Positions 1-39,825 of a DNA stretch of 39,825 nt are shown piece after piece (position 1 is the first letter of the stretch; each line of letters begins with the position of its first letter). The stretch is from Prevotellaceae bacterium. GTDB lineage: Bacteria; Bacteroidota; Bacteroidia; Bacteroidales; Paludibacteraceae. The translations under genes were made by a program, and so were the position numbers. Under the pieces are notes generated by a model. That model was not told where the DNA came from. It worked only from the letters and a program-made list of their open reading frames with translations, and searched no databases. Location of the stretch: assembly GCA_031270065.1 (NCBI GenBank), contig JAISYF010000086.1, positions 1-39,825 on the forward strand, written 5' to 3'.

Positions 1-150
1 ACAGAGGTTTCACAGAGAAACACAGAGTTTTTTTTAATTTCTTAATTTCTTAATTGTTTTGTACGCCACTGATTACCCTGCTCTCCCCTCTTTGATAAAT
101 GTTTCTAAACTTTTCCAAAGTTTAGCGTTTTATTGGTATTTAGCGTTTTT

Positions 151-201
151 TTTTAAAAGCGGGCTTCGCCCGCTTTTAAAAAAGAGAGTACTCTCTTTTT
201 T
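151..201. terminator. Tandem perfect palindromes, bidirectional terminator-like
   Basis: The first hairpin has a 14-bp perfect stem (151-164 with 168-181) and a 3-base TTC loop, with a GC-rich core (GCGGGC/GCCCGC) flanked by A/T tails. It abuts a second perfect palindrome, about 178-201, centred on GAGAGTACTCTC and ending in T residues. The structure would terminate in either direction. It could serve a gene left of the window, or the minus-strand VWA gene, although that gene ends 400 bases away. Confidence 0.6.
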
Positions 202-490
202 AAATTTTTTTATTGTTATTTTTTGTTTTTATAATTCGGCTGCAAAGGTAATACTTTTTTTTGTAAATTATTAAAAAAAAGATTTTTTTTTACAAAAAAA
301 ATTCTTTTTTATTGAAAATCAACATTTCCTGACTTCGCCATAGGGACATCCTGCGGGTTTTTCCAAAAATTTGGCTGAAAAAAAACACAAAAATACAATT
401 TGAAAATGCAAAAATTCAATTTGAAAATTTGAATATTAAATTTAAAAAAAATGTTAATTATTAATTATATTTCGTATTGTGAAAAGTAAT

Positions 491-560
491 GTCATTTCGA
501 CTTCGCTCAATGACCACGTAGAACATTGACAGTACGGCAGGTTGAGCGTAGTCGAAACCA
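491..560. repeat. REP-like palindromic intergenic element
   Basis: The arms 495-510 (TTTCGACTTCGCTCAA) and 542-557 (TTGAGCGTAGTCGAAA) are reverse complements with one mismatch, about 30 bases apart. Extragenic palindromes of the TTTCGA...TCGAAA type are common in Bacteroidetes genomes. It lies just beyond the 3' end of the minus-strand VWA gene and may act as a transcript-end structure. Confidence 0.6.
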
Positions 561-615
561 AAACCAAACTAAATGGGGACTTCTAAAATAATGGTGCAAA
601 GATAAAACAAAATTA

Positions 616-2505
616 TCAATTATTTTTTTGCAATCCCTTTGCCGTTTCCGCCAACCTTATAAATTCACGACGGTAGCCCTGTTCGTCATTATCAAGAGCA
701 GTTTTGGCAAGATAAATTACATCGTCAAAAACGGCTTTACCAATGAAATCGGAACTTATTAAAATTTGCCCAAACATTGCAACGGCAGCGGCAAAACGGA
801 AGTCAGACGATACATTATTTCCGCCTTTGTCAATTAACGGCAACTCAATTTTTTCACTCGTGTCGCTGTTTGGTGCTTTGTAGCGCAGTTTTATCGTCAG
901 CAATTCCTCCGACTGAACAATCTGTTTTTCCTCCATTTTTTTGTTTTTTTGATATTTTAAATCGTCAATTTTGCCTGCATTTGTAAATTTTACTCCGACA
1001 GGCACAATTTCATAAAACGCTGTAACAGAATGTCCTGCGCCCATTTCGCCTGCATCTTTTTTGTCGTCATTAAAATCCTCGTCATTCAAAAGTCGGCTTT
1101 CGTAACCGATTAAGCGGTATGCCTGAACGTGCTGCGGATTAAACTCAATTTGCAGTTTTACGTCTTTTGCAACAGCATACATTGTTGCACCGAACTCATT
1201 TGTCAAAACCCTGTTCGCCTCTTGCAGATTGTCGATGCAGGCGTGGTTTCCGTTGCCTTTTTGCGCCAAAACCTGCATTTTGCTGTCTTTGTAATTGCCC
1301 ATTCCATAGCCCAAAATTGTAAGGAAAATTCCTGATTTTCGTTCTTTTTCAATTAAACTTTCAAGTCCTTCGTTTGACGAAACGCCCACGTTAAAATCTC
1401 CGTCTGTGCAAAGAATTATGCGGTTGTTACCGTCTTTTATAAAATTATTTTCGGCAATTTTGTATGCAAGTTGAATGCCTGCTCCGCCAGCCGTAGAGCC
1501 GCCTGCGGTAAGTTTGTCCAATGCTTCGCGGATTTTCTGTTTGTCTGCGCCAGAAATTGATGGCAGCACTTCGCCCGCCGAGCCTGCATAAACCACAATC
1601 GCTACTCTGTCCTGTTCTCGCAAGTTGTTTGTCAGCAATTTTAAAGACGATTTCACAAGTTCCAATCTGTTTGCACCCCACATAGAACCAGACACGTCAA
1701 TCAAAAACACAAAATTTGATGCAGGCAGGTTTTCGCTTGGTATCTCTTTGGCTTTCAAGGCGATACGCACCAAACGATGTTCTTTATTCCAAGCACATTC
1801 GCCAACTTCCGCCGAAATTTTTATCGGCTCTTTGCCTGTTGGTTTTTCGTAATTATACGAAAAATAGTTGATTAATTCCTCTGTACGCACAGCATCAGCA
1901 GGTGGTATTTGTCCCTGATTGAGAAAACGGCGCACGTTGCTGTAAGATGCTGCATCTACGTCAATCGAAAAAGTAGAAAGAGGCACGTCTTTTGCAAATT
2001 TAAACCGATTTTCAGAATTATGCGAATAATCCTCTGCCTTTTGATTGTTGTAATCGTGTGGAGCGGGCATATATGCGTAATTCGCAACCACATCGTATGC
2101 CTGATAAATCTTGTCTGCTCTTACCGTATGAGCATCACCGACATAGCCTTTGCCTCTTTTTGCTGTTCCATACCCAACCACCGAAACTTCCTCCAAAACC
2201 GTCTCGTTTGGTTCAAGTTGCACATTAATTTTTGCACCTGCAACCTTAATTTCTTGCGTTTTGTAGCCGCTGTACGAAAAAATTAGCGTTTTTCCAACTT
2301 GCGTTTTAATGGAATAATTGCCATTTACGTCAGAAATTGCGCCGTTTTTGCCGTCTTTTTCTGTAATTGACACGCCAACAAGTTCTGTGCCGTCAGATTG
2401 GTCGGTAATTTTACCTGTAACGGTAATTGCCTCATTTACAGCGGATAAGAGCGTGAATGTTACCGCAATCGCTACCAATAATTTTGAAATTTTAATGATT
2501 TTCAT
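616..2505 (-). CDS. VWA domain protein, YfbK family, with N-terminal CarboxypepD_reg-like domain
   Basis: This 629-residue exported protein has a signal peptide (about 1-26) and a carboxypeptidase-D regulatory-like beta domain (27-98). A SusC-style VGYGTAKR motif follows at 110-117. Next come the YfbK N-terminal region (about 175-265, with STFSIDVDAASYSNVRRFL), a VWA domain whose MIDAS DVSGS begins at D270, and a DUF3520/YfbK_C-like C-terminus. VWA domains bind protein ligands through a metal ion; the ligand here is unknown. It is divergent from the sigma/anti-sigma pair, with about 100 bases between starts, so a shared regulatory unit is plausible. The ATG at 2505 directly precedes a typical signal sequence. 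The family call is strong; the role (envelope stress or adhesion) is open. Confidence 0.88.
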   Translation of the reverse strand: MKIIKISKLLVAIAVTFTLLSAVNEAITVTGKITDQSDGTELVGVSITEKDGKNGAISDVNGNYSIKTQVGKTLIFSYSGYKTQEIKVAGAKINVQLEPNETVLEEVSVVGYGTAKRGKGYVGDAHTVRADKIYQAYDVVANYAYMPAPHDYNNQKAEDYSHNSENRFKFAKDVPLSTFSIDVDAASYSNVRRFLNQGQIPPADAVRTEELINYFSYNYEKPTGKEPIKISAEVGECAWNKEHRLVRIALKAKEIPSENLPASNFVFLIDVSGSMWGANRLELVKSSLKLLTNNLREQDRVAIVVYAGSAGEVLPSISGADKQKIREALDKLTAGGSTAGGAGIQLAYKIAENNFIKDGNNRIILCTDGDFNVGVSSNEGLESLIEKERKSGIFLTILGYGMGNYKDSKMQVLAQKGNGNHACIDNLQEANRVLTNEFGATMYAVAKDVKLQIEFNPQHVQAYRLIGYESRLLNDEDFNDDKKDAGEMGAGHSVTAFYEIVPVGVKFTNAGKIDDLKYQKNKKMEEKQIVQSEELLTIKLRYKAPNSDTSEKIELPLIDKGGNNVSSDFRFAAAVAMFGQILISSDFIGKAVFDDVIYLAKTALDNDEQGYRREFIRLAETAKGLQKNN

Positions 2506-2557
2506 AATAACTAAATTTTAAAAATAAAAAAAAATTATAAATTCTAAAATATAGATG

Positions 2558-2565
2558 CAAATTTA
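2558..2565 (-). promoter_or_regulatory. -7 promoter element of the VWA gene
   Basis: On the minus strand this reads TAAATTTG, matching the Bacteroidetes -7 consensus TAnnTTTG, about 53 bases upstream of the VWA start. I do not see a well-spaced -33 TTTG. Confidence 0.5.
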
Positions 2566-2588
2566 TTTATTTTTCCACAAATTATTTT

Positions 2589-2596
2589 TAACTTTG
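2589..2596 (+). promoter_or_regulatory. -7 promoter element of the sigma factor gene
   Basis: TAACTTTG matches the Bacteroidetes -7 consensus. The predicted transcription start (about 2601-2604) lies only a few bases before the TTG start at 2608, implying a nearly leaderless mRNA. It lies back to back with the minus-strand -7 element at 2558-2565. Confidence 0.55.
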
Positions 2597-2607
2597 CAGA
2601 AAAATTT

Positions 2608-3186
2608 TTGATAAAATTGTGGTATAGTAAAAAAATATCGAAATTCACTGACGAGGAACTGCTGATAGGCGCAATAAGCGAGCAAAATTCCGTCTTTTTC
2701 GGCGAGTTGTACAACCGCTACATTCCTCTTTTATACGGCGTTGCGCTCAATTATCTGCAAAATGCAGACAATGCGAAAGACGCTGTTATGAGCCTTTATG
2801 AAAATATTGCGCCAAAAATTGCAAGTTATGATATTATTGCGTTCAAAACTTGGATTTATTCGGTTATGAAAAATCATTGTTTGCAAATTTTGCGAAAAGA
2901 TAAAACCGAAATTTTTGTAGATTTTAGTATAAATTTTGTGGAAGATGACGAAATTTTGCATCTTTTAAATGAAAAAGATGAGCAAGACGAGCGTTTGCCG
3001 ACATTAAAAATGTGCATCAAAAAACTGCCTGTTGAGCAAAGAGTATCGGTACTCAGGTTCTTTTTTGAGGAAATGTCTTATCAAGATATTGCAGACAGCA
3101 CAGGCTACGACTTGCTTAAAGTAAAATCGTACATTCAAAACGGCAAACGAAATTTGAAAATTTGCGTAGAAAAAAACAGTAAATGA
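2608..3186 (+). CDS. RNA polymerase sigma factor, ECF (sigma-70) family
   Basis: This 192-residue ECF sigma factor has sigma region 2 in the first half (FGELYNRYIPLLYGVALNYL onward) and region 4 near the C-terminus (the MSYQDIADSTGYDLLKVKSYIQ helix-turn-helix). It would direct RNA polymerase to a small regulon. No ATG is available. The TTG at 2608 places the conserved FTDEELL segment at the usual distance from the N-terminus; a second in-frame TTG lies at 2617. The stop overlaps the next start (ATGA), so the two genes are coupled. The family is clear; the regulon and trigger are not visible. Confidence 0.88.
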   Translation: MIKLWYSKKISKFTDEELLIGAISEQNSVFFGELYNRYIPLLYGVALNYLQNADNAKDAVMSLYENIAPKIASYDIIAFKTWIYSVMKNHCLQILRKDKTEIFVDFSINFVEDDEILHLLNEKDEQDERLPTLKMCIKKLPVEQRVSVLRFFFEEMSYQDIADSTGYDLLKVKSYIQNGKRNLKICVEKNSK

Positions 3187-4082
3187 ATTTAAAAACATAC
3201 ATAGAGGGAAAACGCAACGGGCAAGAGATAAACGCTCTTGAACGTAAAGCATTGGAAGACAGGTTTTTAGAGGAGGCTTTGAATGGTTATGACAACATAA
3301 AAGGCAGCCACTCCGAAAATATTGCGGTGTTGCAGCAGAGCATTTTGCAGCAAAAACCGCAGACCGTTTTTCCGAAATATTTTGCTATTGCCGCCTCTGT
3401 TGCGTTGCTGCTCGGCTTTGGTGCGTTTTTGGCGTTGAATTTTGATAATTTATTCCCAAAAAAATATTTTATTGCAAAAAATATTTTGCAAAAAACCGAA
3501 AATAACAGTTTTCAAAATTTTGATAAAATAAAAATTGATACAGCAGAATTTAAAAATTTAATTGTAAAAACTGAAAAAGAGGATTTTATTGCGCCAAATT
3601 TTGACAGTGTAACAGGTTTTGATGATAGAGATTTTTTTGAAAGTATAGAAAAAACTGACCATTTTGATGCTGCAAAAGAAGTGGAAAAATCAATAGTTTC
3701 TGTTGATACCAATTCGCAAATATTGATTGCGCTGGCTGAAAATGAAAATATATTAAATGAAGTTGCTGTTGGCTACGGCACACAAAAAAGAAAAGATATA
3801 ACTCCCTCCGAAAAAACAAAAAAACCTGAGCCGATTATCGGTGCGAGAGCATATAAAAATTACCTCAAAAAGAATATCAACTACTCAATAAACGCAGACG
3901 GAAAGAGCGTTAAAGGCAAAGTTACGGTTGTTTTCTCAGTTGATACATTAGGACACCCGACAAATATTCGAGTAACAAAACCGCTCTGCCCTGAGTGCGA
4001 CAAAGAGGCTGTCCGCCTGATAACAAACGGCAGTGCTTGGACTCAAAGCAGCATAGAGGCAGAGGTGGAAATAATTTTTTAA
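3183..4082 (+). CDS. Membrane anti-sigma-like protein with TonB-type C-terminal domain
   Basis: This 299-residue single-pass protein has a cytoplasmic N-terminus (about 1-64) containing INALERKALEDRFLEEALNGYD. That resembles the short anti-sigma-like segment found in many Bacteroidetes proteins encoded beside ECF sigma factors. A transmembrane helix spans about 65-86. The periplasmic part carries a SusC-like VGYGTQKR motif (196-203) and ends in a TonB C-terminal-like fold (about 225-299, with VKGKVTVVFSVDTLGHPTNIRV). It overlaps the sigma gene by 4 bases, so it very probably controls that sigma factor, perhaps by sensing an outer-membrane transporter. Function is inferred from architecture and context. 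Confidence 0.7.
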   Translation: MNLKTYIEGKRNGQEINALERKALEDRFLEEALNGYDNIKGSHSENIAVLQQSILQQKPQTVFPKYFAIAASVALLLGFGAFLALNFDNLFPKKYFIAKNILQKTENNSFQNFDKIKIDTAEFKNLIVKTEKEDFIAPNFDSVTGFDDRDFFESIEKTDHFDAAKEVEKSIVSVDTNSQILIALAENENILNEVAVGYGTQKRKDITPSEKTKKPEPIIGARAYKNYLKKNINYSINADGKSVKGKVTVVFSVDTLGHPTNIRVTKPLCPECDKEAVRLITNGSAWTQSSIEAEVEIIF

Positions 4083-4090
4083 AAACACAA

Positions 4091-4190
4091 TGTTATTGAT
4101 GGTTATTGATAGTTATTTGTAGTTATTGATGGTTATTGATAGTTATTCGTAGTTATTAATGGTTATTGATAGTTATTTGTGGTTATTTTA
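4091..4190 (+). repeat. Ten 10-bp-phased decamers (three 30-bp units)
   Basis: Ten consecutive decamers of the form (A/G/T)GTTATTnnT run without a break. They group into three near-identical 30-bp units at 4092-4121, 4122-4151 and 4152-4181. One helical turn per decamer puts each GTTATT on the same DNA face. Downstream, ATAAC recurs at 4231, 4241, 4251 and 4261 in inverted orientation, so the transcript could also fold into a long hairpin. Confidence 0.85.
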
Positions 4191-4230
4191 TTGTAAAAAA
4201 CTAATAATAACAATAAATAACGCGAAGCAA

Positions 4231-4270
4231 ATAACTGTTAATAACTATTAATAACTATCAATAACAATAA
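4231..4270 (+). repeat. Inverted 10-bp-phased ATAAC decamers before the LptF/G gene
   Basis: Four ATAAC-headed decamers start at 4231, 4241, 4251 and 4261. They are the reverse complement of the decamer array at 4091-4190; AATAACTATCAATAAC, for example, is the complement of GTTATTGATAGTTATT. The set ends a few bases before the ATG at 4276, so it lies in the leader of the permease gene and could affect its translation. Confidence 0.75.
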
Positions 4271-4275
4271 ATATT

Positions 4276-5751
4276 ATGAATATCAAACGCATAGACCGCT
4301 ACATTTTCAGCAATTTTATAACGCTGTTTTTTGTTACGTTTTTCATTTGCCTTTTTATCGTGGTTATGCAATTTGTGTGGTTGCACGTCGATGAATTGAT
4401 TGGCAAAGGAATACCGCTTGGTATTTTATTGCGTTTTTTTTACTATGCCTGCCTCACATCAACGCCAGTCGCGATGCCGCTGGCGATATTGCTCGCTTCG
4501 TTAATGACATTCGGCAATCTTGGAGAGCGTCTCGAACTGCTGTCTATGAAAACTGCGGGAATTTCGCTTTTTAGGATAATGCGTTCGCTGATAATTTTTA
4601 TCTCGTTTGTGGTAATAGGTGCATTCTTTTTTTCAAATAATGTGATACCGATTGCGCAGAAAAAAATGTGGGTGCTGATGTTTTCGTTCCGCCAAAAATC
4701 GCCTGAATTGGAAATTCCTACGGGCGAATTTTACTCAGGTATTCGCGGAATGAACATTTATGTCAGGCATAAAGATGCCAAGAAAAAAGCCCTTTGCGAT
4801 GTAATGATTTACGACTACACAAACGGCTTTGAAAACGCCAATGTTACCACCGCCGACACGTTGCGGATTTCCACCACAGAGGACAAAAAGAATCTGGTTA
4901 TTTCGCTAATAAACGGCGAATATTTTGAAAATCTGCAAAAGCAAATGACAGGGCAAAACAACACGCCATACCGCCGCGAAACTTTTGAAAAAAAGGATTT
5001 GCTGCTTGATTTTGACTCTAATTTTCAAGAACTTAACGATGATATTTTTGATAATCAGCATATCAGCAAAGATTTTCAAAAACTGAGCAAAGATATTGAT
5101 TCTATAAATATTGTTCGTGATAGTTTGAAAGACGCTTATGCCGAAAATCTTGTAAAAAACCGCCTTTTTGAAAAAGCCTACCAGCCGACTTACATTGAGC
5201 GCAGAGATAGTTTGCCGATAAAATTTTCCGAAAAAACGATAAACACAGACTCATTATTCCTGTCCTCGTCGCAAGAGGAAATGAAACGCATCGCCTCCAC
5301 CTCGGTGCAGAAAATGCAGAACGTAATATCTGATGTGCAGTACAACACCATTGTGATTAACGATGCGGATAACTATTTTGTACGGCACGATATTGAGTGG
5401 CACAGAAAATTCACGCTCTCGTTTGCCTGCCTGATATTCTTTTTTATCGGTGCGCCTTTGGGTGCGATTATCGGCAAAGGCGGCTTGGGAATGCCAGCCG
5501 TTGTATCAATAGTTCTGTTCATAATCTACTATATAATAGATACTTACGGACAAAAAATGGGGCGTGAAAATGTTTGGTCGGTTTGGCAAGGAATGTGGCT
5601 CAGTTCGTCAATCCTGCTGCCGATAGGCATATTTTTGACCTACAAAGCGGCGACAGATTCCGAAATATTTAGAAATGAAACATACATCAAAATTTTCGAT
5701 ACCTCAAAAGAATTTTTTATAAAAATCTTAAAATTAAAAAAAAATAGATAA
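4276..5751 (+). CDS. LptF/LptG family permease (YjgP/YjgQ)
   Basis: This 491-residue inner-membrane protein has the LptF/LptG layout. The N-terminal RIDRYIFSNFITLFF motif is followed by three transmembrane helices, a large periplasmic beta-jellyroll region (about 130-370), and three C-terminal helices from about residue 375 (HRKFTLSFACLIFFFIGAPLGAIIGKGG). LptFG with the LptB ATPase extracts lipopolysaccharide from the inner membrane and passes it to LptC/LptA. Bacteroidetes often encode LptF and LptG apart; the sequence alone does not tell me which this is. The unusual leader repeat could influence its expression. Confidence 0.88.
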   Translation: MNIKRIDRYIFSNFITLFFVTFFICLFIVVMQFVWLHVDELIGKGIPLGILLRFFYYACLTSTPVAMPLAILLASLMTFGNLGERLELLSMKTAGISLFRIMRSLIIFISFVVIGAFFFSNNVIPIAQKKMWVLMFSFRQKSPELEIPTGEFYSGIRGMNIYVRHKDAKKKALCDVMIYDYTNGFENANVTTADTLRISTTEDKKNLVISLINGEYFENLQKQMTGQNNTPYRRETFEKKDLLLDFDSNFQELNDDIFDNQHISKDFQKLSKDIDSINIVRDSLKDAYAENLVKNRLFEKAYQPTYIERRDSLPIKFSEKTINTDSLFLSSSQEEMKRIASTSVQKMQNVISDVQYNTIVINDADNYFVRHDIEWHRKFTLSFACLIFFFIGAPLGAIIGKGGLGMPAVVSIVLFIIYYIIDTYGQKMGRENVWSVWQGMWLSSSILLPIGIFLTYKAATDSEIFRNETYIKIFDTSKEFFIKILKLKKNR

Positions 5752-5814
5752 TGAAAAAGATTTTTGCAACTTTGCAGCGTGAAAATATTTTAATAAATTT
5801 ATTTTAAATTTTAA

Positions 5815-6042
5815 GATTATATTGACAACACATCGGGCAGATTTGGCGTTAGCATCACAATCACAGGCGATTGGACTTCGTACATTAGTAACCACGCCAA
5901 GTGGATTTTTATAAATCCAAGCAGTAGCAAAACAGGAACGTACAACATTCAGATTGCGCTTGACGAATTTTTAAACGCAACAGATTTTTCAAAATTTTGT
6001 TGCGCTTTTTATTCCTCAATTCATACTCCAAAATTTTACTGA
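5815..6042 (+). pseudogene. Start-less remnant of a BACON/Ig-like secreted protein
   Basis: An open frame with no usable start codon encodes about 75 residues, including GVSITITGDWTSYISNHAKW and then INPSSSKTGTYNIQIALDEF. The pattern W...W.-.-.-PSSSKTGTYNI.I resembles a BACON-type beta domain, common in Bacteroidetes surface glycan proteins. It sits between the permease stop and the PorG-like promoter. A short ATG frame at 5751-5807 (MKKIFATLQ...) in another frame may be the frameshifted start of the same dead gene. This is most likely a decayed gene; a real alternative start is unlikely. Confidence 0.5.
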
Positions 6043-6075
6043 TAACTATCGGTATTATAATTCCGAAAAAATTTG

Positions 6076-6083
6076 TACCTTTG
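6076..6083 (+). promoter_or_regulatory. -7 promoter element of the PorG-like gene
   Basis: TACCTTTG matches TAnnTTTG, about 52 bases before the ATG at 6135. It would start the envelope operon (PorG-like, uppS, methyltransferase, bamA). Confidence 0.55.
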
Positions 6084-6134
6084 TAGCAATTTTTTTAAGA
6101 AAAAAACGTTTTATCTTGTATAAAACATTTTATT

Positions 6135-6815
6135 ATGAAGTTAAAATCTTGTTTTTGTGTTATATTGTTGATTATCACGAGTTTATTCTTTTCAAAGGCA
6201 TATTCTCAAAAATATAAATACACGAAATATTATCTTGAAACGGGCATTTTGGGTGGCGGTAGTTTTTATTTGGGCGATGTAAATGAGATGCTTTTTAAAA
6301 ATTTGTTGCCGACTTTTGGCGGTTTTGTGAAGTATAAATTTAATGGACATTGGGAACTCAAATTGCAATCCACCGCAGGACAGGCAGGTGTTGGCGTGTT
6401 TGACGGCAAATTTCGCCGAACAACCTTTACAGATGTGGCTGCCTATGCAGAATTTAACTTTTTTAACTTTGCGGCAGGTAAACTCGAACCCGCATCATCG
6501 CCTGTTTCGCCGTATATTTTTGTGGGAATTGGAGTAAGTTTCTTTAACGAAAAAGTTGTGCCGATAGTGCCATTCGGGCTTGGCGTAAAGTATCATTTCG
6601 GCAAACGTTGGAATATCGGCGCATATTGGGGCGCAACAAAAACACTGTGGAACGACAATTTTGACCTCGTTGATAACCCGCTCGGCTTAAACGCAGGAAT
6701 GTGGAACAACAATGATTGGTATTCGACTTGCGGTGTATATATTGCAATAAATTTCTGGGAAAAATGCGCTGCGTGCATAGATGGAAGAAAAAAAAATAAT
6801 TATTATAAAAGATAG
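6135..6815 (+). CDS. PorG-like outer-membrane beta-barrel protein (DUF6089 type)
   Basis: This 226-residue protein has a signal peptide (about 1-24, ending AYSQ) and then alternating hydrophobic strands and glycine turns typical of a small outer-membrane barrel (YLETGILGGGSFYLGDVNE, PYIFVGIGVSFF, NIGAYWGATKT). In Bacteroidetes a DUF6089 protein is commonly encoded just upstream of uppS and bamA, and PorG of the type IX secretion system belongs to this group. The T9SS sorting domains encoded further along fit a working system. The assignment rests on the fold pattern and gene order. The last residues (KKNNYYKR) are basic and unusual for a barrel end. Confidence 0.7.
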   Translation: MKLKSCFCVILLIITSLFFSKAYSQKYKYTKYYLETGILGGGSFYLGDVNEMLFKNLLPTFGGFVKYKFNGHWELKLQSTAGQAGVGVFDGKFRRTTFTDVAAYAEFNFFNFAAGKLEPASSPVSPYIFVGIGVSFFNEKVVPIVPFGLGVKYHFGKRWNIGAYWGATKTLWNDNFDLVDNPLGLNAGMWNNNDWYSTCGVYIAINFWEKCAACIDGRKKNNYYKR

Positions 6816-6999
6816 AATTTTATTAAAGTTTAAAAATGGAAATGGAAATGGAAAGACAACGGTGTAGAAAAATATATTAAATTGCAATAAAAAGGAAAAT
6901 TAAAACTTGATTTATCTTATGAAAGAATGATTGCCGAAAAAGAGCAAGGCGCGATGACTTGGTTTTTGTTCGCAATAATAAAATAGTTTCGGTAAGATT

Positions 7000-7749
7000 A
7001 TGAATTTTAAAGAAAAAATAAACAAATCTTTTCTTCCGCGCCATATTGCGATAGTGATGGACGGGAACGGCAGATGGGCGAAATATAAAGGTTTTGACCG
7101 CCTTTTTGGGCATTCCAACGGTATTAAAACCGTTCGGCAAATCACAGAGGCGGCAGTGGAAATAGGACTTGAATATCTTACACTCTACACTTTTTCTACG
7201 GAAAATTGGAATCGCCCTGAAAAAGAAATTGCAGGAATAATGCGGCTTTTGGTAGAAAGCATCGAAAAAGAAACGCCCACATTTCATCAAAACAACGTGC
7301 GCCTGCTTGTAATCGGCGACCTCTACCGCCTCCAAGATGACGTGCGGGCAAAATTGCAGGGCTGTATCACGGAAACAAGCAAAAACACAGGGCTTTCGCT
7401 TGTGCTGGCATTGAGTTATTCATCGAAATGGGAAATTATAAAAGCGTTTAAAGACATTATTTTTGATTTGAAAAATGGTAAGTTTGATGAGGATTTTATT
7501 GATGAACGGTTGATTTCAGAATATCTTACCACACGCAATATTCCCGACCCCGACATGCTGATTAGAACGGGCGGCGAGGTGCGGATTAGCAATTTTTTGC
7601 TGTGGCAGGCGGCATATTCGGAACTCTTTTTTACCGATGTTTTTTGGCCTGATTTCACAAAAGAAAATTTTTATGAAATGATTGTAGAATATCAAAACAG
7701 AGAACGCAGATTTGGAAAAACAAGCGAACAGGTTTCAATTAAAAATTAA
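7000..7749 (+). CDS. uppS: Isoprenyl transferase (undecaprenyl diphosphate synthase)
   Basis: This 249-residue cis-prenyltransferase condenses isopentenyl diphosphate units onto farnesyl diphosphate to make undecaprenyl diphosphate, the lipid carrier for peptidoglycan and O-antigen. Signature segments are all present: HIAIVMDGNGRWAK with the catalytic Asp at D21, FGHSNGIKTVR, LTLYTFSTENWNRP, and the C-terminal DPDMLIRTGGEVRISNFLLW followed by YSELFF and FWPDF. The length is normal. It lies downstream of the PorG-like gene, and only 6 bases separate its stop from the methyltransferase start. Confidence 0.97.
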   Translation: MNFKEKINKSFLPRHIAIVMDGNGRWAKYKGFDRLFGHSNGIKTVRQITEAAVEIGLEYLTLYTFSTENWNRPEKEIAGIMRLLVESIEKETPTFHQNNVRLLVIGDLYRLQDDVRAKLQGCITETSKNTGLSLVLALSYSSKWEIIKAFKDIIFDLKNGKFDEDFIDERLISEYLTTRNIPDPDMLIRTGGEVRISNFLLWQAAYSELFFTDVFWPDFTKENFYEMIVEYQNRERRFGKTSEQVSIKN

Positions 7750-7755
7750 AAGAAA

Positions 7756-9324
7756 ATGCAAAAAAATCGATTATATTATGGCGACAATCTCGAAATTATT
7801 CCGAAAATTCCTTTGGAAAGCGTTGATTTGTGCTATATCGACCCGCCTTTTAATTCCAACAGAGATTACAATCTGATTTATAATAATGTTGGCAAAGAAG
7901 ACAAGGCGCAAGTTCAGGCATTTACAGATACTTGGGAGTGGGACAATGCCGCAATAGACGGTTATAACGAAATTATATCAAATGAAAATAATTTTTATAC
8001 TTTGCAAACCGTCAATTTGATTGAGGCGTTGTACAAAATTCTCAAACAGGGAAATTTGCTTGCTTATATAGTTAGTATGACTCAGCGGATTGCTCATATT
8101 TATCGAGTGTTAAAGCCAACAGGCAGTTTTTATTTGCATTGCGACCCTACTGCAAGCCACTATTTAAAGTTAGTTTTAGACAGCATTTTTTGTCCAAAAG
8201 GAGGTGATTTTCGCAACGAAATAGCGTGGTGCTACAAATCGCGACCTCAATCAAAAAAATATTTTGGAAAAAAACACGATGTTATTTTCTTTTATACAAA
8301 AAGCAATAAATACACGTTTAATTGGGCAGATGTTGCTCGACCATTATCTGAGAGCACAAAAAAAAAATATCGGCTTATTGATGAAAACGGCAGAAAATAT
8401 CGTTTGCAAGGGCGCGGAATAAAAGGCAGTCCTGTTTGCTCGGCAAAAGATGTTGATATAAAATGGGAACAAACCAATCCAGAACTTGTTGTACGCGACT
8501 ATTTAGACGAAAAAATTGGTGTTGCGCTTGAAGATTGGTGGGAAATTGATATTATAAATCAGTCGGCAAAAGAGCGTTTGGGGTACAGCACTCAAAAGCC
8601 AGAAGCCCTTTTGGAACGAATTATTGAGGCTTCGAGCAACGAAAGCGATGTGATTTTAGACGCTTATTGCGGTTGCGGAACAACGGTTGCCGTAGCAGAA
8701 AAATTAAAACGCAGATGGATTGGAATTGACATAACATATCAAAGTATATCGTTGATACTCAAGCGTTTAGAGGAAAAGTTTGAAAATGGCAAGCAACTTA
8801 TAGAAGATATAAATCTTGCGGGAGTTCCCCAAGATTTGGAAAGTGCAAGAGCATTGGCAAATAAAAAAGACGACCGCACGCGCAAAGAGTTTGAAAAATG
8901 GGCGATTCTTACATTTGCAAACAATCGCGCTTATATCAACGAGCAAAAGGGAGCGGACAAAGGTATTGACGGCATTGCAAAAATGGCGGTAAGTGCGGAA
9001 GAGTCAAAAGATGTTTTGTTTTCGGTGAAATCGGGCAAAGTTGATGTGGCGCAAATTCGCGATTTTCGCGGAACGATTGAACGCGAAGGGGCGGCATTGG
9101 GATTTTTTATTACATTGCAAAATCCAACAAAGCCAATGTTGCAGGAGGCGCGTGATGCAGGACAATTTAACAATCCTTTGATTGACAGAAAAATAGACAA
9201 AATACAGATTGTTACCATTGAACAAATACTAAAAAAAGAAAGAATGTCTTTGCCTTTAATGCGTGATATTTTGAAAAAGGCGCAACGGCAACAGTCTGAT
9301 GTCAGAAATTTAATTGAATTTTAG
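7756..9324 (+). CDS. DNA methyltransferase (N4/N6 type) fused to Mrr-like nuclease domain
   Basis: This 522-residue fusion has an N6-adenine/N4-cytosine methylase domain (about 1-340): catalytic motif DPPF at 29-32, a probable target-recognition insert in the middle, and a late SAM-binding motif DAYCGCGTT from D302 (order IV before I, the beta-class arrangement). The C-terminal half (about 375-522) resembles an Mrr-type PD-(D/E)xK nuclease, with GADKGIDG (D405) and FSVKSGK (K425), Ser taking the usual Glu/Gln position. It may be a one-protein restriction-modification enzyme. It is wedged between uppS (6-base gap) and bamA (25-base gap), on the same strand. Whether the nuclease is active and what site it recognises cannot be read from sequence. 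Confidence 0.85.
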   Translation: MQKNRLYYGDNLEIIPKIPLESVDLCYIDPPFNSNRDYNLIYNNVGKEDKAQVQAFTDTWEWDNAAIDGYNEIISNENNFYTLQTVNLIEALYKILKQGNLLAYIVSMTQRIAHIYRVLKPTGSFYLHCDPTASHYLKLVLDSIFCPKGGDFRNEIAWCYKSRPQSKKYFGKKHDVIFFYTKSNKYTFNWADVARPLSESTKKKYRLIDENGRKYRLQGRGIKGSPVCSAKDVDIKWEQTNPELVVRDYLDEKIGVALEDWWEIDIINQSAKERLGYSTQKPEALLERIIEASSNESDVILDAYCGCGTTVAVAEKLKRRWIGIDITYQSISLILKRLEEKFENGKQLIEDINLAGVPQDLESARALANKKDDRTRKEFEKWAILTFANNRAYINEQKGADKGIDGIAKMAVSAEESKDVLFSVKSGKVDVAQIRDFRGTIEREGAALGFFITLQNPTKPMLQEARDAGQFNNPLIDRKIDKIQIVTIEQILKKERMSLPLMRDILKKAQRQQSDVRNLIEF

Positions 9325-9349
9325 AAAAATAAATAATAATAAATATATA

Positions 9350-11965
9350 ATGAAAAAATTATTAATTTTAATACTGCTGTCGGCGTTTTTTTGCACAGGT
9401 TTTGCGCAGGAAAACGATACTGTAAGCGTACAAAACGAAAACGCAATCAGTTATGATGCAGTGAAAAAACTCATAATTGCCGATATAAAAGTTACGGGCG
9501 ACATAACGCACGAGGACTATGTGGTAATCGGCTTTTCGGGGCTGTCGGTTGGACAGGAAATTTCCGTTCCAGGAAGCGAAATTTCCTCTGCTGTGAGCCG
9601 TTTTTGGAAACAGGGCTATTTTTCGCAAGTGCAAATTTTGGCTGATAAAATCACCAACGACAGCGTTTGGCTTAATATTTCGTTGATGCAACGCCCGAAA
9701 ATTTTACAGATAACCTATTACGGCGTAAAAAAAACGGAAAAAGAGGACATTGAAAAAAAGATAAATATGTCGAAAGGCGATTATCTGACAACCGATTTAT
9801 TGGACAGAATAAAAATTCAGATTAAGAAATTTTTTGCCGAAAAAGGTTTTGAAAATAGTGAGGTGAATGTTTATCAAAAAAATGATAACGCAGGCAGTGT
9901 TGCGCTTGATATTAATGTAGAAAAGGGCGCAAAAGTTAAGGTACACGAAATCTATGTTGCTGGCAATAAGGCTCTTAGCGTGCGAAAAATTGACAAAGCA
10001 ATGAAAAAGACACACCGTTCCACCGATATTTTTAATATTTTTAAAAGTAAAAAATTTATAAAAAGCGAATACGAAAACGATAAAAATTTGGTTGTTGCAA
10101 AATATAATGAGATTGGTTACCGCGATGCCGAAATTTTGAGCGACAGCGTTGTGCATACAGACAGCGCGCACGTTGATATTTATTTGAAAATAGATGAAGG
10201 CAAAAAATATTATTTCGGTGATATAACTTGGATTGGCAACACCATTTATCCAAGCAGTGTGCTTTCGATGTATCTGAACATCAACAAAGGCGATATTTAT
10301 AACCTCAAACATTTGGAAAAACGGCTTAAAAGCGACGAAGACGCTGTTTCTTCGCTGTATAACGATAACGGTTATCTTTTTTTTCAGATTGACCCCGTTG
10401 AAAGCAGCATTGTCGGCGACACGATAAATTTTGAAATGCGAATATACGAGGGCAGACCCGCCTCCATTAACAACGTGGTAATCAACGGCAACGACCGCGT
10501 TTATGAACACGTTATCCGCCGCGAACTGCGCACTCGACCGGGAGCAATCTATTCTCAAAACGACCTTGTGCGTTCTCTGCGCGACTTGGCTCAAATGAAA
10601 CTTTTTGACGAGGAAAAACTTTTTACAGACGTTGATATTCAGCCCAATGTAGAAGATGGCACTGTTGATATTACATACAATTTGCAAACAAAATCGTCTG
10701 ACCAGTTTGAATTTTCGGCAGGTTACGGAGCGCAAGGCATTGTACTTTCTGTTGGAATAAAATTTACCAATTTTGCAATTCAAAATCTTTTCAAAAAAGA
10801 TATGTACCGCATTTTGCCTCAGGGCGAAGGGCAGACTTTTGGTATAAAAGCACAGGCAAACGGCAAATATTATCAAAATTATTCGATACAATTTTTTGAG
10901 CCATGGCTCGGCGGAAAACGTCCTAATTCATTGTCCGTCAGCGCATATTACGCAATTCAAACGGGAGTAAGCCAGCGTTATCAGCAAAATTACTACAATT
11001 CTTCGATGTACGGCTACAATTCTTATAGCCAACTCTACGGCAATGGAAATTCTTATGACGATTCCTACAACAGTATGGAATACGACACTGGAACGCGAAT
11101 GCTTACTTTCGGAGCATCTATCGGCATCGGCACGCGCTTAAAGTGGCCTGACGACTATTTTTCGCTCTATACCGAAGTTTCGTACCAAAATTATAATCTG
11201 AGAAATTGGTATCAATATTTGTTTGGTTTCAGAAACGGCACATCAAACAATCTTTCTTTAGGAATTACCTTGCAGCGAAATTCTATTGACCAACCTATTT
11301 ATACAAAGCGCGGTTCTACATTTACTTTTTCGGTTTCCGCAACGCCGCCGTATTCTTTGATTAATGGAAAAGATTACAGCAAAGCCACGCCTGAGGAAAC
11401 GCGGAAATGGATTGAGTATCATAAATGGAAATTTTCAGGCAAAATGTTTGTTCCGCTCTCGAAAAATGATAAACTTGTGTTGATGGCGCGGGTTGAATAC
11501 GGTTTTGTGGGTTATTACAATAAATATAAGCAGTCGCCTTTTGAAAAATTTTATGTTGGAGGAGATGGAATGTCGGGCTACACCACGCCGGGAACGGAAA
11601 CAATCGGCTTGCGCGGTTACACTTCGGGGTCACTAACGCCGTCTAAAATAGTTGATGGCTACTCCGTTTCCAATGGAAATCTTTACTCGCGACTCACAAT
11701 GGAACTCCGCTACCCGATAATGATGCAGCAATCGACCACAATTTGGGCTTTGGCGTTTTTGGAAGGAGGAAATTGTTGGGACACATTAAAAAAATTCAAT
11801 CCGTTTGATTTAAAACGCTCTGCGGGAGTAGGTTTGAGGGTTTATTTGCCAATGTTCGGACTTTTGGGAGTGGATTGGGGCTACGGTTTCGACAGAATAG
11901 CGGGCGACACAACAGGAAAAGCGTCAGGTAGCCAGTTTACGTTTGTTTTAGGACAGGAATTTTAA
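9350..11965 (+). CDS. bamA: Outer membrane protein assembly factor BamA
   Basis: This 871-residue Omp85 protein inserts beta-barrel proteins into the outer membrane. It has a signal peptide MKKLLILILLSAFFCTGFAQ, POTRA repeats over about 40-430 (for example INNVVINGNDRVYEHVIRRE and the preceding YFGDITWIGNTIY), then a barrel with an L6-like GLRGYTSG segment and the terminal phenylalanine (FVLGQEF). I use the ATG at 9350; an upstream in-frame TTG at 9314 overlaps the previous gene and would bury the signal peptide. A Tyr/Asn/Ser-rich stretch near residues 543-580 is probably an extracellular loop insertion. It stands directly downstream of the methyltransferase-nuclease gene. Confidence 0.95.
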   Translation: MKKLLILILLSAFFCTGFAQENDTVSVQNENAISYDAVKKLIIADIKVTGDITHEDYVVIGFSGLSVGQEISVPGSEISSAVSRFWKQGYFSQVQILADKITNDSVWLNISLMQRPKILQITYYGVKKTEKEDIEKKINMSKGDYLTTDLLDRIKIQIKKFFAEKGFENSEVNVYQKNDNAGSVALDINVEKGAKVKVHEIYVAGNKALSVRKIDKAMKKTHRSTDIFNIFKSKKFIKSEYENDKNLVVAKYNEIGYRDAEILSDSVVHTDSAHVDIYLKIDEGKKYYFGDITWIGNTIYPSSVLSMYLNINKGDIYNLKHLEKRLKSDEDAVSSLYNDNGYLFFQIDPVESSIVGDTINFEMRIYEGRPASINNVVINGNDRVYEHVIRRELRTRPGAIYSQNDLVRSLRDLAQMKLFDEEKLFTDVDIQPNVEDGTVDITYNLQTKSSDQFEFSAGYGAQGIVLSVGIKFTNFAIQNLFKKDMYRILPQGEGQTFGIKAQANGKYYQNYSIQFFEPWLGGKRPNSLSVSAYYAIQTGVSQRYQQNYYNSSMYGYNSYSQLYGNGNSYDDSYNSMEYDTGTRMLTFGASIGIGTRLKWPDDYFSLYTEVSYQNYNLRNWYQYLFGFRNGTSNNLSLGITLQRNSIDQPIYTKRGSTFTFSVSATPPYSLINGKDYSKATPEETRKWIEYHKWKFSGKMFVPLSKNDKLVLMARVEYGFVGYYNKYKQSPFEKFYVGGDGMSGYTTPGTETIGLRGYTSGSLTPSKIVDGYSVSNGNLYSRLTMELRYPIMMQQSTTIWALAFLEGGNCWDTLKKFNPFDLKRSAGVGLRVYLPMFGLLGVDWGYGFDRIAGDTTGKASGSQFTFVLGQEF

Positions 11966-11980
11966 TCAATTACAAATTAA

Positions 11981-12078
11981 AAATTACGAAGTTATGAAAT
12001 CTGACTGTTATACAGAAAAAATTTGTAAAATTTCAGGTAAAATTAAAATCACAGTTTCTAAAACGTAATTCGTAATTT
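11981..12078. repeat. AT-rich inverted repeat between bamA and ompH
   Basis: The arms AAATTACGAA (11981-11990) and TTCGTAATTT (12069-12078) are perfect reverse complements about 78 bases apart. Pairs of AATTACGAA arms are typical dispersed intergenic repeats in AT-rich Bacteroidetes DNA. A role as transcript structure is possible but unproven. Confidence 0.4.
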
Positions 12079-12103
12079 ACAACATTTAAAATAACTTATA
12101 ACA

Positions 12104-12628
12104 ATGAAAAGATTTATTTTAGTATCAACAATTTTGTTTTCTGTTGTTTTTGCAGGAAACGCGCAAAAATACGCCGTTGTAGATATGGATTATATTTTAA
12201 AATCCGTACCTGCGTATGAGTCTGCAAATGACCAACTTAACCAACTTTCCAACAGGTGGCAAAAGGAAGTTGAGGCGTTGCTCACCGAAGTGCAAACTAT
12301 GTACAAAAATTATCAAACGGAACTTGTTTTTCTTTCTGCCGAAATGAAAACCAAGCGCGAGGAGGAAATTATAGCCAAAGAGCGCGAGGCTAACGAACTG
12401 AAACGCAAGTATTTTGGGCAAGACGGAGAACTTTTTAAAAGGCGAGAGGCGTTGATTAAACCTGTTCAGGAGGAAATTTACAACGCAATTCAAGAACTTG
12501 CCAACAGTCGCAAGGATAAATTCGACTTGGTGCTTGACAAAAACTCCAACTCTGGCATAATTTTTGCTGCGCCTAAAATTGATATTAGTGATGACGTGCT
12601 GCAACAAATGGGTTACGGCGCAAAATAG
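12104..12628 (+). CDS. OmpH/Skp family periplasmic chaperone (first copy)
   Basis: This 174-residue protein has a signal peptide (MKRFILVSTILFSVVFAGNAQ) and the OmpH opening KYAVVDMDYILKSVPAYESA. A long charged coiled coil follows (about 40-140, rich in Glu/Lys/Gln, forming the tentacles of the Skp trimer), with a short C-terminal strand region. Skp holds unfolded outer-membrane proteins for BamA, which fits its place right after bamA. A paralogue follows after a repeat-filled gap of 490 bases; such tandem pairs are usual in Bacteroidetes. Confidence 0.9.
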   Translation: MKRFILVSTILFSVVFAGNAQKYAVVDMDYILKSVPAYESANDQLNQLSNRWQKEVEALLTEVQTMYKNYQTELVFLSAEMKTKREEEIIAKEREANELKRKYFGQDGELFKRREALIKPVQEEIYNAIQELANSRKDKFDLVLDKNSNSGIIFAAPKIDISDDVLQQMGYGAK

Positions 12629-12639
12629 AACAAAGATAA

Positions 12640-12699
12640 AAGACTGCTTCGCTAAAATAACAAAGACAAATGCAAAATTTTAGCGAATTATTTAGTCTT
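12640..12699 (+). terminator. Stem-loop after the first ompH gene
   Basis: An inner 11-bp perfect stem pairs TTCGCTAAAAT (12648-12658) with ATTTTAGCGAA (12677-12687). It is extended by an outer AAGACT/AGTCTT pair (12640-12645 with 12694-12699). It begins 11 bases after the stop. There is no strong T tract, so it could be a terminator, an RNA-stabilising hairpin or part of the adjoining repeat array. Confidence 0.5.
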
Positions 12700-12725
12700 G
12701 TTTCTTGGTGAAAAATAAAAATTTT

Positions 12726-12755
12726 AAAATAAAATAAAATAAAATAAAATAAAAT
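12726..12755 (+). repeat. AAAAT pentanucleotide microsatellite, six copies
   Basis: Six uninterrupted AAAAT units lie between the stem-loop and the minisatellite. The tract is prone to slippage and lies upstream of the second ompH gene. Confidence 0.9.
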
Positions 12756-12758
12756 AAA

Positions 12759-13105
12759 TCAAACAAAGACAAAAAATGATAATAACTTTCACAAGTCTTT
12801 ATTCTTTGCTCTTTACTCTTTGTTCTAAATTATTAACAAATAAAAAAAAATCAAACAAAGACAAAAAATAAAAATAACTTTCACAAGTCTTTATTCTTTA
12901 CTCTTTGTTCTTTGCTCTAAATTATTAACAAATAAAAAAAAAAAATCAAACAAAGACAAAAAATGATAATAACTTTCACAAGTCTTTATTCTTTACTCTT
13001 TGCTCTTTGTTCTAAATTATTAACAACGACAAAAAATAAAAATAACTTTCACAAGTCTTTATTCTTTGTTCTTTACTCTTTGTTCTAAATTATTAACAAA
13101 TTAAA
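12759..13105 (+). repeat. Four-copy minisatellite upstream of second ompH
   Basis: Four tandem units start at 12759, 12851, 12946 and about 13027, each 80-95 bp. Each contains a CAAAGACAAAAAAT-like head, the invariant block AATAACTTTCACAAGTCTTT, a run of (C/T)TCTTT(A/G) heptamers in differing order, and the tail CTAAATTATTAACAA. The last unit ends 15 bases before the ompH ATG. I see no coding capacity. The heptamers give TAnnnTTTG near-matches to the -7 promoter consensus, but with one extra spacer base. Confidence 0.9.
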
Positions 13106-13119
13106 AATATTTTAAAGTA

Positions 13120-13635
13120 ATGAAAAAATTAGTATTATTGGCAGCAATCGCTGCAATGCCTTTTTTTGCATCGGCGCAAGAGTTGAAATTCGGTTACCTC
13201 AATGCAATGCAGGTTCTCTATGCAATGCCTGAAATTTCTGACGTAGAAAAACAAATAGCGGATTATTCTGCTCAAAACAGAAAAATGTTGGAAGACATGC
13301 AAGCAGAGGCGCAAAAACAGTACGATTTGCTGCAACAAATGCTGCAAGACGCAACCGCAACTGACGCGAAAAAGAAAGTTCAGCAGGAAACCGTTGAAAC
13401 TCTTGCACAACGTTTGCAAACTACGCAGGTTACAATTCAGCAAGATATGCAGCAAAAACAATCGCAACTCTTGCAGCCCGTTCAGGACAAACTGCAAAAA
13501 GCGATTGACTCTGTTGGCAAAAAAAACAACTTCTTTATGGTGTTTAATCTTGATTCTGAGGCAGTTGTCTATAAATCGGAAAAGGCGGTTGATGTTACTG
13601 CACTTGTGAAAAAAGAATTAGGAATTAAAGAATAG
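13120..13635 (+). CDS. OmpH/Skp family periplasmic chaperone (second copy)
   Basis: This 171-residue Skp-like protein has a signal peptide MKKLVLLAAIAAMPFFASAQ, the OmpH opening LKFGYLNAMQVLYAMPEISD, a glutamine-rich coiled coil (about 45-125) and a C-terminal FFMVFNLDSEAVVYKS strand pair typical of the family. It presumably shares the role of carrying outer-membrane proteins with the first copy. The two copies are clearly diverged, so it is an old duplication. The minisatellite makes up nearly its whole upstream region and so probably contains its promoter. Confidence 0.9.
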   Translation: MKKLVLLAAIAAMPFFASAQELKFGYLNAMQVLYAMPEISDVEKQIADYSAQNRKMLEDMQAEAQKQYDLLQQMLQDATATDAKKKVQQETVETLAQRLQTTQVTIQQDMQQKQSQLLQPVQDKLQKAIDSVGKKNNFFMVFNLDSEAVVYKSEKAVDVTALVKKELGIKE

Positions 13636-13646
13636 TCGTTTTTTTA

Positions 13647-13750
13647 GTTATTTATCGTTGTTAATAATTATAGATAATTATTAACGATTGTTTGTTGTAA
13701 AGAAATAATTATTAACTGTTAATAACGCTAAACGGATAACTATAAATAAC
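13647..13750. repeat. GTTATT/AATAAC inverted-repeat tract upstream of lpxA
   Basis: A perfect hairpin at 13660-13685 has an 11-bp stem (GTTAATAATTA/TAATTATTAAC) and a 4-base TAGA loop. It sits inside a longer tract whose ends GTTATTTAT (13647-13655) and ATAAATAAC (13742-13750) are also complementary. The vocabulary resembles the decamer array before the LptF/G gene. It could end the ompH transcript or shape the lpxA leader. Confidence 0.6.
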
Positions 13751-13764
13751 AAATTTTTAAAATT

Positions 13765-14541
13765 ATGATTCATTCAACAGCGATAATCCACCCGACTGCA
13801 AAGATTGGCGAAAACGTTGAAATAGAGCCGTTTGTAACCATCGGCGAGAATGTGGAAATTGGCGACGGCACTGTGATAATGGCGAAAGCCTGCATTGTAA
13901 AAAATGTAAAAATGGGCAAAAACAACCGCATTTTTCATTCCGCTGTTATCGGCAGCGACCCGCAGGATTTGAAGTTTGCAGGCGAAGAAACTTTCGTTGA
14001 GATTGGCGACAATAACACTTTGCGAGAGTTTGTTTCCGTACATCGCGGCACTGCATCAAGGGGAAAAACCGTTATAGGCAACGGCTGTTTGATTATGGCG
14101 TATTGCCACGTTGCGCACGACTGCGTTTTGCAGGACAATATCATTATGTCGAACGCGGTGCAACTTGCGGGCGAGGTCGAAATTGACAATTTTGCAATTC
14201 TCGGCGGCGGTGCCTTGCTACACCAGTTTTCAAAAATCGGCAAACACGTTATGATACAGGGCGGCGCGCTGGTAAATAAAGATATTCCGCCTTTTATAAC
14301 GGCAGCCCGCGAGCCGATTTCGTTTGCTGGAATAAACATTGTAGGACTTCGCCGCAGAGGTTTTTCCAACGAGCAAATCGCTGATATTCAAGATATTTAC
14401 CGAATTATTATGCTATCAGGCTTGAATGTTACAAACGCTGTGCAAAAAGTAGAGGCGGAATTTGCCGATACCGAAATCCGCGCAGAAATTCTTGATTTTA
14501 TCAAAGCCTCTACAAGAGGAATTTTGAACAAGGTAAATTAG
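13765..14541 (+). CDS. lpxA: Acyl-ACP--UDP-N-acetylglucosamine O-acyltransferase
   Basis: This 258-residue cytoplasmic trimeric enzyme does the first step of lipid A synthesis, moving a 3-hydroxyacyl chain from ACP to UDP-GlcNAc. A left-handed beta-helix of hexapeptide repeats begins at residue 1 (IHSTAIIHPTAKIGENVEIE), the catalytic histidine lies in CHVAHDC at H118, and an alpha-helical C-terminus (REPISFAGINIVGLRRRGFS onward) completes the fold. The length matches the family. Here it stands apart from lpxD/lpxC/fabZ, following the chaperone genes. Confidence 0.96.
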   Translation: MIHSTAIIHPTAKIGENVEIEPFVTIGENVEIGDGTVIMAKACIVKNVKMGKNNRIFHSAVIGSDPQDLKFAGEETFVEIGDNNTLREFVSVHRGTASRGKTVIGNGCLIMAYCHVAHDCVLQDNIIMSNAVQLAGEVEIDNFAILGGGALLHQFSKIGKHVMIQGGALVNKDIPPFITAAREPISFAGINIVGLRRRGFSNEQIADIQDIYRIIMLSGLNVTNAVQKVEAEFADTEIRAEILDFIKASTRGILNKVN

Positions 14542-14642
14542 AACACAGAGGACGCAGATTTAACAGGCTGACACAAATAGATACATTAAAAAAAAAAAAA
14601 ATGTGTAAATTTGTTTGATATGTGTTCAAAAAACATAAAAAA

Positions 14643-15734
14643 ATGAACAATCTTTACGCCATAGCCCTCACTTTTATAAAGGGAATTGGACCGATAAGCG
14701 CGAAAAATCTTTTGGCGCATTTTGGTGGTTTTGACGCTGTTTTTGCTGAAAATAAAGCCGCTTTGGCAAAAATTCCGCGCATTGGACAAATTCTTTCTGA
14801 CGAAAAAATCAAAAAAGAGGCGTTGCTAAGAGCCGAGCAAGAGTTGAATTTTGCAGAAAAACACCGCATAAAAGTTCATTTCTATACCGACAAAACTTAC
14901 CCATACCGCCTGAAAGAATGCGAGGATTCGCCGATAATTCTCTATTCGATTGGAAATGAGGATTTTAATTCGGGGCATTTTCTCGCCGTTGTCGGCACGC
15001 GCAACATTACCCCCTACGGAAAGGAAGTTTGCAGCAAAATTATAAACGAACTATCTGTAAATCAGTCAAATACAACTATTGTCAGCGGTCTTGCCTACGG
15101 CGTTGACGGTTGCGCGCATAAGGCTGCTTTGACGGAAAAACTCAAAACTTTTGCCGTTGTGGCACACGGTTTAGACACTATTTATCCGTCTCAGCATAAG
15201 GCGTTAGCGGAAAAAATTGTCAAAAGCGGTGGCGCAATCGTTACCGAATACCCGTCGAAAACCGCGCCTGAGGCAGCAAATTTTGTGCAGCGCAACCGTA
15301 TTATTGCAGGTTTGTGCGATGCTACTCTTGTGGTGGAGTCTGCTGAAAAAGGCGGCGCGTTGCTAACAGCCTTAGCAGCAAACAGTTATAATCGAGATGT
15401 GTTCGCAATCGCAGGCAGAGTAGGTGATGAATTTTCAGCGGGCTGCAACAATCTTATAAAAACCAACTGCGCCCAACTTGCAACCTCCGCCGCTGATATT
15501 GAGCAATTTATGGATTGGGAAAAGAGCGAGGCAAAGCAGCAGACGCTTTTCGCTGAACTTTCCGATGAGGAACAAAAGATTGTAGAAAACCTCCACGCCA
15601 AAGAAATGAACGCAAACGACCTAAGCCGCGAACTAAATATGCCCGTACAAAAATTGCTTTCAACCCTTATTTTAATGGAATTTAAAGGGTTAATTACCGC
15701 GCTGCCCGGCAATTATTACAAGATAAAATTGTGA
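14643..15734 (+). CDS. dprA: DNA-processing protein DprA
   Basis: This 363-residue protein loads RecA onto incoming single-stranded DNA during natural transformation. An N-terminal helix-hairpin-helix region (FIKGIGPISAKNLLAHFGG) precedes the Rossmann-like core: AVVGTRNITPYGKEV, IVSGLAYGVDGCAHKAAL, AHGLDTIYP, TEYPSKTAPEAANFVQRNRI and AGRVGDEFSAGCNNLI. A C-terminal winged-helix domain closes the protein (about 305-363). I choose the ATG at 14643; a GTG at 14622 would add seven Lys-rich residues with no conservation signal. It suggests the lineage can take up DNA or recombine it, though dprA is widespread. Confidence 0.95.
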   Translation: MNNLYAIALTFIKGIGPISAKNLLAHFGGFDAVFAENKAALAKIPRIGQILSDEKIKKEALLRAEQELNFAEKHRIKVHFYTDKTYPYRLKECEDSPIILYSIGNEDFNSGHFLAVVGTRNITPYGKEVCSKIINELSVNQSNTTIVSGLAYGVDGCAHKAALTEKLKTFAVVAHGLDTIYPSQHKALAEKIVKSGGAIVTEYPSKTAPEAANFVQRNRIIAGLCDATLVVESAEKGGALLTALAANSYNRDVFAIAGRVGDEFSAGCNNLIKTNCAQLATSAADIEQFMDWEKSEAKQQTLFAELSDEEQKIVENLHAKEMNANDLSRELNMPVQKLLSTLILMEFKGLITALPGNYYKIKL

Positions 15735-16163
15735 AGAATGGATTAATTTTTTTAGACACTAACATAATCGATTGACAATTAACAATTAATAATTTCTCTG
15801 TGTTTATCAGTGTAATCAGTGGCAAAAAAATAACACAAAAATTTTTATACCCGACTTTCGATGTTGTGCCCTGTTTTGCAGATTTAATCCGCAATCTAAA
15901 TTTTAAACGATAAAATTGTGGAAAAAATTGCAATAAAAGGGTAAAAAATACACGTTTTTGGGCATTAATTTCTCGAAAAAATCTATATTTTTTACTGTAA
16001 ATTTTTAATCTAAATATCTAATAATCAGCACTTATTGCTGTTTTTCGTTAAAAAATTTTCTATATTTTTTTATTTCACAGTTACAAGCAATGTAATAAAC
16101 AAGTAACTTTGCATTCAATATTAATCAAAAATTTTATTATTTATCTTAAAAAAAAAATTTACT
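15735..16163. other. Intergenic region after dprA
   Basis: I see no gene here. It holds AT-rich filler, a CTCTGTGTTTATCAGTGTAA-type dispersed motif near 15796-15823 (part of which recurs inverted at 65-76), and the -7 promoter element at 16104-16111 for the next gene. No clear terminator follows dprA. Confidence 0.6.
16104..16111 (+). promoter_or_regulatory. -7 promoter element of the secreted-protein gene
   Basis: TAACTTTG matches the consensus and lies 53 bases before the ATG at 16164, giving a leader of roughly 45 bases. Confidence 0.55.
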
Positions 16164-16979
16164 ATGAAAAAATTTACTTTTCTTTTTGCAGCATTAGTTG
16201 CTGTGGTATTTAGTGCAAACGCGCAACTTAACAATCCAAAAGACGCTGATGGCTATTTCATCGTGAAATGGGACTGTGCAACAAACGCTTTTGCTTCTGC
16301 AAACGATTGGGAAGCAGACGAAACATTCACACTTGCAATAGATGTAGCTGGTACTCCTTTGGCTACTTGGCTTGCAGGAACACCTGCTAATCAAGGTGCA
16401 ACTCGCAGCATTGCATTTAATGTTTGGACGGGCTTTGGCGACACACACAGCGATGCACGCCGTTTAAAACAAATCTCTGGTACGGTGTATGGTGCTACGT
16501 TCAATTTTGTTCAAGTGGGTGCTGCCTCTTTTGATGTTGCGGCTGCAACTATCGCAGATGCTCAATTGAGCATTATGGGACAGGTGTTTGGATTTGAATA
16601 CACTGCTGACAATCCAGGTGCGGCTTGGTGGCAAGAAGCTATTGCAGGAAGTGACGGCGGTTCTATTGTTAGTGCAGACGGCGTTATAGCAAAATCTGCT
16701 CCTTACACAGGAACCAAAACAAGCGAAGAAGAATTTATCAACAGTGATTATCCAGGTCTGTTTGACGTGGCTTACGGCACTGTTCCCGGTTACACCGTAC
16801 CTTGTGCAATGACTATTGATGCTATCAACGAAATTCCTGCTGACGCAAACATCGTTGATACACAGATTTTCAACCTGCAAGGTATGAGATTGAATGCAGA
16901 GCCTGTTGGAGTTCCTTTTATCAGAGTTGATGTACTTGACAACGGCAAAAAAATTGCAAATACAATTATCAAAAAATAA
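16164..16979 (+). CDS. Secreted protein of unknown function with putative C-terminal sorting signal
   Basis: This 271-residue protein has a signal peptide (MKKFTFLFAALVAVVFSANAQ) and an Ala/Asp/Thr-rich, probably beta-rich body I cannot assign. Its end (about 225-271) reads like a short T9SS-type tail: IFNLQGMRLNAEP, then PFIRVDVLDNGKKIANTIIKK, compare the 'IYDLQGRR...' tails of many Bacteroidetes secreted proteins. It has its own promoter and a strong downstream terminator, so it is a single-gene unit. Clean composition and a low-lysine core suggest an abundantly made surface or secreted protein. The function is unknown. Confidence 0.75.
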   Translation: MKKFTFLFAALVAVVFSANAQLNNPKDADGYFIVKWDCATNAFASANDWEADETFTLAIDVAGTPLATWLAGTPANQGATRSIAFNVWTGFGDTHSDARRLKQISGTVYGATFNFVQVGAASFDVAAATIADAQLSIMGQVFGFEYTADNPGAAWWQEAIAGSDGGSIVSADGVIAKSAPYTGTKTSEEEFINSDYPGLFDVAYGTVPGYTVPCAMTIDAINEIPADANIVDTQIFNLQGMRLNAEPVGVPFIRVDVLDNGKKIANTIIKK

Positions 16980-17000
16980 TTGTAACCTTTTTTCAAAACG

Positions 17001-17040
17001 AAAAAGCGAAGTAATATAAAAATTTGCTTCGCTTTTTTTG
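17001..17040 (+). terminator. Rho-independent terminator
   Basis: An 11-bp stem pairs AAAAAGCGAAG (17001-17011) with CTTCGCTTTTT (17027-17037), with a 15-base AT-rich loop and a T run to 17039. It lies 22 bases after the secreted-protein stop. Confidence 0.85.
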
Positions 17041-17375
17041 AAAAAAAGAAAAGAAAATTTTTCTCAAAACTATCTATTAAAAAAATTAACATAATTTTCA
17101 TAATTAACATATATAGTTTCAATCCAACAGATTGGTATTTTCGGGAACACTGATTTTCTACCAAATTATTTTTTCTAACGGAAAATTCAATTATTTCAAC
17201 AAGCTTTATAATTTTAAATTCGTTAGTTTCGACAGTTATTTGGAATGGTAGTTTGGTGAAAATAAAAATATCAAAATTGGTATTCCGTAGTATATAACAA
17301 AGAGTTTTTTATGTAAATTTTGAAAATTATGTGAAAATGAATTATAAAAAAATAACAAAAAATAAATTTTATACT
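17041..17375. other. Intergenic region before the S74 gene
   Basis: I see no gene here. It is AT-rich with short imperfect repeats. A weak promoter-like string (TAAATTTTG, one base too long for TAnnTTTG) lies near 17312-17320. The last 19 bases before the ATG are part of a 27-base sequence repeated at the susC start. Confidence 0.5.
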
Positions 17376-18539
17376 ATGAAAAAATTAAACTTAATTTTAG
17401 TATGTGCGTTTGCAATTCAATTTGCTAATGCGCAATTGAAAGTACAAAGTAACGGTAATGTTGTGATAAATCCGACAAGTACCACAGTTACAGGGCAACA
17501 ATTAAGAGTTAATACCGCTGAAAGTATAGGTATTTATGTTAATAATACTGCTGGACAGGCAGGAATTAAAAGTTATAGCACTTCTTCAACGACTTATGTA
17601 CCAGCCTATACCGCAGGTGTGTTTGGACACGGTAGAATATCTGCAACAACAGGTGGGGCTTGTGCTTTCGGCGTTTGGGGAGAGAGTGTAGGTGTTAATT
17701 CTTATGGGCGCAATTTTGGAGTTTTAGGCAGTTTGGATTATGCAGGCATACAAATATCTAATGGTGCGGGAATTGTGGGAGTTGGCGGAAATTGGCAGTT
17801 GGCGTTACAAACCTTTTCTCAAAAATATGCAGGTTATTTTATTGGCGATACGCATGTTGATGGCTTGCTATCGGCAACTTCAACAAGTTTTAATTCCGAT
17901 ATTCGCTATAAACAAAATATTGTCGGATTAAGCAATGAACTATATAACAAATTACTCAACCTTAATCCTGTTGAGTTCAATTTCAAACAGCGTTATTCTG
18001 AATTTACAGATTCTTTGGGTAATAATGTACAACTGCCTTTGTTTGAAAAAAATTCACAACTTTTGACAAAAAAACATTATGGTTTGATTGCGCAAGAGGT
18101 GCAAGAGATCTATCCTGATTTAGTGTATGAGGACGGCGAAGGTTATTTGAGTGTGGATTATGTCGGCATTATTCCTCTTTTAATAGCCTCTGTAAAAGAG
18201 TTGAAAAACGAAATAGAGGAGTTGAAAAATGCACAAGCGCAAGCACAACCGCAAAATGCGCCTGCAAAACAGATTTTGCCTGCCGCGCTTTACCAAAATG
18301 CGCCAAATCCTTTTAACGAAAATACAGAAATAAGTTTTTACCTGCCAGAAACGGTAAGTAATGCGGTTTTATGCGTGTATGATATGAACGGAAAGCAACT
18401 ATCGCAAACAGCAATAACCGAAAGAGGCAACGCAAAACTAACTCTGAACGGCAGAAGATACGGCGCAGGAATGTATCTTTATTCTTTAATTGCAGACAAT
18501 CAAGTTATTGATACAAAAAGAATGATTTTAACAAAATAA
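17376..18539 (+). CDS. Peptidase S74 (self-cleaving chaperone) protein with T9SS sorting domain
   Basis: This 387-residue exported protein has a signal peptide (to about residue 20, ending NAQ), a glycine/threonine-rich, probably beta-structured stalk (about 21-165) and an S74 intramolecular chaperone domain (about 170-285). The domain shows the self-cleavage signature SDIRYK: S174 and K179 have the Ser/Lys spacing of phage endosialidase tails. A coiled coil (KELKNEIEELKNAQ) is followed by a Pro/Gln linker and a type A T9SS domain (about 310-387: NAPNPFNENTEISF, YDMNGKQL, GMYLYSLIADNQV). I start at the ATG at 17376; an upstream GTG would bury the signal peptide. It heads a four-gene set. Confidence 0.85.
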   Translation: MKKLNLILVCAFAIQFANAQLKVQSNGNVVINPTSTTVTGQQLRVNTAESIGIYVNNTAGQAGIKSYSTSSTTYVPAYTAGVFGHGRISATTGGACAFGVWGESVGVNSYGRNFGVLGSLDYAGIQISNGAGIVGVGGNWQLALQTFSQKYAGYFIGDTHVDGLLSATSTSFNSDIRYKQNIVGLSNELYNKLLNLNPVEFNFKQRYSEFTDSLGNNVQLPLFEKNSQLLTKKHYGLIAQEVQEIYPDLVYEDGEGYLSVDYVGIIPLLIASVKELKNEIEELKNAQAQAQPQNAPAKQILPAALYQNAPNPFNENTEISFYLPETVSNAVLCVYDMNGKQLSQTAITERGNAKLTLNGRRYGAGMYLYSLIADNQVIDTKRMILTK

Positions 18540-18545
18540 AGGAGG
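18538..18545 (+). promoter_or_regulatory. Unusually strong Shine-Dalgarno site
   Basis: AAAGGAGG lies 8 bases before the ATG at 18554 and overlaps the stop of the preceding gene. Most genes in this window have A-rich leaders without such a site, so this one stands out and probably boosts or couples translation of the small lipoprotein. Confidence 0.7.
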
Positions 18546-18553
18546 AAAATAAA

Positions 18554-18892
18554 ATGAAAACAAAAATATTTATTTTATTTTGTGTTGTTTTTACAATTTT
18601 TATTAGCTGTACAAAACAAAGAAAAACATCATTATTAGGAAATTGGATTAATAATCAGCAAGATACTCTGTTTTTTTTCAGCGAACAAGGGTTGCATTAC
18701 AAACCTCATATTCTAACAATTTCTCCACATCTTTATTCTTATGAAGTAGTAGGTGATTCAATTGCTCTTGTCTTTGCAGAGAGCAGTAACACAAATGATA
18801 TTCATAAATATTTTTTTAAAAGTAACGATTCTCAAATAGAAATTCGCAACTTTCAAAATATTGAATTTGATATTTACAAACGCTTAAAATAA
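18554..18892 (+). CDS. Small lipoprotein of unknown function
   Basis: This 112-residue protein has a lipoprotein signal: a hydrophobic stretch ending FISC, lipidation Cys at residue 19. The rest is a compact beta-rich domain with SLLGNWINNQQDTLFFF, reminiscent of small lipocalin-like Bacteroidetes lipoproteins that open with LLGxW, but too short to assign. It lies 14 bases after the S74 gene with a near-perfect Shine-Dalgarno, and 7 bases before the next gene, so it is co-transcribed. No function is claimed. An accessory or immunity-type role is conceivable but unsupported. Confidence 0.75.
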   Translation: MKTKIFILFCVVFTIFISCTKQRKTSLLGNWINNQQDTLFFFSEQGLHYKPHILTISPHLYSYEVVGDSIALVFAESSNTNDIHKYFFKSNDSQIEIRNFQNIEFDIYKRLK

Positions 18893-18899
18893 TACAAGT

Positions 18900-19604
18900 A
18901 TGAAAAATCTAATTATTGTTTTTATATCAACTTTTTCTCTCTGTATTTATGCACAAAATGGCAATAAGTGGGAATATCCAATAAAACCAACTTCAAAAGA
19001 ATGGGCTACACTTTCTAATGGAAAGCAAATGTTAGATATTTGTCAAATTCCCCAAGAAATAATCGGACAATTATCAACAAAAGAATTAGCCGAAATATGC
19101 CTAAATTACCCTTTATATACAGATTACTTAGCATTAAATGATGAAAGAAAAGGTATTAATCTTATAATAAAAAATATCAATGGCTTTAGCGAACTTGCAA
19201 AAAGAAAAGATGGAACATTAGAACTTATAAAAATATATCGGGAATTTCCTATTCTTACGCAAATACCGCATAACGCTTCAAAAGATTGTGATATTCCATA
19301 TAAACTACCTTTTTTAGAATTAATTTTGTCAGATAGTTTATTTATTACTAATTTTAATTCTACTGATTTAAAAGATTTAAAACAGATTGTTTTAAATAAA
19401 TATGAGGAAAAATTAAAAAATTCCTCAGTTTATAGTTTACATAATGTAAAATCAACTTTATTGTTGGCTGCAATTATCATAAAGCAGAATACTACGTTGA
19501 AAACAATGGAACAGCAAAAAGTTATAAATAATTTTATTCAAAATTATGCTTATGCAGATTCGGATTTATTAACAAAAATTTCTAAAATTATATCTGAATT
19601 ATGA
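18900..19604 (+). CDS. Exported hypothetical protein
   Basis: This 234-residue protein has a signal peptide (to about residue 19, SLCIYAQ). The body is mostly helical, with TSKEWATLSNGKQMLDICQI, PQEIIGQLSTKELAEICLNY and PLYTDYLALNDERKGINLII. The recurrent 'EW..L...EQML..CQIPEE.L..LST.EL...CL.YPL' pattern is one I recall from Bacteroidetes proteins of unknown function, often beside secreted proteins. It overlaps the following gene by 4 bases (ATGA). Its role is unknown; co-transcription with the S74 and Cys/His genes suggests a shared extracytoplasmic process. Confidence 0.7.
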   Translation: MKNLIIVFISTFSLCIYAQNGNKWEYPIKPTSKEWATLSNGKQMLDICQIPQEIIGQLSTKELAEICLNYPLYTDYLALNDERKGINLIIKNINGFSELAKRKDGTLELIKIYREFPILTQIPHNASKDCDIPYKLPFLELILSDSLFITNFNSTDLKDLKQIVLNKYEEKLKNSSVYSLHNVKSTLLLAAIIIKQNTTLKTMEQQKVINNFIQNYAYADSDLLTKISKIISEL

Positions 19605-20272
19605 AAAAGATAGGCGCAACAGTATTCGGATTACTTATTACATTATGTTGTAATTCTCAAACGGTATATTTATATACGCCAAATGGAAGTGCGGTATATG
19701 CTTTTCAAAGAACCGAGATGAGTGCAGCGGATATTCAGTATTATACTAATGAATTCGCAACAAATTATCCACTTGCAGAGGTTTTGGCAGATGCAAGTCT
19801 TACATACAATTGCCATAGTTATGCTTGGAATTTGATAGAAGAAGGAGTAACTTGCTGGCTTAATCAAGACCCAGATTTGCATTTGTATTGGGATGATGGC
19901 AGTTATGAATTAACAACAGAAGCAAATGCAGAAAAAGTATTTTATTATAGCGGAGACCATTCTGCTGTTAAATCTACAACACATTCTGGCAAATATGAGT
20001 CTAAATGGGGGGCAATGCCTTTAATGCGTCATTCGCCTGAATATGGACCTTCTATCTACAATATGCAATACAGACGGTATTATCATTGTGCTACACATAA
20101 TTTCACAAATCAAACAGTGCTTACAAATACTACTGTTACCAATTGTGGCGATATAATTGTCGAAGATGTATCCGTAGAAAACGGTGCAAAACTCACTCTT
20201 GATGCCAAAGGCGATGTTATTATCAACAGCGATTTTGAAGTCGAACTCGGTTCGGAATTAGAAATAAAATAA
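19601..20272 (+). CDS. Putative exported NlpC/P60- or amidase-like Cys/His protein
   Basis: This 223-residue protein has a short signal peptide (to about residue 19, CCNSQ). The core (about 60-150) has YNCHSYAWNLIEEG with Cys71, then SGDHSAV with His120, and KYESKWGAMPLMRHSP. The order Cys-then-His with SKWG is what I would expect of a papain-like amidase or peptidase fold of the NlpC/P60 or CHAP sort. The C-terminus (about 180-223) is a repetitive beta stretch ending GDVIINSDFEVELGSELEIK, a type of tail seen on Bacteroidetes secreted proteins and possibly a sorting signal. It is translationally coupled to the gene before it. Enzymatic activity is inferred, not shown. Confidence 0.6.
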   Translation: MKKIGATVFGLLITLCCNSQTVYLYTPNGSAVYAFQRTEMSAADIQYYTNEFATNYPLAEVLADASLTYNCHSYAWNLIEEGVTCWLNQDPDLHLYWDDGSYELTTEANAEKVFYYSGDHSAVKSTTHSGKYESKWGAMPLMRHSPEYGPSIYNMQYRRYYHCATHNFTNQTVLTNTTVTNCGDIIVEDVSVENGAKLTLDAKGDVIINSDFEVELGSELEIK

Positions 20273-20309
20273 ATAAATAAATTTTAACAAAAAAAATAAA
20301 TTTTATACT

Positions 20310-23300
20310 ATGAAAAATACACTAAAAAAAGCGACATTGCTTTTATTCGTGGTATGTTTTGCGGCGGGAGTTTCGGCGCAGGACAAAAAGACCATTAACG
20401 GAAAAGTTATTGACCAAACCAACGAGGCGGTTATCGGCGCAACGGTTGTGGTAGATGGCACTTCCGAAGGTACAATTACCGATGTAGAGGGGAATTACGA
20501 ACTCTCTGTGCCAGACGGCGCAACAATTTCCGTTTCTTTTACGGGAATGACCACCGAACAGGCAAAAATTACTGTTGGCAAAATTGTCTATAATTTTGCG
20601 CTTAAAGCAGAACAAGCAAAAATGCTTGACGATGTAGTGGCAATTGGCTACGGCACACAAAAACGTTCAGAACTCACAGGCTCTATGTCGTCTGTCAGCG
20701 CAAACGATATTAAGGATTTTTCGTCAAAAAGTTTGGCGGAGTCGCTCTCTGGTATGGCGGCAGGAGTTACTGTTACCAAAGGCGATGGGAGTCCGGGCGC
20801 GTCTGCGGATATTATGATTCGCGGTGCAGGCTCTATCAACGGACTTGCGCCTTTGTATGTAGTTGACGGCGTTGCGCAAGATGCAGGTTTTCAGTTTAAT
20901 ATGCGCGATGTGGAAAGCATCGAAATTCTTAAAGATGCAGGTTCAGCGGCAATTTATGGCTCACGCGCTGCGGGTGGAGTAATTCTTATCACAACCAAAC
21001 ACGGACAAAAAGGCGAAAAAGCCTCAATTAGTGCAAATGCTCGTGTTGGTTTTAGAAATATCTACTCAAATATTCATCTGTTGAATACAGAACAGTGGAT
21101 TAAAGCCAGAGATGCTTGGGGAAATGGTAATTCTTTACTAAATCTTGGCGTTTCAGACATAAGCGAACTGCCAAATGTAGATTGGATTGATGTGATGTTT
21201 GGAACAGGTATTGAGCAAGAATACAATGTATCGCTTACCGCCGCAACAGATAAGACAAACGTCTATCTTTCAATAGGTTATCTTGGCGAAAAAGGTGTTT
21301 ATATGGACACAAAAGCCGATAGATTTTCATTTCGCAACAATCTTGATTATAAATTTAGCAAACACATTACTATTGGCGAGGCGATATATGGAAGTATGAC
21401 AAAAACAAATCCTTCTACTAATTCGTCAATCTACAACAATACAATTCCTTTCCGCACCACTCCTATTTTGCCTGTTTATGATGAAAACGGTGATTACTAT
21501 ATAAATACCGACCCAAACAAAGGCAGCGGACCCAATTTTGCTGCATTGGAAGACGCTTTTCACGTTTTTAATGATAACAATTATACTCTCAATGCACAAG
21601 TCTATATGAATATTAATTTTTTGAAAGGACTTGATTTGAGAGTTACAGGTGCTGGTGAGTTTTATGGATTTTCTACAAATAGATTTACAGAATATCAAAA
21701 TGCAGGTATGGTAACTTGGGGTGTTCCGGGCGGCTCTATGATGTCGGCGGCAGGCACTGTGCAAAATCTAATGTACAATGCTGTTCTTACCTTTGACAGA
21801 GATTTTGGCAAACATAATCTTAAACTTATGGCAGGTACAGAATGGTGGAAAAAAGACGGTTACAAACTTCGTATGACTGTAAATAATTTTTCTATTCCTG
21901 TGGCAGAATCTGTAATGCTCGGTTCAGAAATCAGTCCTGTTAAACAATACGAAACAGACGATGAACTTCCTATCGAAAGGCGCGGCTCGTTTTTCGGTCG
22001 TTTGAGTTATAATTATCAAAGCAAATATCTTTTGACAGCAAATTTTCGCGCAGATGCCTCCGACAGATTTATCAAAAAAAACCGTTGGGGATTTTTTCCA
22101 TCTGTTAATGTTGGTTGGAGGTTTAGCGAAGAAAATTTTGTAAAAGACCACATCGGTACTTGGCTCAACAACGGTAAAATTCGTGCAAGTTGGGGTATTT
22201 TGGGCAACGACAATGTAGCGCAATTTATGTATGTTTCATCTTATTCTGGTTCGGGTATCGGTGCAAATTTTGATGGTTCAAGCATAATTCAAAACGGCTA
22301 TTGGCTTGCTGTTGTAGGCAATGAAGATTTGAAATGGGAAGAAATCAACCAACTTGACCTTGGAGTAGATTTTTCTTTTCTAAAAAACAGATTGACAGTT
22401 ACTTACGACTATTATAACCGTCAAACAAAAGATATGCTGTATCAAAGTTATCTACCACTTTCGGGCGGTTTTGCTTACTATTTTTCGTCAGATAGACCTG
22501 CAAATACAGTGCCTTTTACCACAAATGCCGGTTTGATAGAAAACAAAGGACACGAAATATCTATCACTTGGAACGATAAAACAAAACATGGATTTTCGTA
22601 TTCTATTTCTGCAAATGCTTCTTTTAATAAAAATACAGTAAAACAAGTTGGCGAAGTACCCGGTGCTACTCCGCGCCCCGAAGGACTCAACAATGAATGG
22701 ACAGATTTATCGAGAACACAAGACGGACTGCCTTTGGCAATGTTTTACGGCTACGGAGTTTTGGGAATTTTTCAAAATCAAGAACAAGTTGATGAATATA
22801 ATCAACGCGCATTAGACGCATACAGTGCCGAACACCCAGATTATGACAGAGAAGCAAATCCACTCGGAATTTGTTGGTATAAAGCAAATACGGGAGTTGG
22901 CGATTTGATTTATGACGATAATGGAGTAGGCAGGGTAACAGAGGCATCTCGTAAAATTATCGGTAATCCTTGGCCCAAAATGACTTACGGCATCAATCTT
23001 AACCTTGCATACAAAGGTTTTGATTTGAGTGCGGTTTTTCAAGGCGCACTTGGTTTTGATATTATGAATTTAACAAAACCATATACACATCAGTTTGCAT
23101 CAGACAATACCACATCTGCTATCTTTGAAACCTCTTGTTTTGGCGCAACACGCGATGAAAATGGAGTGCTTGTGCAAAGTACAAAAGTTACCGACAATCC
23201 GCGTGTGGGTTATCTTGACGAAAACGAGTCGATGATTGGAGATGGCGCAGCAAACGGCAACTATAAAAATATATCTGCATATTTTGTGGAAAAAGGCGAT

Positions 23301-23543
23301 TATTTAAAATTAAAAAATCTCTCTTTTGGCTACACTTTGCCACAAAAACTCACACAAAAAGCGCGTATTCAAAATCTGCGAATCTACGCCTCAATGCAAA
23401 ATGTTTTTGTGATTACAAAATATTCTGGTATTGACCCCGAAATCGGAAATATCAACGGCAAGCCGCTTTTGCGCGGAGTTGACCATATCAACCGTTATTT
23501 GCCGTCAAGATTAATTTCTTTTGGTATTGATTTAACTTTCTAA
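20310..23543 (+). CDS. SusC-family TonB-dependent outer membrane transporter
   Basis: This 1077-residue transporter has a signal peptide (to A23-Q24), a CarboxypepD_reg-like domain (about 28-100), the SusC signature VAIGYGTQKRSELTGSMSSV (111 onward), a plug (GMAAGVTVTKGDGSPGASAD, then DVESIEILKDAGSAAIYGSR) and a 22-strand barrel ending in the typical ISFGIDLTF. With its SusD lid it imports oligosaccharides using TonB energy. It lies 37 bases after the Cys/His gene and 28 bases before susD. The hydrolases downstream suggest alpha-glucan substrates. Its start region is identical over 27 bases with that of the S74 gene. Confidence 0.96.
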   Translation: MKNTLKKATLLLFVVCFAAGVSAQDKKTINGKVIDQTNEAVIGATVVVDGTSEGTITDVEGNYELSVPDGATISVSFTGMTTEQAKITVGKIVYNFALKAEQAKMLDDVVAIGYGTQKRSELTGSMSSVSANDIKDFSSKSLAESLSGMAAGVTVTKGDGSPGASADIMIRGAGSINGLAPLYVVDGVAQDAGFQFNMRDVESIEILKDAGSAAIYGSRAAGGVILITTKHGQKGEKASISANARVGFRNIYSNIHLLNTEQWIKARDAWGNGNSLLNLGVSDISELPNVDWIDVMFGTGIEQEYNVSLTAATDKTNVYLSIGYLGEKGVYMDTKADRFSFRNNLDYKFSKHITIGEAIYGSMTKTNPSTNSSIYNNTIPFRTTPILPVYDENGDYYINTDPNKGSGPNFAALEDAFHVFNDNNYTLNAQVYMNINFLKGLDLRVTGAGEFYGFSTNRFTEYQNAGMVTWGVPGGSMMSAAGTVQNLMYNAVLTFDRDFGKHNLKLMAGTEWWKKDGYKLRMTVNNFSIPVAESVMLGSEISPVKQYETDDELPIERRGSFFGRLSYNYQSKYLLTANFRADASDRFIKKNRWGFFPSVNVGWRFSEENFVKDHIGTWLNNGKIRASWGILGNDNVAQFMYVSSYSGSGIGANFDGSSIIQNGYWLAVVGNEDLKWEEINQLDLGVDFSFLKNRLTVTYDYYNRQTKDMLYQSYLPLSGGFAYYFSSDRPANTVPFTTNAGLIENKGHEISITWNDKTKHGFSYSISANASFNKNTVKQVGEVPGATPRPEGLNNEWTDLSRTQDGLPLAMFYGYGVLGIFQNQEQVDEYNQRALDAYSAEHPDYDREANPLGICWYKANTGVGDLIYDDNGVGRVTEASRKIIGNPWPKMTYGINLNLAYKGFDLSAVFQGALGFDIMNLTKPYTHQFASDNTTSAIFETSCFGATRDENGVLVQSTKVTDNPRVGYLDENESMIGDGAANGNYKNISAYFVEKGDYLKLKNLSFGYTLPQKLTQKARIQNLRIYASMQNVFVITKYSGIDPEIGNINGKPLLRGVDHINRYLPSRLISFGIDLTF

Positions 23544-23571
23544 TTGTTTAACTTTTTAAAAATAGAATATT

Positions 23572-25437
23572 ATGAAAAATAGAATTAAAAATTTGGCTAT
23601 TGTTTTTGCAACAACAATATTGTTTGCAAGTTGCAGCGATTTTTTCAATATAAGCAATAAACAAACACTTTCGCCCGATAATTTTCCTGCAACATTAGAG
23701 CAGGTAGATTTGGTATTAACACCATCATATTCGGGTACTCACGCTTTTGGCATCTATTCTTTCTATTGGTTTCCAATGGGAATATACCTGTATGACCATA
23801 CAACCAACACTTACGGCTCTTATGACGAGCGCGGCACAAGTATGGACAATTACGGCGACATCAATAGCCGTTATACAACACAGATGTACACCGATATTAT
23901 GAAGTGGATAAACCTCGCTACAAATGCAGTTGAGGTGATAGAAAATTATCGCTCACACGCACCGCAATCGGAACTTTCGCAACTCGATTATATGAAGGGG
24001 CAAGCACTTTTCAACAGAGCCTTAGCGTATTGGCACGGACAAATTTTCTTTGAAATTAAACCTGATGCCTGGGGATTACCGATTGTAGAAACCACTGCAA
24101 CAGGCGTTGAAACAATGAAACGCAAACGTGCAACGGTACGCGATACTTGGCAATTTATGATTTCAGATTTAGAAACAGCAAAAGACCTGCTCGTAGGATA
24201 CAACGACTTGCGCCGTGCCTCTGAATGGGCAGCAAAAGGACTTTTGGCAAAAGTGTATATGCAGTCGTTGTATATTTTTCCAGACAACAAAACAAAAGCA
24301 AAAAATTTGATGGAAGATATTATCAACAATAGTAGAAAAAGTTTAGTTTCCTTTGATGTTTATAAAGATATGTTCTACGGCAATCCTGCAAATGAATTTA
24401 ATTCAGAATCGCTCTACGAAGTTGAATTTACTACAAATTATTTACAGAATGGACCTTGGGCAGGTTATTCCACAGGGAGCGGAATGCCGTTGGTTTTTGG
24501 TGCTTGGTTTTTGAATCTTGATGTTGTATTTCGCGCAGGAAAAGAAGACCAAACCGACCCTGCAACATTAGAAGATGATATTATTACATCAAGCAAATCA
24601 AGCGAATGGTGCAATAATTTTATTCACGATGCAAATATAAAAAGATTTGGTTTTTGGGGTGTAGGCGGCGACACTGTTCCGCGTAGAACATTTAATCCTA
24701 ATTTTGTAAAAACAAATCCACGCTCCATTGACAATTATCCATATAAACTTGTAAATGATACCTATATTGACGAGTCTATTGACTTGAAATATGACAAAAC
24801 AAAAGTTGACCCGCGCTTAATGATTTGTGCAGGACAGCCATACGTTGATACTTGTATGGACGGCAAAGGCAGACCAACACTCTATGACCACAGTTCTGAA
24901 ATTATTAATCGACCAGACTTACTTGGTTGGCATCATCGTAAATTTACAAATCTGTTGGGAACAGAAAATGGACCTGCACCTTATGGCAAAAATCAAAGTA
25001 GCGATGCAAATGTTCCTATTGTTCGTTTGGCTGATATTTATCTTCTTTATGCAGAATTAATAAAAGACGATAATCCTGCTACCGCGCTTGAATATGTAAA
25101 TAAAGTTCATCGCCGCGCTTATGGTTATTCGCCTGATGTTGCCTGTCCGTATGATTATACAAGTTTAACAGAGAGAACAAAGGCTTACGATTTAACCGAC
25201 CCATTGGCAAATGATGTGATAAAATATGAACGTTGGGCAGAACTTTTTGCCGAAGGTCAATGGTGGTGGGATATTCGCCGTTGGAAAATTGGCAACACTG
25301 AGGCTGAATATTATGTCGAAACTCGCCACGGACCTATCACTTGGAAAGGCGATATGTCGTATGTACAGCCAATCCCGTTAGCAGAATTGCAGTATAACGA
25401 AAATATACAGCAGACAGAAGGCTACACAGGCAGATAA
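23572..25437 (+). CDS. SusD/RagB-family glycan-binding lipoprotein
   Basis: This 621-residue lipoprotein has lipidation Cys at C21 (ILFASC) and a SusD N-terminal region with TPR-like helices (YTDIMKWINLATNAVEVIEN; ALFNRALAYWHGQIFFEIKP). The C-terminal RagB/SusD region has the hallmark IVRLADIYLLYAEL and YERWAELFAEGQWWWDIRRW. It forms the hinged lid over its SusC barrel at the cell surface and binds the glycan. The length is in the family range. It follows susC directly and is followed by a stable hairpin, so susCD may be a transcript of its own. Confidence 0.96.
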   Translation: MKNRIKNLAIVFATTILFASCSDFFNISNKQTLSPDNFPATLEQVDLVLTPSYSGTHAFGIYSFYWFPMGIYLYDHTTNTYGSYDERGTSMDNYGDINSRYTTQMYTDIMKWINLATNAVEVIENYRSHAPQSELSQLDYMKGQALFNRALAYWHGQIFFEIKPDAWGLPIVETTATGVETMKRKRATVRDTWQFMISDLETAKDLLVGYNDLRRASEWAAKGLLAKVYMQSLYIFPDNKTKAKNLMEDIINNSRKSLVSFDVYKDMFYGNPANEFNSESLYEVEFTTNYLQNGPWAGYSTGSGMPLVFGAWFLNLDVVFRAGKEDQTDPATLEDDIITSSKSSEWCNNFIHDANIKRFGFWGVGGDTVPRRTFNPNFVKTNPRSIDNYPYKLVNDTYIDESIDLKYDKTKVDPRLMICAGQPYVDTCMDGKGRPTLYDHSSEIINRPDLLGWHHRKFTNLLGTENGPAPYGKNQSSDANVPIVRLADIYLLYAELIKDDNPATALEYVNKVHRRAYGYSPDVACPYDYTSLTERTKAYDLTDPLANDVIKYERWAELFAEGQWWWDIRRWKIGNTEAEYYVETRHGPITWKGDMSYVQPIPLAELQYNENIQQTEGYTGR

Positions 25438-25453
25438 AATTTATGAATTTTTT

Positions 25454-25486
25454 AGACGTAACACGTTTTTTAGGCGTGTTACGTCT
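25454..25486 (+). terminator. Strong hairpin after susD
   Basis: A perfect 12-bp stem pairs AGACGTAACACG (25454-25465) with CGTGTTACGTCT (25475-25486) around a 9-base loop, 16 bases after the susD stop. The following sequence is only moderately T-rich, so this could be a terminator or an mRNA-stabilising 3' end that sets susCD levels above the enzymes. Confidence 0.7.
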
Positions 25487-25514
25487 GATTATTCTCTGTT
25501 ATTTTGAAAATATT

Positions 25515-25621
25515 TAGGAAACGTGAAAAAATAGAGTTTTTTGGTGCTGGGAAACGTGAAAAATCGGTGTGTTTTGCTATTAGGAAACGTGAAATAGAGC
25601 GTGGTAATTAATTGATTTACA
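25515..25621 (+). repeat. Left 107-bp direct repeat with three 33-bp iterons
   Basis: GGAAACGTGAAA starts at 25517, 25550 and 25583, exactly 33 bases apart. The block ends with GTGGTAATTAATTGATTTAC plus A. It matches the block at 27083-27189 over its full 107 bases with about 12 mismatches and no gaps by eye. The 12-base iteron heads are identical in all six units, and the rest of each unit drifts. It lies upstream of the ATPase promoter. Confidence 0.93.
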
Positions 25622-25681
25622 TATAGTTGTATTGATTTTGTTTTTGCAATATAAAAATAAGCCAAAATAAAAAAAAAGTTG

Positions 25682-25689
25682 TACCTTTG
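25682..25689 (+). promoter_or_regulatory. -7 promoter element of the ATPase gene
   Basis: TACCTTTG matches TAnnTTTG, about 38 bases before the ATG at 25727 and 60 bases downstream of the left iteron block. This gives the gene its own promoter within the glucan locus. Confidence 0.6.
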
Positions 25690-25726
25690 TAACCATATTT
25701 TTACAGTAAAAAAGTAGTAATAAATT

Positions 25727-27076
25727 ATGAAACGAAAGATTTACAACGAGTTGATTGCCTGGCGAAAAGAATACAACGGAAGTGCCGCCTTGATGATAGA
25801 CGGCGCAAGGCGTATCGGAAAAAGTTATATCGCGGAGGATTTTGCACACAACGAATATAAATCGTATATTCTTGTGGATTTTAACCGAGCAGATAAAAAT
25901 TTGTTAGATATTTTTGAACAGTATTTAACGAATTTAGACGAATTTTTCAGTTTTTTAAGTTTGTATTTTAATATAAAACTGTATGAACGCAATTCGGTTA
26001 TTATTTTTGATGAGGTGCAACTTTATCCTAAGGCGCGGGCGGCAATCAAATATTTGGTGGCAGACGGCAGATACGATTTTATAGAAACAGGCTCGCTTGT
26101 GAGCATTAATCGTAATGTAAAAGATATTGTAATTCCTTCGGAGGAGCATCGAATAGATATGTTTCCAATGGATTTTGAGGAGTTTTTGTGGGCAACAGAA
26201 AACGAAAATTTAGCAAATTTTATTCGTCAATGTTTTGAAAAAAAAGAACCGACCAAAGTTTTGCACCGAAAAATTACGGAGTTGTTTCGGCACTATCTTA
26301 TCGTTGGCGGAATGCCACAAGCAGTGTTGAAATATGTGGAAACAGGCAATTTTTTGAAAGTTGATACAGTAAAACGCGATATTTTGAAATTATACAGAGC
26401 GGACATTGAAAAATATGCAGATGGCAATACAATTAAAGTTAAAGCGATTTTTGATGAAATTCCTTCTGCGCTTGGCAGGCACGAAAAGAAATTCAGATTT
26501 TCGGAGTTGAAAAATTCGGCTCGTTACAGAGATTATGAATCGGCATTTTTTTGGTTAGACGAGTCGCGAGTGGTAAATATTTGTTATAATTCTACCGCAC
26601 CAAATTTGGGATTGCGCTTAAACGAGGAACGAACCACGCTGAAATGTTATTTGGCGGATACAGGACTGCTGATTTCGCATACTTTTAATGAAAAAACTGT
26701 AAAACACGAAGATTTGTACTTAAAATTGGCGTTGGGCAAACTTGAACTGAACGAGGGAATGTTGATAGAAAATATTGTGGCTCAAATGCTTCGTGCAGCA
26801 GGACACGACCTGTATTTTTTCTCGCAATATTCAAAAGAAGTTGCCGAAAATCGTATGGAAATTGATTTTTTGATTGCAAAACCTGTGATTACCAATCGGC
26901 ACAACATTTCGCCGATAGAGGTAAAATCGGGTTCGGGGTATAAATTGAGTTCGCTAAAAAAATTGCGCAACAAATACTCTTCGTTTTTGGCAGAAACTTA
27001 TGTGTTGCACACCGCTGATTTAAAAATAGAGAACGAAATAATTTATTTGCCTCTCTATATGACAGGGCTATTGTAA
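25727..27076 (+). CDS. AAA-type ATPase with DUF4143 / PD-(D/E)xK-like C-terminal region
   Basis: This 449-residue protein has a Walker A motif GARRIGKS (26-33) and Walker B VIIFDE (91-96). Arginine- and aromatic-rich segments of the 'ATP-binding, DUF4143' family follow (FPMDFEEFLWATENE; LIVGGMPQAVLKYVE; LKCYLADTGLLIS). The C-terminal MEIDFLIAKP...SPIEVKSG has D380, E398 and K400 in a PD-(D/E)xK-like arrangement. Such proteins are numerous in gut Bacteroidales and have no settled function. It has its own promoter and is bracketed by 107-bp direct repeats; the right repeat begins 7 bases after the stop. It has no evident tie to glycan use and looks like inserted cargo. Confidence 0.88.
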   Translation: MKRKIYNELIAWRKEYNGSAALMIDGARRIGKSYIAEDFAHNEYKSYILVDFNRADKNLLDIFEQYLTNLDEFFSFLSLYFNIKLYERNSVIIFDEVQLYPKARAAIKYLVADGRYDFIETGSLVSINRNVKDIVIPSEEHRIDMFPMDFEEFLWATENENLANFIRQCFEKKEPTKVLHRKITELFRHYLIVGGMPQAVLKYVETGNFLKVDTVKRDILKLYRADIEKYADGNTIKVKAIFDEIPSALGRHEKKFRFSELKNSARYRDYESAFFWLDESRVVNICYNSTAPNLGLRLNEERTTLKCYLADTGLLISHTFNEKTVKHEDLYLKLALGKLELNEGMLIENIVAQMLRAAGHDLYFFSQYSKEVAENRMEIDFLIAKPVITNRHNISPIEVKSGSGYKLSSLKKLRNKYSSFLAETYVLHTADLKIENEIIYLPLYMTGLL

Positions 27077-27082
27077 AAAAAT

Positions 27083-27189
27083 TAGGAAACGTGAAAAAAC
27101 AGAGTGTTTGAGTGCTTGGAAACGTGAAAAATTAGGGTGTTTTGCTATTAGGAAACGTGAAAACGAAAGTGGTAATTAATTGATTTACA
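27083..27189 (+). repeat. Right 107-bp direct repeat with three 33-bp iterons
   Basis: GGAAACGTGAAA starts at 27085, 27118 and 27151, again exactly 33 bases apart. It ends with the same GTGGTAATTAATTGATTTAC plus A as the left copy. Orientation is direct, and the offset from the left copy is exactly 1568 bases. Beyond 27189 the two flanks diverge. Confidence 0.93.
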
Positions 27190-27245
27190 ATGATTTAAGT
27201 CGATTTTTAATTTTTTGAAAATTTTGTAGATAAAATATATAATAA

Positions 27246-27344
27246 ATGAAAAATTTATTAGAAACCGAAAATAATTTACCTCAAAAATCTTCGGAAATAA
27301 TTATTTATCAAACCGAAGACGGACAGACCAAAGATAAATCATAA
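27246..27344 (+). pseudogene. N-terminal relic of a RhuM-family virulence protein gene
   Basis: A 32-codon frame encodes MKNLLETENNLPQKSSEII and then IYQTEDGQTKDKS before the stop. The EIIIYQTEDGQTK string is the recognisable start of RhuM-type proteins, where it normally continues into a V-W-L-T-Q-AQ segment. Here the frame ends right after the opening motif, so the body of the gene is missing. It lies between the right iteron block and the hydrolase gene, 13 bases before the latter's ATG, and marks this gap as a site of insertion and deletion. Confidence 0.65.
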
Positions 27345-27357
27345 TAAAAACATATCA

Positions 27358-29757
27358 ATGATAAAATATTTATTAATTCTAACATTTTTTTTGCCTCTTT
27401 TGGCAACGGCGCAGAGCGTTAATCCCTTTGCGCAAGACGATGTTCGACAGCGCGGCTACTACACGCGCCCATATCTGCGCTACGAGGCAGAGGCAGGCGA
27501 TTGTGTGCAGAAGTGCGTAACCAACGGCGAGATTTTGCCGATTACCTACAACCAACAAGCAGTACAGAGCGAGGCATCAAACCAAAGTGCGATAAATCTT
27601 GTTGAACAGGGCGATTTTGTGCAATGGACCAACGAGCAGGAGGCAGACGGCTTGACAATTCGTTTTTCGTTGCCCGACAGCATTCAAACAGATACTTTGC
27701 CATATTATTCCGCAGGTACAGGCGTTTGGGACACCGTTTATGTAACGCACGGAGCAGGCATTCAGGGAGAGGTTGCATTGTATGTTAATGATAATTTTGT
27801 GCAAAATATCACGCTCGATTCTTATTGGGCTTGGCAATATTTTTTAAATAGCAGTCCGAATATTCCCGATAACAAACCGCCAACGCTTACAGGAACGGCA
27901 AAATTTGCAAGAATGCGTTTTGATGAAATTCACGTTAAACTTGCGCAAAAAATTCCTGCAAACGCCTCTTTCAAACTCGTAAAAGCGGACAACAATTCCA
28001 ATCCTTACACCATTGATTTTGTAGAGTTGGAAAATATGCCTGCACCTGTTTTATTTTCGGATATTGCAGATGAAAATAAAGTTGCCTACAACCCTGCAAC
28101 AGACGGCACAATCAATACTTTTATCAGTGCAAATGGCGGCAAAACAATTTATATTCCCACAGGTAAATTTGAAAGCGCGTATGATATTAACCTCGCTATT
28201 GCAGGCACAAAAATTATTGGCGCGGGAATGTGGCACACTGAAATATTTTTCAACGCCTCCTCAGACCGTCAAAATACTTTCAACAGACGCGGGGTTAAAC
28301 TAAATTCCGCAAATCTTGTTATCGAAGGGCTTTCGTTGAATACAATTAATAACAAAAGATATTATAACAATAATTCGGGCAATCAGGTCGGCAAAGGCAT
28401 TTTTGGCGGTACAGCGGCAGTAAATTGTGTTGTGAAAAACGTGCGTGCCGAGCATTTTGAGTGCGGCGCGTGGATTGACGGCGCAGATAATCTTTTGGTG
28501 CAAAATTGCAGATTTACAAATAATTATGCAGACGGAATTAATCTTAGTTACGGCACAAAAAATTCTGTTGTAGAATACTGCCTTTTCCGCAACAACGGCG
28601 ATGACGATATGGCAACTTGGAGCCGCAGCAACCGTGAATGTTCCAACAACACATTCCGTTATTGCACCGCCGAACATAATTGGCGGGCATCGTCTTTGGG
28701 CTTTTTCGGCGGGAAACAAAACACAGCGCACCATATCGTTGTAATTGACGGAATGGAGGCGGGAATACGCGCAAACTGCGACTTTGCAGGTTCGCCTTTC
28801 AGTGCAGACGGCAACAGCGAATTTCACGATATTTCGATTTATCGCGGCGGCTGCGCATCAGGAGCAAGAGGAGTTTCGGGCGATTTGTGGGGAACCCGAA
28901 CAGGCGCAATGCACCTCAATGCTTCTAATCAATATGATTTGAAAAACTTTTTAATCTACAATATTGATTTGTATAATTCAAAAGACAACGCAGTTTTTAT
29001 CGGTAGCGGCAGTAAAAATTTTAACGAAGTTTATTTGCGAAATATAAATGTATTGTCTGCAAAAAACAACGGAATTTATTTTAACAACGCAAAAGGAAAT
29101 ATAAAATATTGCGATTTGACGTTTAAAAATGTTGTAAATGCAAATAATACAGATATTCCGTCAAATCTCGCTTGGGAACAGGAAAACACAAGTTGTCAGG
29201 TTACGGATTTAGGCGATGAAGAAATTACTTTGCCATCTGAATTTGATTTACTCTCTCCCGCACATCAGGCAACTTTAACCAATGCCAACGTAACTTTTTC
29301 GTGGCAGGAAAGCACCGATGTCGAAAATATTGCGGGCTATGAATTTTATTTAGACTATCTGCTGAAAGCCACCACTTCTGAAACTTCGATAGTGGTAAAT
29401 GTGGCAAACGGCAACCATTCGTGGTACGTTAAGGCAATCAACTGCAACGGCAATAATCGGCAGTCAAGCGCAACGTTCAATTTTGTAATGGACGCGCCGA
29501 TTTTGGCGGTGGAAACTATCGAAAACAACAAATCTTTCCTCGTTTTTCCTAATCCTTCAAAAGATATTTTTAATATAAAGACAGACGAAAATATTTCGGA
29601 AATTCAAGTTTTTGATATTACAGGCAAAAATATTTTGCAAAAAAATGTTATAGAAAAGGAATTTATTATAAATTTATCGGTTTTTTCAAATGGAGTGTAT
29701 TTTCTTTTGGCAAAAAGTGAAAAAGGCATTTTTGTAAATAAATTGATAAAACAATAA
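27358..29757 (+). CDS. GH87-like right-handed beta-helix glycoside hydrolase with T9SS sorting domain
   Basis: This 799-residue exported enzyme has a signal peptide (to about residue 18, ATAQ), a CBM6-like domain (about 35-225: YEAEAGDC, SAINLVEQGDFVQWT, FVELENMP) and a right-handed beta-helix (about 235-620). The helix carries ADGINLSYG (D392) followed 23 residues later by GDDDMATWS (D415-D416). This Asp...Asp-Asp arrangement resembles that reported for GH87 alpha-1,3-glucanase/mycodextranase. An FnIII-like module (about 630-710) precedes a T9SS sorting domain (about 720-799: VFPNPSKDIFNI, VFDITGKNIL, NGVYFLLAKS). It probably cleaves alpha-glucan at the cell surface. Other beta-helix families remain possible. 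Confidence 0.75.
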   Translation: MIKYLLILTFFLPLLATAQSVNPFAQDDVRQRGYYTRPYLRYEAEAGDCVQKCVTNGEILPITYNQQAVQSEASNQSAINLVEQGDFVQWTNEQEADGLTIRFSLPDSIQTDTLPYYSAGTGVWDTVYVTHGAGIQGEVALYVNDNFVQNITLDSYWAWQYFLNSSPNIPDNKPPTLTGTAKFARMRFDEIHVKLAQKIPANASFKLVKADNNSNPYTIDFVELENMPAPVLFSDIADENKVAYNPATDGTINTFISANGGKTIYIPTGKFESAYDINLAIAGTKIIGAGMWHTEIFFNASSDRQNTFNRRGVKLNSANLVIEGLSLNTINNKRYYNNNSGNQVGKGIFGGTAAVNCVVKNVRAEHFECGAWIDGADNLLVQNCRFTNNYADGINLSYGTKNSVVEYCLFRNNGDDDMATWSRSNRECSNNTFRYCTAEHNWRASSLGFFGGKQNTAHHIVVIDGMEAGIRANCDFAGSPFSADGNSEFHDISIYRGGCASGARGVSGDLWGTRTGAMHLNASNQYDLKNFLIYNIDLYNSKDNAVFIGSGSKNFNEVYLRNINVLSAKNNGIYFNNAKGNIKYCDLTFKNVVNANNTDIPSNLAWEQENTSCQVTDLGDEEITLPSEFDLLSPAHQATLTNANVTFSWQESTDVENIAGYEFYLDYLLKATTSETSIVVNVANGNHSWYVKAINCNGNNRQSSATFNFVMDAPILAVETIENNKSFLVFPNPSKDIFNIKTDENISEIQVFDITGKNILQKNVIEKEFIINLSVFSNGVYFLLAKSEKGIFVNKLIKQ

Positions 29758-29876
29758 CTCCTCACCCTCCCCCAAAGAGAGAGGGCTAAGGTGCAAGACA
29801 TTTGAAATAAACAAACAATTAAAATAAACTTTCCCCGAACTCCCTCCCTTTTGGGGAGAGGGCTGAGGGGAGGGAT
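29758..29876. repeat. Paired GC-rich dispersed hairpins between the two hydrolases
   Basis: Two imperfect palindromes of the CCCTCCC...GGGAGGG kind lie at 29758-29793 and 29830-29876. They stand out by G/C content in an AT-rich setting. Similar elements are scattered between genes in many Bacteroidetes. They may give partial termination or a spacer between co-transcribed genes. Confidence 0.55.
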
Positions 29877-29883
29877 ATAAAAT

Positions 29884-31902
29884 ATGAAAAACAAAATAAT
29901 TTTAGCATTTATTTCGGTAATTTTGCTCGCTTGCAACGGGCAACAGGTGCAAACACTCAAATCGCCGAACGGCAAAATCGAAGTGAAGTTCGGCAGCAGA
30001 AACAGCCAACCATATTATGCCGTATCGAAAAACGGCGTTGAGGTGGTGTCGCCCTCTGCGCTCGGCTTTTTGCTGTCGGGCAACGACCAATTTTGCTGCA
30101 ATTTTGTAATTATCAGTGCCAAAGAGCGCACTTTTGACGAAACTTGGCAGCAGGTTTGGGGCGAGGAAATTGACGTGCGCAACCACTACAATGAACTCTC
30201 TGTCAAGTTGCAGGAGAAGGCAGGAAAAAAGCGTATTTTAGACATTGTTTTCCGCGCTTTTGATGACGGCATCGGCTTTCGATACGTTTTCCCCGAACAG
30301 GAAAACCTGAAAAGTTTTGAAATTGCTGACGAACTGACGGAATTTAATTTTCTCTGTGATTATGATGTGTGGTCGCAACCACTGCGCGACAATGACTACG
30401 AAACGCTTTTTCATAAACGCAAACTTTCGGAAATCGCCGACACCGTCAATACGCCCATAACAGTCGAACTTCCAAACGGCGAATATATGCTAATACACGA
30501 GGCGGCGTTGGTGGATTATGCAGCAATGAACCTGCATCGCAGGGGTGCAATTAATAACGCCCATACCGACAGCACCGCGTTGAAAACAGATTTAACAGCG
30601 TGGCAAAACGGTGTAAAAGTCTATGCAAACGCCCCTTTTTCAACGCCATGGCGGTTTATCGTGCTGGCGGACAACCTGAACGAACTTACAAATTCACGCA
30701 TTATGCTAAACCTCAATGAACCTTGCAAAATTGAGGATACATCGTGGATTAAGCCCACAAAATACATTGGAATCTGGTGGGGAATACACATGCAGTATCA
30801 AACTTGGAGTATGGGCGCAAAACACGGCGCAACCACCGCAAATATGGAAAAATATATTGATTTTGCAGCGGAAAATGGTTTTGACGGCGTGCTTGCAGAG
30901 GGTTGGAATGCAGGTTGGGACAGCAACCGCGTTGTGTTTGGCGAGAGGTATAAATTTGCCGAGTGCTACCCCGATTTTGAAATTGAAAAAATTAGTAAAT
31001 ATGCCGATAAAAAAGGCGTGAAAGTTATCGGACATCACGAAACAGGCGGCGCAACTATCAACTACGAAAATCAACTTGACAGCGCATTCGCTTTTGCAAA
31101 TAAATACGGAATTTCGTCAATAAAAACGGGCTACGTTCATCATCTTTTGGATTACAAAGAACGCCACAGCAGTCAATACGGTATTCGGCATTACAGAAAA
31201 GTTGTGGAAACGGCGGCAAAATACCACATTATGATTGACTGCCACGAACCCGCAATGCCGACAGGTTGGCAACGCACTTTTCCTAACCTGATGTCAGGCG
31301 AGGGCGTACGCGGGCAGGAATATGACGCTTGGAGCGCAGACGGCGGTAATCCGCCCGAACACACAACAATTTTGCCTTTCACGCGCAATCTCGCGGGACC
31401 AATCGACTTTACGCCGGGAACATTCAATTTCAACAATCCAACTTCCAACGCCCGCGTGCAAACCACTACGGCAAAGCAACTTGCGCTGTATGTGGTGATT
31501 TACAGCCCGCTGGTAATGGCGTCAGATATGATTGAAAATTATAAAAATCGCCCAGAATTTGAATTTATAAAAATTGTGCCTGTTGATTGGCAAAAAACGC
31601 TTATTTTAGACGGAAAAATCGGCGATTTTGTAGTTACCGCGCGCAAAGACCGCAACTCTGAAAATTGGTATCTCGGCGCAATCACAGACGAAAATGAGCG
31701 CGACATTAAAATTGATTTTTCATTTCTTGATAAAGATAAAAAATACATTGCAAAAATTTTCAAAGACGGCGTAAAAGCCGACTACAAAACCAATCCCTAC
31801 CCTGTGGAAATTGTTGAAAAAGAGATAGACAGCACAAATATTTTAGATTTTCACTTGGCAAGGTCTGGCGGAGTAGCAATAGAATTGAGAATTAAAAATT
31901 GA
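29884..31902 (+). CDS. GH97 alpha-glucosidase, SusB type (inverting)
   Basis: This 672-residue lipoprotein (lipidation Cys17 in LLAC) has the three GH97 regions: an N-terminal beta-super-sandwich (to about 285), a central barrel beginning TKYIGIWWGIHMQYQTWSMG, and a C-terminal beta domain. The carboxylates of the inverting SusB class are present: E386 in GHHETGG, E455 in CHEPAMPTG and E479 in GQEYDAW, spaced 69 and 24 apart as in SusB as I recall it. The retaining-type Asp is absent (SIKTGYV where retaining members have a D). It releases glucose from the non-reducing end of alpha-glucans in the periplasm, downstream of the beta-helix enzyme. Confidence 0.93.
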   Translation: MKNKIILAFISVILLACNGQQVQTLKSPNGKIEVKFGSRNSQPYYAVSKNGVEVVSPSALGFLLSGNDQFCCNFVIISAKERTFDETWQQVWGEEIDVRNHYNELSVKLQEKAGKKRILDIVFRAFDDGIGFRYVFPEQENLKSFEIADELTEFNFLCDYDVWSQPLRDNDYETLFHKRKLSEIADTVNTPITVELPNGEYMLIHEAALVDYAAMNLHRRGAINNAHTDSTALKTDLTAWQNGVKVYANAPFSTPWRFIVLADNLNELTNSRIMLNLNEPCKIEDTSWIKPTKYIGIWWGIHMQYQTWSMGAKHGATTANMEKYIDFAAENGFDGVLAEGWNAGWDSNRVVFGERYKFAECYPDFEIEKISKYADKKGVKVIGHHETGGATINYENQLDSAFAFANKYGISSIKTGYVHHLLDYKERHSSQYGIRHYRKVVETAAKYHIMIDCHEPAMPTGWQRTFPNLMSGEGVRGQEYDAWSADGGNPPEHTTILPFTRNLAGPIDFTPGTFNFNNPTSNARVQTTTAKQLALYVVIYSPLVMASDMIENYKNRPEFEFIKIVPVDWQKTLILDGKIGDFVVTARKDRNSENWYLGAITDENERDIKIDFSFLDKDKKYIAKIFKDGVKADYKTNPYPVEIVEKEIDSTNILDFHLARSGGVAIELRIKN

Positions 31903-31910
31903 GAATACAT

Positions 31911-32087
31911 TAACCATAAAGAACACAAAGATTTTCACAAAGTTCACTAAAAAATTACAAGTAATATTTCTTTGTTTTCTTAAAAAATCATTGATAATCA
32001 TAGTTTTATAAATGTAAAATAACATAAAGTTAAAAAACTTTGTGTCCTTTGTGAAAATATTTGCGTTCTTTGTGGTAAAAAATCTTT
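31911..32087. repeat. Long imperfect palindrome (CACAAAG...CTTTGTG type)
   Basis: The left arm (about 31912-31946: CATAAAGAACACAAAG, TTTTCACAAAG) and right arm (about 32036-32086: CTTTGTGTCCTTTGTGAAAA, TTCTTTGTGG) are complementary over most of their length. The centre contains TTGATAATCA, also found at the core of the palindrome at 35928-36081. It is probably a non-autonomous dispersed element, and it fills almost the whole gap before the transporter gene. Confidence 0.65.
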
Positions 32088-32100
32088 AAATTTAATATAA

Positions 32101-33534
32101 ATGATTACAAAACAAAAACCTAATTTAACATTTTGGCAACTTTGGAATTTGAGTTTTGGCTATATCGGCATTCAACTCGGATACTCATTGCAGTCGCAAA
32201 TGAGCGGCATTTATTCATCGTTGGGAGCAGAAGACAGCATTTTGCCGCTGCTTTGGCTTGGCGGTCCGTTGGCGGGCATTATTGTGCAACCGATTATTGG
32301 TTTTGCCAGCGACAGAACTTGGACAAAACTTGGTCGCCGCATTCCATTTCTCCTTGCAGGCGGCATTATTGCAGCGTTGGCAATGGTGATGATTGTAAAT
32401 TCAAAATTGCTTGCGGGCGTATGGATTGCCCCGATACTTTTGGCAGCAATTTTGTTCCTTTTTATGGACAGCGCATTTAATCTCAGTATGCAGCCGCTGC
32501 GTGCGCTCGTGGGCGACATGGTCAATGACAGCCAGCGCAACAAAGGTTTCGCAATACAAATGGTGCTATTAAATATCGGCGCGATTGTCGGTTTTGCACT
32601 GCCATTTTTGATAAATTGGCTGCTGGGCACACTTGGCGTAGAAAACGAAAGGGGCGGCAACGGCATTTATATTTCAATGTCGTGGTCGTTTTATATTGGT
32701 GGGGCAGTGCTGCTGTTCAGTGTGCTTTGGCAAACTCTTCGCGTAAAAGAATATCCGCCAAAAGAATTTGCCGAATACAACGGACTTTCCGAAGAAAAAC
32801 CGAAAAAAGAATCTTTTTGGCATATTCTTAAAACTACACCAAAAGTAATGTTGCAACTTGCTGTGGTTCAGTTCTTTGTGTGGATGGGCTTGTTCTGTAT
32901 GTGGAATTATTGCTTGAATGGCATTGCCGAAAATATTTTTGATGTACCTCGCATTGACGGCAAAATCGACACCGATTCGCTTGTTTTCAAAGATGCGCAA
33001 AATTGGTACGGCATTGCCAACGCTGTTTTGAGCGTTTGTGCGCTACTGTTTTCGTTTGTTTGGGCAAATTTGGCAAATAAATTTGGTAGAAAAAGTGTCT
33101 ATTCCTTTGGTTTAATTTTGGGTGCGTTGGGCTTGATGTCGATTTTTTGGATAACAAATCAATATATTTTGTTTATTGCAATGGCGGGAATGGGTATTGC
33201 AACGGCGGTGCTTAATGGTGTGCCTTTCGCGATAGTAAGCGCAAAAGTGCCGAAAGAAAAAATGGGCGTTTATATGGGAATTTTCAATTTTGCGATAGTA
33301 ATTCCGCAGATATTTTTCGCGCTTTTTGGTGGTCTGATTTTTAATCTGGTTGTAGAAGGTCGCCTCAAACTCGAAATGTACAAGCACGTTCTCTGCAACA
33401 TCAATATTACCAATTGGGCAGGCACAGGCAGCAACGCCTCAATGCTGATAGTTTCTGGCATATTTTTCCTTATCGCCGCCGCTTGTGTGTGGATAGTAAA
33501 AGACAAAAAAGAGATAGAAACTCCGACTTTGTAA
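32101..33534 (+). CDS. MFS/GPH-type sugar transporter (maltose/sucrose-like)
   Basis: This 477-residue inner-membrane protein has about 12 transmembrane helices. Early motifs fit the glycoside-pentoside-hexuronide/sucrose-maltose transporter group: FGYIGIQLGYSLQSQMSGIY, GGPLAGIIVQPIIGFASDRT, GRRIPFLLAGG, and PLRALVGDMVNDSQRNKGFA in the following loop. A cytoplasmic central loop (about 215-245) and a second half with NKFGRKSVYSFG complete the two-fold repeat. It would carry glucose, maltose or another alpha-linked disaccharide into the cytoplasm, closing the glucan locus. Substrate cannot be settled from sequence. Confidence 0.88.
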   Translation: MITKQKPNLTFWQLWNLSFGYIGIQLGYSLQSQMSGIYSSLGAEDSILPLLWLGGPLAGIIVQPIIGFASDRTWTKLGRRIPFLLAGGIIAALAMVMIVNSKLLAGVWIAPILLAAILFLFMDSAFNLSMQPLRALVGDMVNDSQRNKGFAIQMVLLNIGAIVGFALPFLINWLLGTLGVENERGGNGIYISMSWSFYIGGAVLLFSVLWQTLRVKEYPPKEFAEYNGLSEEKPKKESFWHILKTTPKVMLQLAVVQFFVWMGLFCMWNYCLNGIAENIFDVPRIDGKIDTDSLVFKDAQNWYGIANAVLSVCALLFSFVWANLANKFGRKSVYSFGLILGALGLMSIFWITNQYILFIAMAGMGIATAVLNGVPFAIVSAKVPKEKMGVYMGIFNFAIVIPQIFFALFGGLIFNLVVEGRLKLEMYKHVLCNINITNWAGTGSNASMLIVSGIFFLIAAACVWIVKDKKEIETPTL

Positions 33535-33873
33535 AAATAGGCGCAAATACAGTTCCTTGCCCTGTACGGCGATGATTACGAGGCACAATGCCGCGAATAT
33601 GTACCGACACCGTTTCATTTAAAAATCTTAGTTTAATAACTCTAATATTTGGTGAAATAGGTGGTGTTTTGGTGTTCTTGATAGACGTTGGCATTTCTAA
33701 AAATAAAAAGACATAGTACCTTCGCTGGTCTGTGCCACGTAACTAATTGAAAATCAAATAGATAAGGTACGAATTGCAAATCCGCGCCAATGGAAAAAAG
33801 CGTGAAAAATTTTATTTTTCACGCTTTTAAAGAGTATGCAATTTTTCTGCAAAGGTACATTTTTTCAAAATTC
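33535..33873. other. Convergent intergenic region with dispersed repeat traces
   Basis: I see no gene here. The left third (about 33541-33605) is a GC-richer string with GATGATTACGAGGCACAATG, the look of a scattered repeat. GTACCTT (33716-33722) and AAGGTAC (33764-33770) form a small inverted repeat. The bidirectional terminator at 33796-33828 ends both flanking genes. Confidence 0.55.
33796..33828. terminator. Bidirectional terminator between convergent genes
   Basis: A perfect 15-bp stem pairs AAAAGCGTGAAAAAT (33796-33810) with ATTTTTCACGCTTTT (33814-33828) around a TTT loop. Flanking A and T runs suit termination of both the plus-strand transporter and the minus-strand ETF gene. Confidence 0.85.
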
Positions 33874-35811
33874 TTAATTCCTAATTCCAAAATCATACCC
33901 CCCTTTCACCCTCTCAATAATTTCGGGTAAAATATCTTGATATTCGCCCACAATTCCGAAATCCACATATTTAAAAATTGGGGCTTTGGCGTTGTTGTTT
34001 ATGGCTATGATTTTGCCAGATTCTTTTATGCCTGCAATATGCTGTATCGCGCCAGAAATACCGATTGCAACGTAGATTTTTGGGCGCACTGTTTTGCCTG
34101 TTTGCCCAACCTGTCGAGCATATTCGGCAAATCCGTTATCAACCACTGTACGCGAACAAGCCCATTCGGCTTTCAAACCCTTGTCTTTGAGGGCTTGCGC
34201 GAGGGCTTTTACAAGTTTCAATTCGTCTTCAACCGCGCCGCGACCGCCAGAAATTATTATGTCGGCATCAAAAAGCGACTGCAAACCGCCTTCGCCGCGT
34301 ATGGTTTCAAGAATTTTTGTAACAAACTGATTTTCATTTAGTTCAGGCTTAAATTCTGTGATTTTTCCCTCGTGGTTTTCCTGCCTTTCGGGTACGGCAA
34401 ACGTGCCTGCGCGGGCAGTGGAAATTTGCGGATAGACGAAACCGAGAATTGTAGCCAATTTTGACTCGCCAAACGTGGGGCGGCGGCTGTGCAAAATTGG
34501 GCGGATTACCTGACGGTTTTTGCGGTCGATGTAATCGCCGATTTCAAGCGCGGTGCAGTCGGCAGTAACGCCGCTGCCCGTTTTCATACCAATTCGCGGT
34601 GCAAGTTCGCGCCCCGATGTAGTCGCTGCAAAAAGTGCAATTTCGGGCTTGCGTTCGCGAATTATCTGTGTAATTATTTCAGAAAAAGGCAAAATCAGAT
34701 ATTCCTCTAATCGTTCATTTTCTACCAAAATAACCTCGTCAGAGCCGTATTCAAAGAGTTTTTTCGTAAGATTTTTAATATTTTTTCCAATCAAAACGGT
34801 AGTGATTTTGGTATCGTTTCCGAGTTGTTCCGCTAAATATTTTGCTGGCGCGAGCAGTTCGAGCGAGGGGCGGGCAATGTCGCCTTTCACAACTTCCGCC
34901 CACGTCAAAATTCCTTTATTTTCGCCGCGCATATCAACAATTTCAAAATCGGCAATGTCAATTTTCTTTTTCTCTTTCGCCTCTTTTTTTACCAAAACGT
35001 TACCGCCTTTTTTTATGTTATCAAGCAAACTGTCAACAAGTTGTGCCTCGTTTGCACCGACAGCCATCACCACAGGCGGTCGGTCGGATTCAATATTTTC
35101 AATTCCTGCAACCCTTGTCGGCGAACCATTTACGCCAACAAGAGCCTGCTGTTCAGATGACATTTTCACGTCATCAACCGACTTAACGCCGATTTCGCTG
35201 TGCCGCGCCTTAATCGCGCCAATCAATGACGCTTTGCGCGGTTTAATGCCTGTCGGTGTGAATGAAATGACGCAAGGCATCGGCAATTTTAACATTTGAT
35301 AACCTCCTTCGATAATTCTGCGGGCGGTGATTGTACCGTCTGCGTTGGGCGTAATGCGTTCAATGAAAGTGGCTTGCGGCAGTCCCATCGCCTCTGCCAC
35401 CTGCGAGGGAACGTGCGCCGTGTCGCCGTCAGACGACTGCCGCCCCGCAAGAATGATAAACCTCTCGTCGCTGTCTTTGGTAAAACCCAAATCTTTTAGC
35501 AACGTGCTGATAGCCAAGCCCGTAGCAAATGTGTCCGAGCCGCCGAGTTTGCGGTCAGACAGCAGATATGCCTCGTCATAGCCCATCGAAAGCGCGTTTT
35601 TGAGCGACACCTCAAATGGCAACGGTCCCATTGACACGACAACCATTTTTGCATCAGGATAACTTTTTTTCAACTGCAACCCCGCTTCAAGTCCGAATTG
35701 ACAGTCGATATTGATAATGGACTTCGCTTTTGTCCTGTCCATCGCTCCGTCATCGCCCATTCGCATTTCCGAAGGCAACGGAACCTGTTTGATAAGAGAG
35801 ATAATAGTCAT
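33874..35811 (-). CDS. Fused electron transfer flavoprotein, beta-alpha order
   Basis: This 645-residue protein joins an ETF beta subunit (about 1-270: SLIKQVP at the start, GRQSSDGDTAHVPSQVAEAM at 123-142) to an ETF alpha subunit (about 288-645) through a Lys/Glu-rich linker (271-286). The alpha part shows LTADCT-like GSGVTADCTALEIG, the FAD segment GGRGAVEDE, GQTGKTVRPKIYVAIGISGA, and NNNAKAPIFKYVDFGIVG. ETF is normally an alpha/beta heterodimer from two genes that passes electrons from flavin dehydrogenases to ETF-quinone oxidoreductase. That oxidoreductase is the next gene upstream on the same strand. The reading frame is clean across the junction, so this is a true fusion. Confidence 0.93.
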   Translation of the reverse strand: MTIISLIKQVPLPSEMRMGDDGAMDRTKAKSIINIDCQFGLEAGLQLKKSYPDAKMVVVSMGPLPFEVSLKNALSMGYDEAYLLSDRKLGGSDTFATGLAISTLLKDLGFTKDSDERFIILAGRQSSDGDTAHVPSQVAEAMGLPQATFIERITPNADGTITARRIIEGGYQMLKLPMPCVISFTPTGIKPRKASLIGAIKARHSEIGVKSVDDVKMSSEQQALVGVNGSPTRVAGIENIESDRPPVVMAVGANEAQLVDSLLDNIKKGGNVLVKKEAKEKKKIDIADFEIVDMRGENKGILTWAEVVKGDIARPSLELLAPAKYLAEQLGNDTKITTVLIGKNIKNLTKKLFEYGSDEVILVENERLEEYLILPFSEIITQIIRERKPEIALFAATTSGRELAPRIGMKTGSGVTADCTALEIGDYIDRKNRQVIRPILHSRRPTFGESKLATILGFVYPQISTARAGTFAVPERQENHEGKITEFKPELNENQFVTKILETIRGEGGLQSLFDADIIISGGRGAVEDELKLVKALAQALKDKGLKAEWACSRTVVDNGFAEYARQVGQTGKTVRPKIYVAIGISGAIQHIAGIKESGKIIAINNNAKAPIFKYVDFGIVGEYQDILPEIIERVKGGYDFGIRN

Positions 35812-35897
35812 ATTATTTTTTTATTTTTATTTTAACTTTTTCAAGGTTTTTAACTTTGGAAAAGTTAGTTTCAACATATCTTTTATTTTTTTGTTTG

Positions 35898-35905
35898 CAA
35901 AGTTA
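35898..35905 (-). promoter_or_regulatory. -7 promoter element of the fused ETF gene
   Basis: Reads TAACTTTG on the minus strand, matching TAnnTTTG, about 87 bases upstream of the ATG at 35811. It suggests the fused ETF gene has its own start of transcription rather than relying only on read-through from the ETF-QO gene. Confidence 0.55.
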
Positions 35906-35927
35906 CAATTTTTTTATAAATAAAAAC

Positions 35928-36081
35928 AGGAGCTGTCTCAAAAGTGTTTTTATTTCACGCAAAATTTGCAAAGAGTTTTACGCAGAGAACGCAAGGCATT
36001 GATAATCAATATCAAAAACTTTGCGCCCTTTGAAATTTCTTTGTGTTTTTGCGTGAAAATGGACTTTTTAGACAGCCTCTT
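35928..36081. mobile_element. MITE-like palindromic element, about 154 bp
   Basis: The ends AGGAGCTGTCTCAAAAGTG (35928-35946) and, read inverted, AGAGGCTGTCTAAAAAGTC (36063-36081) are imperfect terminal inverted repeats. Both run on into TTTCACGCAAAA. A GCTGTCTCAAAA-type end is familiar from Bacteroidetes insertion sequences. The interior is palindromic around TTGATAATCAATATCAA and has no coding capacity. It lies between the two ETF-related genes; I could not make out a target duplication. Confidence 0.6.
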
Positions 36082-36083
36082 AC

Positions 36084-36130
36084 AATTTGAAAATTTGAGG
36101 ATTTGAAATTAAAATCCCAAAATATTCAAA
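36084..36130. repeat. 47-bp repeat, copy 1
   Basis: An AATTTGAAAATTTGAGGATT-headed AT-rich block is identical over 47 bases to 39707-39753. It abuts the MITE-like element and ends shortly before the ETF-QO stop. Confidence 0.85.
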
Positions 36131-36143
36131 ACCTCAAATTGAA

Positions 36144-37793
36144 TTACATATATTTATAATCGGGTCCATTTCCGCCGTTCGGCGTGTTCCAAGTGATGCC
36201 GTTGGCAGGTTCCTTGATGTCGCAGGTTTTGCAGTGAAAGCAATTTTCGTAGTGAATGCGCAGTTCGCGGTGTCCATTTTTGTCTGTATGCAACTCATAA
36301 ACCTCTGCGGGACAATAATATTGACACGGCGCGCCATACTTCGCAATGTTGATTTCTTGGTAAATTTCGGGGTTATTTATCTGTAAATGAGGCACTTGTT
36401 CCTCGTCGTGATTAACACCCGCATAAAAGACGTCAGTAACTTTGTCGAACTGCTGCGCAAAATTGCCGTATTTGTCCTTGAATAAAGGTTTTTTCGCCTT
36501 TGCAAGCGTTTTTGTTTCTTCGTTGTCGGGTTCGGTTTTGAGTTTGCCGAAAAAGCCCGCGCCGCCCGTAACTATCTGACTGCCAAAGTTAAACATTCCC
36601 GCCAACATTCCTTTGCCAAAGCCCGCTCGGAAATTGCGCACAGGGTGCATTTCTTTGTAAATGGGCGATTTTTTTACAAAATCGGCGTAAATTTCGAGTG
36701 TTTTTGCCGAAAAATCGTTTGTCTCAAATGCTTTAAGAGCCGTTTTTGCGGACTCAATTCCTGAATAAATGCCCAAATGAACGCCTTTGAGAGCGGGTAT
36801 TGCAAGAAAACCCGCGCTGTCGCCAACGAGCAATGCGCCGTCTGTGTAATACGTTGGTTGCGAGTAAAATCCGCCTTCGGGCAGCGTTTTTGCGCCCGCC
36901 TCAATAATTTTGCCGTCTTTGATAAATTTTGCTACAAACGGGTGCGTTTTCCAAACCTGAAACGCGCGAAACGTATCGAAGGTCGGGTCTGCCGCTTCAA
37001 GCCCAAGCACTAAACCGAGCGCGACTCTGTTGTTGGACAGACCGTAGATAAATCCGCCGCCAAACACGCTCCAATTTGCAGCAGGAAAGCCCATTGTGTG
37101 ATACACTTCGCCCGCTTTAATCGTATTTTCTGGCACTGAAAACACTTCTTTTACGCCGAGCGAATATACTTGAGGATTTTTATTTTTTTGCAAATCAAAC
37201 TTCGCAATCAGTTTTTTCGCCAAACTTCCGCGCGTTCCTTCGGCAAAAATTGTCAATTTTGCCTCAACCGAAGTGCCTTCAACGAAGTTTTCGAGCCGCT
37301 CACCTTTGTGGTTAAGCCCTGTGTCAATACATTTTGCGCCGCAGACGTCTCCTTTTTCGTTGTACAAAATTTCACTCATAGCAAACCCCGAATAAATTTG
37401 CACTCCTTTTTCGGCGGCTTTGGCAGCCAGAAACCTGCAAATTTCACCCAACGAGCAACACAAATTGCCTTTATTACTCATATACGGCGGGTGAAACGGC
37501 ATTTTGATTTTGCCTTTTTTTGTTAAAAAATACATTTCATCTTGCGACACCTTGCAGTCGAATGGAATGTCCTCGAACTTCACGTCAGGCAGTAACTCGC
37601 CGAATACCTGCGATTTAACTACTGCACCCGAAATAATGTGCGAACCAATATTTTGTCCTTTATCAACAAGCAGGATTTCCTTTTTCAGCCCTTTTTCAGA
37701 AAACAAATCGGCAAGTTTAATAGCAGCGGCAAGCCCCGACACACCGCCCCCGATAATGAGAACGTCAGTTTTGACGCGATTGGAATTTAACAT
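36144..37793 (-). CDS. Electron transfer flavoprotein-quinone oxidoreductase
   Basis: This 549-residue membrane-associated enzyme passes electrons from ETF to quinone. The N-terminal FAD site is VLIIGGGVSGLAAAIKLADL, then DKGQNIGSHIISGAVV. A middle region holds TYYTDGALLVGDSAGFL and ALKGVHLGIYSG. The C-terminal ferredoxin-like domain has cysteines at 494, 518, 521 and 524 (CPAEVYE; NCFHCKTCDI) for one 4Fe-4S cluster. I use the ATG at 37793, since the upstream candidate at 37859 would lie before the predicted transcription start. With the fused ETF downstream it forms a quinone-reducing pair; no acyl-CoA dehydrogenase is in view, so the electron donor is unknown. Confidence 0.94.
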   Translation of the reverse strand: MLNSNRVKTDVLIIGGGVSGLAAAIKLADLFSEKGLKKEILLVDKGQNIGSHIISGAVVKSQVFGELLPDVKFEDIPFDCKVSQDEMYFLTKKGKIKMPFHPPYMSNKGNLCCSLGEICRFLAAKAAEKGVQIYSGFAMSEILYNEKGDVCGAKCIDTGLNHKGERLENFVEGTSVEAKLTIFAEGTRGSLAKKLIAKFDLQKNKNPQVYSLGVKEVFSVPENTIKAGEVYHTMGFPAANWSVFGGGFIYGLSNNRVALGLVLGLEAADPTFDTFRAFQVWKTHPFVAKFIKDGKIIEAGAKTLPEGGFYSQPTYYTDGALLVGDSAGFLAIPALKGVHLGIYSGIESAKTALKAFETNDFSAKTLEIYADFVKKSPIYKEMHPVRNFRAGFGKGMLAGMFNFGSQIVTGGAGFFGKLKTEPDNEETKTLAKAKKPLFKDKYGNFAQQFDKVTDVFYAGVNHDEEQVPHLQINNPEIYQEINIAKYGAPCQYYCPAEVYELHTDKNGHRELRIHYENCFHCKTCDIKEPANGITWNTPNGGNGPDYKYM

Positions 37794-37847
37794 AATGTTT
37801 TTAGTTTTAGAATTAAGTTCCGTAATAATTTTATTGATTTTGCACTG

Positions 37848-37855
37848 CAAAAGTA
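37848..37855 (-). promoter_or_regulatory. -7 promoter element of the ETF-QO gene
   Basis: Reads TACTTTTG on the minus strand, matching TAnnTTTG, about 55 bases upstream of the ATG at 37793. Its position argues against the longer reading that starts at 37859. Confidence 0.6.
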
Positions 37856-37985
37856 ACATTTTTTTTACTCATTTACAAAAGTTTTCATCTGCTTTAAAAT
37901 CAATATGTTACAGCAGCGCACTTTGTAAGACACTACCAATTTTCTAAAATGCACAACAGGCAAATTTAAGTATTTTTATAAAAAA

Positions 37986-39641
37986 CTATCCGCCAATTTT
38001 CATTATTTCATCTTCAAAACTGTCTTTGAAAAACGATTTGTTTTTGAGTTTGGATCGGTAGGTATAGACCGTTGTAATCGAAAAACGAAGAAAAAGAGCA
38101 ATCCGCGAACTGTCATTAATGCCCAGACGTATCAGGGCAAAAATGCGAAGTTCGGTATTAAGAATTTCGTCTGCTTTGGGAGTTTGGCGTTCTGCGGGCG
38201 AAAAAAGCGCATTGAAATCGTCTATAAATGTTGGAAAAATCCGTAAAAATGTTTCATCAAAATTGGTAAAAAAATCTTTTAACTCATTTTGAATAAAATT
38301 AGATGATTTTAATTGTTCAAACAGTTTTTCGGTTTTACCGTCTTTTGCAAATTTATTCAAAGAACGGCGGTAACCGTCAAGTTTTTCAATGTAATTTGAA
38401 CACAAATCAATAAATTTTACAAGGTAGGTTTCTTTTACAAGATTGGTTTCGGAAAGTTTTTTATTGACCAAAAGCAGTTCTGAATTTGCGCTGTTGAGTT
38501 GCGTATTCAAGAGTTTGAGTCCGTTGTTCAATTCCTGCAATTTTAAATTGGCGCGATACAGTTCTTTACGGATTTTTCCAATGCGTTTCAAATTGCGATA
38601 GACAAAAATTATTGTTACAGTCAAAAACAGAGATAACACGCTGACTAACAGCAAATAAACTTTTAGTTTTTTCTGCTGATTTGCAATTTTTTGTTTGTAG
38701 GCGTTGTCAATAATTGGAAAAAATTCAGTAATTTCGTACGTTCTGAACCGCGCTTTGCAAAACGCCGCATCGTCCATTGCCGACTGCAAACAGTGGTAGG
38801 CGTTATTGATGTCGCCGCTTTGGTACAGCAACAACGAAAGTGAAAGCATTGAGGCATTTTCTTTGACCGAATTTTTGATGTCGCAAATTGCTGAAATTGC
38901 AAAATATTTAATTTGCTGCTCTTTATTGCCCTCTTGCCAATAAATATTTGCAAGAATATTTGCCAAAACGGCGCGGTCGTGGCTGTCGACAAGCGATTGG
39001 GCAAACCATTTTTCAACAATTTGCGCCGCCTGCTGCGTTTGATGTTGTTCGGTAAGAATTTCCGCTCTCAAAATTTCGTATTTTTTTGATTTACAATCAA
39101 TTACGCTCATCAAAGAGTCGCGATAAATGCCGCTTTTTTCAAAAAAATCGTTAGAGGTATCATTCTGAAAATCGGCGTAATATCTATAAATTCGTTTGTG
39201 TGCCTCAAAATAATCTCCCAAAAGTTCGCTGGAAATTTGCGCCCGATTTACGCTTTTCACAAGTTGCAGCGACTCAAAAAACCTGCCCGTTTGCCAGTAC
39301 ATATACGCCAAAGTGAGTTTTGTGCAGTAGATATATTCCAAGTTGTTGAGGCGTGTGGCAATCGAAAGATTTTTTTTAAGATAAATAATTGCAGAATCAA
39401 TTTTATAGGACTGAAATTCGTTTTGCAATTCAAAATTGATATTATATTGCTGATTATCAGATAAATCAGGTATATTAAAACTTTTTTTTATTTGCAAAAT
39501 TTTCTCTTCCTTTTTGCTGTCAAATGCGCTTTTATGCTTTATGGTATAAAACAAATTTTGCAAAACAGAATCTGTTTCAGTACGTGCAAACGTTTGCACC
39601 GAAAATAAACATATTGATATTAATAAGAAAAAATTTTTCAT
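37986..39641 (-). CDS. DUF6377-type transcriptional regulator (periplasmic TPR, TM helix, HTH)
   Basis: This 551-residue membrane regulator has a signal peptide (MKNFFLLISICLFSVQTFA), periplasmic TPR-like helices (about 25-310: TKLTLAYMYWQTGRFFESLQ; LANILANIYWQEGN; AYHCLQSAMDD) and a transmembrane helix at about 326-350 (YLLLVSVLSLFLTVTIIFVY). A cytoplasmic coiled coil (about 355-405) and a C-terminal DUF6377-like region follow, ending in a LuxR-like helix-turn-helix (NDSSRIALFLRFSITTVYTYRSKLKN). Such one-protein sensors often control Sus-type loci in Bacteroidales. I start at the ATG at 39641; the next one upstream (39683) precedes the promoter. It could regulate the glucan locus 4 kb away, but that is inference. 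Confidence 0.85.
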   Translation of the reverse strand: MKNFFLLISICLFSVQTFARTETDSVLQNLFYTIKHKSAFDSKKEEKILQIKKSFNIPDLSDNQQYNINFELQNEFQSYKIDSAIIYLKKNLSIATRLNNLEYIYCTKLTLAYMYWQTGRFFESLQLVKSVNRAQISSELLGDYFEAHKRIYRYYADFQNDTSNDFFEKSGIYRDSLMSVIDCKSKKYEILRAEILTEQHQTQQAAQIVEKWFAQSLVDSHDRAVLANILANIYWQEGNKEQQIKYFAISAICDIKNSVKENASMLSLSLLLYQSGDINNAYHCLQSAMDDAAFCKARFRTYEITEFFPIIDNAYKQKIANQQKKLKVYLLLVSVLSLFLTVTIIFVYRNLKRIGKIRKELYRANLKLQELNNGLKLLNTQLNSANSELLLVNKKLSETNLVKETYLVKFIDLCSNYIEKLDGYRRSLNKFAKDGKTEKLFEQLKSSNFIQNELKDFFTNFDETFLRIFPTFIDDFNALFSPAERQTPKADEILNTELRIFALIRLGINDSSRIALFLRFSITTVYTYRSKLKNKSFFKDSFEDEIMKIGG

Positions 39642-39660
39642 AAAATTTAGATTTTGGTTA

Positions 39661-39668
39661 CAAAGGTA
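39661..39668 (-). promoter_or_regulatory. -7 promoter element of the regulator gene
   Basis: Reads TACCTTTG on the minus strand. The predicted start of transcription leaves a leader of only about 13 bases before the ATG at 39641, which decides the start choice. Confidence 0.6.
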
Positions 39669-39706
39669 ACATAAAATTTTCAATTATACACAAACGCATA
39701 AAAATT

Positions 39707-39753
39707 AATTTGAAAATTTGAGGATTTGAAATTAAAATCCCAAAATATTCAAA
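39707..39753. repeat. 47-bp repeat, copy 2
   Basis: Identical over 47 bases to 36084-36130. Here it continues into a partly complementary tail (CAAATTGAATCCTCAAATTG, to about 39785), so this copy can form an imperfect hairpin. The remaining bases to the window end show no gene start. Confidence 0.85.
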
Positions 39754-39825
39754 TTGAATTTTCAAATTGAATCCTCAAATTGAATTATAGGTCGCTTTGC
39801 GGATTATCATAAATTTATAGGGGAA

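What the first reader, a model, noticed from the sequence alone, without database searches (positions are those of the whole stretch)
25515..27189. ATPase gene boxed by two 107-bp direct repeats built of 33-bp iterons
The DUF4143 ATPase is flanked by direct repeats of equal length (107 bp, about 12 mismatches, no gaps). Each contains three GGAAACGTGAAA heads exactly 33 bases apart, and all six heads are identical while the rest of each unit drifts. Selective conservation of the heads points to a protein-binding site, not simple duplication. The 1675-bp module separates susD from its hydrolases and has its own promoter. It could be a repeat-bounded mobile cassette, or an ATPase/nuclease that recognises its own iterons. 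No transposase is visible, so movement would be by recombination or in trans. I know of no described system of this form.
Basis: partly seen in the sequence, partly recalled or inferred. Interest (0 to 1): 0.85.

Follow-up and report, generated by a model that had tools for sequence, protein, structure and literature searches.

The report
Self-tagged ATPase gene with iteron promoter
A very common but uncharacterised bacterial ATPase-nuclease gene (a candidate phage-defence gene) carries its own private row of about three evenly spaced DNA tags in its promoter region, and often looks inserted into neighbouring genes, which makes its regulation and spread directly testable.

Summary
In detail: two direct repeats (107 bp, 12 mismatches) box a DUF4143 ATPase, and six identical heads sit 33 bp apart, the only exact copies in the 2.77-Mb genome. 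The boxing is the rarer part; the upstream array is the rule. About 60-70% of sampled DUF4143 (PADLOC PDC-S01) genes in several phyla carry 2-5, usually three, iterons at 32-34 bp just upstream, against about 1% of neighbouring genes. Heads agree within a locus and differ between loci; ten of 13 readable paralogues in this genome have different ones. Head similarity tracks protein similarity. In relatives the head ends exactly where the -10/-7 box begins, so it looks like an operator. Most likely the ATPase binds its private operators and regulates itself. Separately, about 18% of these genes are flanked by locus-specific direct repeats, mostly starting within 50 nt of the stop codon; two cases read as target duplications. 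So array plus ORF behaves as a one-gene module; how it moves is unknown. In the window the array itself is repeated after the stop, as in at least three other loci. No binding was tested.

The parts
25507..25639 (+). left direct repeat containing iterons 1-3
   Evidence: 83% identical to 27075-27207; 12/107 mismatches in the core
25517..25528 (+). iteron head 1 GGAAACGTGAAA
25550..25561 (+). iteron head 2
25583..25594 (+). iteron head 3
25682..25689 (+). probable -7 promoter box TACCTTTG of the ATPase gene, downstream of the array and out of the phase usual in relatives
   Evidence: sequence; phase analysis of relatives
25727..27076 (+). ATPase-nuclease gene (449 aa): AAA+ about 1-195, helical 196-234, winged helix about 235-309, PD-(D/E)XK-type 329-449 with E348, D380, E398, K400 invariant
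   Evidence: Pfam AAA_14 and DUF4143; PADLOC PDC-S01 E=1.5e-108; alignments; AlphaFold2 pLDDT 90
27075..27207 (+). right direct repeat containing iterons 4-6; begins at the stop codon
27085..27096 (+). iteron head 4
27118..27129 (+). iteron head 5
27151..27162 (+). iteron head 6

Best explanation
The gene is a self-contained AAA+ / winged-helix / PD-(D/E)XK module of the DUF4143 (PDC-S01) family that carries a private operator: an array of usually three iterons at 32-34 bp (about three helical turns, so all on nearly one face of the DNA), placed in relatives in fixed phase with its own promoter, each head ending where a -10/-7 box can begin. Shown: the array, its pitch, its association with the family in several phyla, identity within and diversity between loci, covariation with the protein, and the promoter phase in relatives. 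Inferred: the ATPase itself binds the heads, through its winged helix, and represses or sets its own expression until triggered; diversified heads would keep ten or more paralogues in one genome insulated from each other. The unit from the first iteron to the stop codon spreads between sites, in some cases with a target duplication (shown at two loci, 21 and about 114 bp); the machinery is not known. In the window a second copy of the array lies directly after the stop codon, a recurrent variant that fits recombination of an iteron-plus-gene unit with a resident array, or a partial tandem duplication.
For: Iterons: 31/51 DUF4143 genes against 2/163 neighbour ORFs; about 62/90 homologues from several phyla at 33-34 bp; 24/38 remote homologues (30-37% identity) at 32-33 bp, shuffles 1.7%; 10 of 13 readable paralogues in the own genome, different heads; also a Glaesserella plasmid copy at 27.5% identity. 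In a scan of 393 genomes both exact triplets of one head lie directly before a DUF4143 gene. Two other ATPase families lack the 32-34 bp array: 0/29 and 0/28. Cognate recognition: Mantel r 0.51, 0/2000 permutations; covariation highest in the winged helix, p 0.048. Promoter phase: TAnnTTTG at +18 from head start in 19 of 27 Bacteroidota sites; TAnAAT at +18/19 in 20 of 51 other sites. Structure: pLDDT 90; best PDB match 2qen Z 16.7, rmsd 4.5, 267 aligned; Orc/Cdc6 chains also match the AAA+ part. Module boundaries: flanking direct repeats in 31/175 DUF4143 genes against 21/505 neighbours, 25 of 31 right copies starting within 50 nt of the stop; SDR case with 21-bp perfect duplication and native-like C-terminus on the right flank; PLD-like gene intact without the ATPase in sister genomes.
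Against: No binding or expression data. In the window the -7 box is about 85 bp downstream of the array, out of the usual phase, so promoter occlusion is not obvious here. About a third of DUF4143 genes show no array by this test. The upstream -35/-33 box was not clear: TTGA at the expected phase in only 8 of 74 sites. The covariation signal by domain is weak, and relatedness of the sequences inflates the Mantel figure. Only a minority of loci have flanking repeats, and 4% of neighbours do too.
Confidence: 0.66

Rival explanations
1. The iterons are transposon-end-like sites: the ATPase-nuclease binds them to mobilise its own gene, with the array as left end and the stop codon as right end, making long variable target duplications.
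For: Cassette boundaries at the array and the stop codon, e.g. L116 (21-bp perfect) and L131 (73-bp perfect); flanking repeats enriched; presence/absence between sister species; AAA+ plus nuclease in one protein.
Against: No conserved DNA motif or synonymous constraint at the right end, and no inverted repeats at most loci. Most loci show no target duplication. The promoter phase is explained better by regulation.
Confidence: 0.2
2. The array is the operator of an unlinked host regulator, and the ATPase does not bind it.
For: Binding was not tested.
Against: Paralogues in one genome have different heads; heads track the ATPase sequence across phyla; the window head is unique to this locus in its genome; I noticed no partner gene in common, though neighbours were not compared systematically.
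Confidence: 0.1
3. The iterons act as RNA or encode a short 11-residue repeat peptide (33 nt is 11 codons).
For: One frame stays open through both window arrays (read by eye); in some Bacteroidota loci the array lies after the predicted start of transcription.
Against: Pitches of 32 and 34 bp are common and break the frame; the array lies before, around or after the promoter box in different loci; no Rfam match.
Confidence: 0.04
4. Window only (compatible with the best explanation): the right-hand iterons are the remnant of a tandem pair of iteron-ATPase units whose second ATPase was lost.
For: Tandem DUF4143 genes occur, e.g. L278 and L280, and iterons follow the stop in L248 and L253 there; the locus in sister species G001 holds another DUF4143 gene.
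Against: No second ATPase fragment is recognised after the right block in the window; target duplication accounts for the PLD and SDR cases better.
Confidence: 0.35

Closest known systems
PDC-S01 (PADLOC phage defence candidate; DUF4143 / COG1373 ATPases)
   Same: Same protein family over the full length (E 1.5e-108); ATPase fused to PD-(D/E)XK (PMC12988326)
   Different: No iteron array, promoter phase or target duplication found described in the library searched; defence role not validated
Archaeal ATPases PABY2304 (2qen) and SSO1545 (2fna), and PF01637-type ATPases
   Same: Fold match over residues 1-320, Z 16.7 and 15.3; Bacteroidales PF01637 genes often have flanking direct repeats beginning near the stop codon
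   Different: Different family; no 32-34 bp arrays; a few have repeats 52-54 bp apart
Orc1/Cdc6-type initiators and plasmid iteron-binding Rep proteins
   Same: Proteins acting on repeated DNA sites; Orc/Cdc6 fold match to the AAA+ part
   Different: Arrays here sit on the gene's own promoter region, with no sign of an origin; plasmid iterons are usually about 20-22 bp apart (own knowledge)
Insertion sequences with long variable target duplications (IS1634, IS1549; own knowledge)
   Same: Direct repeats of tens to hundreds of bp made from the target
   Different: No transposase in the unit and no terminal inverted repeats here

Membership tests
DUF4143 / PDC-S01 ATPase | AAA_14 plus DUF4143 domains above cut-off, full-length PDC-S01 match | tested here: met
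DUF4143 / PDC-S01 ATPase | PD-(D/E)XK-type catalytic residues | tested here: met
   E348, D380, E398, K400 invariant in 74 sequences; the C-terminal domain was not searched by fold on its own
DUF4143 / PDC-S01 ATPase | anti-phage activity | not testable with these tools
   most PDCs still await experimental validation
Autoregulatory operator | sites overlap the gene's own promoter | tested here: inconclusive
   phase-locked to the -10/-7 box in relatives; the window itself deviates
Autoregulatory operator | encoded protein binds the sites | not testable with these tools
   only covariation
Transposable element | target duplication at insertion | tested here: inconclusive
   clear at L116 and the PLD-gene loci, absent in most loci
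Transposable element | recognisable ends on both sides | tested here: not met
   no right-end motif found
Plasmid iteron / replication origin | array on an autonomous replicon next to a replication protein | not tested
   the window looks chromosomal from its ORFs, but replication genes were not searched for

The most novel reading that the evidence does not exclude
Iteron-bearing AAA+-PD-(D/E)XK genes are a new class of one-gene mobile element: the encoded ATPase-nuclease recognises its own iteron array as the left end, moves the unit from array to stop codon, and makes long variable target duplications, while the same array represses its promoter; paralogues stay insulated because each has private iterons.
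Probability: 0.2. Interest if true: 0.95.

Novelty: new variant of a known kind. Interest (0 to 1): 0.8.

Why it matters
DUF4143/PDC-S01 is reported as the fourth most common (candidate) defence system in prokaryotes and the most frequent single locus in rumen genomes (PMC12988326, PMC13356809), yet I found no account of how it works. A private iteron array in phase with the promoter gives a concrete handle: what DNA it should bind, how it should be regulated, how paralogues avoid cross-talk, and where the insertion boundaries lie. Protein-head pairs diversified many times over would also be a natural set of orthogonal DNA-binding specificities.

Tried and rejected
Genome-wide dispersed repeat: rejected, six copies only. 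Rfam RNA: none. Inverted repeats around the cassettes: none clearly above background in most loci. Right-end DNA signal: none. Empty site for the window insertion: not found; sister species G001 has another DUF4143 gene there and G002-G004 gave no syntenic match. Empty site for the Glaesserella plasmid case: none in the plasmid collection. L081/G082 against G008: ATPase absent in G008 but a remnant that I read as transposon-like sits there, so not a clean empty site. Acinetobacter plasmid homologue: no array found. Sequence search for a solved relative: none convincing. A short ORF after the right repeat looked like a RhuM start from memory; a tblastn in plasmids found nothing and the Pfam call failed.

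Full report
Observation. The two repeats are as described: 12 mismatches in 107 bp, no gaps, six identical 12-bp heads exactly 33 bp apart in two blocks of three. They occur nowhere else as exact copies in the 2.77-Mb genome. The gene is AAA_14 + DUF4143 and a full-length match to PADLOC PDC-S01. The right-hand repeat begins at the stop codon.

The array is a property of the gene family. I compared the upstream DNA of DUF4143 genes with that of neighbouring ORFs, asking for three copies of a 14-bp stretch with at least 10 identical columns. At 32-33 bp spacing this holds for 31 of 51 DUF4143 genes and 2 of 163 neighbours; one of these two is the window's own right block (before the glucanase gene), and I judged the other to overlap a DUF4143 upstream region, which I did not check separately. 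A collection scan gave 80 homologues (50-69% identity), mostly in MAGs labelled Bacteroidota, Bacillota, Spirochaetales, Lentisphaeria, Kiritimatiellae, Myxococcales, Alphaproteobacteria and others, and in some isolates such as Bifidobacterium jacchi and Faecalicoccus acidiformans; MAG labels can be wrong. Together with 10 viral-collection contigs about 62 of 90 have an array at 33 or 34 bp, usually three units, sometimes four or five; a few of the 90 are near-duplicates. A separate set of 38 remote homologues (about 30-37% identity) has it in 24, against 1.7% in shuffles. In the own genome 10 of 13 readable paralogues have 2-5 units at 32-33 bp, with different heads. Two other ATPase families, PF01637 and PF09820, have none at 32-34 bp (0 of 29, 0 of 28), though some PF01637 genes have repeats 52-54 bp apart. 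A search of 393 genomes for one head found two exact triplets at 33 bp, both directly before a DUF4143 gene, one not seen before; a pair of heads in a third genome had no ATPase after it, and five single matches looked unrelated.

Private heads. In the main group the consensus is AAAAATCT, seven variable bases, GTG, TA. The variable bases agree between the copies of one locus and differ between loci. Similarity of heads follows similarity of proteins (Mantel r 0.51, 0 of 2000 permutations), which fits recognition by the encoded protein but is also inflated by common descent. Mutual information with the variable core is highest in the winged helix (circular-shift p 0.048), which is weak.

Operator geometry. 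In Bacteroidota loci the TAnnTTTG box starts exactly 18 bp after the start of a head, that is directly after its GTG, in 19 of 27 sites; in other phyla TAnAAT lies at +18/19 in 20 of 51 sites. Two different promoter types thus share the same phase, so the head most likely fills the promoter spacer. The upstream box was less clear: TTGA at the expected phase in 8 of 74 sites, while 39 of 74 TTGA are part of the head itself. The spacing of 32-34 bp is about three helical turns. The window deviates: its -7 box is about 85 bp beyond the array, so direct occlusion is not evident there.

Protein. The AlphaFold2 model (pLDDT 90, pTM 0.90) shows AAA+, a helical part, a winged helix (my assignment from the helix-strand order) and a C-terminal domain with the PD-(D/E)XK residues invariant. 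The best structural matches are archaeal AAA+ ATPases 2qen and 2fna, then CED-4/NLR proteins and Orc/Cdc6. The C-terminal domain was not searched by itself.

Insertion boundaries. Direct repeats flank 31 of 175 DUF4143 genes against 21 of 505 neighbours, and 25 of the 31 right-hand copies start within 50 nt of the stop codon. Swapped-pair controls gave 0.08 expected against 13 observed at score 15 in an 81-locus set. The repeated sequence is different at nearly every locus. At L116 a 21-bp perfect repeat ends about 7 bp before the first iteron and restarts at the stop codon; reading the repeat into the right flank gives a C-terminus ...RLKIKS, like ...RLKIRN and ...RLKISN in relatives, while the left copy reads ...RLKICR. 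At L230, L234 and L272 the repeat is the first ~114 bp of a PLD-like gene; that gene was found in sister genomes (L270, L271, L273, L274, L275; cut off or not called as an ORF in L275) without a DUF4143 gene just upstream. These two read as target duplications. At G082/G008 the ATPase is present in one species and absent in the other, but the absent site holds another remnant. There is no right-end motif and no synonymous constraint at the 3' end, so the stop-codon boundary may reflect selection for the smallest working unit rather than recognition. I infer a small module that spreads, not that it moves itself.

The window's own case. Iteron blocks close behind the stop codon also occur at L237, L248 and L253, and partly at L236; L122 has an iteron-bearing repeat about 550 bp downstream. 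This fits recombination between an iteron-plus-gene unit and a resident array, or a partial tandem duplication; the data do not decide. In sister species G001 a different DUF4143 gene lies between a SUMF1-like ORF (named from memory) and the glucanase at the same place. A truncated homologue of the window gene in G017 (79% over 162 residues) keeps related heads at 33 bp directly before its start.

Known or new. The family is known as a computational defence candidate and reported as very abundant (PMC12988326, PMC13356809). One paper in the library mentions DUF4143 and seven mention COG1373; I judged these from titles and abstract starts only. No paper found describes the arrays, but preprints and most subscription papers are not held. 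I call it a new variant of a known kind; the self-moving reading is kept as the novel case at 0.2.

Limits. Thresholds and window sizes for the scans were set while working, so the counts are approximate; the remote set and the 393-genome scan came after the pattern was fixed.

Noticed in passing
L282-L311 (PF01637 ATPase genes of relatives): About 8 of 29 are flanked by direct repeats, most starting within 10 nt of the stop codon, and a few have repeats 52-54 bp apart upstream: a second ATPase family with a similar layout.
   Followed up: partly
L204 (G001:C97), reversed coordinates 3990-7069: Sister species has a SUMF1-like ORF and a non-orthologous DUF4143 gene between SusD and the glucanase.
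   Followed up: partly
L374 (G581:C5): Two heads AAAAATCTCAAAAAGGTG 33 bp apart with no ATPase after them: possibly an orphan array left by loss of the gene.
   Followed up: no
27246-27344: A 32-codon ORF after the right repeat resembles the start of a RhuM-type protein from memory; not confirmed.
   Followed up: partly
12732-13118: Four repeats of about 127 nt at spacings 92, 95 and 73.
   Followed up: no
4082-4274: Array of 10-bp GTTATTGATA-like units with inverted counterparts.
   Followed up: no
36084-36130 and 39707-39753: Perfect 47-bp direct repeat 3.6 kb apart.
   Followed up: no
L098 and L155: Extra iteron pair 1.2 kb upstream (L098) and single iteron-like copies 0.9 and 2.7 kb downstream (L155).
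   Followed up: no
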